DNA from: an uncultured Bacteroidales bacterium
GTDB taxonomy: Bacteria > Bacteroidota > Bacteroidia > Bacteroidales > Muribaculaceae
Assembly: GCA_947573135.1 (NCBI GenBank)
Contig: CANPDU010000021.1
Coordinates: 1-53,976, forward strand
Direction of reading: 5' to 3'
DNA: 53,976 nt
Of this stretch, positions 1-53,976 are shown piece by piece. The translations under genes were made by a program, and so were the position numbers. A model generated the notes under the pieces. That model made no database searches. It saw only the letters and a list, made by a program, of their open reading frames with translations, and was not told the origin of the DNA. Every line of letters begins with the position of its first letter. Position 1 is the first letter of the stretch.

Positions 1-56
1 AAAACTGAATTCTTCAAACAAATCGCTAATTTTGCACTTGCCAGTTGAACCTGCCT

Positions 57-145
57 GGAACCCCATAACTCCCTCATCACATCCAAAAATCTGCACGGCG
101 TCTGACCGCCCTGCAGGTAACATTTATTTTTAAACAAGCTCTAAA
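57..145. repeat. Right end of an interspersed MITE-like repeat (copy 1)
   Basis: About 88 bases here are almost identical to 52945-53031, beginning near CCCCATAACTCCCTC and ending in AAACAAGCTC. Only one substitution (GGCGT versus GGCGA near base 100) is seen in the core. The end lies 5 bases before the start codon of the CorC-like gene, so the repeat supplies most of that gene's leader. The left end of this copy is not recognisable in bases 1-56, so it is either outside the window or has a different interior. Bases 27-34 contain TAATTTTG, a possible -7 promoter box. Confidence 0.8.
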
Positions 146-150
146 CTTTC

Positions 151-1461
151 ATGGACGACATTCTCATAATTATCGCACTCATTCTGTTAAACGGCGTGTT
201 TTCAATGTCAGAAATAGCATTGATCTCAGCACGCAAATCACGTCTCGCTTCTGACGCAAGACTCGGCAGCCGTGGTGCTCGCGCGGCTTTAAAACTCACT
301 GATGACCCCGACCGCTTTCTTTCGACTATACAGATAGGCATTACTCTGATAGGCATACTCACAGGTCTATACTCCGGGGCGGCCTTGTCTGAAGATGTCG
401 GCAATTTTCTCAGCAATCTGGGACTCGATCCGAAAACAAGCCACACCGTAGGTCAGATAGCTATTGTAATCGTTGTAACTTATCTGTCAATCGTAATGGG
501 CGAACTCGTTCCCAAACGAATAGGGCTCGCATGCGCCAATTCAGCTGCGAAACTTATATCTCGCCCGATGCGCCTGCTGTCGATTGCGGCAATGCCGGCA
601 GTTTGGCTTTTATCATCGTCTACAGCTCTGATTATAAAAATAATAGGCCTCAGACACACCGAAAAAAGCGTAACCGAGGACGAGATTAAATCTCTGATCC
701 GCGACGGCACAGACGCAGGCGAAGTGAGAAAAGTCGAGCAAAACATCATGGAGCGCGCACTCGTCATGGGCGATCTGCGCATTTCGTCACTGATGACACC
801 AAAAATCGACATATCGACATTCACGCTCGACATGTCGGCACCACAGATCAGACTCCGGCTCGCTGAAAACCTCCACAACTGCTATCCTGTCTATTGCGAT
901 AAATCTGCCAAAACGATCTGCGGTGTAGTCACTCTGAAGCAACTCATACTTACTCTTGACAAACCGGACTTTCGCCTGAACAATGTCGTGACCGAACCGC
1001 AATATTTTCCGGAAACGATGAGTGTCTACGACGCACTCGAACGGATGAAGAACCTGAATATTCATTTTGCAATAGTCTGCGACGAATTCGGCGACATGGC
1101 CGGTGTGATCACTCCGAGCGACATCCTGAAAGGACTCGTCGGCGCTCTCACGTCAGAATCGCCGTCGCCTTTCATCATAAAAAACGATTCGGGCGACAAA
1201 TGGTCGGTCAACGCCAAGATACCGTTCTACGACTTCCTCTGCTACTTCAATCTCGAGCAGCTCTACCGGCCGGCTGCATACTCGACCCTCGGAGGATTTA
1301 TTCTCGAACAACTCAAATATGTCCCCCGACAGGGCGACAAGCTTATCTGGAACAATATGATCTTTGAAATCAGCCACATGAACGGCGCGAAGATCAGCAC
1401 AATCGAGATCAGCCCGTGTCCGGCTCCCAATGTCATATCCAACTGTTCTGACGCTCTCTGA
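151..1461 (+). CDS. CorC/HlyC (CNNM-type) membrane protein with CBS domains
   Basis: This 436-residue protein has the three-part layout of the hemolysin C/CorC family. An N-terminal DUF21 transmembrane domain covers about residues 1-190 and starts with a hydrophobic helix and the motif MSEIALISARKSRL. A CBS-domain pair spans about 205-330, and a C-terminal CorC_HlyC domain about 345-425. Family members are linked to magnesium or cobalt efflux and ion homeostasis, and the CBS pair usually binds adenine nucleotides. The substrate cannot be read from sequence. The ATG at 151 begins a clean membrane domain just after an interspersed repeat. The 3' end overlaps the convergent LysR gene by 29 bases. 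The hemolysin name is historical and should not be taken as a toxin call. Confidence 0.93.
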   Translation: MDDILIIIALILLNGVFSMSEIALISARKSRLASDARLGSRGARAALKLTDDPDRFLSTIQIGITLIGILTGLYSGAALSEDVGNFLSNLGLDPKTSHTVGQIAIVIVVTYLSIVMGELVPKRIGLACANSAAKLISRPMRLLSIAAMPAVWLLSSSTALIIKIIGLRHTEKSVTEDEIKSLIRDGTDAGEVRKVEQNIMERALVMGDLRISSLMTPKIDISTFTLDMSAPQIRLRLAENLHNCYPVYCDKSAKTICGVVTLKQLILTLDKPDFRLNNVVTEPQYFPETMSVYDALERMKNLNIHFAIVCDEFGDMAGVITPSDILKGLVGALTSESPSPFIIKNDSGDKWSVNAKIPFYDFLCYFNLEQLYRPAAYSTLGGFILEQLKYVPRQGDKLIWNNMIFEISHMNGAKISTIEISPCPAPNVISNCSDAL

Positions 1462-2335
1462 CCGCCACTGACTGCCCCAGCAATTTCAGAAATTCGTGCA
1501 TCGACCGCTTGCGGTAGACCGATTTAAGCGTATGGACACACCCCGCCATCTCGTTGTCGGGCGTCGCAACAGGAATTGACCTCACCCCTGCCTCTTCGTG
1601 AACCGTGGCCTCGGCGAGTATGGTCGCCAGACTGTTCTGTCTTATAAGCTTCAGCAGGATATTGACCTCGTTAAGCTCGACGCGCACTTTATAGACATAG
1701 CCTGTCGAAGCTGTTATACGGTCAAAAGCGTTGCGCGACTGCAATCCCTTGGCAGGGAGTGCCAGGTCATAAGCCTGCAAATCGGCGAGTGTGACACTTT
1801 CAGCTTCGGCCAGCGGATGATTTTCACCCACGATAACCGACAGGCAGTTCTGAAACAGAATATGCGACTCTATGTCAGGATCACATACAGAAGGCCGGAA
1901 CGCAAGCACAAAATCCACCTCGCGCCTGCGCAGCATATCCATAAGCTCGGCAACCGACTTGTAATAAATATTGAGCTTTACACCAGGATAAGATTTCATA
2001 AACGTCACCAGCGTTTCGGTCAGAATCGGACTGAACGAATAAGTCACCCCGATGTTGAGTGTTCCGATAAGCAGGGCATTGAGATCTCTGATCTTCTCCA
2101 TACACAGTCCGGCGTCGTAGAGAGCCGTCCGCGCGAGAGGCAACAGTTCCGATCCGGCCTCGGTGAGAGTCACCTGATGGCTCGTGCGCTCGAAAAGCGG
2201 TGTGCCAAGTTCTTGCTCGAGCTGCTTGATCTGCTGTGAAAGCGTACTCTGAGTCACGAAAAGCGACTTCGAAGCATCCGAAAAATTCAGCACCTCGGCT
2301 ATCTTCACAAAATATTTCAGTTGCCTTAATTCCAT
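1433..2335 (-). CDS. LysR-family transcriptional regulator
   Basis: This 300-residue protein begins with a typical LysR winged helix-turn-helix: MELRQLKYFVKIAEVLNFS, then ASKSLFVTQSTLSQQIKQLE and LFERTSHQVTLTEAG within the first 65 residues. The rest (about 90-295) matches the length and pattern of the periplasmic-binding-like effector domain. The strict start MELRQLKYFVKIAE resembles OxyR/CynR-like members, but the inducer and targets are unknown. It is tail-to-tail with the CorC gene. The divergent neighbour on its 5' side is the ThrE-like operon, which runs the same way, so no obvious divergent target gene is present. LysR proteins usually autoregulate. A TAATTTTG box lies just upstream. 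Confidence 0.95.
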   Translation of the reverse strand: MELRQLKYFVKIAEVLNFSDASKSLFVTQSTLSQQIKQLEQELGTPLFERTSHQVTLTEAGSELLPLARTALYDAGLCMEKIRDLNALLIGTLNIGVTYSFSPILTETLVTFMKSYPGVKLNIYYKSVAELMDMLRRREVDFVLAFRPSVCDPDIESHILFQNCLSVIVGENHPLAEAESVTLADLQAYDLALPAKGLQSRNAFDRITASTGYVYKVRVELNEVNILLKLIRQNSLATILAEATVHEEAGVRSIPVATPDNEMAGCVHTLKSVYRKRSMHEFLKLLGQSVAVRERQNSWI

Positions 2336-2357
2336 TGCTGTATAAATAAGTATGTCA

Positions 2358-2365
2358 CAAAATTA
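2358..2365 (-). promoter_or_regulatory. Putative promoter -7 box for the LysR gene
   Basis: On the minus strand the octamer TAATTTTG matches the Bacteroidetes -7 consensus TAnnTTTG and lies 22 bases upstream of the LysR start codon. A TTTG on the same strand at 2384-2387 is 18 bases further upstream, slightly closer than the usual 19-21. Confidence 0.45.
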
Positions 2366-2395
2366 GCAATTATATAGTTTGTTCAAAAATAAATA

Positions 2396-2887
2396 TTAGC
2401 GGTATCGCGTGGCCTGAAACGATATTTTCTTGAAAAGAAATATAGGCACTGTAGCTCCGAGAACCATCCCGACAAGGATGAACATACACATCATTCCATT
2501 GTAAGAAAACTGATAGAAGTAATACTGATATCCGGCTTGTCCGCTGCTCAGCAAACACATCGCAACGCCGCCGAACGATTTATAGGCATATACTCCCGGT
2601 ATCATCGGCAACAGCGCCGGGAACAGACACGTTTCGGCCGGAACTTTGGCCACAGGTGAGAAAAACACCGCAAGCGCTCCGACCGCAAACGACGCCAGAG
2701 TTGTCGCTACAATGATATGTGACTCTCCGCTCACATCCGCCGACATAATTATAAACCTCAGCGAGTGGCCTGCCGCCGCCAGCAGGGCGCAGAACAGATA
2801 GGCCCGCTTCGGCGGACGGCTGATTGCCGCAAAACCGATAGCTGCGATCGCCGCAAATAATCCGTCTTCAAAAATTTCTAAAATCAT
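2396..2887 (-). CDS. ThrE/YjjB-like exporter subunit (DUF3815)
   Basis: This 163-residue membrane protein corresponds to the second half of threonine/serine exporter ThrE, which exists as a separate YjjB-like subunit in many bacteria. It is almost entirely hydrophobic, with about five helices, and contains PALLPMIPGVYAYKSFGG, typical of the family's P-G helix region. The ATG at 2887 gives MILEIFEDGLFAAIAAIGFA, a sensible first helix. The frame stays open upstream to 3322, but that extension is low-complexity shadow of the neighbouring gene. It lies 17 bases after the YjjP-like gene, so the pair should be co-transcribed and work together. In other bacteria such pairs export small organic or amino acids (threonine/serine or succinate). 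The substrate here is unknown. Confidence 0.88.
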   Translation of the reverse strand: MILEIFEDGLFAAIAAIGFAAISRPPKRAYLFCALLAAAGHSLRFIIMSADVSGESHIIVATTLASFAVGALAVFFSPVAKVPAETCLFPALLPMIPGVYAYKSFGGVAMCLLSSGQAGYQYYFYQFSYNGMMCMFILVGMVLGATVPIFLFKKISFQATRYR

Positions 2888-2904
2888 AGCTGTCAGTTTT
2901 AAGT

Positions 2905-3702
2905 TTAAAACATCCCTGCGCCCATCATCATCATTCCTCCGCACAGACCTATCGACAGACAGCACGTCAGAACCACAGCATCCACAAAGCGGCTGAATGC
3001 ACACACATAATGCCGGTAAAGCATGTCGCTGAACGAATTGATAAACGGTATGCCCGGCACAAGATAGAGCACACTCGTTCCCAACGCGACAGCCGGCGTC
3101 GAGCCCAGCGAGAAAAGCATGTCGCTCGCGCCGAGAACCGACGATATGAACGCACACACCATCACCGTCACCCTTACGTCGGCATGACGCTTCAGCAGCA
3201 TCTGCTTTATCATAAATCCCGCAAAAGTCGCCAGAAACACAACCGCCATTGCAGCCGCGTCGCCGCCGAAAAGCCTGCAGAACGCGGCGTTGGCTGCCGA
3301 GACCGCCGTCAGCACGGCCCATTCGTTCTGACGCCGCGGACGCGCGATCCGCTCAAACATCTTCCGGGCTTTCGCCAGTCCGATCCTGCCGTCGGCTATC
3401 TTCCAGCTCAGACGGCTCAGACGCGTGTTAAGATCGAAATCTATTGATCGCCCCTCGACTGCAGCCATCGATGTGAACACATCGTCGCCATCCTCCGAGG
3501 TTACCGTAACATGGATATGACGCGGCATGATCGTCAGTTCGGCGCCGTAGCCATACACAGCCGCTATGCGCTTCACATTCTTCTCCAGTCTGATACACGT
3601 CGATCCGCACCCGAAAAGCTTCGCTCCGTATCTAACCAGAAATAGACACAGATCACGCGCGCCGTCAACCGCCTCAGTCATAGTCTTCATAATCATTGTC
3701 AT
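2905..3702 (-). CDS. ThrE/YjjP-like exporter subunit (DUF1212)
   Basis: About 265 residues. The N-terminal part (to about residue 130) is the soluble DUF1212 region with GARDLCLFLVRYGAKLFGCG, and the C-terminal half holds about five membrane helices including LYLVPGIPFINSFSDMLYRH, the P-G-x-P-x-x-N motif of ThrE-like exporters. It pairs with the YjjB-like gene 17 bases downstream. The start is uncertain: four in-frame ATGs (3702, 3696, 3690, 3681) lie close together, inside the 3' end of the upstream small membrane protein gene. Translational coupling across that 29-base overlap is likely. An even longer reading to 3741 is possible but would begin with an implausible Cys/Arg-rich stretch. Confidence 0.87.
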   Translation of the reverse strand: MTMIMKTMTEAVDGARDLCLFLVRYGAKLFGCGSTCIRLEKNVKRIAAVYGYGAELTIMPRHIHVTVTSEDGDDVFTSMAAVEGRSIDFDLNTRLSRLSWKIADGRIGLAKARKMFERIARPRRQNEWAVLTAVSAANAAFCRLFGGDAAAMAVVFLATFAGFMIKQMLLKRHADVRVTVMVCAFISSVLGASDMLFSLGSTPAVALGTSVLYLVPGIPFINSFSDMLYRHYVCAFSRFVDAVVLTCCLSIGLCGGMMMMGAGMF

Positions 3703-3871
3703 TCCCGACTGCGGTGTCGCCCGGCACAAACAGCATCTCACGCTCGTTCGACAGACTTACTATTTTTTTCCGGCCTTTGGAGCGGTTTAAAACCGCAGCT
3801 ATGAACCGACCCGTGACAGCGGCGCTCACAAGCGCCACGACACCACACCATGTCATAAAAGCAGTAATCAT
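3674..3871 (-). CDS. Small single-span membrane protein, function unknown
   Basis: A 65-residue frame with one N-terminal transmembrane helix (about residues 5-27), a basic patch (RSKGRKK) and an acidic tail ending GNDNDYEDYD. I do not recognise a family. It is supported as a gene because it begins 37 bases downstream of a TAATTTTG promoter box, has codon use like its neighbours, and overlaps the start of the YjjP-like gene by 29 bases, as expected of a coupled operon. It would be the first gene of the exporter operon and may be an accessory subunit. An alternative is that it is only leader sequence. Confidence 0.55.
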   Translation of the reverse strand: MITAFMTWCGVVALVSAAVTGRFIAAVLNRSKGRKKIVSLSNEREMLFVPGDTAVGNDNDYEDYD

Positions 3872-3907
3872 AATTTTTTGTTTTTTAGGAGCTTGTTTTT
3901 ACAACAG

Positions 3908-3915
3908 CAAAATTA
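3908..3915 (-). promoter_or_regulatory. Putative promoter -7 box of the ThrE-like operon
   Basis: Minus-strand TAATTTTG fits the Bacteroidetes -7 consensus and sits 37 bases before the small membrane protein start. Between box and start codon lies GAGCTTGTTT on the plus strand (3890-3899), the first ten bases of the repeat terminus seen at 52687. Confidence 0.4.
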
Positions 3916-4043
3916 CTGCCGCCGTTCACTCTCTGCCAACGGCCGGCCTACGAAAGATTCGATAGCAGCGATAGCCTGTCCTTAACGCCGCCTCAGGCCG
4001 CCCCGGCCTCCTATTTTCAAATATCATTCCTCACAATATGCTG

Positions 4044-4098
4044 CAAAACATATCAAATAATTTGCAGACATACGCTTCTGATTATTATTTTTGCGAAA
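4044..4098 (+). promoter_or_regulatory. Cassette promoter, copy 1 (TTTG-N21-TATTTTTG)
   Basis: TTTG at 4061-4064 and TATTTTTG at 4086-4093 are exactly 21 bases apart, the Bacteroidetes promoter layout. The stretch AAAACATATCAAATAATTTGC just before and including the -33 element recurs at 7612-7631 and, with a few changes, at 4753-4773. It drives the lipoprotein gene starting at 4121. Confidence 0.7.
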
Positions 4099-4120
4099 TA
4101 TACACTATCAGATATTTGCC

Positions 4121-4678
4121 ATGAAAGACCTGTCTTACAACCACGATGACGCCATCAGAAAGATTCTTGCTTACTATATATTTATATCATTAGTATTGTT
4201 ATCTTCGTGTGTAAATAAGAATTTAAATCGGCCTCATGAAGTCGGGACATGGGTAAGTGTAAGTGACACAGCACATACAAGCCCCTATTTTCTAATCGAA
4301 GATTCCATATATGTCGGCTATATCGCACTTATTGACGAATCTCCCCGTGATTTTTTTCTGGATTGCAAGCACAACTGTCCTGACTTTGCACCACCATTGA
4401 CAGATGTAGATATTGCATCTTTCAAAGTGAACATCAATAGTGATGATGAACCATATGCAAAAGATAAACGGTTTGTATATTATCCTATTGACAGCCCGAT
4501 TTTTTTCGACGGTTATAACGGTGGCGGAGAAATATATTGCGGAGACATATCAATAAAAGACGCTTATCCGTTGTCATTCCAATATATCGGAAAAGGCTAT
4601 GCAATAGATAAAAATTTCATGTACTACAAAGGGAAAAGGATTGAATGGAATGATAGTATTATTACCACTTTGCCGTAA
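4121..4678 (+). CDS. Putative lipoprotein with DKNYY-like motifs
   Basis: A 185-residue predicted lipoprotein. After 16 polar residues comes a hydrophobic stretch ending in a lipobox-like LVLLSSC at about residues 25-31, so the mature protein would be anchored at the outer membrane. Two motifs, AKDKRFVYYP and AIDKNFMYYKGKRIEW, resemble the DKNYY repeat family of unknown function. The ATG at 4121 is chosen because the -7 promoter box ends at 4093; a frame from TTG 4091 would begin inside the promoter. The first 18 codons are odd: they match the short open frame at 9277-9324 (39 of 48 bases identical), so the leader was probably acquired by recombination. Function unknown; it may be an orphan immunity protein of the adjacent Rhs island. 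Confidence 0.65.
   Translation: MKDLSYNHDDAIRKILAYYIFISLVLLSSCVNKNLNRPHEVGTWVSVSDTAHTSPYFLIEDSIYVGYIALIDESPRDFFLDCKHNCPDFAPPLTDVDIASFKVNINSDDEPYAKDKRFVYYPIDSPIFFDGYNGGGEIYCGDISIKDAYPLSFQYIGKGYAIDKNFMYYKGKRIEWNDSIITTLP
4127..4174 (+). repeat. 48-bp segment repeated at 9277-9324 (copy 1)
   Basis: Aligned without gaps, 39 of 48 bases match 9277-9324. Both copies read DL-Y-HDDAIRK-LA in the same frame. Here it forms the N-terminus of the lipoprotein; at 9277 it ends an open frame with a stop codon. Confidence 0.75.
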
Positions 4679-4811
4679 AATTAAAAAGAAAAACTCCCCT
4701 TAGAAACAACAAAAATTAATCAATCCCTTCAAATCCCTGATTTTTATGTTATAAAACATATGATATAATTTGCATCTCAGTCTGATAATGCTTTATCTTT
4801 GCGAAAATTCA
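4677..4811 (+). repeat. Cassette-spacer repeat, copy A, with promoter
   Basis: About 135 bases closely match 7538-7669, from AAAATTAAAA through AACAACAAAAATTAATCAAT, TCAAATCCCTGATTTT, ATGTTATAAAACATAT and down to TTATCTTTGCGAAAAT. It contains a promoter with TTTG at 4769-4772 and TATCTTTG at 4794-4801, spaced by 21 bases, which would serve the secreted protein gene at 4835. The internal ATGTTATAAAACAT is an inverted repeat that could be an operator or a weak hairpin. Confidence 0.82.
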
Positions 4812-4834
4812 AAAGGATATCAACATCGTAGGCC

Positions 4835-5668
4835 ATGAATAATCGTATTATAGTAATCTTATTATCCATCATAGGCTTATATCTGCCGTCACAGGCAAAA
4901 ATCAATATCCCGGAAAGCCTGACAATTCAACAGATTGAGGCAAAATATACGCGTGTACAAGGATTGTTTAAAGGTTTTGAATTTTCCAAGTCCAAACGAA
5001 TTCCAAGCGAATGCATTGATCTGTTTGAAGTCTCGGATTCTCTGTTTAAAAGCGACTGGATGAATGATACACTATTTATGTGTATAACAGATTACAAAAT
5101 CAACTATTATGCAGATTACAACAAACTCATCCATTATGAATGTAAAGATGTATTATTACATCATAAAAATCGCACGTTTTATATTGAATATAGAAAAGAG
5201 AACAGAAGTATATATACTCCAGATTCAATCGACCGTAGGTTCTGTGGTAAGAAAACACTTTTAGGATGCTCGCAACAAATATTTCGTAATACTATATTTT
5301 CGTGGGATCTTGATTCGATTGCAAACATGTTGACATATTCTTCAGGTTTTGTAATATTTGAGCAACCGGAAGGTCCTAGACCGACTGTAACTTGCAATAT
5401 GATTATAATCAGAGACAGAGAGATCACTCAATGGCAAAATATTATTATTGATCCACAATTATGCTGGTACAAGCCGTATGATATTATAAATACCTCTGAA
5501 CTTCTCGAATATTATAAGAAGCAGGTTATTGAAAACTGTTTGGAAAGACCAAATCATTACGCAGAAGAAGGTTTGGATATAGATAAAGTCTTGGCTCGAA
5601 AATATTGGAGAAACAAATCAAAGTGGAGTTTTAAAAATTTGATGAATAAGATCCTTAAGAAAAATTAG
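4835..5668 (+). CDS. Secreted protein of unknown function, island family A
   Basis: A 277-residue protein with a clear signal peptide (MNNRIIVILLSIIGLYLPSQ followed by AKINIP), so it is exported. No known domain is recognised. The segment TIFSWDLDSIANMLTYSSGF (about residues 155-175) resembles SIIYQWDLDAVADFFRYGM in the 8628 gene, with similar beta-rich sequence on either side, so the two may belong to one diverse family. The ATG follows the copy A promoter by 33 bases. Its stop codon is 2 bases before the next gene's ATG (5671), suggesting an operon with the following two genes. AT-rich codon use differs from the housekeeping genes. A role as an immunity or adaptor protein for Rhs-type effectors is only inferred from the location. 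Confidence 0.7.
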   Translation: MNNRIIVILLSIIGLYLPSQAKINIPESLTIQQIEAKYTRVQGLFKGFEFSKSKRIPSECIDLFEVSDSLFKSDWMNDTLFMCITDYKINYYADYNKLIHYECKDVLLHHKNRTFYIEYRKENRSIYTPDSIDRRFCGKKTLLGCSQQIFRNTIFSWDLDSIANMLTYSSGFVIFEQPEGPRPTVTCNMIIIRDREITQWQNIIIDPQLCWYKPYDIINTSELLEYYKKQVIENCLERPNHYAEEGLDIDKVLARKYWRNKSKWSFKNLMNKILKKN

Positions 5669-5670
5669 TG

Positions 5671-6453
5671 ATGAAACGTTTTCGCGGCACACTTGTTATT
5701 TTGGGAGGTGGTTGGCGGCCTACTATGCTTCGTTGTGTCATGCTGATTTTGATTTCACTTGTTGGTGTCATTTCGGTTCACGCAAAATGTAATCAAGACG
5801 CGCATTATGCAGAGTACAGAGAAATTTATGATACTTTTATTGGGGACCATTTGTATAAAGGATGTTTTCAGATTCGTTTTCACGCAGATATAGATTTATT
5901 TACAGATAGCGATGACGAGGAAATGGATTGGTCATTTAACGCGATTCACTTTCATGTGGATGTGGACGGATATGATTTTTTTGATAAAATGATTGACATC
6001 ATCAATGGCAGTCTTGGCGCACATCATAAAAATTCCACTTACGATATTGAAGTCGAAGAGCTTTTTACTTACGGCGATGATGAGATTGAGGATGAATTCG
6101 TTACACTATCGCCGACCGGTTCTTACAGATTTGAGATAACAGAATATCGCGAGTTGATGACTACTGATTTATTCGTTTTCTGTCAGGATGGACTGACATT
6201 TTCATCTCAGAAGTTTCTGTACCCGATTTTTCGAAAAATTAAAGACTGGTATATAACCGACTATTGGCATTTTGACTTTGGAAAGGAATACTTCCAATGG
6301 ACATTCGAGGTGTTTTGCGGTCAAATTGTCAAGGCTGAACTATTGATAGAATACGGAACAGATGAGGTTACTGTGATTAATCTTTTGGATGACAGTCCGA
6401 TGATAGGCTATCAGAAGTACTTAAACCGTAAACGACAATTTTTAATCCGATAG
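5671..6453 (+). CDS. Secreted acidic protein, island family B (paralogue 1)
   Basis: A 260-residue exported protein. The hydrophobic stretch MLRCVMLILISLVGVISVHA, starting at an internal ATG (5725), looks like a complete signal peptide. The true start may therefore be 5725, with GGGAGGTGG upstream at 5702-5710, rather than 5671. The mature protein is acidic and aromatic. The segment GSYRFEITEYRELMTTDLFV plus the following region to PIFRKI aligns with GSYYITVNMSQPDVYGSFKF through GFIRKL in the next gene, and later WTFEVFCGQIVKAE aligns with WRFVVIDGELKNAI. The two are thus distant tandem paralogues, a pattern common for immunity genes in polymorphic toxin loci. Function unknown. Confidence 0.68.
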   Translation: MKRFRGTLVILGGGWRPTMLRCVMLILISLVGVISVHAKCNQDAHYAEYREIYDTFIGDHLYKGCFQIRFHADIDLFTDSDDEEMDWSFNAIHFHVDVDGYDFFDKMIDIINGSLGAHHKNSTYDIEVEELFTYGDDEIEDEFVTLSPTGSYRFEITEYRELMTTDLFVFCQDGLTFSSQKFLYPIFRKIKDWYITDYWHFDFGKEYFQWTFEVFCGQIVKAELLIEYGTDEVTVINLLDDSPMIGYQKYLNRKRQFLIR

Positions 6454-6457
6454 AAAA

Positions 6458-7312
6458 ATGATGTCATTGATCGAATTAACTTTTTTCTGCGTAGCCTCTT
6501 TGGCCAATATGCCGGCTGATAAAGTTTTCGAGATTATCTCAGAACAGAATGTCTGTGTCGGAACGCCGACTGTCGAAAAATCCTGGGCAGAACTTGATTT
6601 CTCAACTGAACACTATCGCTATATGGACGATATCACCGATATCATTGAAAAAACTGTGCCTAAACTACCTTACGACACATTGGCAAAGTATATATACGAC
6701 GGCAATTTCTTTATGGAAGTATTTGCTATAGAGAAATCGACGGCATCTGACAGTTGCAGCTTTATATCATATGATGATAAGCGCAATTATAAACTCAATC
6801 CTATTAAATTGACTGACGGCGGATCTTATTATATAACAGTAAATATGTCGCAGCCCGACGTTTACGGCTCTTTTAAATTCAAATATGGTGATTTCAATTT
6901 TGTATGCGATCAGTATATTGACGGATTTATCAGAAAACTTAACGGAATATCATTCCTTACACCTCGTTATCGCGTCCTGTATCAGTTGGAACTTTATTAT
7001 GACGAAGATTTCGCCGATTATGACCAATATTCTGACGAAGAGTTAGATGATATGATTGATGACCCCGGTTATTTTGGAGACTGGAGATTTGTTGTTATTG
7101 ACGGAGAATTAAAGAATGCCATATATTATGGGTGTTCTTGCGAGTATGATTTTATTTCAGATATGGATATTAATTGTTATAAATTTTTCAGACAAACACC
7201 ATATCCCAAAAGTAGATACTCGACTGCCGATCAATGGCAAAGCCGTTTAAATCCCTATAGTAAAGACGGTCATTGCATAGACTCTTATGTTAATTTCAAA
7301 GAACTTAAATAA
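6458..7312 (+). CDS. Secreted protein, island family B (paralogue 2)
   Basis: A 284-residue protein four bases downstream of its paralogue. The start MMSLIELTFFCVASLANMPA reads as a signal peptide. The body is acidic (YDEDFADYDQYSDEELDDMI near residues 190-209) and shares a middle and late region with the preceding gene, as described there. No catalytic motif is visible. It is the last gene of the presumed 4835-7312 operon, and the 380 bases that follow contain repeat and promoter sequence. The function is unknown. Immunity to an Rhs or other contact-delivered toxin is a reasonable guess from context but is not shown by the sequence. Confidence 0.68.
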   Translation: MMSLIELTFFCVASLANMPADKVFEIISEQNVCVGTPTVEKSWAELDFSTEHYRYMDDITDIIEKTVPKLPYDTLAKYIYDGNFFMEVFAIEKSTASDSCSFISYDDKRNYKLNPIKLTDGGSYYITVNMSQPDVYGSFKFKYGDFNFVCDQYIDGFIRKLNGISFLTPRYRVLYQLELYYDEDFADYDQYSDEELDDMIDDPGYFGDWRFVVIDGELKNAIYYGCSCEYDFISDMDINCYKFFRQTPYPKSRYSTADQWQSRLNPYSKDGHCIDSYVNFKELK

Positions 7313-7447
7313 GTAGCGGAAACAAGATGAGAAATACGATCGATCATAATAATAAACTTATTCTGATCGCAGCTATTTATATGTAAAAAGTATCTTCACA
7401 ATAAATTTAGCTGTATAACCGGCTACATGAACAATCTATTTTTATAA

Positions 7448-7490
7448 TCTTGACTTTTAAACAACAATAACATAGACAAATACCGGCTGT
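7448..7490 (+). repeat. 43-bp spacer repeat, copy 1 (second copy 9419-9462)
   Basis: ATCTTGACTTTTAAACAACA continues with ATAACATAGACAAATACCGG and CTG. The same segment with three or four substitutions is at 9419-9462. The two copies bracket the Rhs tip and its overlapping partner gene. Confidence 0.8.
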
Positions 7491-7537
7491 GTCTTTTTCC
7501 CATATTCCCTAAAAAAACCTCATTCAGCATACTTATA

Positions 7538-7669
7538 AAATTAAAAGAAAAACTATCCGGTAAAACAACAAAAATTAATCAATTCTTTCAAATCCCTGAT
7601 TTTATGTTATAAAACATATCAAATAATTTGCATTGCGGTGTAATAATGCATTATCTTTGCGAAAATCCG
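7538..7669 (+). repeat. Cassette-spacer repeat, copy B, with promoter
   Basis: Near-duplicate of 4677-4811. It contains TTTG at 7627-7630 and TATCTTTG at 7652-7659 with 21 bases between, and the same AACAACAAAAATTAATCAAT and ATGTTATAAAACATAT blocks. It drives the Rhs tip gene at 7691. Confidence 0.82.
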
Positions 7670-7690
7670 ACCATTAAATCACCTGCCGCA

Positions 7691-8695
7691 ATGTTCTCAC
7701 TCCTCAGCTACTACCTAAGTAACAACCGCAACGATGCCGACTATTACGCCTACGGACTGCCGGTTCAGGGTTCAAATGTCAGCGATCAGGATCCCTACCT
7801 CTACAGCGGCAAAGAATTTTACTCAGTCAAAGGCTTAAATATCTATGACTTCAATGCCCGAACCTATGCCCCCGATATAGCGCGCTTCATGCAACCCGAC
7901 CCCAATGCCGGCGACTACCATTGGCTATCGCCCTACGCCTACTGCGGCGGCGACCCGATAAACTTTGTAGATCCGGACGGACAAGTCCTATATACTACAT
8001 ACAATGGCGTTAATTATTCATGGGAATATAGGAACGGGAAATGGGGCTTTTATAATTCCAGTGGAAATCTTTTTGACGGAGATGATTCGTTTATTACAAA
8101 TCTGGCTTCAAGTCTTGAAACTCTTTTGTCGGGAGAAACAGGGAAATCATTAGTTACAGAATTAGTCAATTCTAAAAAGTTTATTAAACTAAAGGACGGA
8201 AGTAAACTGAAAGGGGATATAAAAACAGGAGCCAATGACGATCTGACTAACATCTATATGAATTATAATGATCCTGTTGGAGCAATGACAACAGAAGGTA
8301 TGGACTTCAATTCAACCATGAACCTTGCCCATGAATTGGCTCATGTTCAATTAGGCAAAAAATATGATGAACAATGGGACTTAACTGCTGACGGTTCTGA
8401 AATTAGTTTAGGTCAAGTAGATAAGTCTGAGTTATATGCAACTCACGTTGAAAATAAAATCAGAGCAGAGCAAAATGCTCCTCTCAGAACCCATTATGGA
8501 TATAAAAAAGGAGTGGCGTACGGTCGGATAATCGATAAATCAGGAAACTTTAGTTTGTACTATACTGCAAGCGAAAAACTGATGTTTCCCGTAAATAAGT
8601 ATCCATTTATTGCATTCAATTATTGTCATGAGGTCTTTAATTATTTTTATTACCGCAGCCATCATATTGAGTATTTACACTTGCGGCTTCGCTAA
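7691..8695 (+). CDS. Orphan Rhs tip with M91-like HEXXH peptidase toxin domain
   Basis: A 334-residue protein in two parts. Residues about 20-98 are an RHS repeat-associated core: AYGLPVQG, YLYSGKEFYSVKGLNIYDFN, ARTYAPDIARFMQPDP, LSPYAYCGGDPINFVDPDGQ. The variable C-terminus carries HELAH at residues 214-218, followed by ATHVENKIRAEQNAPLRTHY, which fits the M91 (NleD-like) zinc peptidase family often found as an Rhs-linked effector. No long Rhs shell precedes it, so this is a detached C-terminal cassette with its own promoter. The ATG at 7691 is chosen because the -7 box ends at 7659; the frame extends to 7628 but that is promoter sequence. The last 23 residues overlap the next gene and look like read-through. 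It may be a displaced toxin awaiting recombination, or a small effector itself. Confidence 0.8.
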   Translation: MFSLLSYYLSNNRNDADYYAYGLPVQGSNVSDQDPYLYSGKEFYSVKGLNIYDFNARTYAPDIARFMQPDPNAGDYHWLSPYAYCGGDPINFVDPDGQVLYTTYNGVNYSWEYRNGKWGFYNSSGNLFDGDDSFITNLASSLETLLSGETGKSLVTELVNSKKFIKLKDGSKLKGDIKTGANDDLTNIYMNYNDPVGAMTTEGMDFNSTMNLAHELAHVQLGKKYDEQWDLTADGSEISLGQVDKSELYATHVENKIRAEQNAPLRTHYGYKKGVAYGRIIDKSGNFSLYYTASEKLMFPVNKYPFIAFNYCHEVFNYFYYRSHHIEYLHLRLR

Positions 8696-9272
8696 ACGAA
8701 ATTTCAATCTTCCCGACAGCTGTGTGTATTACAATCCTGTTTATGATACGGTGTCATTCACAAATTTCGACAAGGAGACTGTGGAACTGGATCAGTGGGA
8801 CAAGAACCGAATTCCACAAATCCTTTCCGCACTTGATTCTTTAAAAATTTTAAACAGCAAATCCGATACCGTTTTCGTTGTACAGTTTGACAGACTCGAT
8901 TGCAAGCCATTTTTTTATTTGAAGACTCGTAAAGGCACTGTCCTCGAGCGTTTCTCAAGATGCGTACCGGCCTCATATCAGTTATCCCCGGATATAATTA
9001 GACAGGCATATCATTTTGACAGAAATCCGTCAAGACGTTTTGGCCACGAGATTATTGAGAATCCTGATTCTGTCTTGCTCTCAATCATATATCAATGGGA
9101 TCTTGATGCAGTAGCTGATTTTTTCAGATATGGAATGGTAGCGGATCATTCAATAGATGGTTATAGATGTATATTAAGACAGAATGAAATTGTCGATATT
9201 CAACGATTTAGTGGCCTTAATAATCTTTATGGTCGAATACGGGTTGGTGCGGATGTATACCTTATATGGTGA
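8628..9272 (+). CDS. Secreted protein overlapping the Rhs toxin; candidate immunity protein
   Basis: A 214-residue protein with a signal peptide (MRSLIIFITAAIILSIYTCG, then FAKRNF), so it should act in the periplasm or outer membrane. It overlaps the Rhs tip gene by 68 bases in another frame, the tight arrangement seen for toxin-immunity pairs. The motif SIIYQWDLDAVADFFRYGM resembles TIFSWDLDSIANMLTYSSGF in the 4835 gene. No known domain is recognised. The frame also allows ATG 8610, but 8628 starts the signal peptide more cleanly. If it is an immunity protein, its exported location would imply that the M91-like toxin acts in, or is neutralised in, the periplasm. That is inference from context only. 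Confidence 0.7.
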   Translation: MRSLIIFITAAIILSIYTCGFAKRNFNLPDSCVYYNPVYDTVSFTNFDKETVELDQWDKNRIPQILSALDSLKILNSKSDTVFVVQFDRLDCKPFFYLKTRKGTVLERFSRCVPASYQLSPDIIRQAYHFDRNPSRRFGHEIIENPDSVLLSIIYQWDLDAVADFFRYGMVADHSIDGYRCILRQNEIVDIQRFSGLNNLYGRIRVGADVYLIW

Positions 9273-9327
9273 ATTAGACCTGCCTTATGAGCACGATGAC
9301 GCCATCCGAAAGTTCCTTGCCGACTGA
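9253..9327 (+). pseudogene. Short relic frame carrying the DDAIRK repeat (copy 2)
   Basis: A 24-codon frame reading MYTLYGELDLPYEHDDAIRK then FLAD and stop. Bases 9277-9324 match 4127-4174 at 39 of 48 positions. It overlaps the end of the 8628 gene by 20 bases in another frame. It is most likely the stranded 3' end of a lost gene, or the true C-terminus of the 8628 protein after a frameshift. The rest of 9328-9498 has the second spacer repeat and no gene. Confidence 0.5.
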
Positions 9328-9418
9328 TCCCATCAAATCATGATTTAGAATCTATTTTCTTCGCAATTGGTGAAATGTTATCACTACATATTGGCTATTT
9401 TATGAGCTTTATAGTCAA

Positions 9419-9462
9419 ATCTTGACTTTTAAACAACAATAACAGAGATAAATACCGGCTGC
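9419..9462 (+). repeat. Spacer repeat, copy 2 (first copy 7448-7490)
   Basis: TCTTGACTTTTAAACAACAA followed by TAACAGAGATAAATACCGGC. It marks the right edge of the AT-rich island and lies shortly before the lepB promoter. Confidence 0.8.
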
Positions 9463-9474
9463 GGTTTTAATCCG

Positions 9475-9506
9475 GTTGCATGCTTCCGATAATTTCATTA
9501 CATTTG
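9475..9506 (+). promoter_or_regulatory. lepB promoter
   Basis: GTTG at 9475-9478, 20 bases, then TACATTTG at 9499-9506 fits the Bacteroidetes pattern with one mismatch in the -33 element. The lepB start codon is 33 bases downstream. Confidence 0.55.
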
Positions 9507-9539
9507 CGGTAATTTTCAATTTTACTTATTTTTCCGTAA

Positions 9540-11027
9540 ATGACACAATCAGACAATCAGCAACATAAACAGTCGTTCAAAGACGATTTCCTCAACCGCA
9601 TAAGTCAGATCAAGATGACCCGATGGGTGCGTTTCTCGATCGTCGCCGTTCTTTTCATCGCTTGGATGATTTGGCTCGGCGAATGGTGGCCCGCCATTTT
9701 TCTGGTGCTCCTCTTCGATATTTATATCACAGGCTACATTCCCTTCTCCTGGTGGAAGAAAAGCAAAAACAAGACCGTCAGAAGCGTCATGAGCTGGGTC
9801 GACGCCATTGTCTACGCCCTCATTCTCGTTTATTTCGTTTTCAGCTTCGTCGGTCAGAACTATCAGATCCCCTCATCTTCGCTCGAAAAAACACTCCTCA
9901 CCGGCGACTATCTGTGGGTCAATAAGATAACCTACGGTCCGCGTGTCCCCATGACACCGGTTCATTTCCCCCTTGTCCACAACACTCTCCCCATCATCAA
10001 CACCAAAAGCTATCTCGACCATCCGTCGGTCGAATACCGCCGTCTGAAAGGTCTCCGGTCTGTCGAGCGGGGCGACATTGTCGTGTTCAACTTCCCGGCA
10101 GGTGACACCGTCGCCACTCGCTTTGAATCGAGTCCCGAGTACTACGACATCCTCGTCGACCGCTACGGCCGCGAACGTCTCCACAACGACAAAACCACCT
10201 TCGGTGACATAATCTACCGTCCCGTCGACCGCCGTCAGAATTTTGTCAAACGCGCTGTCGGCCTTCCCGGCGAACGCATCCGCATCGTCAGCGACACAAT
10301 CTATATCGACGGCATAGCCCAGCCGATGCCCGAAAACGTCCAGTTCAACTATATCGTCGCACTTTCATCGCCGCTGACACCCGACATGATCTATGATCTC
10401 GGCGTGGCCGAAGGCGACTGCGAGGACCTTAACGCCGGCCTCACAGCCATCGACCGCGCAAATCTCCTCACGTGGATGCCCCGCGCCGACATCAGCTCTC
10501 ACTTCTACGCCATGCCCATGACCCAAGCCATGATCGAAACACTCCGTTCGAAAGGCATGATCCGCGACATGATCAAGACCTCGGCTCTTATCGCTCCGGG
10601 ATCACAGAGTGCATATCTCTTCCCAAAAGGCGTTGCGGCCGGCTGGTCGCTGAGCGATTACGGCGGAGACGAGGGTCTCCTCATTCCGGCCAAAGGCATG
10701 ACCGTGCCGCTCAACGAGACGACCTGGGCAACCTATAACCGCGCTATCCGCAACTACGAAGGCCACCACGACGCATACATCAGCGACGGTGTCGTCTACA
10801 TCGACGGAAAACCCGCCGACTCCTACACCTTCGCCATGGACTATTATTTCATGATGGGCGACAACCGCGACAACTCTCAGGACTCACGTTTCTGGGGCTT
10901 CGTTCCCGAGGATCATATTGTCGGAACACCGGTGTTCGTGCTCATATCATTCGACAAAGACCGCAGCCTCTTCAACGGCGGCATACGCTGGAACCGCATC
11001 CTGCGCGACGCCAATCCCGACAAATAA
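9540..11027 (+). CDS. lepB: Signal peptidase I
   Basis: A 495-residue S26 family protease that removes signal peptides from exported proteins at the inner membrane. Three hydrophobic segments (about residues 33-47, 50-67 and 86-104) precede the catalytic region. The nucleophile motif QIPSSSLEKTLL puts Ser114 in the active position, and the general base is Lys237 in FVKRAVGLPGERI. The C-terminal box MGDNRDNSQDSRFWGFVPED is present. It is longer than the E. coli enzyme because of an insertion between the lysine box and the C-terminal box, as is usual in Bacteroidetes. It lies 11 bases before a WbqC-family gene, with which it is probably co-transcribed. The plus strand is strikingly C-rich here. 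Confidence 0.97.
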   Translation: MTQSDNQQHKQSFKDDFLNRISQIKMTRWVRFSIVAVLFIAWMIWLGEWWPAIFLVLLFDIYITGYIPFSWWKKSKNKTVRSVMSWVDAIVYALILVYFVFSFVGQNYQIPSSSLEKTLLTGDYLWVNKITYGPRVPMTPVHFPLVHNTLPIINTKSYLDHPSVEYRRLKGLRSVERGDIVVFNFPAGDTVATRFESSPEYYDILVDRYGRERLHNDKTTFGDIIYRPVDRRQNFVKRAVGLPGERIRIVSDTIYIDGIAQPMPENVQFNYIVALSSPLTPDMIYDLGVAEGDCEDLNAGLTAIDRANLLTWMPRADISSHFYAMPMTQAMIETLRSKGMIRDMIKTSALIAPGSQSAYLFPKGVAAGWSLSDYGGDEGLLIPAKGMTVPLNETTWATYNRAIRNYEGHHDAYISDGVVYIDGKPADSYTFAMDYYFMMGDNRDNSQDSRFWGFVPEDHIVGTPVFVLISFDKDRSLFNGGIRWNRILRDANPDK

Positions 11028-11038
11028 CGCTCTCTGTC

Positions 11039-11683
11039 ATGGCCCGTGAGCTGATAGTCTTTCCCGACCTTCAGGCGGCGTTCGCACCGCAGTATTTTGG
11101 CTCTGTCGATTACTATGCCCTGCTCTCCGCCTACGGCCGTGTCTATGTCGATGTCGACATGAAAGCCGACAAACGCTTCAAGTCGGCCCACAGATGCAGC
11201 ATCGTCGACACACGCGACGAAATAATGCTCACAGTCCCTATTGTCCACCCTCACGGACAGCATTCATGGAACGATACTCCCGTGTCCTCTCACGGGCGCT
11301 GGTCTCACGTCCATCGCACTGCTCTCGAATCGGCCTACGGCCGCACTCCATTTTTCGAATACTATATCGACCGGTTCTCTCCTGTTTTTGATACTGACTA
11401 CTCTGACCATAAGATCACGGTCGGTCAGCTCGACCGCACATGCGACGCCGTCATACGCGAAATTCTGATGATCGACAACACAGTCATCTACGGTTCGCCG
11501 CAGACCGACGTTGATAAAGATTACAGGCGCATCAGATCGTTTGATCCTGCGCCCGTAGAATATTATCAGCTGCGTGCCGATCGTCTCGGTTTCCGTCCCG
11601 GTCAGAGCATCCTCGACCTCATATTCAACCTCGGTCCCGAATCACCGCTGATCCTCCGAAAAATCTCCAAAAGACTTATCTGA
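11039..11683 (+). CDS. WbqC-family protein
   Basis: A 214-residue protein of the WbqC-like family. Family features seen are the opening FPDLQAAFAPQYFGSVDYYA (corresponding to the usual P-x-Y-x-P-x-x-x-Y-x), then KADKRFKSAHRCSIVDTRDE, LTVPIVHPHGQHS and HRTALESAYGRTPFFEYYID. The family is linked to O-antigen and nucleotide-sugar loci and has been suggested to act on sugar nucleotides, but its biochemistry is poorly defined. Placement right after lepB recurs in Bacteroidetes and suggests a shared transcript rather than a shared pathway. It ends 28 bases before a convergent unknown gene. Confidence 0.85.
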   Translation: MARELIVFPDLQAAFAPQYFGSVDYYALLSAYGRVYVDVDMKADKRFKSAHRCSIVDTRDEIMLTVPIVHPHGQHSWNDTPVSSHGRWSHVHRTALESAYGRTPFFEYYIDRFSPVFDTDYSDHKITVGQLDRTCDAVIREILMIDNTVIYGSPQTDVDKDYRRIRSFDPAPVEYYQLRADRLGFRPGQSILDLIFNLGPESPLILRKISKRLI

Positions 11684-11711
11684 GATTCCGACCTGAATAT
11701 CTTACTGTTTG

Positions 11712-12239
11712 TCATAATACTGACAGCCGGCTGAGCTGCTCAATTATTTCCTGCGAACTCAGATGACGCTGTCTTACGATAGTGTCTGCAAATTCATTTG
11801 CAATCTCGTGGACATGCGAATATGAGAACAGACGGTCGAAATAACGCAGCGTCTTGTCGAATATCATATCGCTTTCGTCTTCATCAAGAGAACAGTTCTC
11901 CCTCGCCTCGTCACGCATGAAATTCTTTAATTCGTCGACGATATCGCTGTTGAGCTTTCTGCGGTGCTGCACATAGTTGCGGCACATAACATTCGATATC
12001 ACCATTCCCGACGAAAGCTGGAAATGTTTCAGCATCTCGTTCCATGCTATTTTTGCCGAGAGTCTGGGATTGCCTACAAAATAAAATTCCTGCGACAGTT
12101 CGATGCCCTCTCCTGTCGGTGCGTCAATCGACAGTCCGTCAAGATACTCTTCGCCGTCAAGAACAACCATCGATATGGCCATGCCGGCCAGTCCGTAACT
12201 TTTATCTTTCTCGTCAGTATATCTTAAATGTGAATCCAT
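11712..12239 (-). CDS. Conserved-looking protein of unknown function
   Basis: A 175-residue soluble, acidic protein with no signal peptide and no motif I recognise. It opens MDSHLRYTDEKDKSYGLAGM and has a helical C-terminal half rich in Asp/Glu, ending in SSQEIIEQLSRLSVL. Codon use matches its neighbours, and it starts 36 bases after the PorZ-like gene on the same strand, so it is probably the last gene of the nadA-leuS-rdgB-porZ block. A palindrome derived from the repeat terminus lies in that gap. Function cannot be assigned. Confidence 0.7.
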   Translation of the reverse strand: MDSHLRYTDEKDKSYGLAGMAISMVVLDGEEYLDGLSIDAPTGEGIELSQEFYFVGNPRLSAKIAWNEMLKHFQLSSGMVISNVMCRNYVQHRRKLNSDIVDELKNFMRDEARENCSLDEDESDMIFDKTLRYFDRLFSYSHVHEIANEFADTIVRQRHLSSQEIIEQLSRLSVL

Positions 12240-12253
12240 CTTTTGATCGATCT

Positions 12254-12276
12254 GGAGCTTGTTTATAAATAAGCTC
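12254..12276. repeat. Palindrome made of two repeat termini
   Basis: GAGCTTGTTTATAAATAAGCTC is an inverted repeat, with one mismatch between 11-base arms, that joins two copies of the GAGCTTGTTTA terminus found at the ends of the 52687-53030 element. It lies between the unknown gene and the stop codon of the PorZ-like gene and may fold as a hairpin. It could be a relic of a nearly complete deletion, or an independent terminator. Confidence 0.55.
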
Positions 12277-14702
12277 TAATTTATAACCATAATTTTAGTA
12301 ACAGCACCCGCAGTGTTCTGCCCCTCTCCGCCTGTCGAAACATATACATAATATATGCCCGAGCGCACACGCTCACCCGACTGATTGCGGCCATTCCATG
12401 TCACCATACCCCCTTCCGAGCGGCCCTGATAAAACACATTACCGGCAGTATCGGCTATTTTGACAAGTGAGTTGTCCATAAGACCGGTGATCGTTATATC
12501 ACCCGAATATTCAGGTCTCACAGGATTGGGATAAGCATACACATCGTCATAATTATCCATTGCCGGCGACGAATCGCTCTTATAGGAAAATAATCCTTCC
12601 ATTGTGCCGAAATAGACCGTATTGTCGTTTTTGTCACATACGACGGCTGTCACTCGATTGGATGGAAGTGGTGAATTATTTGTGTCAAAATGCTTGATTA
12701 TCTTGTCGCCGTTGGCGCTTACGAGATACACTCCCGAAAAATCCGTAGCCACCCACTTGCGGTTTGAGTGGTCTACCGCTATCGAATTGATCTGATCCGA
12801 GTCAAGAAGAAAATCAGCATAATTAGTGCCGTCGTTGCGCGGTACCTTCGGACGCACGACACTCAGCACATCGCCGATATTCCCGTCAGTGCTGAAATAG
12901 TACAGACCCTGGCTTGATCCCATCCATACTCTCCCGAGCTGATCTTCAGCCATACAGAAATAATATTCCGGCTGGAGCGAATTACCGTCCTGATCGATAA
13001 CCATGTCATAGACATGCCATACATCGTCTCTCACGTTGTCATACGTTCCTTTTGTATTGAGCACATAAAATCCTTTAAAACCGTCGCTGTTGATAAATAC
13101 TCCGTAGCGACTGCGTTTGCAGAACAACGACTGGAAATCTTTCTTGAAGGCATCAAATCCCGGCATATCAGGCCATACCCAGTCTTCATTGGCTATATTT
13201 TCAAAACCACGGCGAAGTTTGGCTGACGGCAGCATTATGTAAGGCGGACGACCTGACGTGTTATGGGCGTGGCCTACCCAAAGATTGCCCTGAGGATCGA
13301 AATTTACATCAAACACACGAGTCTCCCAGTAACTTTCAAATGGAGAGTTGTCGACATTGAATTTCCAGACTTCCTCGCGGTCTTTTACAACATAAAGTCC
13401 TTCAAGACCATTACCGATAAAATAAGTCGACGGATCTTCCGGATCTTCGGCCAGACGTGTCACACCTCCATACATCCCTTTGTCGTTGTTTTCTGTCTGA
13501 GCTTTTATCGCATTGCTTGAATTTGCCGACGCCTCTATAATCGACACATCGCTGATAACGCCGTTTTCGATCATATCGGTCGTCTGACGCACTTTTTGAC
13601 CGTCATTGTCACTTATAAAGTGTGGAAGATAACTTCTGTTGCTCGACGGCCCAAGATTACCTGCATAGATTCTCTCACCGTCTGGCGAAGTATAAAAATA
13701 GGCTATGACACTGCCGCTCGACGACTCCGGACGATACCAGTCCGATCTGACAGCAGGAGTTGAAGCCGACATATCAAAATTGGCATGTCCCTGACTGCCA
13801 CCGAACCATACCGAGGTTTTTCCGGTCCACAATCCGGATCTACAGCTGGCTAAAGTTTCATTAAGCTCTATTTCTTCGTTTATTTCTCCGTTAGTGTCAT
13901 ACAACAGTATTTTTCCCTCGGAAATAAAGAAAAAACCTTCAGACCAACGGCCTAATTCCGAATTAATACTGATATTTGTAGCATTATTACTCAATCTTTT
14001 ATTATCAAAATCGATGGTCGACACCATCAGAGTATGATTGTTAAGATTGGTCCATGCTATTTTGTTGTCTGAAATGTCTACCATTCTATCTGTGTACATT
14101 CCTCCGAGTCTGACAAAACTACTCATAGTATTATGTCTGTCTGTCAGCTTTGAAAACATCAGGGAATAGGGAGAATATATCAGCAGATTATCACCGCAGA
14201 TGGCAACCGATTCAACAGGCGTTCGGTATATGCCGGACTCAACCACTTCACGGCGGCCGTCATCATAGATTACTATTCCGAAACTCGTGGCTACCACCAT
14301 CCTGCCGTTACCGAAAGCCACATCATTGATAGTCTTGTCGTCGCTGATAGTGGCGTCTTTGATTTCAGGCAGACAGTAGCTACGGCCGTCTTCATAGAGC
14401 ATATCCATGTTGCTGTCGGCATAGACTATTGTCACATATTTTCCGGCCGCATTATAGTACAGATCCTTTATGCTGCTTCCGCTCAACTTGTTTGATGTAT
14501 TGTAGAAATAAATCTCATTGGTCGATTTATCGTAAGAATACAACGATCCCGAAGACAGAAAGTAAACCTTGCCTTCGGTCTCTAAAACCTTGTCATATTT
14601 TGAACCGACGACAGGATAGATTTTCCATTGTGCGTTTTCCTGACTGTTGCACGGGATAAACGCAAGGAGAGTGACAACGAAAATTATTAGATTTCTGATC
14701 AT
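12276..14702 (-). CDS. PorZ-like two-propeller protein with a type IX sorting-like C-terminus
   Basis: An 808-residue secreted protein. A signal peptide (MIRNLIIFVVTLLAFIPCNS) is followed by WKIYPVVGSKYDKVLETEGK, the start of a PorZ-type beta-propeller. Later segments such as RKWVATDFSGVYLVSANGDK and GRVWMGSSQGLYYFST are two-component-regulator-style propeller blades. The C-terminus, YAYPNPVRPEYSGDITITGL through SGERVRSGIYYVYVS, is an FlgD-like/T9SS CTD-like beta domain. In Porphyromonas, PorZ is a surface component that helps attach anionic LPS to type IX cargo. Whether this organism has a working T9SS cannot be judged here. It lies 16 bases downstream of rdgB. Confidence 0.82.
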   Translation of the reverse strand: MIRNLIIFVVTLLAFIPCNSQENAQWKIYPVVGSKYDKVLETEGKVYFLSSGSLYSYDKSTNEIYFYNTSNKLSGSSIKDLYYNAAGKYVTIVYADSNMDMLYEDGRSYCLPEIKDATISDDKTINDVAFGNGRMVVATSFGIVIYDDGRREVVESGIYRTPVESVAICGDNLLIYSPYSLMFSKLTDRHNTMSSFVRLGGMYTDRMVDISDNKIAWTNLNNHTLMVSTIDFDNKRLSNNATNISINSELGRWSEGFFFISEGKILLYDTNGEINEEIELNETLASCRSGLWTGKTSVWFGGSQGHANFDMSASTPAVRSDWYRPESSSGSVIAYFYTSPDGERIYAGNLGPSSNRSYLPHFISDNDGQKVRQTTDMIENGVISDVSIIEASANSSNAIKAQTENNDKGMYGGVTRLAEDPEDPSTYFIGNGLEGLYVVKDREEVWKFNVDNSPFESYWETRVFDVNFDPQGNLWVGHAHNTSGRPPYIMLPSAKLRRGFENIANEDWVWPDMPGFDAFKKDFQSLFCKRSRYGVFINSDGFKGFYVLNTKGTYDNVRDDVWHVYDMVIDQDGNSLQPEYYFCMAEDQLGRVWMGSSQGLYYFSTDGNIGDVLSVVRPKVPRNDGTNYADFLLDSDQINSIAVDHSNRKWVATDFSGVYLVSANGDKIIKHFDTNNSPLPSNRVTAVVCDKNDNTVYFGTMEGLFSYKSDSSPAMDNYDDVYAYPNPVRPEYSGDITITGLMDNSLVKIADTAGNVFYQGRSEGGMVTWNGRNQSGERVRSGIYYVYVSTGGEGQNTAGAVTKIMVIN

Positions 14703-14718
14703 GTTAAATCAATTTGAA

Positions 14719-15294
14719 TCATAGAGAAAAATAGTCTGTAAGCTTTGCAACCGCCCTGCCCCGATGGCTGATCTTGTTTTTCTGATCAGCACCCATTTCA
14801 GCAAAGGTTTCTTCAAAACCTTCAGGCCTGAAGACAGGATCATATCCGAAGCCGTTTTCACCTGACGGTGCAAGAGTGATCTCTCCCTCCACTACGCCGT
14901 CCATTATATGCTCTTCGCAGCCTTCAATAAGAGCTATCACCGTTCGAAAACGTGCACGCCGGTCACTCTTACCTTCAAGATTGGCAAGCAGCAGACGCAT
15001 ATTCGCTTCCGAATCATGATTGTCACCGGCATATCGCGCCGAATAGACACCCGGAGCTCCGTCAAGCGCATCTACTTCAAGTCCTGTATCATCAGCAAAA
15101 CAATCATAGCCATAACGCTCCTTAACCCATCTGGCTTTGATGAGAGCGTTACCTTCGAGCGTATCGGCTGTTTCAGGAATGTCATCATTACAATTGATGT
15201 CTTTAAGACTCAATATCTCGATTTTTCCTTCTGTCAGTTTTCTCAGCTCTTCAAGCTTATGGAGATTGTTTGTTGCGAATACTATCTTTTTCAA
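14719..15294 (-). CDS. rdgB: XTP/dITP pyrophosphatase
   Basis: A 191-residue Ham1/RdgB enzyme that hydrolyses non-canonical purine triphosphates (ITP, dITP, XTP) to monophosphates, keeping them out of nucleic acids. Signatures are [15 protein letters not shown] at the N-terminus, [20 protein letters not shown] around residues 68-87, and [20 protein letters not shown] followed by [10 protein letters not shown]. Length is normal. It sits between leuS and the PorZ-like gene on the same strand and is likely part of that transcript. Confidence 0.96.
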
Positions 15295-15377
15295 TGTCTC
15301 TGTAATAACGGTTTCAGATCATTATGATCCACAGTTGTGTAATCATAACGTTCACTATGCTTCGTTTATTATAATTA

Positions 15378-18152
15378 TCAGCCTATTACAATATTGACAA
15401 TTTTGCCGGGGACAACTATTATCTTTCTTATGGTTTTACCTTCGAGCCAGCGTGCGGCGCCTTCGTTTTCAAGTGCAAGTTTTTCTACTTCTTCTTTTCC
15501 TGCGTCGGCAGCAGCCGTGATATTATAGCGGGTCTTGCCGTTGAACGACACAGCGTAATTGACAGTCGACTCTTTCAGATAATCCTCATTGAACTCAGGC
15601 CAGCGAGCATCGCATATTGTAGTTTCATTGCCTATTGCCGAATTCCACAGTTCTTCAGTAACGTGAGGAGCAAACGGAGCAAGAACCACAAGCAGATCAG
15701 CCAGCACTTTGCGTGAATGACATTTTTGCGATGCAAGCTCATTGACACATATCATGAAGGCCGCTATTGAAGTGTTGAATGAGAAATTCTCTATGTCGCC
15801 GGTAACCTTCTTTATAAGTTTATGAAGCGATTTCAGATTGTCAGCCGTAGGCTCGCTGTCATCTACGAGAAGCTGATCGCCCTTATAATAAAGATTCCAA
15901 AGTTTCTTTATAAAGCGGTTCACACCGTCTATGCCGTTCGTATCCCAGGGCTTGCTCTGTTCGAGCGGTCCGAGGAACATTTCATACAGTCTCAGGGTGT
16001 CTGCGCCGTAACGTTCTACTATATCATCGGGATTGACGACGTTGAACATTGACTTTGACATTTTTTCCACTGCGTATCCGCACACATATTTACCGTCTTC
16101 AGTAATAAACTCGGCATTTTTGAATTCCGGACGCCAGTTGCGGAATGCTTCCTGATCAAGCACATCGTTGCTCACTATATTCACATCGACATGAATTGGA
16201 GTCACATCATACTGATCTTTCAGACCGCAGCTTACAAATGTATTTGAGTCTTTTATTCTATACACAAAATTACTGCGTCCCTGGATCATGCCCTGATTGA
16301 TAAGTTTACGGAACGGTTCGTCCTCGCACACTTCGCCGAGATCATAAAGAAATTTGTTCCAGAAACGGCTGTAGATCAAGTGACCCGTAGCATGCTCGGT
16401 TCCTCCTATATAAAGATCGACCGAGCGCCAGTATTCATTTGCTTCTTTCGAGACAAGCGCATCATGATTGCGCGGATCCATATATCGGAAATAGTAGGCT
16501 GATGATCCGGCAAAACCAGGCATTGTACAGAGTTCAAGAGCATAACCGTCTTTGTTTACCCAGTTTTTTGCTCGTCCCAGCGGAGGTTCGCCGGTTTCTG
16601 TCGGCAGATAGGCATCTATTTCCGGAAGCAGCAGAGGAAGCTCGCTTTCGTCCAGCACATGAGCCACACCATCTTTATAATACACCGGGAACGGTTCGCC
16701 CCAGTATCTCTGACGGCTGAATATGGCGTCGCGCAGACGGTAGTTGACTTTTACCTTACCTATACCCTTCTCTTCTATAAATTTCTTTGTCTTGGCGATG
16801 GCGTCTTTTACCTCCAGACCGTTAAGATCAAGTTCATCTGACGCTGAATTGATCATTTTTCCGCTTTTTGCGTCAAAACTTTCTTCGCTCACGTCAGCGC
16901 CTTCAATAAGCGGTATTACCGGCAGATCGAAATGTTTTGCGAAAGCATAGTCACGGCTGTCGTGGGCAGGCACGGCCATGATGGCTCCCGTACCGTAACC
17001 GGCAAGCACATAATCACTCACCCATACCGGTATTTTTTTACCGGTAAGAGGATTGATAGCATATGATCCTGTGAACACTCCGCTGACCTTCTTGTCTATC
17101 ATGCGCTCACGCTCGGTCTTGTGCTTTATTGACTTTATATATTCTTCTACTTCCGCGCGTTTCTCCGGCGTAGTCACCTTATCTACATATATACTTTCAG
17201 GCGCGAGTACCATGAACGTTACGCCAAAGACAGTATCAGCACGTGTAGTGAATATTTCAAGCACCTCGTCACTGTCGGCGATCGGGAAAAGCATTTCCGC
17301 TCCTTCTGAACGGCCTATCCAGTTACGCTGGGTCTCTTTCAGAGAATCGGTCCAGTCTACCCTCTCAAGACCGTCAAGAAGACGCTGAGCGTAGGCTGAT
17401 ACTCTCAGACACCACTGATACATCATTTTCTGCTCAACAGGATATCCTCCGCGTATCGACACACCCTCGCTCACCTCGTCGTTGGCAAGCACTGTTCCGA
17501 GTTTCGGACACCAGTTGACCATCGTGTTGCCCAGATAGGCGATACGATAATTCATCAGGGTGTCGCTCTTCTCTTTATCACTCATCGCTTTCCATTCAGC
17601 CGCAGTAAAATCAAGATCTTTACTGCCGGCTGCCGTACATCCCGCACTACCGTATTCGTCAAAATACTCTTCAAGACGATCTATAGGCATCGCCTTGTCA
17701 AGTTTAGTGTCGTAGTATGACCCGAACATTTTTATGAATGCCCACTGCGTCCATTTATAATACTCCGGATCGCAAGTCCTTATCTCACGGCTCCAGTCAT
17801 ACGAGAATCCTATCTTATCAAGCTGATTGCGGTAGCGCTCTATATTTATACGTGTAGTCACTTCAGGATGCTGTCCTGTCTGTATGGCATACTGTTCGGC
17901 CGGCAGTCCATAAGCGTCATAACCCATCGGATGGAGCACATTGAAGCCCTGAAGACGCTTAAACCGCGAATAGATATCGCTCGCGATATAGCCAAGAGGA
18001 TGACCTACATGCAGACCTGCTCCCGACGGATAGGGAAACATGTCGAGCACATAAAATTTTTTTCTGTCGGTATCAACATCGCATTTGTATGTGTTGTCAT
18101 CACGCCAGCGCTGTTGCCAGCGGCTTTCTATATCTTTGTGATTGTATTCCAT
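15378..18152 (-). CDS. leuS: Leucyl-tRNA synthetase
   Basis: A 924-residue class I aminoacyl-tRNA synthetase that charges tRNA-Leu. The HIGH-type motif is HVGH (residues 48-51) in [16 protein letters not shown]. The CP1 editing domain is present (about 220-420, including the [17 protein letters not shown] region and a [15 protein letters not shown] motif with its aspartate). The KMSKS loop is near residue 695 ([16 protein letters not shown]), and an anticodon-binding domain follows. It begins 21 bases after nadA on the same strand. No T-box or leader peptide is visible. Confidence 0.98.
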
Positions 18153-18173
18153 CGTCTGAGTTATATTTTTTTG

Positions 18174-19139
18174 TTATGATAATTCAAGCATTTTTTCTAT
18201 CGGGCGGCGCGCGGCTTCGGCCACTTTATCATCGACCGTTATTTCAGGCGTTTCGTCCCGAAGACATCTGTACAATTTCTCAAGAGTGTTAAGTTTCATA
18301 TAGCTGCATTCGTTACATGCGCATCCGGCTTCTTCGGGTGGAGCCGCAATGAAACTTTTATCAGGACACTGTTTCTTCAGTTCATGAAGAATGCCGCTTT
18401 CCGTTACCACTATAAATTCTTTAGCATCGTCGTTGCGTGCATAATCGAGCAATGCTGCCGTAGATCCTATCTTGTCGGCCAGTAGTCGCAATGATTTCTT
18501 GCATTCTGGATGAACCAGCACTTTAGCTCCCGGATGCTCTTTTTTCAGTTCAATAAGTTTTTCAGTCGAAAACTGTTCATGTACATGACATGCCCCGTCC
18601 CACAGAACCATATTCCGACCTGTGATCGAATTTATATAATTGCCGAGATTACGGTCAGGACCGAATATTATTTTCTGATCCTTAGGAAATGTCTCCACTA
18701 TTCTGACAGCATTGCCTGATGTGACAAGCACATCTGTGAGAGCCTTGACTCCAACAGATGTATTCACATATGATATTACTGTGTGGCCGGGATATTTCTC
18801 TATGAAATTTTTGAATTCTTCAGCATCGCAGCTGTCGGCAAGTGAACAGCCGGCCTCCATATCGGGAATGAGCACCTTTTTATCAGGGCAAAGGATCTTG
18901 GCTGTCTCTCCCATGAAATGAACGCCGCAGAGCACTATTATATCGACATCCTTCAGTGTCGACGCATATCGCGCCAGAGCAAGCGAGTCACCGATATGAT
19001 CGGCTACATCCTGAATCTCCGGACGCTGATAATAATGGGCGAGCACGACAGCTTTTTTCTCCTTTTTCAGTCGTTCGATTTCTTTGATCAGGTTTTCCTG
19101 TTCTTTCGGAGTTTTGTCACCCCTGTTTTCGACATTCAT
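18174..19139 (-). CDS. nadA: Quinolinate synthase
   Basis: A 321-residue NadA, which condenses iminoaspartate with dihydroxyacetone phosphate to give quinolinate for NAD synthesis. The three [4Fe-4S] cysteine regions are visible: CGVHFMGETAKILCPDKKVL, the middle ECKKSL stretch, and GCACNECSYMKLN near the C-terminus. AHYYQRPEIQDVADHIGDSL at about residues 35-54 is the usual N-terminal signature. nadB and nadC are not in the window. It heads the leftward nadA-leuS-rdgB-porZ block and lies directly beside the AT-rich candidate origin region. Confidence 0.97.
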   Translation of the reverse strand: MNVENRGDKTPKEQENLIKEIERLKKEKKAVVLAHYYQRPEIQDVADHIGDSLALARYASTLKDVDIIVLCGVHFMGETAKILCPDKKVLIPDMEAGCSLADSCDAEEFKNFIEKYPGHTVISYVNTSVGVKALTDVLVTSGNAVRIVETFPKDQKIIFGPDRNLGNYINSITGRNMVLWDGACHVHEQFSTEKLIELKKEHPGAKVLVHPECKKSLRLLADKIGSTAALLDYARNDDAKEFIVVTESGILHELKKQCPDKSFIAAPPEEAGCACNECSYMKLNTLEKLYRCLRDETPEITVDDKVAEAARRPIEKMLELS

Positions 19140-19530
19140 TTTATATTATATAAAAATTAAGTCTTAAAAAATTATTTATACCAAGAAGAATAATAGATGT
19201 TGATAGCTGTAATAACTTTTCAGATGATTATTTGCTTTTATGGCTTATTGAATTATCACTTTACGATTTAAATACTTTATCAACATTCTTAGCATTTGAG
19301 TTTCAATCTGTTCTATTACTTATCAACACTATGTTTATAATATGCAAAGTTAATAAATTTATTCCATTGTTTATATCAACATAGCTCAAAACTATGTTAG
19401 TAATGGCAATGTAAGAATCATGACGATTCAAATTGTTTATACTGCTTTTTTATTATAAGGCCGATATAACCTTATTTACAAAAAAAATTGTTTGAAACTT
19501 TTCTGATACTTATCAACGCTTTTCAACATG
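19140..19530. other. AT-rich gene-free region with DnaA-box cluster: candidate oriC
   Basis: There is no gene in these 391 bases. Two perfect TTATCAACA 9-mers (19277-19285, 19320-19328) and four one-mismatch versions (19198-19206 on the minus strand, 19373-19381, 19510-19518, 19520-19528) are clustered here. TTATCAACA differs by one base from the classic DnaA box TTATCCACA. AT-only tracts at 19141-19190 and 19428-19495 could be unwinding elements. The neighbours rnpA-yidD, a parS-like site 24 kb away, xerD and a change of GC-skew sign fit an origin-proximal location. No dnaA gene is present, so this is a candidate rather than a proven origin. Confidence 0.6.
19345..19352 (-). promoter_or_regulatory. 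Possible nadA promoter -7 box
   Basis: Minus-strand TAACTTTG matches TAnnTTTG. No clear TTTG lies at the expected distance, and the leader to nadA would be about 200 bases, so support is weak. Confidence 0.3.
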
Positions 19531-20385
19531 TTATTGACATGTTCTGGCATTGTCTATGCGTAGCTTTATCTCATCTATATTTAGATTGGATTCATCGCTT
19601 TCTGTATAAAGCAGTTGAGCGGGTACAACTCTGACTGTTTCTTCATTGAAATGCTCTCCGAATGACAGGGCTATGCCGTGACCTAATAATTGTTCGGCTG
19701 TTTCTTTTTTGCCTCTGAAACCATGGATGATCCAAAGTTGGTGAGGATTTAATTCTTTCTTTATCCTGATTATATCTTCAGTAGATTTTACAGAGTGGAT
19801 GATAAGAGGTTTTTCTGTTGTTTCACTGATGTCAATGTGCTTTCTGAATATGTATTCCTGCAGTTCTTTGTCGCCCCCTTTGAGACGGTCAAATCCACAC
19901 TCGCCGATGGCTTTTACGTTATTGAGCGCAGCCTGAGATCTCACTTGTTCTATAGCAGCATCTGCTTCTTCCCTACTCATTTTTTCAGTTGACCAGGGAT
20001 GAACACCAATACTGTAAAAACCGACTTTAGGTACTTTTTCATAAAAATTGAGATTAACTATTCTGTCACCGTCGGCAGCGTCTGTAAAGTTAGACAAATG
20101 ATGGTGTATGTCCTTGAAATCTTTTATATTTTTATCCGTGACTTTTCCATATGGCGGCACAGGATCATATCCGTATCCGCCCCACGGATTGCATCGCCCT
20201 ATTCTTTTAACTGCGAGCCAAAATCCTTTAGCCGGTCCGTGAACGCGCAATGCTTCGAGCGCATATTGACTGCATGTAGGTGTGTAGCGGCACGTAGCCG
20301 GGAACAAAGGTGATATAGCGTGTCTGTAAAAATGTATCGGCAGACTAATCAGAGTCGACGCTGCTTTGCTCAGTGTCTTTTTCAT
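19531..20385 (-). CDS. YidD-TatD fusion protein
   Basis: A 284-residue fusion. Residues 1-78 are a complete YidD ([54 protein letters not shown]), the small inner-membrane-associated factor that helps YidC insertion. Residues about 90-284 form a compact TatD-type metal-dependent hydrolase. Its likely ligands are all present: H94 and H96 in DIHHHL, E162 in GECGFD, H197 in IIHSVKS, H221 in IIHGFRG and D264 in TESD. The linker is short ([15 protein letters not shown]). There is no stop or frameshift between the parts. The start overlaps rnpA by 41 bases. In other Bacteroidetes the two are usually neighbours, so fusion probably arose by loss of the intervening stop. Confidence 0.88.
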
Positions 20386-20776
20386 CGTATATTTTGTGAA
20401 GTATTTTGCAGACAGCTTTTTCTATAGTCCGGTAGTCTTTGAGGCTGTCGGCCACATAAATCATGGCAAGATCTATATTGTTTTCGATAACGGTTTCATA
20501 ATCATGACGGCTTAGTCTGTAGGCCTCTCTTACGCGACGTCTCATTTTCACTCTGTCAACGGCGTGACGGATACGTTTTTTTGGTATGGATATAAGAAAC
20601 TGTACCGGCGATCCATCGTTACGGTCTCTGTTGATTCTCCACACTGCACGCAGAGGATAGGCCATCACTGATTGAATTTCGTCCGCCGACGTAGCATCAG
20701 CCCCACGGCTGAAGAGCTTGTCTATTGCCGTGGGGCTGCATAATTTATCAGATTTATTTAATCCGAATTTTTTCAC
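20345..20776 (-). CDS. rnpA: Ribonuclease P protein component
   Basis: A 143-residue basic protein that assists the RNase P RNA in tRNA 5' maturation. The family signature appears as [20 protein letters not shown] followed by RRVREAYR. The start overlaps the hemD stop by 4 bases (ATGA-type coupling), and the end overlaps the yidD-tatD start by 41 bases. Usually rpmH precedes rnpA; here hemD does, an arrangement seen in Bacteroidetes. A perfect 11-bp hairpin lies within codons 14-26. Confidence 0.94.
20699..20737 (-). promoter_or_regulatory. Perfect 11-bp hairpin inside the rnpA 5' coding region
   Basis: AGCCCCACGGC (20699-20709) pairs exactly with GCCGTGGGGCT (20727-20737) across a 17-base loop. 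It lies in early rnpA codons, just downstream of the hemD-rnpA overlap, where it could slow or gate translation. It may be only a coincidence of codon choice. Confidence 0.4.
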
Positions 20777-21558
20777 ACTGCCTCGGATTCTGTCTGTGGT
20801 TCGGTTTCGATTATCGGATTGGTCTTTGACAAATACAGATCAAGTGCGCCTGTCATCGAAGTAGTTTCGGGAGAGGGTGCTCCGATATCGAGTCTGAGAC
20901 CGGCATCTTTTACTGCCTGAGCTGTAGTGACGCCGAATGTTGCTATCTTGATATCACCCTGCTTAAATTCAGGGAAATTTTTCATAAGTGATTCTATGCC
21001 CTGAGGACTGAAGAACACAAGCATGTCATAGTCAAACACTTCTTCCGGAGTGAAGTCGTTGCTGACTGTTCTGTACATTGCGGCGCGGGTGAAGTTGAGA
21101 TGATTGTCGCTGAGAATTGACGCGTCATTACCGTTGTTGACATCCGATACTGTAAGCAGATACTTTTCATTTTTGTGTTTGAGCATCGATGGCAGCAGGT
21201 CGGCGAGTTTACCTGTTTTGGACGCAAATATTTTTCTTTTGCGATAGATGATATATTTCTGCAAATAATTGGCTATAGAATCACTCGTACAAAAATATTT
21301 CATCGTATCGGGTATGTTGACTCTCATTTCTTCACAAAGTCTGAAGAAATTGTCTATGGCTGTCTTTGCTGTAAATATAATTGCCGTATGTTCTCCGATA
21401 GATACTTTTTGCTGTCTGAATTCTTTAGCGCTTAATCCTTCAACTTTGATAAAAGGTCGGAAAACTATTTCCACGTCATATTTTTTTGCTATTTCATAAT
21501 ACGGCGATTTTTCCGATGATGGTTGAGGCTGCGATACTAATATTTTGTTTATTTTCAC
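20773..21558 (-). CDS. hemD: Uroporphyrinogen-III synthase
   Basis: A 261-residue HemD-type protein that cyclises hydroxymethylbilane to uroporphyrinogen III for haem and related tetrapyrroles. The family is poorly conserved. Recognisable here are the opening KINKILVSQPQP, IIFTAKTAIDNFFRLCE (about 58-74), DMLVFFSPQGIESLMKNFPE (about 180-199) and IATFGVTTAQAVKDAGLRLD. It lies 40 bases after the DUF4271 gene and overlaps rnpA by 4 bases, within a leftward operon. No other hem genes are nearby, and many gut Bacteroidales have incomplete haem pathways, so its physiological role is uncertain. Confidence 0.85.
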   Translation of the reverse strand: MKINKILVSQPQPSSEKSPYYEIAKKYDVEIVFRPFIKVEGLSAKEFRQQKVSIGEHTAIIFTAKTAIDNFFRLCEEMRVNIPDTMKYFCTSDSIANYLQKYIIYRKRKIFASKTGKLADLLPSMLKHKNEKYLLTVSDVNNGNDASILSDNHLNFTRAAMYRTVSNDFTPEEVFDYDMLVFFSPQGIESLMKNFPEFKQGDIKIATFGVTTAQAVKDAGLRLDIGAPSPETTSMTGALDLYLSKTNPIIETEPQTESEAV

Positions 21559-21598
21559 AATTATATATTATTTTACTTAAAAAATTCACCTTGCTTAT

Positions 21599-22459
21599 TC
21601 AGATAAGTAAGGCGAGTTTTAATACATAAATTAATGGTATAATTTCCAAGGCACAAAGGTACAAAATAAAATAAACGAGGGAAAATATATTGTTATAAAA
21701 AATACTAAAGCCCTTGCTTATAAAAGTAAGACGTGCCGTCAGATAGATGACCGCAGCGACTATGAATACAACCGGTGTGCTTTGTGGATAAAACAGTAAT
21801 ATCAGCGCCGGAATCATGAGTGCTATTCCGGCCAGCGATTGTGATGCGTTGAATGCGCGGAGCCATCTTTTACGGTCGTCGCCGGATGCAAATATATATC
21901 CTGTAAGATTGTATGCACAGACCTGAAATAAATAATAGCCTGCAAACAGACTGATATTTTTTATCAAGGTACTGAAATCATAGGCGTTTATGTCTGATTC
22001 TCTGCCCGCAGAGATTTTCAGACCGGCCAATATGATACCGCCGTAGATGACATACTGTATGAATGTCAGCAGTGTTAGACGTGTCTCATGGTTGGTATGT
22101 TCATCGAATGCGTTTTCACGGCGCTTGTTATTGCGCAGTTCGTCAGCAAATCTTATAATAAGTTTTCTGCATTCTTTGAAATTCAAAGATATGGCAACAA
22201 ACAGAACGACAATTATTGTCAGTATTCCTGAGTTTCCGTTTGTTGAGCCTTGTCGGGCCGTGCCTTCCAGTCCCGACTGCCAGTTATCGTCAGGCTGTGT
22301 AAGCGTAGGGGTCAGTTCTATACTGTCGCAGACTGCATTATCTGATGCCGTCATGTCAAACATTGCGGTGTCAAGCTTCATCACTGCCGCAGGCACGGCA
22401 GTCTCAGGTATGATTATGAATCCGCTGTCAGCGGGCGCTATGCTGTCGTTGGGCATCAT
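21599..22459 (-). CDS. DUF4271 integral membrane protein
   Basis: A 286-residue protein with a long soluble N-terminal region (about 75 residues, acidic) followed by about seven membrane helices, including GILTIIVVLFVAISLNFKEC and LAGIALMIPALILLFYPQST. This pattern and the gene order DUF4271-hemD-rnpA-yidD match the Bacteroidetes family DUF4271, whose function is unknown. It follows the LOG gene by 6 bases. A second in-frame ATG at codon 2 gives an equally good start. Confidence 0.82.
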   Translation of the reverse strand: MMPNDSIAPADSGFIIIPETAVPAAVMKLDTAMFDMTASDNAVCDSIELTPTLTQPDDNWQSGLEGTARQGSTNGNSGILTIIVVLFVAISLNFKECRKLIIRFADELRNNKRRENAFDEHTNHETRLTLLTFIQYVIYGGIILAGLKISAGRESDINAYDFSTLIKNISLFAGYYLFQVCAYNLTGYIFASGDDRKRWLRAFNASQSLAGIALMIPALILLFYPQSTPVVFIVAAVIYLTARLTFISKGFSIFYNNIFSLVYFILYLCALEIIPLIYVLKLALLI

Positions 22460-22465
22460 CGTTGA

Positions 22466-23041
22466 TCAGAATTTTGCGGAGAAATTTAGATTATTATTTT
22501 TCTGCATCGCTATATCGACAGCTTCATGCGCATCTGACGCTACAGACCATAGATTTCTGTGATCTTGTTTCATGAATTTTTGTTCTATAGCCGTATCAAG
22601 CATTTTAAGCAGGTTATCATAGTATCCGCCGACATTGAAAATGACTATATTGCCGTCATATAGCCCTAACTGCCGCCATGTTATTATTTCAAGCAATTCT
22701 TCGAAGGTGCCTATGCCCCCCGGAAGCGCTATCACTCCTCGGCTCATAGCTGCCATCAGTTCTTTGCGCCTGTGCATGCCGTCAGTGATTTTAAGTTCTC
22801 CCAGTCCGCGGTGATGCCATCCTCGATCGACCATGAACTGTGGAATCACTCCTATTGTCCGGCCTCCGGCTGCAATGGCCGCATCGTTGACGGCACCCAT
22901 GAGACCCATTGACCCGGCGCCTGTTATCAGTGTCTGGCCGCGGAGTGCTATTTCAGCGCCAAGTTTCTTTGCCGCACTGAAATATTCTTCGGCGACAGTA
23001 ACACTCGAAGCGCAATAAACCGTTATACCTTTTTCGATCAT
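22466..23041 (-). CDS. LOG-family protein (cytokinin riboside phosphoribohydrolase-like)
   Basis: A 191-residue Rossmann-fold protein of the TIGR00730/LOG family. The hallmark PGGIGTFEELLEIITWRQLG is at about residues 106-125, preceded by GGRTIGVIPQFM and RKELMAAMSRGVIAL. Members hydrolyse nucleoside 5'-monophosphates to free base and ribose phosphate; in bacteria the physiological substrate is often unclear. It is first in the leftward operon and faces pyrH across a 169-base divergent promoter region, with a TAATTTTG box at 23066-23073. Confidence 0.9.
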   Translation of the reverse strand: MIEKGITVYCASSVTVAEEYFSAAKKLGAEIALRGQTLITGAGSMGLMGAVNDAAIAAGGRTIGVIPQFMVDRGWHHRGLGELKITDGMHRRKELMAAMSRGVIALPGGIGTFEELLEIITWRQLGLYDGNIVIFNVGGYYDNLLKMLDTAIEQKFMKQDHRNLWSVASDAHEAVDIAMQKNNNLNFSAKF

Positions 23042-23065
23042 AATGATATGAGACTATGACTACTG

Positions 23066-23073
23066 CAAAATTA
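23066..23073 (-). promoter_or_regulatory. -7 box for the LOG operon
   Basis: Minus-strand TAATTTTG lies 25 bases upstream of the LOG start codon, in the divergent region shared with pyrH. Confidence 0.45.
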
Positions 23074-23156
23074 CAAACAAATCGCCGGAAAAACCGCTGT
23101 CAGGCCAAGATTCATAAGATTCACTCAAAAAATCAGTATATCTCGCATATTTTATC

Positions 23157-23164
23157 TATTTTTG
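23157..23164 (+). promoter_or_regulatory. -7 box for pyrH
   Basis: TATTTTTG matches the consensus and is followed by GCG, as in several promoters in this window. pyrH starts 47 bases downstream. Confidence 0.5.
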
Positions 23165-23210
23165 CGATAGATAATTTTTTTGAATACTATAAATAAATCA
23201 GCAGTAAACG

Positions 23211-23921
23211 ATGAGAACCCGATACAAAAGAGTACTTCTCAAACTCAGCGGCGAATCTCTTATGGGGCAGCAGGGTTACGGTATCGATACCGGCCGCCTC
23301 GCCGACTATGCGCGTCAGATAAAAGAAATAACCGACAATGGTGTTGAAGTTGCAATCGTAATCGGCGGCGGAAATATATTCCGCGGTCTGCAAGGTGCGG
23401 CCAAAGGTTTCGATCGTGTTAAAGGCGATCAGATGGGAATGTTGGCTACTGTAATTAATTCGCTCGCCCTCAGTTCAGCTCTCGAGGCTATAGGACAGCC
23501 TGCAAAAGTTCTGACGGCTATAAATATGTTTCCTATCGGCGAACAGTACAGCAAATGGAGAGCAATCGAGTTGCTCGAAAAAGGCGAAGTGGCAATCATT
23601 TCATGCGGTACGGGTAATCCATTCTTTACTACAGACACGGGATCGGCTCTCCGCGCTGTCGAGATAGAGGCTGACGTGATGCTCAAGGGCACGCGTGTCG
23701 ACGGAGTCTACACTGCTGATCCCGAAAAGGATCCTGCGGCTGTGAAATTCGACGAGATAACTTATGACGAAGTCCTTTCACGCGGTCTGAAAGTCATGGA
23801 TCTGACGGCCACAGCCCTGTGTAAGGAAAACAAGATGCCTATCGTTGTCTTCGACATGGATCATGTCGGAAATCTGGGTAAAGTAATTTCCGGCGAAAAC
23901 ATCGGCACGCTTGTTTATTAA
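23211..23921 (+). CDS. pyrH: UMP kinase
   Basis: A 236-residue amino-acid-kinase-family enzyme that converts UMP to UDP in pyrimidine nucleotide synthesis. Seen are RVLLKLSGESLMG at the N-terminus, VIGGGNIFRGLQG (about residues 50-62), the GDQMGMLATVINSLAL uridine-binding stretch, and GTGNPFFTTDTGSALRAVEI. Bacterial UMP kinase is typically a hexamer regulated by GTP and UTP. It is followed after 42 bases by frr, a common pairing that links nucleotide supply and ribosome recycling. Confidence 0.97.
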   Translation: MRTRYKRVLLKLSGESLMGQQGYGIDTGRLADYARQIKEITDNGVEVAIVIGGGNIFRGLQGAAKGFDRVKGDQMGMLATVINSLALSSALEAIGQPAKVLTAINMFPIGEQYSKWRAIELLEKGEVAIISCGTGNPFFTTDTGSALRAVEIEADVMLKGTRVDGVYTADPEKDPAAVKFDEITYDEVLSRGLKVMDLTATALCKENKMPIVVFDMDHVGNLGKVISGENIGTLVY

Positions 23922-23963
23922 ATATGTAACTAAAAATATCAGAAACCATAAATACTTGAAATC

Positions 23964-24524
23964 ATGATCGACGTAAAGACTTACCTTGCTCCGGCTGAAG
24001 AAAAAATGGAACTCGCCGTGGCCTTTCTCGACGACAGTCTTTCTCACATTCGTGCCGGTAAAGCCAGCTCAAAACTGATCGACGGAATCCGTGTGGAATA
24101 TTACGGCAGTCTTGTACCTATTTCTAATGTCGCAAATGTTTCCGTTCCCGATGCGCGTACTATCGCAATCACGCCATGGGAAAAACCGATGTTTAAGGAA
24201 ATAGAGAAAGCTATCATCAATTCAGAACTCGGCATCACTCCCGAAAACAACGGCGAAGTGATCCGTCTGGCTATTCCGCCCCTGACCGAAGACCGACGCA
24301 AGGCTCTCGTCAAACAGTCGAAGGCAGAAGCCGAACAGGCTAAAGTCTCTGTCCGTAACGCGCGCCGCGACGCTATCGACGGACTGAAAAAAGCCATAAA
24401 GCAGGGAATGCCCGAGGACGTTGAGAAAGATGCAGAAGTTTCGGTTCAGAAACTTCACGATAAATATCTCAAGCAGATCGACGACATATTTGCAGCTAAA
24501 GAGAAGGAAATACTCACTGTCTGA
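23964..24524 (+). CDS. frr: Ribosome recycling factor
   Basis: A 186-residue RRF that, with EF-G, splits post-termination ribosomes. It shows the three-helix domain with [20 protein letters not shown] near the N-terminus, the beta-domain ([20 protein letters not shown]) and C-terminal helices with [19 protein letters not shown]. Length is normal. It ends 26 bases before a strong hairpin terminator. Confidence 0.98.
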
Positions 24525-24550
24525 TCTCTGTCGACTTTAATCAGGATATT

Positions 24551-24590
24551 ATCAGCGGATCCACAACTCATGGATCCGCTGATTTGCTTT
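24551..24590 (+). terminator. Terminator after pyrH-frr
   Basis: A perfect 13-bp stem, ATCAGCGGATCCA with TGGATCCGCTGAT, has a 7-base loop and is followed by TTGCTTT. The T-run is interrupted but the stem is strong. Confidence 0.75.
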
Positions 24591-24620
24591 GCTCTGATAG
24601 ATGTCTTGAAAAAATTGTTA

Positions 24621-24628
24621 TATCTTTG
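24621..24628 (+). promoter_or_regulatory. -7 box for the DUF4294 gene
   Basis: TATCTTTG lies 28 bases before ATG 24657. This placement argues against the longer frame beginning at 24570, which would start inside the frr terminator. Confidence 0.5.
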
Positions 24629-24656
24629 TCAGCGAAAGCTGAAAAAGCGTTTTTGT

Positions 24657-25286
24657 ATGAGATTTTTATGTCACGTCATATTGTCGGGTTTTGTCGTTGT
24701 AGGTTGTATGACGGCATCGGCTCAGCGCACCTTAGAGAATCCGGGACCCGTGACGAAACGCTATATTCAGAGCATAGGTGTGAAAATCGACGAAGAGGGT
24801 GATACGGTGCCGGTCTACAATCTTCATGGCATTACTGTATTTAAGGAGTGGAAGTTCAAAAACAAGAAGGAAGAGGATTTCTACTGGCGCACAGTCCGCG
24901 ATGTGAAACTCACTCTGCCTTATGCAAAACTTATCGGTGAAACTTTGATCGAGACTTATGAGTATATCGAAACTTTTCCGACCCAGAAAGAGCGCGAGAG
25001 TTATCTGAAAGATATGGAAAAATCTCTTTTCGAACAGTATAAGCCGGTGCTGAAGCGTTTCTCCAGACGCCAGGCCAAGGTATTGGTCAAACTGGTGCAG
25101 CGTGAGACTCATCAGACGAGTTATGAAATAGTCAAAGCGTTTCTGGGGTCTTTCCGGGCTTCGTTCTGGCAAGGTTTCGGCAAATTGTTCGGTGTAAGCC
25201 TGAAAAGTGAGTTCCGGCCTGAAAAGGACCGTGAGGACGCGATACTCGAACGTGTAGCCTGTGCCGTAGAGGAGGGTATTCTTTAA
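24657..25286 (+). CDS. DUF4294 secreted protein
   Basis: A 209-residue exported protein. A signal peptide (MRFLCHVILSGFVVVGCMTA then SAQ) is followed by the DUF4294 pattern: DTVPVYNLHGITVFKEWKFK, a basic helical middle with ETYEYIETFPTQKERESYLK, and RRQAKVLVKLVQRETHQTSY. The family is Bacteroidetes-specific and has no assigned function. It sits 10 bases before xerD, so the two are probably co-transcribed. The ATG at 24657 is favoured because the promoter box and the upstream terminator both lie inside the longer frame. Confidence 0.85.
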   Translation: MRFLCHVILSGFVVVGCMTASAQRTLENPGPVTKRYIQSIGVKIDEEGDTVPVYNLHGITVFKEWKFKNKKEEDFYWRTVRDVKLTLPYAKLIGETLIETYEYIETFPTQKERESYLKDMEKSLFEQYKPVLKRFSRRQAKVLVKLVQRETHQTSYEIVKAFLGSFRASFWQGFGKLFGVSLKSEFRPEKDREDAILERVACAVEEGIL

Positions 25287-25296
25287 TTTTACGCTT

Positions 25297-26217
25297 ATGA
25301 CAGCGAAAACGCTCTCCGACTATCAGCAGCTTAGATTGCATTACAATGCCTTTCTCAATCTCGAACGTGGTCTTTCGGATAATACCAGGCTATGTTATCT
25401 CGCTGATGCCGATCGTCTTGTCGAGTGGCTGCAGGATATAGGCCAAAGTGTTTATATCGCTTCGCCCGAATGTCTTCAGGGCTTTATCATCGATCTCCAT
25501 CAGATCGGCATATCGGCGCGCTCACAGGCGCGTATAATTTCAGGCATAAAATCATTATACCGTTATCTGAAGACCGAGGATCTTATAGAAAACAATCCTA
25601 CTCTTCTGCTCGAAAGTCCGCGTCTCGGCCGTAAACTGCCCGAAGTACTCTCTGTGGAGGAGATCGACGACATGGTCGGAGTGATCGATATGACGAAAGC
25701 CGAGGGGCAGCGTAACCGCGCCATTATCGAAACGCTTTACGGCTGCGGACTGAGAGTCAGTGAGCTTTGTAATCTGCGTATCGACAATATCAATTTCGAT
25801 GACGGCATACTGATGGTGATCGGAAAGGGCGACAAGCAGCGTCTTGTGCCGATGTCGCAGACATCGTTAGATGAGATACGCCGCTGGCTCCTCGACCGTT
25901 CAAGGATAAATGTAAAGAGAGGAGAGGAGGGCATACTGTTTATAAGTCGTCGAGGACAACGGCTGACACGTGTGATGGTGTTCTATATCGTCCGTGGTTT
26001 GGCTGAAGCGGCCGGAGTGAGAAAGGAGATATCGCCTCACACTCTGCGGCACTCATTCGCGACTCATCTTCTCGAAGGCGGTGCCAATCTGCGTGCCATA
26101 CAGCAGATGCTCGGCCACGAAAGCATAGCTACGACCGAGCTGTATCTTCATCTTGACAAAACATATCTCCGCCGGGAGATTCTGGCTCATCATCCGCGCA
26201 ACGCGGCCCGCAGATGA
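25297..26217 (+). CDS. xerD: XerD-type site-specific tyrosine recombinase
   Basis: A 306-residue tyrosine recombinase with an N-terminal core-binding domain (1-100) and a catalytic domain with a full active site: R153 in CGLRVSELC, H248-x-x-R251 in PHTLRHSFATH, H274 in MLGHES and nucleophile Y283 in TELYLHLDK. Length and motifs match chromosomal XerC/XerD rather than integron or phage integrases. It resolves chromosome dimers at dif with a partner. It stands alone in conserved surroundings with no mobile-element features. Its stop codon is immediately adjacent to that of the convergent DUF389 gene. Confidence 0.9.
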   Translation: MTAKTLSDYQQLRLHYNAFLNLERGLSDNTRLCYLADADRLVEWLQDIGQSVYIASPECLQGFIIDLHQIGISARSQARIISGIKSLYRYLKTEDLIENNPTLLLESPRLGRKLPEVLSVEEIDDMVGVIDMTKAEGQRNRAIIETLYGCGLRVSELCNLRIDNINFDDGILMVIGKGDKQRLVPMSQTSLDEIRRWLLDRSRINVKRGEEGILFISRRGQRLTRVMVFYIVRGLAEAAGVRKEISPHTLRHSFATHLLEGGANLRAIQQMLGHESIATTELYLHLDKTYLRREILAHHPRNAARR

Positions 26218-27585
26218 TCATCTGAGCGGCGCGTCGACAATAGTGATGTTGCGTTTCTGCAGTCGGGCTTCGAGATATTCTTTGAATTTTTTGGTCTGAG
26301 ACGCTCCCATCGGCCGCGTGTATCTCACGAGAGCAACGTTCAGCGTGTCAAGTCTAATCGAGTCGACATTGCTGACTATGGCTTTGGTTATGGCAATGTC
26401 GCTGATTTCAGGGAAAAGCACTTTTATCTCTGGGGAGATGCGCGCGGCGATAGTGTCGTTGAGTGCTGTCTCGGCATTGACGGCCATTAGAGAGTCAATA
26501 GTCTCGCGCTGACTGTTGATGGTATTCTGTGTCACCTGATACATGTCGCGCAGCATTGTCGAAGTTGCCTGGGTGGCGTCGAAGTTAGATGGATTGTCGC
26601 CCTGAATTATACGCAGTCTTGTGCCGGCGAGTTTGTATTCAGGCAGTCGGTCGGTCAGTGCCAGCAGCAGAGAGTCGTGGGGCAATATTCTCCCGACGAG
26701 ACTGACAGTCAGTGTCTTTTTGTTGCCTTTCATTTCGGCGCTGGAGTGAAGCACCTGTGTGCCGTCGAAGTTGAACTGCTGGTCGACAAAACGCTGGCAG
26801 TTGGTGTTGAATGTGGACTGCTGATACATGCGGTAGGTGAGGTAGCAGGCCGGTATCATTGTCAGAAGAGCTATCGCGTAGACAAGATTTCTCACTCTCT
26901 TTGCGCGCTGAGGGTTGGAGAAATCTTTGATATGGTATTTCATCAGTTTGACGCCGACGGTCGTAGCGCAGGCTATGAACACCGAATTGATGAAGAACAG
27001 AAACAGGGCTCCGAAAAAGAAATTCATCTGAAATGTCGCCAGACCGTAGCCGACAGTGCAGAGCGGAGGCATGAGGGCTGTGGCTATGGCCACGCCGGGA
27101 ATGACATTGCCTTTGACACGGCTGCCGATGGCGAGTATGCCGGCAGCGCCGCCGAAGAAACCGATAAAGACATCATAGATCGTCGGCGACGTGCGTGCAA
27201 GCAGTTCGCTGTGGCCTTCGTTGACCGGCGAGATCAGGAAGAATACGCATGATGTTGCGACGCTGAAAATCGTTGCCATCAGCAGATTGCGGAATGATCT
27301 TTTCATCAGGTCAAAATCATGGATGCCGACGGCGAGACCTATGCCGATGATCGGTCCCATCAGCGGCGATATGAGCATTGCGCCGATGATGACGGCTGTC
27401 GAATTGGTGTTGAGACCCAGCGAGGCTATGAAGATAGCCACAATGAGGATAAGAATATTGATTCCTCTGAACGAGACGCCTTCGCGTATGGCTTCCTCAG
27501 CTTCAGCCTGCGGAATAAGAAAACTTGAAAGGTCGAAATACCCTGCCAGACTGTTCTTGAATTCTTTCAGATCACTCCATTTCAT
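26218..27585 (-). CDS. DUF389 membrane protein
   Basis: A 455-residue protein of the TIGR00341/DUF389 family. Hydrophobic helices occupy about residues 35-260, with the conserved AMLISPLMGPIIGIGLAVGI and IATALMPPLCTVGYGLATFQ motifs. A long soluble C-terminal part (about 270-455) contains a BON-like alternating beta/alpha pattern. The function is unknown; a transport or stress role is often proposed. The plus strand is G-rich here although the gene is on the minus strand, consistent with replication-strand bias to the right of 19 kb. Confidence 0.88.
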   Translation of the reverse strand: MKWSDLKEFKNSLAGYFDLSSFLIPQAEAEEAIREGVSFRGINILILIVAIFIASLGLNTNSTAVIIGAMLISPLMGPIIGIGLAVGIHDFDLMKRSFRNLLMATIFSVATSCVFFLISPVNEGHSELLARTSPTIYDVFIGFFGGAAGILAIGSRVKGNVIPGVAIATALMPPLCTVGYGLATFQMNFFFGALFLFFINSVFIACATTVGVKLMKYHIKDFSNPQRAKRVRNLVYAIALLTMIPACYLTYRMYQQSTFNTNCQRFVDQQFNFDGTQVLHSSAEMKGNKKTLTVSLVGRILPHDSLLLALTDRLPEYKLAGTRLRIIQGDNPSNFDATQATSTMLRDMYQVTQNTINSQRETIDSLMAVNAETALNDTIAARISPEIKVLFPEISDIAITKAIVSNVDSIRLDTLNVALVRYTRPMGASQTKKFKEYLEARLQKRNITIVDAPLR

Positions 27586-27604
27586 AAGTAGTCGGAATAT
27601 CGGT

Positions 27605-28543
27605 TTATATTTGACGCAAAGATAAAGTCATATTTTCAAACTTGCAAATGAAACCAGCAAGGTCATTCATCGTCAGACAAGCCTGTCGCGACAGGTCGCC
27701 GGGCATGTTGGCAGAGATTATGAGCAGGCGACCGGCCTCGCAGAGTTCGAAATCACGCCCCGATGGCTTATAGCGCTCCTCAAATGTCTGATTAGTGATC
27801 AGGATGATCCGGCCGCCGGCCTCCTCAGCTTCTGTCCGAATGGCTTTTTCTGCCGGCGAGATAAAGGGCGAAACAAGTACACCGCCGTTGGCGGCAGTGT
27901 AAAGCCACAGGTCGCGTTTGCGTTGTCGTATTTCCGGCGAATCTGCGCGATGGACGACGACCTGCTCCCTGAACGGGCATTCGAGCAATTGGAAATTACC
28001 ATAAGCCTGATAAGTACGCTCGCCGATTTTCAGCCCGTTGACCCGTCTGAAAAACTCCGGAAACGCTCTCCTCACCGCCAGCCTCCTCGGATTATCACGA
28101 AGGTAGCGGAATAAGGTATCGAGAGATCGTGAGCCTTTAAGAATCTGATCATTGAAGCCTTTAGCAAAAACTTCAACAGTCTTTGCTGCTTTATTTACCT
28201 CAACTTTGAATTTTGCAACAATTCGCCCAAGTATAATGTCGGTGGGATATTCGACAAAGAGCAATATATGAAGATGGTCAGGCATGATTGCATACTGAAG
28301 TATCCTTATATTAGGCTCGATAAGATGAAAGTTGCGAATTTTATCTTTGATTGCGCAGCCGATTTCCGTAGCGCTGACAAAGGGGCTTCCTTTCTGTCCG
28401 GCGGGGATTTGACAATCACCTTCAAGAGTGCCAAATGCCTTTACATTAGGGCTTTTATTTAAAGTTACCATGTAAATGCATCTGGAGGTGTAATCGTGCC
28501 ATGGGGCGCGCAAAATTTTGTTCATTTTGATTGTTTCTTGCAA
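27605..28543 (-). CDS. RAYT-like Y1 transposase domain with DprA/LOG-like C-terminal domain
   Basis: A 312-residue two-part protein. Residues about 15-170 resemble REP-associated tyrosine transposases (IS200-like HUH fold): the metal motif H90-L91-H92 in AIMPDHLHILLFV and a candidate nucleophile Y147 in FRYLRDNPRR. Residues about 200-312 form a separate Rossmann-like region (NGGVLVSPFISPAEKAI, AGGRIILIT, KPSGRDFELCEAGRLLIISA) that recalls DprA/LOG proteins. There are no transposon ends or target duplications in view, so it looks domesticated. ATG 28543 or 28525 may be the start. The exact role is unknown. Confidence 0.72.
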   Translation of the reverse strand: MQETIKMNKILRAPWHDYTSRCIYMVTLNKSPNVKAFGTLEGDCQIPAGQKGSPFVSATEIGCAIKDKIRNFHLIEPNIRILQYAIMPDHLHILLFVEYPTDIILGRIVAKFKVEVNKAAKTVEVFAKGFNDQILKGSRSLDTLFRYLRDNPRRLAVRRAFPEFFRRVNGLKIGERTYQAYGNFQLLECPFREQVVVHRADSPEIRQRKRDLWLYTAANGGVLVSPFISPAEKAIRTEAEEAGGRIILITNQTFEERYKPSGRDFELCEAGRLLIISANMPGDLSRQACLTMNDLAGFICKFENMTLSLRQI

Positions 28544-28568
28544 TTTATTTCGCTAAAGCTCAAGGCTT

Positions 28569-28597
28569 GGACAAAAAGTCCGGACAAAAATTTTTGT
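28569..28597. repeat. Two adjoining short palindromes upstream of the RAYT-like gene
   Basis: GGACAAAAAGTCC (28569-28581) is directly followed by the perfect 14-base palindrome ACAAAAATTTTTGT (28584-28597). On the minus strand TTTTTGTCC occurs twice. They could be a comM terminator or a REP-like target of the adjacent RAYT-like protein. Confidence 0.4.
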
Positions 28598-28635
28598 TTT
28601 TGCTCCGATCTTCAGAGAGGATTTATTTGATATGG

Positions 28636-30192
28636 TCAGAAGGGGAGGGTTTTGGAGGCGCCCCATGATGAGCGGTCGAGGTTGCGGTAGCTGACTGCTT
28701 CCTGCATGTGTTGAGGTCTGATTAAGGGCGATCCGTCGAGGTCGGCGATTGTGCGCGCCACTTTTAGTATGCGGTCATAGGCGCGGGCGCTCATGTCAAA
28801 TTTTGTCATTGCCTGCTCGAGAATGGAGAGAGTCGCTTCGTCGAGCGCACACCATTGCTTGATGAGCCGAGAGTTCATCTGCGCGTTGCAGTTGACTTCG
28901 GGCTCGGAGGCGAAACGCTCTTCCTGAATGGCCCGTGCGCGCACCACGCGCTCGCGGATGGCATCGCTCGTCTCGGCTGCTTCGTCTGACGACAGCCGCT
29001 GGAACGGCACAGGCAGTATCTCGATCTGAATGTCGATGCGGTCGAGCAGGGGACCCGAAATGCGGTTGAGATATTTTGCTACCTGACCGGGCGCGCATGT
29101 ACAAACTTTTGTCGGATGGTTATAGTAGCCGCAGGGGCAGGGGTTCATCGAGGCCACGAGCATGAACGACGCCGGATAGTCGATCGAATAACGGGCCCGT
29201 GACACGGAGATATGCCGGTCTTCGAGCGGCTGGCGCAACACTTCGAGCACAGGCCGTGAAAACTCGGGAAATTCGTCAAGAAAAAGGATGCCGTTATGAG
29301 CCAGCGATATTTCGCCTGGCATAGGAGATGATCCGCCGCCTACGAGAGCGACAGGTGAAATCGTATGATGCGGCGAGCGGAATGGGCGATGCGACATCAG
29401 TTTCGAGCCACGGCGCAGCTTTCCGGCAACAGAATGTATTTTTGTAGTTTCGAGGGCCTCGCGCAGAGTGAGAGGGGGCATTATCGACGGAAGCCGCTTG
29501 GCCATCATCGACTTGCCGGCTCCGGGAGGGCCGACAAGCAGGATGTTATGGCCGCCGGCGCATGCGACTTCAAAAGCGCGCTTTACATTTTCCTGACCTT
29601 TGACTTCAGAAAAGTCAAAGTCGAAGATCTGACGTGAGGCGGCAAACTCCTCGCGTGTGTTCACAATAGTAGGTTCGATAACGGCGCGTCCGCTCAGAAA
29701 GTCGATCACTTCGCGCAGATTTTCAGCTCCGTAGATATCTATGTCATTGACGACTGCAGCTTCAGTAGCGTTAGCTTTAGGCACGATCATGGATTTGAAA
29801 CCGGCTTTGCGTGCCTCTATGGCCATGGGGAGCACGCCTTTAATCGGCTGAAGCGATCCGTCGAGCGATAGTTCGCCCATCATCATGCATCGGTCGAGGC
29901 CGTCGACCTGTATTTCTTCGGAGGCGGCAAGGACGCCGATCGCGATAGGGAGGTCATAGGCAGATCCTTCCTTGCGGACATCGGCCGGCGCGAGATTGAC
30001 GACGACAGAGTGACGCGGAAATTCGAAGCCGGATTCACGCATGGCCGAGCGTACACGCTCGTTGCTTTCTTTGATAGCGGTGTCGGGCAGACCGACGATA
30101 GAGTATATAAATCCGCGGCTGACAGCTACTTCTATAGTGATGACGATAGCATCTATTCCCTGAACGGCAGCGCCGAAAGTCTTTACGAGCAT
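28636..30192 (-). CDS. comM: YifB/ComM-family Mg-chelatase-like AAA+ ATPase
   Basis: A 518-residue protein with an N-terminal Lon-protease-like (subunit ChlI) domain (LVKTFGAAVQGIDAIVITIE, IYSIVGLPDTAIKESNERVR), then an AAA+ core with Walker A GPPGAGKSMMAKRLPS near residue 220, Walker B ILFLDEFPEFS near 305, and NPCPCGYYNHPTKVCTCAPG. ComM homologues are branch-migration helicases that help integrate DNA during natural transformation, but YifB proteins are widespread in non-competent bacteria too. It ends the rightmost part of a leftward block with the lipoprotein gene 5 bases upstream. Confidence 0.95.
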   Translation of the reverse strand: MLVKTFGAAVQGIDAIVITIEVAVSRGFIYSIVGLPDTAIKESNERVRSAMRESGFEFPRHSVVVNLAPADVRKEGSAYDLPIAIGVLAASEEIQVDGLDRCMMMGELSLDGSLQPIKGVLPMAIEARKAGFKSMIVPKANATEAAVVNDIDIYGAENLREVIDFLSGRAVIEPTIVNTREEFAASRQIFDFDFSEVKGQENVKRAFEVACAGGHNILLVGPPGAGKSMMAKRLPSIMPPLTLREALETTKIHSVAGKLRRGSKLMSHRPFRSPHHTISPVALVGGGSSPMPGEISLAHNGILFLDEFPEFSRPVLEVLRQPLEDRHISVSRARYSIDYPASFMLVASMNPCPCGYYNHPTKVCTCAPGQVAKYLNRISGPLLDRIDIQIEILPVPFQRLSSDEAAETSDAIRERVVRARAIQEERFASEPEVNCNAQMNSRLIKQWCALDEATLSILEQAMTKFDMSARAYDRILKVARTIADLDGSPLIRPQHMQEAVSYRNLDRSSWGASKTLPF

Positions 30193-30197
30193 GGCAG

Positions 30198-31235
30198 TCA
30201 GTTTTTAGAATTTATGCAACTGTCGACGAATGCTTCGGCGCGACTGACCGAAGGTGTACGCAGAAGCTGCGAGCCGGCAGAGTCAGTGACGATGAAGTAG
30301 GGGACGGCAGGCACTCCCAGACGGTCGATACCCGGGGAAGCGAGTGATCCGGCGACCCAGAGCTGCGGCCAAGAAGCGGAGTCGAGCCGGACGGATCTGT
30401 GCCATGACATAGTGTCTTTATCAACGGCTATATCTGCAAGCTGGAGACTTGGCCTTGAAGACTTGCGCCACAGACGTTTAAGAGCCGGAACAATAGAATC
30501 TGTGCGGTCAGATGAGCCATCTGAAATCACTATAAGCGACAGTGGCTTGTCGGCCGGATCGACATCGACCAGCGAATCGCGCATGTTCAGACATCTTATA
30601 GGAGATACCGAAGCTGATGTTTCGCTCGATACGAGTCTCAGAAGCAAAGAATTGAAGCTGTCGACAAGAATTGAAGGTCTGACGTCAGGGTCTATCGACG
30701 ACATGAGCGAATCGGCTCTGAGAGCGTCAGACGAAGCATCGTAGGCGGTGACCATCAGAAGAGCAGACACGATATCGGCGGGATTTTTTCCGACATATTC
30801 TTCAACAACGGCGTTAGCGCCTTCAGAGGCCATGCGGTCGGCATTATCGTTCAGAAACCGGGCCCAGCGTTCGCTGACATCGTTTCCGGAGACTATAATT
30901 CGGTCAGGCGCATTTGGCGTCAGAGTACATTCAAGCCGGTCGCCGTTGGCGACATATACGCGTCCCATCGGTCGGTAGTCGTTGTCGAGAATCTCGACAA
31001 TACACGGGGCGGGAGCCACGCCTTTATACTCGAACTTTCCGTTTCGGGCGGCCGTTAGTCCCTTGACCAGCGTGCCGTTGGTGTAATAAATGAAGCGCAG
31101 GTTGATGTTGGCGTTGCCATCGACTGTTCCTTCGATTGTAAAGGAGTCGGTGTCGCCGCAGCTCCAGAGAGTGAAAGCACAGGCGAGCGACAATAGCGCA
31201 CGCGATATCATTCTGTAGATTCTGATCTTTGCCAT
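30198..31235 (-). CDS. Lipoprotein with DUF4369 and thioredoxin-like fold, no CxxC
   Basis: A 345-residue predicted lipoprotein (MISRALLSLACAFTLWSC is the lipobox region). Residues about 30-120 match the DUF4369 beta domain (SFTIEGTVDGNANINLRFIY, IVEILDNDYRPMGRVYV). The C-terminal part (about 230-340) has a thioredoxin-like pattern with a cis-proline-like VPAVPYFIVTDSAG, but no CxxC motif is visible, so it is unlikely to be a working oxidoreductase. Start choice: 31235 gives a long n-region; 31211 begins right at the hydrophobic segment and better fits a TATTTTTG box at 31241-31248 on the minus strand. Confidence 0.8.
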   Translation of the reverse strand: MAKIRIYRMISRALLSLACAFTLWSCGDTDSFTIEGTVDGNANINLRFIYYTNGTLVKGLTAARNGKFEYKGVAPAPCIVEILDNDYRPMGRVYVANGDRLECTLTPNAPDRIIVSGNDVSERWARFLNDNADRMASEGANAVVEEYVGKNPADIVSALLMVTAYDASSDALRADSLMSSIDPDVRPSILVDSFNSLLLRLVSSETSASVSPIRCLNMRDSLVDVDPADKPLSLIVISDGSSDRTDSIVPALKRLWRKSSRPSLQLADIAVDKDTMSWHRSVRLDSASWPQLWVAGSLASPGIDRLGVPAVPYFIVTDSAGSQLLRTPSVSRAEAFVDSCINSKN

Positions 31236-31346
31236 ATATACAAAAATAGTTGACAGACAAAGGTAGCGAATAGTTTTTGAAAAGAGTCGATATAGTGTCG
31301 AAAATGGAGTGTAAATGAGTCCAAATGGCCATTTTTATGATATTAG

Positions 31347-31379
31347 ATTGTAAACAATAACTAATATTTACTATTTTTG
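31347..31379 (+). promoter_or_regulatory. Promoter of the phospholipase A gene
   Basis: ATTG at 31347-31350, 21 bases, TATTTTTG at 31372-31379. The expected start of transcription is just upstream of ATG 31404. Confidence 0.55.
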
Positions 31380-31403
31380 CGCACTCAAAAAATCAATAAA
31401 ACA

Positions 31404-32243
31404 ATGCGCATACGGAATTTTATATTGTCAATCGCAGCCGTGATCGCCGGTATCAATGTGTCGAATGCACAGATCATGACCTATACAGGTAAACCGCTCA
31501 ACGTGGATAGCGTCAAGAATGATTTTGAGAATCAGCCTTATTTCGGGCTGTATAAGGACAATTATTTCATATTCGGACCGTCGCTTAAAAACCCCAATAA
31601 TACCAATACGAATATCAAATTTCAGATCTCGATAGCTCAGCGTCTGACCAAGACGGTGCTGCCGTGGGATACATATCTGTATCTGTTCTACACGCAGAAG
31701 TGCTTCTGGAATGTGCTTGAGAATTCGATGCCAATGACTGATCTTAATTTCAATCCCGGTATAGGTCTGACAAAGCCTCTGTATGTCAAAGACCGCTTTA
31801 TCGGGAAACTGACGTTTATGATCGAGCATGAATCAAACGGCCGTGACAGCATTCAGTCACGTTCGTGGAACAAAATATCTCTTGCGAGCAATATATGGGT
31901 CGACCGAAGTCTGATGGTTCACGGTAAGGTGTGGATCCCGATAATCGACGGTATGAACAACAAGGATATTCTCCATTATTGCGGTATATATCAGGTCGGA
32001 GTACAGGTGCTTTCACCCAATCAACGCTTTTCGGGCAGTGTGATTTTGACCAAACGTCTGGGCAAATTTTTCAATTACAATACAGTAATCGAGCTGTCGT
32101 ATCGATTCCTGAAACGCGACAACCAGTATTTCTTCCTGCAATATTATAACGGCTATGGCGAGGGTCTGCTCGATTTCAAGCAGTTCCATAACCAGATCAG
32201 GGTCGGAATCGTCATCAAACCCAAATTTTTCAGCGAATTTTAG
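31404..32243 (+). CDS. pldA: Outer-membrane phospholipase A
   Basis: A 279-residue beta-barrel enzyme after a signal peptide (MRIRNFILSIAAVIAGINVS then NAQ). The diagnostic motif is EHESNGRDSIQSRSWNKISL, with H142, S144 and the N-G pair of the OMPLA active site; the alternating hydrophobic strands and terminal FFSEF aromatic end fit an outer-membrane barrel. OMPLA hydrolyses phospholipids that reach the outer leaflet and so helps keep the barrier intact. ATG 31404 is preferred to 31377 because the promoter box ends at 31379. It is transcribed toward, and ends 7 bases before, the SGNH hydrolase gene. Confidence 0.9.
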   Translation: MRIRNFILSIAAVIAGINVSNAQIMTYTGKPLNVDSVKNDFENQPYFGLYKDNYFIFGPSLKNPNNTNTNIKFQISIAQRLTKTVLPWDTYLYLFYTQKCFWNVLENSMPMTDLNFNPGIGLTKPLYVKDRFIGKLTFMIEHESNGRDSIQSRSWNKISLASNIWVDRSLMVHGKVWIPIIDGMNNKDILHYCGIYQVGVQVLSPNQRFSGSVILTKRLGKFFNYNTVIELSYRFLKRDNQYFFLQYYNGYGEGLLDFKQFHNQIRVGIVIKPKFFSEF

Positions 32244-32250
32244 CGTAAAA

Positions 32251-33999
32251 TCACTTTACAATTGCATCGACTATACGGCTGTAGCCTTTTTCGTTGGGGT
32301 GAAGTCCGTCAGTGAAGAGGGTCTCGTCGAGCGATCCGTCGTCGTTGAGCAGGCGGACGCCGGGATTTACATAGACACAACTTTCCTGAACAGCCATAGC
32401 TTCGATCTTGGCATTGGTGTTCTCCACCCATTTCAGGTCATCGCGTCGGGGCAGGATGCCGACCATCTTTATTGTGGCTCCCGGCTGACGGTCGCGGATC
32501 GCACGGATCAGAAAACGCAGGCCCTCGGCGATCTGGTCGGGGGTATTGATGCCGTAATTGTTTGTGCCGAGCATTATCACCACCTGATCAGCGTCGTAAC
32601 CGTCGAGTTCGCCGTGGTAAACGCGCCACAGAGCGTTCTCGATGCGGTCCCAGCCGAAACCGAGATTGCCGAAACCGGCTTTAGCCAGATATGTGTTCCA
32701 GATGTTCGCGCCATTGATAACGTGGCCAACCGGTTTACCTCCCCAGAAATGGGTGATTGAGTTCCCGATAATCACCGAGCGCGGAGGATTGGCTCTGTTC
32801 TCGGCCATAACGTCGCGATGACGCTGACGCCACTCGTAGTTGGCGGCTTCACGACGCTGGGTCACAGGTATTGTGGTCGAGATTGCTCCTTGGGGGATAT
32901 TGAGAGCTTTGCGGGCTGCCTTCTCGATGGCTTTGGCAATGGCGGTCATGCCGAGATCAGAGGGATGCACGTCGTCGACCCAACCTTCGTCGGGTATAGC
33001 GATTTCCTCACGGGTGACGTAATAGAGATTGTCGATATTGTCGGCAAGAAGTTTTTCGTAAGTAGCTTTTGCTGTGGAGTTGAGCCGCTCGATGATTTCG
33101 TATTGCTTGCTGTTGACCGGTGCATCGCTGAAACCGGGATGCTCGAAAATAATTATCGGCGCGTCACTTGAAGCGCGTAAAGTGGCTACGGCGTTGGTGA
33201 GGAGAGAGTCAAGTTCGGCCGGCGTAGTCTGGCACAGATTGGCGAGACAGCCGAGGATATAGAGACGTGCGTCGAGTTCGGTCATAAGGTCGAGCACGGG
33301 CTGTTCGAGGCGTCCGTTGCCAGAAAAGCCGAGGTTTACGAGCGGGAAACCCAACGAGCGCTGAAGCTGAGTGGGCCAAGCCATGCCGGGACGGGAAGCG
33401 ACTCCGCCCTGTTCGATAGATGTGCCGTAGAGCACAATCGGACGCTCGTCTGACGCCGGTATGAAGCTGAGACTGCATGAGTCCGGCACTGCGATCTCAA
33501 TTTGCTTCACACCGTTATAGAGCGGAAGATACATCTGAAATTCATATCCTTTGTCGTGGAACTCTTTCATGCGGTCATTGACAAAGCGCGTGATGACCGT
33601 GTCTCCGTCGCTGTTGAAGAAGCCGAAAAAGCGCCGCGACTTACCGTCCTGATCGACTCCGTAGAGATCGAGACCCGACACGCCTGTGGCCGGCATGTGG
33701 TGCATCTGCAGTGGACCTTCGACGACATAGCGTACTTTGATCTGCGGAGCGTTGGAGTAGAAATGGACGGCGAGTCCCGAAGAATTGCGCGACAGATTCC
33801 AGACCGGTCCGCGCACTTTGCTGAAGGCTCGGTCGGGCAGGCGGTAATAGGTATGGCCTATTTCGGAAGTCCAGCCTTGATTCTGGACTACGGGATAGCC
33901 GGCTTTCATCGGATCGAACCATTTCCAGCCGTCAGCATGTGCCGCAGCTGTACATAGCAGAGCTGCAGCGATAAGAATTGTGCGCAAAGTCTTTGTCAT
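32251..33999 (-). CDS. Secreted double SGNH/GDSL hydrolase
   Basis: A 582-residue exported protein with two SGNH hydrolase domains. After the signal peptide and a GxDLY-type beta region (residues 25-185), the first SGNH domain contains VLYGTSIEQGGVASRPG (serine block, about 190), LVNLGFSGNGRLEQPVLDLM and VDDVHPSDLGM. The second resembles platelet-activating-factor acetylhydrolase: SVIIGNSITHFWGG, FGWDRIENALWRVYHGELDG, VVIMLGTNNYG and FTDGLHPNEKGY. Both catalytic sets appear complete. Such enzymes usually deacylate carbohydrates or lipids; the substrate is not known. Confidence 0.88.
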   Translation of the reverse strand: MTKTLRTILIAAALLCTAAAHADGWKWFDPMKAGYPVVQNQGWTSEIGHTYYRLPDRAFSKVRGPVWNLSRNSSGLAVHFYSNAPQIKVRYVVEGPLQMHHMPATGVSGLDLYGVDQDGKSRRFFGFFNSDGDTVITRFVNDRMKEFHDKGYEFQMYLPLYNGVKQIEIAVPDSCSLSFIPASDERPIVLYGTSIEQGGVASRPGMAWPTQLQRSLGFPLVNLGFSGNGRLEQPVLDLMTELDARLYILGCLANLCQTTPAELDSLLTNAVATLRASSDAPIIIFEHPGFSDAPVNSKQYEIIERLNSTAKATYEKLLADNIDNLYYVTREEIAIPDEGWVDDVHPSDLGMTAIAKAIEKAARKALNIPQGAISTTIPVTQRREAANYEWRQRHRDVMAENRANPPRSVIIGNSITHFWGGKPVGHVINGANIWNTYLAKAGFGNLGFGWDRIENALWRVYHGELDGYDADQVVIMLGTNNYGINTPDQIAEGLRFLIRAIRDRQPGATIKMVGILPRRDDLKWVENTNAKIEAMAVQESCVYVNPGVRLLNDDGSLDETLFTDGLHPNEKGYSRIVDAIVK

Positions 34000-34048
34000 T
34001 TTTCAGTGATTTTGAATGGTTACGACAAAGATAGTCAAAGAAAGTGAA

Positions 34049-34756
34049 TTATCGTTTGTTTTTGAGTTTTTTTGCCTGCCGTCGGAGTAAGCGCCGGTCT
34101 CGGCGCGAAAGCTGCCGGCGGGGAAGCGGCTCAGGTTGCCCGGGCGAGGCGGATGGGGAAGACTGGTCGGACTGGTCGGACTGGTCGGACGAGTCGGACA
34201 GGTCGGAGGGATCAGAGAGGGGGATTACCGAGTCGGCGAGGTTGGCGAGGGCACGGTCGGCAGCTCTGGTAGAGTCATGGGCGAGGACAAGGAGCGAGAT
34301 TCCGTAGCGCACCTGCAGAGCGACAAGACGCTTCATAACATAGGCCGCCGAGGCATTTCGGCCAAACGAAAGAGCGGCGATACGCGAGACGGAATCTATG
34401 ATGAATATGCGCGCCGGTGTGGCGGCGATGGCTTCCTCGATGTCGGCGATCACTATATCGGCGAAGTCGGTTTTGTCTTCGGGATTGAGATAGCGCGGAG
34501 TGTGAACGTAGAGCCCGGTGTTGCCTGCGATCCGTGAGCGGAGCGCGGACGAGAGACGCTGAGTGGTGACGTAGAAAACCGTGCGACCGGAGGCTGTAAG
34601 GCTTAATGCAATGTCAACAGCTGTGGCTGATTTGTCGGTCTCGCGCGGAGAGTGAATCAAGGCTGTTGTGTTTTCTTCCCAGATGTTTGCAAAAAGGAAG
34701 TCGGTTGTGCCGGCATTGATGACGTAGTCGGCTGCTGTTTTGAATTTCATTTCCAT
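34049..34756 (-). CDS. RecA-like P-loop protein with degenerate Walker A and a DQS-repeat tail
   Basis: A 235-residue protein. The N-terminal 180 residues have a RecA-like alternating pattern with HSPRETDKSATAVDIALSL, where only K42-S43 of a Walker A remain (the flanking glycines are absent), and a Walker-B-like ARIFIIDS ending at D121. It may bind a nucleotide weakly or not at all. The tail begins with SDPSDLSDSSDQSDQSDQSS (about residues 181-200) and ends with a very basic stretch rich in Arg/Lys. The tail is encoded by tandem 9-bp units. No partner gene identifies its function. Confidence 0.65.
   Translation of the reverse strand: MEMKFKTAADYVINAGTTDFLFANIWEENTTALIHSPRETDKSATAVDIALSLTASGRTVFYVTTQRLSSALRSRIAGNTGLYVHTPRYLNPEDKTDFADIVIADIEEAIAATPARIFIIDSVSRIAALSFGRNASAAYVMKRLVALQVRYGISLLVLAHDSTRAADRALANLADSVIPLSDPSDLSDSSDQSDQSDQSSPSASPGQPEPLPRRQLSRRDRRLLRRQAKKLKNKR
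34161..34205. repeat. 9-bp tandem repeat in the coding tail
   Basis: Three exact GACTGGTCG units (34161-34187) are followed by GACGAGTCG and GACAGGTCG. On the minus strand these encode the Ser-Asp-Gln repeat. Such repeats can change copy number by slippage without shifting the frame. Confidence 0.9.
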
Positions 34757-34881
34757 AGTGATGTTGTGTGTATTGGTAAATAATATTGCAAAAGTATGAT
34801 ATTAATTTTAGTTGCGCAAATATTTGTTGAATTATTTATTGTTTACGGGCAATATTTTTTATGAACGCTGATGACTGTTGA

Positions 34882-34913
34882 TTTGGCGCACATGAAAAAT
34901 AATGGTAAATTTG
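34882..34913 (+). promoter_or_regulatory. Promoter of the GT2 gene
   Basis: TTTG at 34882-34885, 20 bases, TAAATTTG at 34906-34913; the ATG follows 19 bases later. Confidence 0.6.
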
Positions 34914-34932
34914 CGTTGAAAACAGACACCGA

Positions 34933-35640
34933 ATGGAAAAAGTGACAGTTATAACGGTTGCACGCAATGCGCGCAATGATCTCAGGCGGACGATGGAAAG
35001 CGTCGCCCGGCTGAGTTATCCCGATGTTGAGTACATAGTCGTTGACGGCGCTTCGACCGACGGCACTGTTGAGATGCTCGAAAAAAGTAAGGGTGTGCGG
35101 TGGACAAGCGAAGCGGACAGAGGTATATATGATGCAATGAACAAAGGTGTGACAAAAGCGACCGGCGAATGGGTCATATTTATGAACGCCGGCGACCGTT
35201 TTGCCTCGGACGATGTGATCGAGCGGGTATTCTCGCACCCCGAGACCGATGCTGCCGATGTCATCTACGGAGATGTGGTCAAGCGCGGAACGGTCTGCAG
35301 CGCGTCGCCGGAGCCTGTCGACGGACACCGAATGTTTTTCTGTCATCAAAGCTGCATAGCGAGGTGCAAATGTCTGATTGATACGCCATTCGATATCAGT
35401 CACCGGATGTCGGCCGATTTCAAGTGGGTCAAGATGATGATTAAGCAGGGCCGCAGGCTTGTCTATGTGCCGGTCGCTGTGTCGGAATTTGATACAGGGG
35501 GCGTTTCGAATACATCACGTTCGCGAGGACTGGCCGACAATATGAGGGTGATCCGTGAGCTTGAACCGCTGTCGCGTCAGCTGACGCTGCTTCCTCATCT
35601 TATCGTGCCCTATGTTATGTGTCGTCTAAGAGGCAAATGA
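34933..35640 (+). CDS. Glycosyltransferase family 2
   Basis: A 235-residue GT-A-fold glycosyltransferase. It shows MEKVTVITVARNARNDLRRT, the VDGASTDGTVEML nucleotide-sugar region, ADRGIYDAMNKGVTKATGEW and FMNAGDRFASDDV, like small family 2 enzymes in glycan loci. The donor and acceptor are unknown. It opens a group of surface-glycan genes (ManC, GT32, two GT4) and has its own promoter. Confidence 0.92.
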   Translation: MEKVTVITVARNARNDLRRTMESVARLSYPDVEYIVVDGASTDGTVEMLEKSKGVRWTSEADRGIYDAMNKGVTKATGEWVIFMNAGDRFASDDVIERVFSHPETDAADVIYGDVVKRGTVCSASPEPVDGHRMFFCHQSCIARCKCLIDTPFDISHRMSADFKWVKMMIKQGRRLVYVPVAVSEFDTGGVSNTSRSRGLADNMRVIRELEPLSRQLTLLPHLIVPYVMCRLRGK

Positions 35641-35651
35641 AGGATGATATT

Positions 35652-35684
35652 TTTGGATAGTATTGTCAAAAATTATTATCTTAG
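35652..35684 (+). promoter_or_regulatory. Putative manC promoter
   Basis: TTTG at 35652-35655, 21 bases, then TATCTTAG at 35677-35684 (one mismatch to TAnnTTTG). Confidence 0.45.
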
Positions 35685-35711
35685 CGATTGAATTAACTCC
35701 ACTACAAAAAT

Positions 35712-36794
35712 ATGGAAAACCGACATAGATATTGTGTGATAATGTGCGGCGGCATCGGCAGCCGATTTTGGCCTTACAGCCGCACGAGTCTACCAAAACA
35801 GTTTATCGATTTTTTAGGCACGGGCCGGTCGTTGCTGCAGATGAGCTATGACCGTGTGCTGCCTATAGTGCCTAAGGAAAATATAATAATTGTCACCAAC
35901 GAAGCCTATGCACCGCTGGTGAAGCAGCAGTTGCCCGATCTGTCGGACGACAGTATCCTGCTGGAGCCGGCTCGCCGCAATACAGCACCGTGCGTAGCAT
36001 GGGCGGCCTATCATATCAAAGCACGCGATCCGCAGGCATCGATGATAGTGACGCCGAGCGACCATCTGATCACCCGCGAGCGGGAATTCGAGTCGAGCAT
36101 AGTACGGGGCTTTGAATTTGTCGAGAAACATGACGCACTGCTTACGCTCGGAATAACGCCGGTACGACCGGAAACGGGCTACGGCTATATTCAGATCGGT
36201 AAAGAGATAGAGAAAGATATAAACAAGGTGAAAACGTTCACCGAAAAACCCGATCTCGAACTGGCAAAAGTATTTTTGGCGTCGGGCGAGTTTTTCTGGA
36301 ATTCGGGCATCTTTCTGTGGACGGTTGATGCGATAGTTAAGGCACTCCATGACTATGCGCCCGAAATAACGGCTAAATTTGATGAAGGAGCCGGAGAGTT
36401 CGGCACGGAGAGAGAACGCGAGTTTATCAACGTCCAGTTTCCGGCTTGCATGAGCATATCGATCGATTTTGCTGTGATGGAGAAGGCCCAGAATGTCTAT
36501 GTCGAGACCGTACGTTTCGGGTGGAATGATCTTGGAACATGGAGCGCACTCTATGACCAGTCGCCCAAGAACAAGGACGGTAATGTAACACAGAACTGCA
36601 ATGTGCTTGCTTACAATTCAACAGGCAATATCTTTGCGGTTCGTGGAGAGAAACTCGTTGTTGCCTATGGACTTGAGGATTATATTGTATCTGACGCCGG
36701 CGATGTGCTGCTGATATGCCCGAAGTCAGAGGAGCAGCGCATCAAGCAGATGGTCAATGACGCCAAGCTCAGTTTCGGCGACAAATATCTATAA
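35712..36794 (+). CDS. manC: Mannose-1-phosphate guanylyltransferase
   Basis: A 360-residue nucleotidyltransferase that makes GDP-mannose from GTP and mannose-1-phosphate. Signatures are MCGGIGSRFWPYSRTSLPKQ at residues 11-30, VTPSDHLI near 117, RPETGYGYIQIG near 155, FTEKPDLELAKVFL and FWNSGIFLWTVDAI. It is the short form without the C-terminal isomerase domain. GDP-mannose would feed the adjacent glycosyltransferases and fucose synthesis. The next gene starts 6 bases later. Confidence 0.96.
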   Translation: MENRHRYCVIMCGGIGSRFWPYSRTSLPKQFIDFLGTGRSLLQMSYDRVLPIVPKENIIIVTNEAYAPLVKQQLPDLSDDSILLEPARRNTAPCVAWAAYHIKARDPQASMIVTPSDHLITREREFESSIVRGFEFVEKHDALLTLGITPVRPETGYGYIQIGKEIEKDINKVKTFTEKPDLELAKVFLASGEFFWNSGIFLWTVDAIVKALHDYAPEITAKFDEGAGEFGTEREREFINVQFPACMSISIDFAVMEKAQNVYVETVRFGWNDLGTWSALYDQSPKNKDGNVTQNCNVLAYNSTGNIFAVRGEKLVVAYGLEDYIVSDAGDVLLICPKSEEQRIKQMVNDAKLSFGDKYL

Positions 36795-36800
36795 CGCAAG

Positions 36801-37520
36801 ATGACCCCTAAGAAAATACACCTCTGCTGGTTCAGTGACGATCCCTATCCGGTAGAGATCAAGGTTTGCCTGGAGTCGTGGCAGCGTGTGCTGCCCGACT
36901 ACGACGTGAAGATCTGGCGTATGGCTGACGCGCGGGCGATCGGCATCGACTATATCAACGAGGCTCTTGACGCACGTCGGTGGGCGTTTGCTTCGGACGT
37001 GGTGCGTTTTTATGCGGTGTATGCGGAGGGAGGAGTCTATATGGACAGCGATGTTTTCATCTATCGCCGCTTTGACGAGTTTATTCCCGACGATGGTTTT
37101 GTGACATTTAACGAACGCATCGAGGATGACTGGACAGTCTACGGTCTGCAGGCGGCCTTCTTTATCGGCTCGAAAGGCAACGCGTTCTGCCGTGAGATGC
37201 TCGACTACTATAAATCGCGCCACTATATCAATCCCGACGGCAGCCAGGACAACACGATCTCGCCTTACACTATGAAATCGATAGCCGAGCGTTGCGGCTA
37301 TGTTTGTGAGGATTCTGAACCCCAGCGTCTGGAACTGCTGACTGTCTATCCGACTCATTATCTCGCGCCCCGTAAGCGCTATAAAATCGACAGCGAGACA
37401 ATAGGTCAGCACAGGGTCTACGGTAGCTGGCGTAAACGTAAGTTTGGCCGCAAACTTGAAATCGCGGCCAAACATATCTATAATCTGACAAAATATTACG
37501 TTTTCGGAATCAGTTCTTAG
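36801..37520 (+). CDS. Glycosyltransferase family 32 (DXD sugar-binding)
   Basis: A 239-residue GT32-like enzyme. It begins TPKKIHLCWFSDDPYPVEIK and has WAFASDVVRFYAVYAEGGVY followed by MDSDVF, the DxD motif that binds the nucleotide sugar and metal, then GTR-like downstream sequence. It is 6 bases after manC and probably in the same transcript. Its end overlaps the convergent GT4 gene by 11 bases. Confidence 0.92.
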   Translation: MTPKKIHLCWFSDDPYPVEIKVCLESWQRVLPDYDVKIWRMADARAIGIDYINEALDARRWAFASDVVRFYAVYAEGGVYMDSDVFIYRRFDEFIPDDGFVTFNERIEDDWTVYGLQAAFFIGSKGNAFCREMLDYYKSRHYINPDGSQDNTISPYTMKSIAERCGYVCEDSEPQRLELLTVYPTHYLAPRKRYKIDSETIGQHRVYGSWRKRKFGRKLEIAAKHIYNLTKYYVFGISS

Positions 37521-38625
37521 CTTTTTTAGCTACTTTAGCTTCCTTAGATTTCAGGGCTTTGTCGTAAACATCCATGACCTGACGATAGAAATTGTCATAG
37601 GTGAAGCGGTTAAGGAATGTCTCCCGGGCCGCTTTTCCCATTTTAAAGCGCAAATCGGGATCGCCGGCAAGTCTGTTAATAGCGTTAGCGAGTGCGTCGG
37701 GATCGTCGGAAGGTACAAGAAATCCGTCAACGCCATCGGTGATGATTTCGGGTTGACCGCCTGTGTCGGATGTAACCAGCGGGACACCCGCAGCCATAAA
37801 CTCGAAGTTGACGAGGGCGCATGGCTCTTGCCATCGTGACGGTATGACGCCTATATCGGCGTGTGAGATATATTCGGCAATCCTGTCGGTAAAGCCGATC
37901 CAGCGAATGCGATCATTAACGCCCAGCCGTTCGGCAAGTGCGCGCAGGGAAGCGACATAATTATCTGATCCGCCTCCGCAGATAGTCAATGTGGCGCAGT
38001 GGATCATAGGCAACGCCTCTATTAGAGTATCTACGCCTTTTTCAGGAACGAGGCGCCCGAGGTATGTGATATTGACCGGTGAATTGTCCGGATTGTCTGT
38101 TCGGTCAGATTGTCGGGAAATGACTTTCGTGGAATTGAGAATAACCGAGACTTTGGCAGGATCAATTCCAGATGGCACAGAAAGGAGAGTATTTTTAGAT
38201 TTATGAGAGACGCAGATTACTTGGTCGAGCATCGCATACGGCTTATCGAATTTTTTGTCAGCGAAGGGGATATCGATAAGGTGATGGGTAATCACAAAAG
38301 CGGGTCTCTTGGTTTCAGGAAGAAGACCGATTGCCTTTGAAGCGAAAACAATGTCGGGTATTCTATGGACGTGAACGACAGTCTGCGAGCCGCAGTCACT
38401 CAGTATTCTGGCGAATTTACGAGGCGAAAAAAAATTCAAGTGGCCATGAAGGCGAAAAACATGAACATTGAATCCTTCATTTCGGAATATGTCGACTAAA
38501 ACCGGACGGTCGGCACAAATTATTTCGACTGAGTGTCCGTTGTCGCGTTGTTCTTTAGCGAGGTTCAGAACATAGACTTCACCGCCACCCCATGTCCTAT
38601 TAGACAGTATGTGGAAAATTTTCAT
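37510..38625 (-). CDS. Glycosyltransferase family 4 (GT-B)
   Basis: A 371-residue GT-B enzyme. The N-terminal domain begins KIFHILSNRTWGGGEVYVLN, and the C-terminal domain has NITYLGRLVPEKGVDTLIEA, ICGGGSDNY and the donor-site EX7E-like region EPCALVNFEFMAAGVPLVTS followed by DTGGQPEII. It ends with a basic Lys/Ala-rich tail. It is divergent from the next GT4, with a TAATTTTG box at 38651-38658 on the minus strand. Confidence 0.94.
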   Translation of the reverse strand: MKIFHILSNRTWGGGEVYVLNLAKEQRDNGHSVEIICADRPVLVDIFRNEGFNVHVFRLHGHLNFFSPRKFARILSDCGSQTVVHVHRIPDIVFASKAIGLLPETKRPAFVITHHLIDIPFADKKFDKPYAMLDQVICVSHKSKNTLLSVPSGIDPAKVSVILNSTKVISRQSDRTDNPDNSPVNITYLGRLVPEKGVDTLIEALPMIHCATLTICGGGSDNYVASLRALAERLGVNDRIRWIGFTDRIAEYISHADIGVIPSRWQEPCALVNFEFMAAGVPLVTSDTGGQPEIITDGVDGFLVPSDDPDALANAINRLAGDPDLRFKMGKAARETFLNRFTYDNFYRQVMDVYDKALKSKEAKVAKKAKN

Positions 38626-38705
38626 GAGGGATATTATGCTTATATGGCTGCAAAATTATGTATAATTTTTTTGCAAGGCAAGTTCCGATGCGCAAAGATT
38701 ATAGC

Positions 38706-38713
38706 TAACTTTG
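38706..38713 (+). promoter_or_regulatory. -7 box of the rightward GT4 gene
   Basis: TAACTTTG followed by CAAAAG lies 20 bases before ATG 38734 and shows that the longer frame from 38533, which overlaps the divergent GT4 gene, is not the real start. Confidence 0.5.
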
Positions 38714-38733
38714 CAAAAGTTTTAAATTATGAC

Positions 38734-39783
38734 ATGATAATCTTTGATTGCGAAAGACTAAAGCATCCCAACACAGGACTTTATCATTATACCTTGCATC
38801 TTGCCAACGCTCTTGCAAAGCAGGCGAAAGCGCTGGTCGACAATGAACTGCGTTTTTATGTCAGGTCAAAAGACAAAACGTTGCTTGATAGGTCGGTAAG
38901 GACAAAAACAGTCGGAAGTTTTGACAGAGGAATATTGTTTGACCGTCGTGCGGATCTGTGGCATATTTCGAGTCAGCTGTCGCATTATCAGCCTCTCAAC
39001 GGCAAGAAGATACTTACGGTTCACGACTTGAATTTTCTTTATGAAGAACTGTCAAATAGAGAGAAACGTAAGTGTCTGGGCTTTTTAAAGAAAAATCTGA
39101 GACGCTGTACGGCTATAGTGGCCATATCCGAATATACTAAGAGAGACCTGGAAGAACATGTCGACGTCGGCGATGTTCCAATTGAGGTTATATATAACGG
39201 TTGCAACCGATATGGCGGAGAAGTGACGGAGCCGTCCGAGAAGCCTCAAGGGAAATTTATCTTCGCGGTTGGCACAGTATTGGCGAAGAAAAATTTTCAT
39301 GTTTTGCCGGCTATATTGGCCGGTAACGAATATGAATTAGTGATTTCGGGTTTGATCGATAATGAAGAATACCGGAGAAAAATAATAGAAGAGGCAATAC
39401 GTCATGGAGTTGCCGACCGAGTGAGAATAACCGGTCCAATTGGCGAAAGTGAAAAACACTGGTATCTGAAAAATTGTGACGCTTTTGTTCATCCGTCAAT
39501 TGCCGAGGGTTTCGGACTCCCCGTTATAGAAGCGATGCAATATGGTAAGCCGGTTTTTATTTCCGATCATACGTCTCTGCCTGAGATTGGAGGAGAATAT
39601 GCATACTATTTCAATCATGAATTTGATGCGGACGGTATGCGTGACGAGTTTATGAAGGGCATGGCGGATTTTGCAAATGGCGGAAAGCGTCCTGAGGATA
39701 TTATCAGGCGTGCAGAAAGTTTTTCGTGGGACGAAGCAGCGCGCAAGCACATTGACCTGTATAATCAGGTTTTAGCCGGATAA
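38734..39783 (+). CDS. Glycosyltransferase family 4 (GT-B)
   Basis: A 349-residue GT-B glycosyltransferase: MIIFDCERLKHPNTGLYHYT at the start, HDLNFLYEELSNREK and VAISEYTKRDLEEH in the acceptor half, and FVHPSIAEGFGLPVIEAMQY in the donor half. It resembles WbaZ/mannosyltransferase-like family 4 proteins in polysaccharide loci. AT content is higher than in neighbouring genes, suggesting more recent acquisition. It ends one base before the convergent AlkD-like gene. Confidence 0.93.
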   Translation: MIIFDCERLKHPNTGLYHYTLHLANALAKQAKALVDNELRFYVRSKDKTLLDRSVRTKTVGSFDRGILFDRRADLWHISSQLSHYQPLNGKKILTVHDLNFLYEELSNREKRKCLGFLKKNLRRCTAIVAISEYTKRDLEEHVDVGDVPIEVIYNGCNRYGGEVTEPSEKPQGKFIFAVGTVLAKKNFHVLPAILAGNEYELVISGLIDNEEYRRKIIEEAIRHGVADRVRITGPIGESEKHWYLKNCDAFVHPSIAEGFGLPVIEAMQYGKPVFISDHTSLPEIGGEYAYYFNHEFDADGMRDEFMKGMADFANGGKRPEDIIRRAESFSWDEAARKHIDLYNQVLAG

Positions 39784-39784
39784 A

Positions 39785-40501
39785 TCAGACGTTTGACTTG
39801 CGTTTTCCGCGCCATTTTACCCGCTCGTCGGGATTGAATTTTTCAGTGGCGTAGCTTAGAGTTGTCGCTGAGATTGTCGCGATATGTCGTTCGAGAAAGG
39901 ATTCGAGCCGCGAGCGGTCTTTTTTGCCGCATTCGCGCAACACCCATCCAACGGCTTTCTGCATCAATGCTTCGCTATCGGCAATGTGTCGGCCGCACAT
40001 GTCGAATGCTTCGTCGAGGCGTCCATAACGCACAGGCATCAGAGTAGAGACAACAGCAATGCGGCGGTGCCAGAGGAGAGGTGATGAGGATAGGGCGTCT
40101 ATGTCGTCGCGCGAGCGCCCGGCACAGAGTTCGGCTCCGATAATATAAGGAGCCGACAGGTCGACGAGATCACAGTTGTTGGCGCGGTGGGCAACGGCGA
40201 TATACTGCCGGGCAATTGTCCGGCGTGCGGAGTCGTCTTTAGCTCGCCGATATTTTTCGACCATGGCGAGGAGAGCGCCGAGCCGAAATTCGTGGACCGG
40301 ACTGTCGAGCATTTCGCAGATTACTTCTGCCGGTGTGTCGAAGTATCGGCGGCTGATCGCGCGATTGTCGGGAACGCTTATTCCGATGAAGACATCGCCT
40401 TCACCATATTGGCCTTTGCCGTTTTTGAAAAAACGGTTGAAGCATTCGATTTTTTCCGGGTGTGACTTCGAGCGGAGCTCGGTCTGCCATTTCTGTAACA
40501 T
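39785..40501 (-). CDS. AlkD-like DNA alkylation repair protein
   Basis: A 238-residue HEAT-like helical-repeat protein of the AlkD/AlkC glycosylase family. Family-like segments are ECFNRFFKNGKGQYGEGDVF, GISVPDNRAISRRYFD, VHEFRLGALLAMVEKYR, NCDLVDLSAPYIIG and LLWHRRIAVVSTL, with a KAVGWVLRECGKKD helix near the end. Members excise positively charged alkylated bases such as 7-methylguanine. It stands alone in its transcription unit. Confidence 0.92.
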   Translation of the reverse strand: MLQKWQTELRSKSHPEKIECFNRFFKNGKGQYGEGDVFIGISVPDNRAISRRYFDTPAEVICEMLDSPVHEFRLGALLAMVEKYRRAKDDSARRTIARQYIAVAHRANNCDLVDLSAPYIIGAELCAGRSRDDIDALSSSPLLWHRRIAVVSTLMPVRYGRLDEAFDMCGRHIADSEALMQKAVGWVLRECGKKDRSRLESFLERHIATISATTLSYATEKFNPDERVKWRGKRKSNV

Positions 40502-40742
40502 TTCGGTAGTGGGGTAGGGTAGTGGTTGGTTGATGCCGTAAAGTTACCTATTTTTCCGCTTTATTTTTGCGGTCAGACGGTCGAATGATTGGAAATATTG
40601 AAATCTCAAGAGCTTTAAAACGCTGTAATATGCTTGTTAATAATGTTATAGCTTTGTTTTGATGATCGGCATATTTCAGGCAGATATTTTTTTGCCTGAC
40701 ATCGTAATGAAATATCGGGTTTCAGTAATGGAAATTAATTAT

Positions 40743-40750
40743 TATATTTG
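40743..40750 (+). promoter_or_regulatory. -7 box for ybeY
   Basis: TATATTTG lies 20 bases before ATG 40771, which supports that start over the GTG at 40765. Confidence 0.5.
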
Positions 40751-40770
40751 TAGGTTAATTTCAAGTGGAG

Positions 40771-41193
40771 ATGAAAGATAATTTTCAATGGATAAACGAG
40801 GGCGCAGGGATGCCCGAAATTGACTTTGCAAAAGTTGAAGATTGGATCCGTCGCGTGGCAGATGCACACGGTCGGATATGCGGTCCGTTGACATATATCT
40901 TTTGTGACGATAATAAAATGCTTGAAGTGAACCGTCAATTTCTTTCTCACGATTATTTTACCGACATCATTACCTTTGATTATTCGCGAGGCAAGCTTAT
41001 CTCCGGCGATATGTTCATATCGCTTGACACGGTAAGGAGCAACGCCGAGCTTGTGAAGACAAGCTACGACGAAGAATTGCGCAGGGTGATTGTTCATGGT
41101 GTGCTGCACCTTTGTGGTATAAACGACAAAGGCCCGGGTGAGCGTGAAATAATGGAAGCCGAAGAAAACAAGGCGTTAGAAATGCTTGCATAA
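40771..41193 (+). CDS. ybeY: Endoribonuclease YbeY
   Basis: A 140-residue metal-dependent RNase involved in rRNA maturation and ribosome quality control. The signature HGVLHLCGINDKG has the first two histidine ligands, but the usual third histidine is replaced by aspartate, a variant that seems common in Bacteroidetes. NRQFLSHDYFTDIITFDYSR is the other family motif. GTG 40765 would add two residues. It is followed 27 bases later by mnmG. Confidence 0.93.
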   Translation: MKDNFQWINEGAGMPEIDFAKVEDWIRRVADAHGRICGPLTYIFCDDNKMLEVNRQFLSHDYFTDIITFDYSRGKLISGDMFISLDTVRSNAELVKTSYDEELRRVIVHGVLHLCGINDKGPGEREIMEAEENKALEMLA

Positions 41194-41220
41194 CAGAAAT
41201 ATAACGGATTATTCAGTGAT

Positions 41221-43098
41221 ATGCAATTTGAATATGATGTAATAGTTGTGGGTGCCGGACATGCCGGCTGTGAGGCTGCCGCTGCGTCGGCGAGACTCGG
41301 AGCGTCGACTCTGCTTATCACCATGGATATTGACAAGATTGCGCAAATGAGCTGTAATCCTGCTGTTGGTGGGATAGCTAAGGGGCAGATAGTCAGAGAG
41401 ATAGATGCTCTTGGCGGCTGGATGGGCATAGTTACAGACCGCACGTCTATACAGTTCAGGATGCTTAACCGGTCGAAGGGACCGGCGATGTGGAGTCCGC
41501 GAGCTCAGTGTGACAGAAATAGATTTTCGGCCGAGTGGCGCCATATACTTGAGTATATGGACGGTCTGTCGATGTGGCAGAGTTCGGTCGAGCGGCTGAT
41601 AGTCGAGGATGGCAAAGTCATCGGTGTCGCAACGACCGACGGCGCCGTTTTTCATGCAAAATGCGTTGTATTGACCAACGGAACTTTCCTCAACGGGCTG
41701 ATGCATATCGGGCGTGTTCAGATGGCCGGTGGCCGCATCTCGGAGCCTGCATCCTACGGACTTACAGAGCAGTTGAAAGATCTCGGTTTTATAGCAGGAC
41801 GAATGAAAACCGGAACGCCCGTGCGCATAGACGGACGGACTGTGAAATGGGAACAGACTGTACCACAGCAGGGAGATCATGATTATCATAAATTCTCCTA
41901 TCTCCCGGACGTGAAACGCGAGTTGAAACAGCGCGACTGTTATATAGTCTATACAAGCGAACGGACTCACGACGTGCTGCGTCGCGGACTACCTGACTCA
42001 CCGCTTTATAATGGACAGATCAAAAGCATAGGCCCCCGATATTGCCCTTCGATAGAGACAAAGATTGTAACTTTTGCAGACAAAACAGAGCATCAGTTAT
42101 TTCTTGAGCCGGAAGGTGAAACTACGGCTGAATTCTATCTAAACGGCTTTTCGTCATCGCTGCCGATGAATATTCAGATCGAGGCGCTGGAGACAATTCC
42201 CGCGCTTGACGAGGTGAAGATATATCGCCCGGGATACGCTATTGAATATGATTTTTTCGATCCGCGTCAGTTGCGACACACACTTGAGACCAAGATTGTC
42301 GATGGCCTTTATTTTGCCGGTCAAATCAATGGTACGACAGGATATGAAGAGGCTGCGGGACAAGGGTTGGTTGCAGGAGCGAATGCCGCACTTAAATCAC
42401 TCGGTCGAGACGAGTTTACTCTTGCCCGCGATGAGGCATATATCGGCGTGCTTATCGATGATCTTGTGACAAAAGGCGTGGATGAGCCCTACAGAATGTT
42501 CACCTCGCGTGCCGAATACCGGATATTGTTACGTCAGGATGACGCGGATGTCAGGCTTACGCCGAAGGGCTATCAGCTCGGTCTCGTCCCACAGAAACGC
42601 TATGATCTGCTGAAAACAAAGCTTGAGTGGCGTGACAGACTTATAGCTTTTTGCAATGAGTTTTCGGTGAAGGCTTCGATAATCAACCCACGGCTTGAGG
42701 CTCTTGAGCTGGCGCCGCTCAAGCAAGGTGTCAAGTTAAAAGATTTGCTTCTGCGTCCGCAGTTGAATTTCGATGTGCTGTGCGAAATAATCTCAGCTCT
42801 AGACTCACTTGTAAAGGAAATTCCGGAAAAACTGAGAGACGAGACTGTCGAGGCTGCCGAGATATTGATCAAGTATGACGGATATATTGCGCGCGAGCGA
42901 TTGATTGCAGACAAGTTGAGCCGTCTTGATACTGTAAGAATTCCGGGGTCATTTGATTATTCATCTATAAAGTCCCTCTCAACAGAGGCGCGCCAGAAAC
43001 TGACGAAACAAAAACCTGAGACAATAGGAGAAGCTTCGCGAATACCGGGGATATCTCCCAGCGATGTCAATATTTTGTTGCTATTGATGAACAGATGA
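41221..43098 (+). CDS. mnmG: tRNA 5-carboxymethylaminomethyl uridine synthase, MnmG (GidA)
   Basis: A 625-residue FAD protein that, with MnmE, modifies U34 in several tRNAs. The FAD-binding start [40 protein letters not shown], and [20 protein letters not shown] are plain. The C-terminal helical domain ([39 protein letters not shown]) is complete. mnmG is often close to oriC and to the parS cluster in bacteria, and here a parS-like palindrome lies 2 bases after its stop. Confidence 0.98.
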
Positions 43099-43100
43099 TC

Positions 43101-43116
43101 TGTTCCACGTGGAACA
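43101..43116. promoter_or_regulatory. parS-like ParB-binding palindrome
   Basis: TGTTCCACGTGGAACA is a perfect 16-bp palindrome. It differs from the common parS sequence TGTTTCACGTGAAACA at two symmetric positions and agrees with variants known for other genera. It is intergenic between mnmG and apt. No other flanked CACGTG of this type was noticed in the window; parA and parB are not in it. Confidence 0.75.
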
Positions 43117-43163
43117 ATTGGGCTGCAAAAAACGTAAAATCAATTAATTATAAAAATAGTCAT

Positions 43164-43682
43164 ATGGAATACATTAAATCAAAAATTCGCGATGTCCAGG
43201 ATTTTCCGACGAAGGGAATTCTGTTCAAGGATCTGACTACAGCGTTTAAGGATCCTCGGGCTCTGCATATCATCGGGTGGGATCTTTCGCAGCTTTACCG
43301 AGATAAAGGCGTGACTAAAGTCGTAGGCATCGAGTCGCGTGGTTTTATCGGTGGTTCGATACTTGCATTCGAACTGGGGGCGGGTTTCGTACCGGCGCGT
43401 AAACCCGGTAAGCTTCCAGCTGATACTATTAAAATGGAGTATGCCAAAGAATACGGCACGGATGTGATAGAAATGCATCGCGATGCAATCGGCCCCGACG
43501 ACGTAGTGGTGCTCCACGACGATGTTCTCGCTACCGGCGGAACGATGGCCGCCGCTTATAAGCTCGTGAAAAGCATGAATCCCAAGAAAATCTATGTCAA
43601 TTTCATCATAGAGCTTACTGCCCTCGACGGTCGTAAAGCGCTGCCCGATGATGTAGAGGTTACGTCTCTTATCAAATATTAA
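43164..43682 (+). CDS. apt: Adenine phosphoribosyltransferase
   Basis: A 172-residue purine-salvage enzyme that makes AMP from adenine and PRPP. It has IRDVQDFPTKGILFKDLTTA, GIESRGFIGGSILAFELGAG, FVPARKPGKLP and the PRPP-binding VVLHDDVLATGGTMAAAYKL. The usual sequence in the PRPP loop is DDLLATGGT; here DDVLATGGT. ATG 43164 gives the normal length, whereas the longer frame from 43095 would run through the parS-like site and mnmG stop. A strong terminator follows. Confidence 0.97.
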   Translation: MEYIKSKIRDVQDFPTKGILFKDLTTAFKDPRALHIIGWDLSQLYRDKGVTKVVGIESRGFIGGSILAFELGAGFVPARKPGKLPADTIKMEYAKEYGTDVIEMHRDAIGPDDVVVLHDDVLATGGTMAAAYKLVKSMNPKKIYVNFIIELTALDGRKALPDDVEVTSLIKY

Positions 43683-43700
43683 TCGGATACAACATATTGC

Positions 43701-43740
43701 GATCGGGAGCGTTGAAACTATAACGTTCCCGATCTTTTTA
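43701..43740 (+). terminator. Terminator between apt and uvrC
   Basis: GATCGGGAGCGTT pairs with AACGTTCCCGATC (one G-T pair in 13) across an 8-base loop and is followed by TTTTTA. uvrC starts 4 bases later, so transcription of uvrC depends on read-through or on a start site within this region. Confidence 0.85.
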
Positions 43741-43743
43741 GTT

Positions 43744-45549
43744 ATGGCCAAACACGAAAAATCGCCTGAATTAAAGGAAAAAATCTCCATATTGCCCGAT
43801 ACGCCCGGAGTCTATACATACTATGATGCAGAGGGTAAGGTGATCTATGTCGGTAAGGCGAAGAACCTTAAACGACGGGTGTCGTCGTATTTCAACCGTA
43901 CTCATGACTGTCTGCGGACGAATCTGCTGGTGCGTGCGATTGCCGATATGACGTATATCGTCGTGCCTACCGAACAGGACGCGCTCAATCTGGAGAACTC
44001 CATGATCAAGGAGTTTAAGCCGCGTTACAACGTGCTGCTCAAAGATGACAAGTCATATCCATGGATTGTTGTAACGAATGAAATGTATCCTCGGGTTTTC
44101 ATTACGCGCCAATATATTAAGGATGGATCGAAATATTACGGTCCTTATACTAATACGCAGATCGCGCGGACTGTGATAGATCTTATCCGCGAACTCTATC
44201 CTGTGCGCACATGCCGCCTGCCGATAACAAAAGATTATGTTTCTGCCGGTAAGGGCCGTCTGTGTCTGCAGTATCATATAAAAAAGTGTAGGGGATGTTG
44301 CACGGGAGCGATCAGCTCCGAAGAGTATGGCGGCTATATCGACAGGATCAAGCAGATACTTCGAGGCGACATTCAGGAACTGCTCGGATATCTTAGGGAC
44401 GAGATGGGGCGACTTGCCGCCGAAATGCGCTTTGAGGAGGCTCAGGAGCTGAAGGAAAAATACGAATTGCTTGAAAACTATCAGTCCAAGAGCGTGATAG
44501 TCAGCCAGACTATCAACGATGTCGATGTGTTTGCGATCGATGACGATGAAAAAGATGTATATATCAATTATATGCACGTCAGACGCGGCGCCGTGGTCAG
44601 AAGTGTGACTCTGAGATACAGGCGCAGCCTCGACGAGTCGCAGGCGCAGTTGCTCGCCTACGCAATGGATGAGATCAGTCATTCGCTCGGAGTGGTCTAT
44701 GATGAAGTTGTAGTTCCGTTGATTCCTGAGGTTGAAATGCCCGGCGTCAGCTTTACGGTGCCTCAGCGCGGCGATAAAGCGAAGCTGCTTGAGGTGTCGC
44801 GCCGTAATGCTCGCCAGAATAAGATCGACGCGCTTAAGCATATGGAAAAAAATGATCCTGATCTGCGTGTTGACCGTCTTATGGAGCGTATGAAAGCCGA
44901 CTTCAGGCTTAACGAGCTGCCGCGCCATATAGAGTGTTTTGATAACTCAAACATCCAGGGCTCGAATCCCGTTGCGTCGTGCGTTGTGTTCCGAAACGGG
45001 AAACCGTGTAAGCGTGATTACCGTCATTTCAACATCAAGACAGTCGTCGGCCCCGACGATTTCGCGTCGATGCGCGAGGTTCTCACGCGTCGCTACACAC
45101 GTCTGATGGAAGAAGGGCAGGGGCTTCCGCAGCTGATCGTCGTCGACGGCGGCAAGGGTCAGCTTAGTGCTGCCGTTGAGGCTCTCGAAGCCATTGGTCT
45201 GCGCGGCACAATCGCCGTCGTCGGCATCGCGAAGAGACTGGAGGAAATATATTTTCCGGGCGATAGCGTGCCGCTGTATATCGACAAGAATTCTGAGTCG
45301 CTCAGGGTAGTGCAGCATATGCGTGACGAGGCTCACCGTTTCGGCATCACGCATCATCGCAATCAGCGCAGCAAATCTCAGATTGTCAGTGCACTGGACT
45401 CAATAAAAGGCGTAGGACCGAAGACTGCCGATACGCTTCTGAGGCATTTCAAAAGCGTGAAGCGTATACGCGAGGCGTCGCTTGATGAGCTTTCTGCTGT
45501 GATCGGACAGTCTAAGGCTCAGATGGTTAAGTCGGCTCTGAAGGAATAG
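43744..45549 (+). CDS. uvrC: Excinuclease ABC subunit C
   Basis: A 601-residue nucleotide-excision-repair nuclease. The GIY-YIG domain is at the N-terminus (PGVYTYYDAEGKVIYVGKAK at about residues 20-39); the UvrB-binding UVR region is near 205-240; the RNase-H-like C-terminal nuclease includes IECFDNSNIQGSNPVASCVV and RYTRLMEEGQGLPQLIVVDG with an aspartate; and the C-terminal helix-hairpin-helix has IKGVGPKTADTLLRHFKSVK. It makes the dual incisions with UvrB. Confidence 0.97.
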   Translation: MAKHEKSPELKEKISILPDTPGVYTYYDAEGKVIYVGKAKNLKRRVSSYFNRTHDCLRTNLLVRAIADMTYIVVPTEQDALNLENSMIKEFKPRYNVLLKDDKSYPWIVVTNEMYPRVFITRQYIKDGSKYYGPYTNTQIARTVIDLIRELYPVRTCRLPITKDYVSAGKGRLCLQYHIKKCRGCCTGAISSEEYGGYIDRIKQILRGDIQELLGYLRDEMGRLAAEMRFEEAQELKEKYELLENYQSKSVIVSQTINDVDVFAIDDDEKDVYINYMHVRRGAVVRSVTLRYRRSLDESQAQLLAYAMDEISHSLGVVYDEVVVPLIPEVEMPGVSFTVPQRGDKAKLLEVSRRNARQNKIDALKHMEKNDPDLRVDRLMERMKADFRLNELPRHIECFDNSNIQGSNPVASCVVFRNGKPCKRDYRHFNIKTVVGPDDFASMREVLTRRYTRLMEEGQGLPQLIVVDGGKGQLSAAVEALEAIGLRGTIAVVGIAKRLEEIYFPGDSVPLYIDKNSESLRVVQHMRDEAHRFGITHHRNQRSKSQIVSALDSIKGVGPKTADTLLRHFKSVKRIREASLDELSAVIGQSKAQMVKSALKE

Positions 45550-45595
45550 GGCCGGGAGCGTCTGAGGGTTTTATTTTATGTATAAACAGTAATTT

Positions 45596-46048
45596 ATGAG
45601 ACTTGTAATCCAGAGAGTGAGTGAGGCGTCGGTTTCGGTCGACGGTGAAATTATAGGAGCTGTCGGTCGCGGACTGATGGTGCTTGTAGGGGTCGAGCAT
45701 GGCGACACAGAAGCCGATGTCGACTGGCTTGCCGCAAAAACGGTTGCGCTCAGAATATTTGAAGATGAGGCAGGTGTGATGAATCGTTCTGTCGCAGATA
45801 TAGGTGGTCAGGTATTGGCGGTCAGCCAGTTCACGCTTACTGCTTCGACGCGCAAAGGCAACCGGCCGAGCTATATCAGAGCTGCCGGCCACGATGTGGC
45901 TGTGCCGTTATATGAAGCTTATTGCCGCAAGGTCGGTGAATTGCTTGGCCGTAATACAGAACGGGGCCGCTTCGGAGCCGACATGAAAGTCGCGCTCGTC
46001 AACGACGGCCCCGTGACAATTATAATAGATTCCAGGCTGAGGGAGTGA
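45596..46048 (+). CDS. dtd: D-aminoacyl-tRNA deacylase
   Basis: A 150-residue DTD that frees tRNA from mischarged D-amino acids and glycine. Signatures are [39 protein letters not shown] and the C-terminal [12 protein letters not shown], all of which form the active site at the dimer interface. It starts 46 bases after uvrC and is probably co-transcribed. Confidence 0.96.
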
Positions 46049-46053
46049 CGGAT

Positions 46054-47088
46054 TTAGAGTAAGTCTATGCCGGCCTGATGACATAGTTCGATCTGATCGT
46101 GAGGCCAGATCGATGCCTGAACTTCGCCGATATGGGCCTTCTGGAGAATAAACATACATAGGCGGCTCTGACCGATGCCGCCGCCGATCGACGACGGATA
46201 TTCACCCGCGAGCAGCGCGCGGTGGAAAGCGAGTTGTGCGCGCTCCTCGCACCCGCGGATCTTAAGTTGCCGGGCGAGGGATTCCGGGCTTACACGGATG
46301 CCCATGGACGAGATTTCAAACGGTATGCCGAGTACGCGGTTCCATAGGATAATGTCGCCGTTGAGGCCGTTGTAACCGTCGGCGTTGGGTGTGCTCCAGT
46401 CATCATAGTCGGGTGCGCGTCCGTCGTGAGGTTCGCCGTCTGAGAGTCGGTCGCCGATGCCGATTATGAACACTGCTCCATATTTTTTTGCAGCTTCGGC
46501 TTCGCGTTGCCGCGGAGTCAGATCCGGATAACGGTCGAGCAATTCCTGAGAATGGATGAAGGTTATTTCGTCTGGCAGAGTCGGGGTGATATGGGGATAA
46601 ATTTTGAAAATAATGTCTTCGATGCGTTTAATCGCCCCATAGATCTCGCGGACTGTCTTTTTGAGATAGTCGAGGTTGCGGTCGGCCTCGGCAATTGTCT
46701 TCTCCCAGTCCCACTGGTCGACGTAGAGCGAGTGAAGATTGTCGAGGTCTTCAAATGTGCGGATGGCGTTCATATCGGTGTAGATGCCGAAGCCCGGTGC
46801 GATATCGTATGCTGCAAGCTTTGCGCGTTTCCATTTTGCAAGCGAATGGACGACTTCGGCACGGCGCCCGTCCATCGCATCGATGGTGAAACCGACGGCG
46901 TGTTCGGTGCCGTTAAGATCATCGTTGATGCCGGTTCCTGCCTCGACGAAGAGCGGAGCGGTAACCCGGCGCAGTTTAAGCGCTTCGGCGAGAGCCGTCT
47001 GAAACTTCTCTTTGATTTGTTTGATAGCTATTTCTGTAGTTTCGGTTAGTAGTTTTCGCTTGTACTTCTTGGGAATGATTAGTGGCAT
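46054..47088 (-). CDS. asnA: Aspartate-ammonia ligase (asparagine synthetase A)
   Basis: A 344-residue AsnA, related to class II aspartyl-tRNA synthetases, which makes asparagine from aspartate, ammonia and ATP. Motifs include TAPLFVEAGTGINDDLNGTE, AVGFTIDAMDGRRAEVVHSL, YVDQWDWEKTIAEADRNLDY and GIGGGIGQSRLCMFILQKAH-like sequence at the C-terminus (SSIGGGIGQSRLCMF). It converges with dtd, 5 bases apart. A TAATTTTG box at 47126-47133 on the minus strand is its likely promoter. Confidence 0.96.
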   Translation of the reverse strand: MPLIIPKKYKRKLLTETTEIAIKQIKEKFQTALAEALKLRRVTAPLFVEAGTGINDDLNGTEHAVGFTIDAMDGRRAEVVHSLAKWKRAKLAAYDIAPGFGIYTDMNAIRTFEDLDNLHSLYVDQWDWEKTIAEADRNLDYLKKTVREIYGAIKRIEDIIFKIYPHITPTLPDEITFIHSQELLDRYPDLTPRQREAEAAKKYGAVFIIGIGDRLSDGEPHDGRAPDYDDWSTPNADGYNGLNGDIILWNRVLGIPFEISSMGIRVSPESLARQLKIRGCEERAQLAFHRALLAGEYPSSIGGGIGQSRLCMFILQKAHIGEVQASIWPHDQIELCHQAGIDLL

Positions 47089-47388
47089 AGTGTTGTCGTA
47101 TTCGTTAATAATGTATCATAATGCGCAAAATTATAAATTATTTATGGAAATATGAAATATTATTAGATTAAATATTTGCAAAATGGTTTTATTATTAGTA
47201 GCCGGTACCGCAAATCATAGAAATATGGTTAAAAATATATAAATAATATAAATATAAGGGCGTATATAATATAAGCAGGGGACAATTAATTGACAAGGGG
47301 ATAAAAAAATGCTATCTTTGCAGAGCAATAGAGAGCCGGAGGGAGCTGACGCTTCCTCCGCTTTGTTTAATTAAACTTAATCAACTGA
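47089..47388. other. AT-rich 300-bp divergent promoter region (asnA / rimP)
   Basis: No gene is seen. The asnA promoter box is at 47126-47133 (minus) and the rimP promoter at 47289-47320. The middle (47140-47280) is AT-rich without recognisable features. Confidence 0.6.
47289..47320 (+). promoter_or_regulatory. Promoter of rimP-nusA-infB
   Basis: ATTG at 47289-47292, 20 bases, TATCTTTG at 47313-47320. The leader of about 60 bases contains a hairpin, CGGAGG (47338) with CCTCCG (47356), before ATG 47389, which might regulate translation. Confidence 0.6.
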
Positions 47389-47856
47389 ATGATTGACAAA
47401 GATTTACTGGTAAAAACCGTAGAAGAAGCGATTAAAGGAACAGACCTTTTTATCGTGGATATCGTTGTGAAGCCTGACAATAATATCATCGTCGAGCTTG
47501 ATTCGGCCAACGGCGTTGACATAGATAGTTGTGTGGCTATCAACCGTAAGATCGAATCGGTCTTCGACCGCGACGTCGAGGATTATCAGCTTGAGGTCGG
47601 TTCGGCGGGTCTGACATCGCCCTTCAAGGTAAAGGCTCAATATGACAAAAACATCGGCAACGAGGTCGAGATACTTACGCGCGCCGGCCGTAAGCTCTCT
47701 GGGCGTCTGGTAGAGACCGGCGATGAAACATTCACAGTCGAAGTGCCGACAAAGGTCAAGCACGAAGGCGCCAAACGCCCGGTGATCGAACTTGTGCCGG
47801 AGACGTTTGCTTACGGCGACTGCAAAAGCGTGAAGTACAAAATCGACTTCAAGTAA
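47389..47856 (+). CDS. rimP: Ribosome maturation factor RimP
   Basis: A 155-residue RimP needed for 30S subunit maturation. It shows the N-terminal alpha/beta domain with VELDSANGVDIDSCVAINRK and IESVFD, DYQLEVGSAGLTSPFK (the family's EVSSPG-like motif) and a C-terminal SH3-like barrel. It heads the rimP-nusA-infB order that is conserved in nearly all bacteria. Confidence 0.95.
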   Translation: MIDKDLLVKTVEEAIKGTDLFIVDIVVKPDNNIIVELDSANGVDIDSCVAINRKIESVFDRDVEDYQLEVGSAGLTSPFKVKAQYDKNIGNEVEILTRAGRKLSGRLVETGDETFTVEVPTKVKHEGAKRPVIELVPETFAYGDCKSVKYKIDFK

Positions 47857-47907
47857 AAGACGAATTATAGAAACAAAACAAAAAAATACAACTCACAACA
47901 AAGAAAC

Positions 47908-49167
47908 ATGGCAAAGAAAGAGGCAACTCCGAATATGGTCGAACAGTTCGCCGAGTTTAAAGAACTCAAGAACATCGACAAGACGACAATGATCAGTGTG
48001 CTGGAAGAATCATTCCGCAACGTATTGGCAAAGATGTTTGGCACAGACGAAAATCTCGATGTGATCCTCAATCCTGACAAAGGCGACGTGCAGATCTTCC
48101 AAAATCTGCTCGTGGTTCCCGACGGCGAGGTGACAGATCCCAACATGCAGATCTCGCTTAGTGACGCCCGGGCCGACGATGATCCCGATGCAGAAGTAGG
48201 CGAAGAGCATACCAAAGAAATCATTTTCGAGAAATTCGGCCGCCGCGCCATCCTCAATCTCCGTCAGACACTCCAGTCAAAGATACTCGATCTTCAGAAA
48301 GAGGCCATTTATAACAAGTTCAAGGAGCTTGAAGGCGAACTTGTCAGCGGCGAGGTTTATCAGACATGGTCGAAGGAGACATTGCTTCTCGACGATGACA
48401 AAAACGAATTGCTTCTCCCCAAAAGCGAAGCTATTCCCGGCGACTTCTTCCGTAAAGGCGAGACTGTCCGCGCTGTGATTGCCAACGTCGACAACAAGAA
48501 CAACAACCCGAAGATCACCGTATCTCGTACGAACGAAAATTTCCTGCGCCGTCTCTTCGAGCTCGAGGTTCCCGAAATCCACGACGGCCTGATCAACATC
48601 CGTGCCGTTGCCCGCATACCGGGCGAGCGCGCCAAGATCGCCGTCGAGAGCTATGACGAACGAATTGATCCGGTAGGTGCATGCGTCGGTGTGCGCGGTT
48701 CGCGTATCCATGGCATCGTCCGCGAGCTCCGCAACGAAAATATTGACGTGATCAACTACACCAACAATCCGTCGCTTTTTATCCAGCGCGCGCTTTCGCC
48801 CGCCAAGATCTCGTCCATCCGTCTCGATGAGGAAGAAAAGAAGGCTGAGGTATTTCTCCGTCCGGAGGAGGTCTCGCTTGCAATCGGTAAAAACGGTCTG
48901 AACATCAAACTTGCCTCAATGCTGACCGGTTATGTTATCGATGTCTACCGCGACGCTGAGGAGACAGTTGTCGAAGAAGACATCTATCTGGAAGAATTCA
49001 AGGACGAAATCGACGAATGGGTTATCGATGCACTCAAAAACATAGGCTTCGTGACAGCCAAAAGCGTGCTCAACGCTCCGCGCGAAATGCTTATCGAAAA
49101 AGCCGATCTCGAAGAGTCGACAGTCGATAACGTTCTGGCCGTACTCAGAGCTGAATTCGAAGACTGA
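47908..49167 (+). CDS. nusA: Transcription elongation/termination factor NusA
   Basis: A 419-residue NusA. It has the N-terminal RNAP-binding domain, an S1 domain around residues 140-200, KH1 and KH2 domains (DPVGACVGVRGSRIHGIVRE followed by LRNENIDVI, and ALSPAKISSIRLDEEEKKAE, LAIGKNGLNIKLASMLTGYV). It lacks the long acidic repeats of E. coli NusA, as in other Bacteroidetes. It affects pausing, termination and rRNA antitermination. Confidence 0.98.
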   Translation: MAKKEATPNMVEQFAEFKELKNIDKTTMISVLEESFRNVLAKMFGTDENLDVILNPDKGDVQIFQNLLVVPDGEVTDPNMQISLSDARADDDPDAEVGEEHTKEIIFEKFGRRAILNLRQTLQSKILDLQKEAIYNKFKELEGELVSGEVYQTWSKETLLLDDDKNELLLPKSEAIPGDFFRKGETVRAVIANVDNKNNNPKITVSRTNENFLRRLFELEVPEIHDGLINIRAVARIPGERAKIAVESYDERIDPVGACVGVRGSRIHGIVRELRNENIDVINYTNNPSLFIQRALSPAKISSIRLDEEEKKAEVFLRPEEVSLAIGKNGLNIKLASMLTGYVIDVYRDAEETVVEEDIYLEEFKDEIDEWVIDALKNIGFVTAKSVLNAPREMLIEKADLEESTVDNVLAVLRAEFED

Positions 49168-49272
49168 TCGGCAAGCCTCTCTCCGGCCGCGCCAATCATA
49201 TTATAAAAACAACAACATTAACGACAAACAACGACATCGCGCCACGCCCCGCACAAGCCAGGCCTGCCGATC
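49166..49272 (+). promoter_or_regulatory. Long-range stem in the nusA-infB spacer
   Basis: GATCGGCAAGCCT (49166-49178) pairs with AGGCCTGCCGATC (49260-49272) at 12 of 13 positions, enclosing about 81 bases. The left arm overlaps the nusA stop codon and the right arm ends 15 bases before infB. It could be a processing or translation-control structure. Confidence 0.4.
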
Positions 49273-49287
49273 GATAGATAAAAATAT

Positions 49288-52215
49288 ATGGCGAAAACTA
49301 AAATCAGTACATTAGCAAAAGACCTTAACGTAGCCCTCCCGACCGTTATCGAATTTTTGCGTAAAAAAGACATCAGCATCGACGTAAGTCCCAACACGCG
49401 TGTGGAGGACGATGTGGTAGCACTGCTGATGAATGAGTTCAAGCATGACAAGGATCTAAAGCCTCAGGCTACAGTCCGTGCGCCTAAACCGGCTCCGGCC
49501 GCGCCCAAGGACATTCCGGCGCCTGCTCCGAAGAGCGAAGAACCTCAAAGACCCGAGACGACAGGCCCGCGTATCCTCGGCAAACTTGAACTTGATAAGA
49601 AAGGCAATCCTGTCGTGAGGAAGGCGGAAGCGCCTGCACCATCTAAACCGGCGCCTGCACAGCCCGTTGTCGAAAAAGAAAACGCACCGAAGACTGATGC
49701 AAAACCGTCTCAGAAAACTGAAACCCAATCTGCCGCAGCGAAGGACGTAGCAGTTGCTGATAAGCCCAAGCCTGATGTTGTGCCTCAAGAGGCATCTAAG
49801 CCAAAGCATGAGGCTGTCGCTCAGGAGAGTAAACCGGTTCACCGTCCCGAACCTAAGCCGGTCCAAAAACCGGCTCAGCAGCCTGTGAACGAACGGAAGC
49901 CAGAACCTAAGCCCGCGAAAGCCGAACCGGTGATAAAATCCGAGCCCGAAGTGTTTGCTCTTGATCGTAAAGTAGCCGGCCCGAGCATCAATGTCATCGG
50001 AAAGATCGACCTTGACGCTATCAATCAGTCGACGCGCCCCAAAAAGAAAAGCAAGGAAGAGCGTCGCAATGACCGTGCGGCACGTGCAGCCCAATCGGGC
50101 GAAGGAGCGTCGGGCGACCGCAAAAAACGCAAGCGTATCGGCGGAAAAGAGAAAATCGACATTGAAAAGACTGGACAGCAGGCAGCGCAGAATGAACGCA
50201 ATCAACGTTCGGCCGGTCAGGGAGGTGGCCAGCCGCGAGGCGGAAAGAATGCTTCAAAAGACAAAAAGCGCGGAGACCGTCGTCCGTCAGCACCACAGCA
50301 TGTGGAAGTCAGCGAGGAAGACGTATCTAAGCAGGTAAAGGAAACACTCGCCCGTCTGACAAACAAAGATAAGGCGCTCAAACGCGGTGCCAAATGGCGT
50401 AAGGAAAAACGCGAGATGGTCGCAAATCGCGAGCGTGAGGCTGCTCAGGCCGAAATGGCCGAAAGCCGGGTACTCAAGCTCACTGAATTTGTGACCGCCA
50501 ACGACCTTGCGCTGATGATGGACGTGCCTATCAACAATGTCATAGCTACCTGTATGAACCTCGGCGTAATGGTTTCGATCAACCAGCGCCTTGATGCAGA
50601 AACTATCAATATAGTTGCAGAGGAATTCGGTTTTGAGACAGAGTATGTGTCGGCCGAAGTAGCTCAGGCAATACATCAGGAAGAGGACACGGAAGAGGAT
50701 CTTGTCAACCGTCCTCCGATTGTCACTGTGATGGGACATGTCGACCACGGCAAAACATCGTTGCTTGATTATATCCGTCATGCAAACGTTATCGCGGGTG
50801 AGGCCGGCGGCATCACTCAGCACATCGGTTCTTATAGTGTGACTCTGCCCGACGGCCGTCATATAACATTCCTCGATACTCCTGGTCACGAAGCCTTTAC
50901 GGCCATGCGTGCCCGCGGCGCGAAGATCACAGATATCTGTATCATCATCGTGGCTGCCGACGACAGCGTGATGCCGCAGACCGTCGAAGCCATCAACCAC
51001 GCATCGGCGGCAGGTGTGCCGATCGTGTTTGCGATCAACAAGATCGACAAGCCTCATGCCAATCCCGATAAGATCAAAGAAGAGCTTGCTGCCATGAATT
51101 ATCTTGTCGAAGAATGGGGCGGCAAATATCAGTCACAGGACATTTCAGCCAAGAAGGGTATTGGAGTTGAAGAGCTTATGGAGAAAGTGCTTCTTGAAGC
51201 CGAGCTCCTCGAACTCAAGGCCAATCCTAACCGCAACGCCACAGGCGCGATCATCGAGTCGACGCTTGACAAGGGCCGCGGCTATGTGGCGAATGTTCTT
51301 GTGCAGAACGGCACATTACATGTTGGCGACATCGTGCTTGCCGGTAATCATTTCGGCAAGGTCAAGGCTATGTTCAACGAACGTGACCAGCGTATCACTG
51401 AAGCCGGGCCTGCAACTCCGGCGCTGATCCTCGGACTCAACGGTGCTCCTACGGCCGGGGATACATTCAACGTTCTTGACACCGAACAGGAAGCCCGTGA
51501 AATCGCCAACAAGCGAACCCAGCTTCAGCGCGAACAGGGTCTCCGCACAACGAAAATCCTTACGCTTGAAGATATCGGCCGCCGTCGCGCGATCGGAAAC
51601 TTTCAGGAACTCAATATCATCGTCAAAGGCGACGTCGACGGCTCGATCGAGGCTCTGTCAGACTCGCTCATCAAACTTTCGACCGATGAAATCCAGGTCA
51701 ATGTGCTCCACAAGGCTGTCGGCGAGATCTCGGAGAGCGATGTCACACTTGCGGCTGCTTCCGACGCCGTCATAATCGGTTTCCAGGTGCGTCCGTCAAT
51801 GGCAGCGCGCCGCGCAGCCGAGCGCGAAGGAGTGCAGATCCGTCTCTATTCGATCATCTATCAGGCAATCGAGGAGGTTAAGGACGCTATGGCCGGCATG
51901 CTTGCACCGGAGATCAAGGAAGAGATCACCGGTACGGCAGAGGTCATGGAAACATTCCATATCTCGAAAGTCGGCACAATCGCCGGCGCTATCGTGCGAG
52001 AAGGCAAGATCAAGCGCAGCAATAAAGTCCGGCTTATCCGCGACGGCATCGTGCGCTATACGGGCGATCTCGGTTCGCTCAAGCGTTTCAAGGACGATGT
52101 CAAGGAAGTAACTTCGGGTTATGACTGCGGTCTGTCGATATCGGGTTACAATGACGTGAAAGTCGGCGACCTTATCGAAGGCTTTGAGGAAGTCGAAGTG
52201 AACCGTACGCTGTAA
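49288..52215 (+). CDS. infB: Translation initiation factor IF-2
   Basis: A 975-residue IF-2. The N-terminal IF2_N module is [20 protein letters not shown], and a long linker rich in Pro, Glu, Lys and Ala (about 60-340) is low complexity. A second N-domain-like segment with [20 protein letters not shown] precedes the GTPase domain: G1 [11 protein letters not shown] near residue 486, DTPGHEAF and [12 protein letters not shown]. Domains II, III and IV are complete. It brings fMet-tRNA to the 30S subunit. Its TAA and folK's ATG overlap by one base. Confidence 0.98.
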
Positions 52216-52697
52216 TGTCAAGAATACATATCAATATCGGATCTAACACAGGCGACCGCGCGGCTCTTATCGAGCGCGCGGTCGCTGCTATTGCCGCACG
52301 TCTTGATCCTGACGGGAAAGCTGAAATAAGGCTTGCGCCCGTGGTCGAAAGCGAACCATGGGGCTTCGAGTCGGAGAATAAGTTTCTCAATCTCGGCCTG
52401 ATGGTCGACATGCCCGGAGATGTGGATCCGCACGAGGTGCTGCGCTGTCTGCAGGCCGTCGAACGTGAGATCGCCGACCGGCCGCACCGCAATGCAGACG
52501 GAAGCTATGCCGACCGACCGATCGACATAGATCTTATCGCGCTTGACGATATTGTGGTCGACACTCCTGATCTGCTGTTGCCGCATCCCCGGATGCATCT
52601 GCGTCAGTTCGTACTCGAACCTATAAGCATACTCGACCCCGAATGGCGCCACCCTGTCTATGGCAAAACTGCAACGGAACTGTTAGAGCTTGTTTAA
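52215..52697 (+). CDS. folK: 2-amino-4-hydroxy-6-hydroxymethyldihydropteridine pyrophosphokinase
   Basis: A 160-residue HPPK of folate synthesis, which transfers pyrophosphate from ATP to the pterin. It has INIGSNTGDRAALIERAVAA, ESEPWGFESENKFLNLGLMV and the signature ADRPIDIDLIALDDIVVDTP. It follows infB by overlap. Its last three codons and stop (GAG CTT GTT TAA) are the first 12 bases of the adjacent MITE-like element, so the element has shaped the C-terminus. Confidence 0.96.
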   Translation: MSRIHINIGSNTGDRAALIERAVAAIAARLDPDGKAEIRLAPVVESEPWGFESENKFLNLGLMVDMPGDVDPHEVLRCLQAVEREIADRPHRNADGSYADRPIDIDLIALDDIVVDTPDLLLPHPRMHLRQFVLEPISILDPEWRHPVYGKTATELLELV

Positions 52698-53030
52698 TAA
52701 TAAATGTTTCCGGCAGGGTTGCATAGCTTGAGGAGATTTTTGTCATGAGACGAAGGAGCGTACTTGACGTACGCGACTGAGGAGCAGGGCAAAAAGCGCC
52801 CATGATATGCAAAGCAAAGGTAATTTTGAATTAATCAATTTCTTCCATAAATATTTTAAACGAAATGAAAAGATGTAAGTATTATAAAAAGAATAGCAGC
52901 CGACGGCCGGTCGCCGACATATTTCCGTCTGCTCTTCGGTCGTTATGGACCCCATAACTCCCTCATCACATCCAAAAATCTGCACGGCGACTGACCGCCC
53001 TGCAGGTAACATTTATTTTTAAACAAGCTC
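52687..53030. mobile_element. MITE-like element with long imperfect inverted repeats and TTA duplication
   Basis: The 344-base element begins GAGCTTGTTTAATAATAAAT, and its right end reversed begins GAGCTTGTTTAAAAATAAAT; 30 of the first 33 bases match. The arms stay related further in (both contain AGATTTTTG and GAGGGAG/GAAGGAG). Both flanks have TTA, a likely 3-bp target duplication. It encodes no protein of note. A hairpin GCGTAC-TTGAC-GTACGC lies at 52767-52783. A second right end is at 57-145. Source transposase unknown. Confidence 0.75.
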
Positions 53031-53756
53031 TTAGAAGAGCTCTGAGACGACATCAAGCGAATGCAGCGGCGTCAGCTTGCAGTAATGCAGATCGTAGTAA
53101 CGGAGCAGTCCGTCAAGCAAAGCTCGTCGCGTATCACGCGTGAGTCGCATGCGTTCGATGTTATCGCGCGTCAGTCTGCTCAACAACCTCACAGCCCTGG
53201 CTTCTTCGCCGCCGAAAGCGGCGCCCGACACCGGCATCGACATGCGCCATCCGGCGCCCTCGATATCGAAAAGCGCCCGTGGGCTCCAGTCTGACATGTC
53301 CGGCTCGATGCCGAGTGGAACAGTGAGCCTGTAGAGCGTCCACAGAGCGAAATTAGCCACTCCGCGCGGGCCTGCGGCATTCAGTGCGCTCACTGTGTCA
53401 AATACTGTCAGAGAAATGATTTCGTCGTGCTGTGTGTTCCGTAATATTTTTTCAAAAACCTCGGCGAGAAAAAGGGCCATGGCCAACTTGGCCGGATCGC
53501 TGATCATAGCCATGCCGACACTCATAGGCTTCATGTCGCGGATAAACATTACTTCGCGGTCAGGACGCACGTCACAGACGCCTTCAAAAGCGGCTAAAGG
53601 CATTGTCAGAGCCCTTCGCCTGCCTGCCTCACGGCCTTTGCCGGCCGGCATTGCAAACGACACATAGCCGCGCTCGGCACTCCACGCCGAAAGGATTGAG
53701 CGTGAGTCGTTGTATTTTATTGTGCGCAGAGCTATGCAGTGAAGTGTCTCGTACAT
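53031..53756 (-). CDS. recO: DNA repair protein RecO
   Basis: A 241-residue RecO of the RecFOR pathway, which loads RecA onto SSB-coated gaps. It opens MYETLHCIALRTIKYNDSRS with the OB-fold features SAERGYVSFAMPAGKG, and continues with the helical domain (LAMALFLAEVFEKIL). No zinc-finger cysteines are visible, as in many Bacteroidetes. ATG 53756 gives the normal start; the frame extends to 53786, but this would run into a hairpin. Its stop codon is immediately followed by the MITE-like element. Confidence 0.92.
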   Translation of the reverse strand: MYETLHCIALRTIKYNDSRSILSAWSAERGYVSFAMPAGKGREAGRRRALTMPLAAFEGVCDVRPDREVMFIRDMKPMSVGMAMISDPAKLAMALFLAEVFEKILRNTQHDEIISLTVFDTVSALNAAGPRGVANFALWTLYRLTVPLGIEPDMSDWSPRALFDIEGAGWRMSMPVSGAAFGGEEARAVRLLSRLTRDNIERMRLTRDTRRALLDGLLRYYDLHYCKLTPLHSLDVVSELF

Positions 53757-53770
53757 TCGTCCTGTTAAAT

Positions 53771-53801
53771 AGAAAAACCGTATCAACTTGCTCAGATACG
53801 G
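53771..53801 (-). terminator. Terminator-like hairpin in the recO leader
   Basis: On the minus strand CCGTATC, 10 bases, GATACGG, then TTTTTCTATTT forms an intrinsic-terminator shape, 15 bases before the recO ATG. It could end a transcript from upstream or attenuate recO. Confidence 0.5.
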
Positions 53802-53871
53802 CGTGATGCTAAACGATTTGAGGATAAAATTACTAAAAAAATCTTAAATAGTGGTCGTTTCTGGGAGAAAT

Positions 53872-53903
53872 TTTGTCCATTTTCGAAAAAGTCTCTATAT
53901 TTG
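53872..53903 (+). promoter_or_regulatory. Promoter of the tRNA-Glu gene
   Basis: TTTG at 53872-53875, exactly 20 bases, TATATTTG at 53896-53903; the tRNA begins 21 bases later. Confidence 0.7.
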
Positions 53904-53924
53904 CACTCGCTTTTCGAAGCTGAC

Positions 53925-53976
53925 GGCCCATTCGTCTATCGGCTAGGACGCAAGATTTTCATTCTTGAAAGAGGAG
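53925..53976 (+). tRNA. tRNA-Glu (anticodon UUC), 3' end cut by the window
   Basis: The first 52 bases of a tRNA: acceptor GGCCCAT, D arm GTCTATCGGCTAGGAC, anticodon stem CAAGA/TCTTG with loop TTTTCAT, so anticodon TTC. The T arm and acceptor 3' side lie beyond the window. Confidence 0.93.

Follow-up and report, generated by a model that had tools for sequence, protein, structure and literature searches.

A probable chromosomal replication origin beside nadA in an uncultured Bacteroidales bacterium

Where does chromosome replication start in a bacterium whose draft genome (2.85 Mb, 56 contigs) carries dnaA on one contig (contig 15) and a candidate oriC on another? The DNA analysed here, referred to as the window, is the entire contig 21 with a length of 53,976 bp, and an earlier note made from its letters had proposed a gap upstream of nadA as the origin. 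This reading is supported by a cluster of predicted DnaA boxes, a nearby GC skew minimum and a layout that is kept in relatives. Positions 19140-19530 thus very probably represent the chromosomal origin, at which DnaA would initiate replication from the predicted boxes, with unwinding near nadA. According to PMC4755523, an oriC far from dnaA is common in the phylum Bacteroidetes, and the predicted oriC of Prevotella intermedia described there shares with the present site the phylum, the presence of several DnaA boxes where the skew changes and the separation from dnaA. No description of an origin beside nadA in Bacteroides or Muribaculaceae was found in titles or abstract openings, within partial coverage of the literature. 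A probable origin is hereby located for a group of gut bacteria, as needed for read-depth growth-rate estimates and genetic tools, and its layout provides a concrete search pattern.

The box cluster and its gene neighbourhood

The stretch between the start of nadA (19139) and the stop of the yidD-tatD ORF (19531) measures 391 bp, lacks genes and consists of 76.5% AT, with 87% AT in positions 19140-19199. It holds seven boxes within one mismatch, i.e. two exact copies of TTATCAACA and five one-mismatch copies. The earlier note had correctly described the AT-rich, gene-free character, the two exact 9-mers and four of the one-mismatch copies; a fifth, not listed there, lies at 19332-19340 on the minus strand. 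The features are as follows, with offsets given relative to the TTAACTTTGC element.

18174..19139, minus strand: nadA, quinolinate synthase (Pfam NadA, E 4.7e-123)
19140..19530, no strand: candidate oriC, AT-rich intergenic stretch from nadA to yidD-tatD (AT content, box cluster, nearby skew minimum, layout common to relatives)
19140..19178, no strand: AT-rich tract adjoining nadA, proposed DNA-unwinding element (position inferred from the rule of the basal unwinding system)
19179..19196, minus strand: six DnaA-trio-like triplets, CTA TTA TTC TTC TTG GTA, with a 1-bp spacer to the proximal box
19198..19206, minus strand: predicted DnaA box CTATCAACA, nadA-proximal, offset +147 (sequence match)
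19277..19285, plus strand: predicted DnaA box TTATCAACA, exact, offset +68 (sequence match)
19320..19328, plus strand: predicted DnaA box TTATCAACA, exact, offset +25 (sequence match)
19332..19340, minus strand: predicted DnaA box TTATAAACA, offset +13, inverted partner of the 19320 box (sequence match)
19344..19353, minus strand: TTAACTTTGC element, directed at nadA (as in 87 of 130 upstreams, away from it in 0)
19373..19381, plus strand: DnaA-box-like ATATCAACA, offset -28, outside the shared pattern (sequence match)
19510..19518, plus strand: predicted DnaA box TTATCAACG, far array, offset -165 (sequence match)
19520..19528, plus strand: predicted DnaA box TTTTCAACA, far array, offset -175 (sequence match)
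19531..19539, plus strand: weak site TTATTGACA with two mismatches, offset -186, overlapping the yidD-tatD end (sequence match)
19531..20385, minus strand: single ORF with YidD and TatD domains (Pfam)
20345..20776, minus strand: rnpA, RNase P protein (Pfam Ribonuclease_P, E 2.2e-9)

Such a cluster had been called unlikely by chance, which is borne out by 2000 dinucleotide shuffles of the 391 bp: none reached two exact copies and none reached seven within one mismatch, at means of 0.013 and 0.40, respectively. When the contig was scanned in sliding 391-bp segments, each of the top 12 by box content overlapped 19140-19530. For the whole window, neither Rfam (at the gathering threshold) nor a tRNA scan gave any match.

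On one side, the neighbours of the site are nadA and leuS; the opposite side carries the yidD-tatD ORF, rnpA, hemD, a DUF4271 gene and a gene of the lysine-decarboxylase family. The closest named NadA relatives, the best 80 of at least 587, are labelled as Muribaculaceae and other Bacteroidales, labels from which the family of the own genome is deduced. Among these 80 loci, rnpA/yidD-tatD adjoin nadA in some only (L003-L005, L060, L080 and L033, the last being the same contig as L003), and in L021 a TatD part stands beside nadA. The association of the origin with rnpA and yidD, as put forward in the earlier note, consequently describes the neighbourhood in this genome but not a recurring one: the conserved neighbour of the origin is nadA, and rnpA/yidD were rejected as the reason for its location.

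Two further observations concern the surrounding genes. The YidD and TatD domains reside in one ORF of 284 aa (19531-20385), a candidate fusion. In addition, the region 4001-9000 is low in GC (34-38%) and includes an ORF (7628-8695) that matches Pfam Peptidase_M91 and whose N-terminal part may be an RHS-repeat core, which it resembles.

Recurrence of the layout and the skew switch

The boxes recur upstream of nadA in relatives. Being the best-ranked of at least 587 confirmed loci, the 80 named ones over-represent near kin. In this set, the density of exact TTATCMACA amounts to 1.75 and 2.68 per kb in the two 250-bp bins that precede nadA, and the remaining bins shown have 0-0.52 per kb. A motif-free count of 9-mers in 79 upstreams (one of the 80 loci was left out) was topped by GCAAAGTTA, the reverse of TAACTTTGC, which was seen 60 times vs 0.9 expected, and also returned TTATCAACA (82 vs 2.0) and TTATCTACA (43 vs 0.5). 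The TTAACTTTGC element points towards nadA in each of the 87 upstreams that carry it, at a median of 216 bp from the nadA start; the 130 upstreams surveyed, like the 116 genomes tabulated further below, include duplicate genomes, e.g. G024/G153, G056/G147, G062/G144 and G063/G155.

Eighty distinct upstreams, i.e. those that contain TTAACTTTGC and differ around it, were used to describe the layout. Box offsets relative to TTAACTTTGC recur at +12/13, +24/25, +67/68 and +146/147, and an array occupies positions near -165, -175 and -186. On average, an upstream has 6.06 boxes vs 0.56 in sequence shuffled with preservation of base composition only, and 66 of the 80 contain at least four. Six of the seven boxes in the window fall on shared offsets (-175, -165, +13, +25, +68, +147), and the two-mismatch site lies at -186. 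The conservation of the 9-mers in relatives, which had been suggested as a check on the origin reading, is hence evident from their fixed spacing. In an alignment with the three closest relatives listed, the TTATTAACTTTGC block and the proximal box region are kept, the +25 box shows at most one change and the -165/-175 pair shows small changes; none of the three has an exact copy of the +68 box (19277).

Beyond near kin the pattern thins out. In further families of the order, the exact box is present in 8 of 20 upstreams and absent in 12 (including one with a length of only 132 bp). Of 393 genomes of the order, 6 contain the strict composite motif of TTAACTTTGC, N and box, whose single occurrence in the own genome is the present site. 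The layout is therefore regarded as a feature of the family and nearer kin in the sample rather than of the order, for which no claim is made.

The composition of the two strands switches at the same place. The cumulative G-C minimum of this contig, one of 56 in the draft, lies at 20233, and positions within 15 counts of it span 19527-23264. This agrees, as far as a draft assembly allows, with the predicted minimum at 19-25 kb and with the sign change that the earlier note had derived from five hand counts of G and C, all of which are exactly correct. Across 19335, third-position GC skew changes from -0.31 to -0.02 in plus-strand genes and from -0.02 to +0.27 in minus-strand genes, a rise of about 0.29 from left to right on both. 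Since the rise is alike in the two sets of genes, the change is replicative and not a gene-strand effect.

In relatives, skew was sampled at 44 of the 80 best-ranked loci with 6 kb required on each side (strand-adjusted in 42), and at 72 of 76 control stretches drawn from four genomes only. Of 42 loci, 37 show a rise in strand-adjusted skew over the nadA start (40 of 44 by raw skew), compared with 42 of 69 control points (34 of 72 by raw skew). The rise does not increase with box count over these 42 loci (Mann-Whitney p 0.20): it is seen in 17 of 19 loci that have at least two boxes, in 12 of 15 that have a single box and in all 8 boxless loci. Two Bacteroides contigs of about 1.6 Mb (G119, G118) were sampled in 20-kb stretches, and their strand-adjusted skew passes at nadA from mostly negative to mostly positive values; in G119, the first and the last of the sampled stretches run the opposite way. 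Conservation at the skew switch thus extends through the relatives with the exception of the boxless upstreams of further families and of G054 and G035, two genomes of the same family in whose long contigs the sampled stretches lacked a box cluster at nadA and showed no clear switch in skew there.

Predicted initiation and alternative readings

The sites, their recurring layout and the skew switch are direct results of computation; from these we infer that DnaA binds, that the strands open, that the helicase enters and that replication initiates here. Three elements would be occupied by DnaA: the far array (19510-19539), whose sites follow one another at a pitch of 10-11 bp, the inverted pair formed by the 19320 and 19332 boxes, and the 19277 box. 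The proximal box at 19198 may be the point from which DnaA is loaded on the DnaA-trio-like triplets (19179-19196), and DnaA would then melt the AT-rich tract at 19140-19178. There, the helicase could enter, and two forks would leave, one towards each window end.

This sequence of events has a model in the basal unwinding system of Bacillus subtilis and other bacteria. According to PMC8287927, this system requires a DnaA box within 16 bp of at least three NAN triplets, with the central A on the bound strand and 3'-GAT-5' as the first triplet. Both settings share a DnaA box, a short spacer, at least three triplets and an AT-rich tract. Here, however, the box is TTATCAACA-like instead of TTATCCACA, the site adjoins nadA with dnaA on another contig, and opening is predicted. 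Towards nadA, the proximal box is followed by six triplets and then the AT-rich tract; with a spacer of 1, this is the longest NTN run among the seven boxes tested. The rule is loose in AT-rich DNA, as four other boxes at the site also reach 3-4 NTN triplets. TTATTCTTCTTG is identical in the four aligned relatives, and a box oriented like the proximal one stands 45-170 bp before nadA in 68 of 130 upstreams. Runs of at least three YTA follow 16 of 74 proximal vs 0 of 761 other boxes (shuffles 0.4%), and runs of at least three YTN follow 45 of 74 vs 19 of 761 (shuffles 15.5%). By their sequence, the triplets and the AT-rich tract beside the proximal box fit the rule in PMC8287927.

The TTAACTTTGC element introduces a second possible function of the region. 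Promoters of Bacteroidota carry a -7 element with the consensus TAnnTTTG. As TTAACTTTGC resembles it, a candidate promoter may be located there, about 214 bp from the nadA start, and a long nadA leader would then be transcribed through the origin. Conceivably, a regulator of nadA, and thereby of NAD synthesis, uses the 9-mers as operators around this promoter, with replication starting elsewhere. The promoter-like element directed at nadA amid the sites would suit such a regulator, which nevertheless leaves the skew switch at the same place unexplained. Up to 12 sites per upstream within 230 bp of TTAACTTTGC, their agreement with the DnaA consensus and the DnaA-trio-like triplets after one defined box further argue against operators, and this explanation is considered improbable.

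Marginally less probable is a DnaA-binding control locus in place of the origin, for which datA and DARS are known examples. Other DnaA-box pairs do exist in the own genome, e.g. upstream of a thymidine kinase gene, and TTATCAACA occurs 58 times in exact form. Yet, the DNA around each of the three other close pairs is about 55% AT and, per 500 bp, holds no more than 2-3 copies at one mismatch or less; having neither a cluster nor an AT-rich setting, they were rejected as origins, whereas the present site coincides with the skew minimum. Chance matches, for which an AT content of 76.5% might be held responsible, have a negligible probability, being contradicted by the shuffles and by the fixed offsets in 80 distinct upstreams.

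Just upstream of the thymidine kinase gene (Pfam TK), two head-to-head TTATCAACA copies, 2 bp apart, form a palindrome (G000:C5:82076-82095, corresponding to L236:10076-10095), which makes a DnaA-controlled promoter possible. G000:C51:4138-4157 holds a similar TTATCAACA palindrome, and in G000:C12:17332-17351 a pair is arranged in tandem.

DnaA recognition residues and box specificity

Returning to the origin reading of 19140-19530, the site carries the usual parts of a bacterial origin, arranged as in relatives; less ordinary are the recognition-helix residues of its DnaA. Escherichia coli oriC combines a cluster of TTATCCACA boxes with an AT-rich unwinding element. A box cluster and a proposed AT-rich unwinding element are shared by the present site, which differs in its boxes and neighbouring genes as well as in the cognate initiator. 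In an alignment with domain IV of E. coli DnaA (1j1v), the own DnaA reads R-N-Y-A-T where the E. coli protein has R-D-H-T-T. Hence, D433, H434 and T435 of E. coli DnaA align with N, Y and A, while an R aligns near the R399 loop, and the canonical set of box-recognition residues (R399, D433, H434, T435) is not retained.

Residue 433 was compared with box position 6 in 116 of the 117 genomes for which both parts were available (G128 was dropped for lack of a readable motif). With D (28 genomes), position 6 is A, C or T in 43, 2 and 0 boxes, respectively, and with N (19 genomes) in 38, 4 and 1. The corresponding counts are 64, 2 and 33 with T (47 genomes), 8, 1 and 10 with S (13 genomes), and 4, 0 and 18 with K or R (6 genomes); the remaining genomes have H (2) or A (1). 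Position 6 thus seems to shift with residue 433 across relatives, a suggestive trend in which, however, residue and lineage go together.

The comparison was repeated on a NadA tree of 95 rows, from which G157, a Bacillota-labelled bin, was also dropped. The box type changes seven times on this tree, giving five independent pairs on supported branches. For the class 'not D/N', on average 0.4 of the five pairs change the same way and 4.6 show no difference, and for 'K/R' the averages are 1.1 and 3.9; neither result is significant, as there are only five independent supported pairs, within which the residue class is mostly equal.

A tentative proposal, less likely than not, is that the DnaA of this family lost the near-universal Asp433 (here accompanied by His434 to Tyr and Thr435 to Ala) and that the origin boxes were rewired alongside, with initiator and origin changing specificity together. 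Position 6 would accordingly be A with D/N, mixed A/T with T/S and mostly T with K/R at 433. If this link holds true, these bacteria would offer a natural series for testing a joint specificity change of an essential initiator and its sites.

The bin left out of the tree is an observation of its own: its locus (L091) combines a Bacteroidales-like nadA and origin boxes with a Bacillota label and a differing DnaA in the same genome, which is perhaps a mixed bin.
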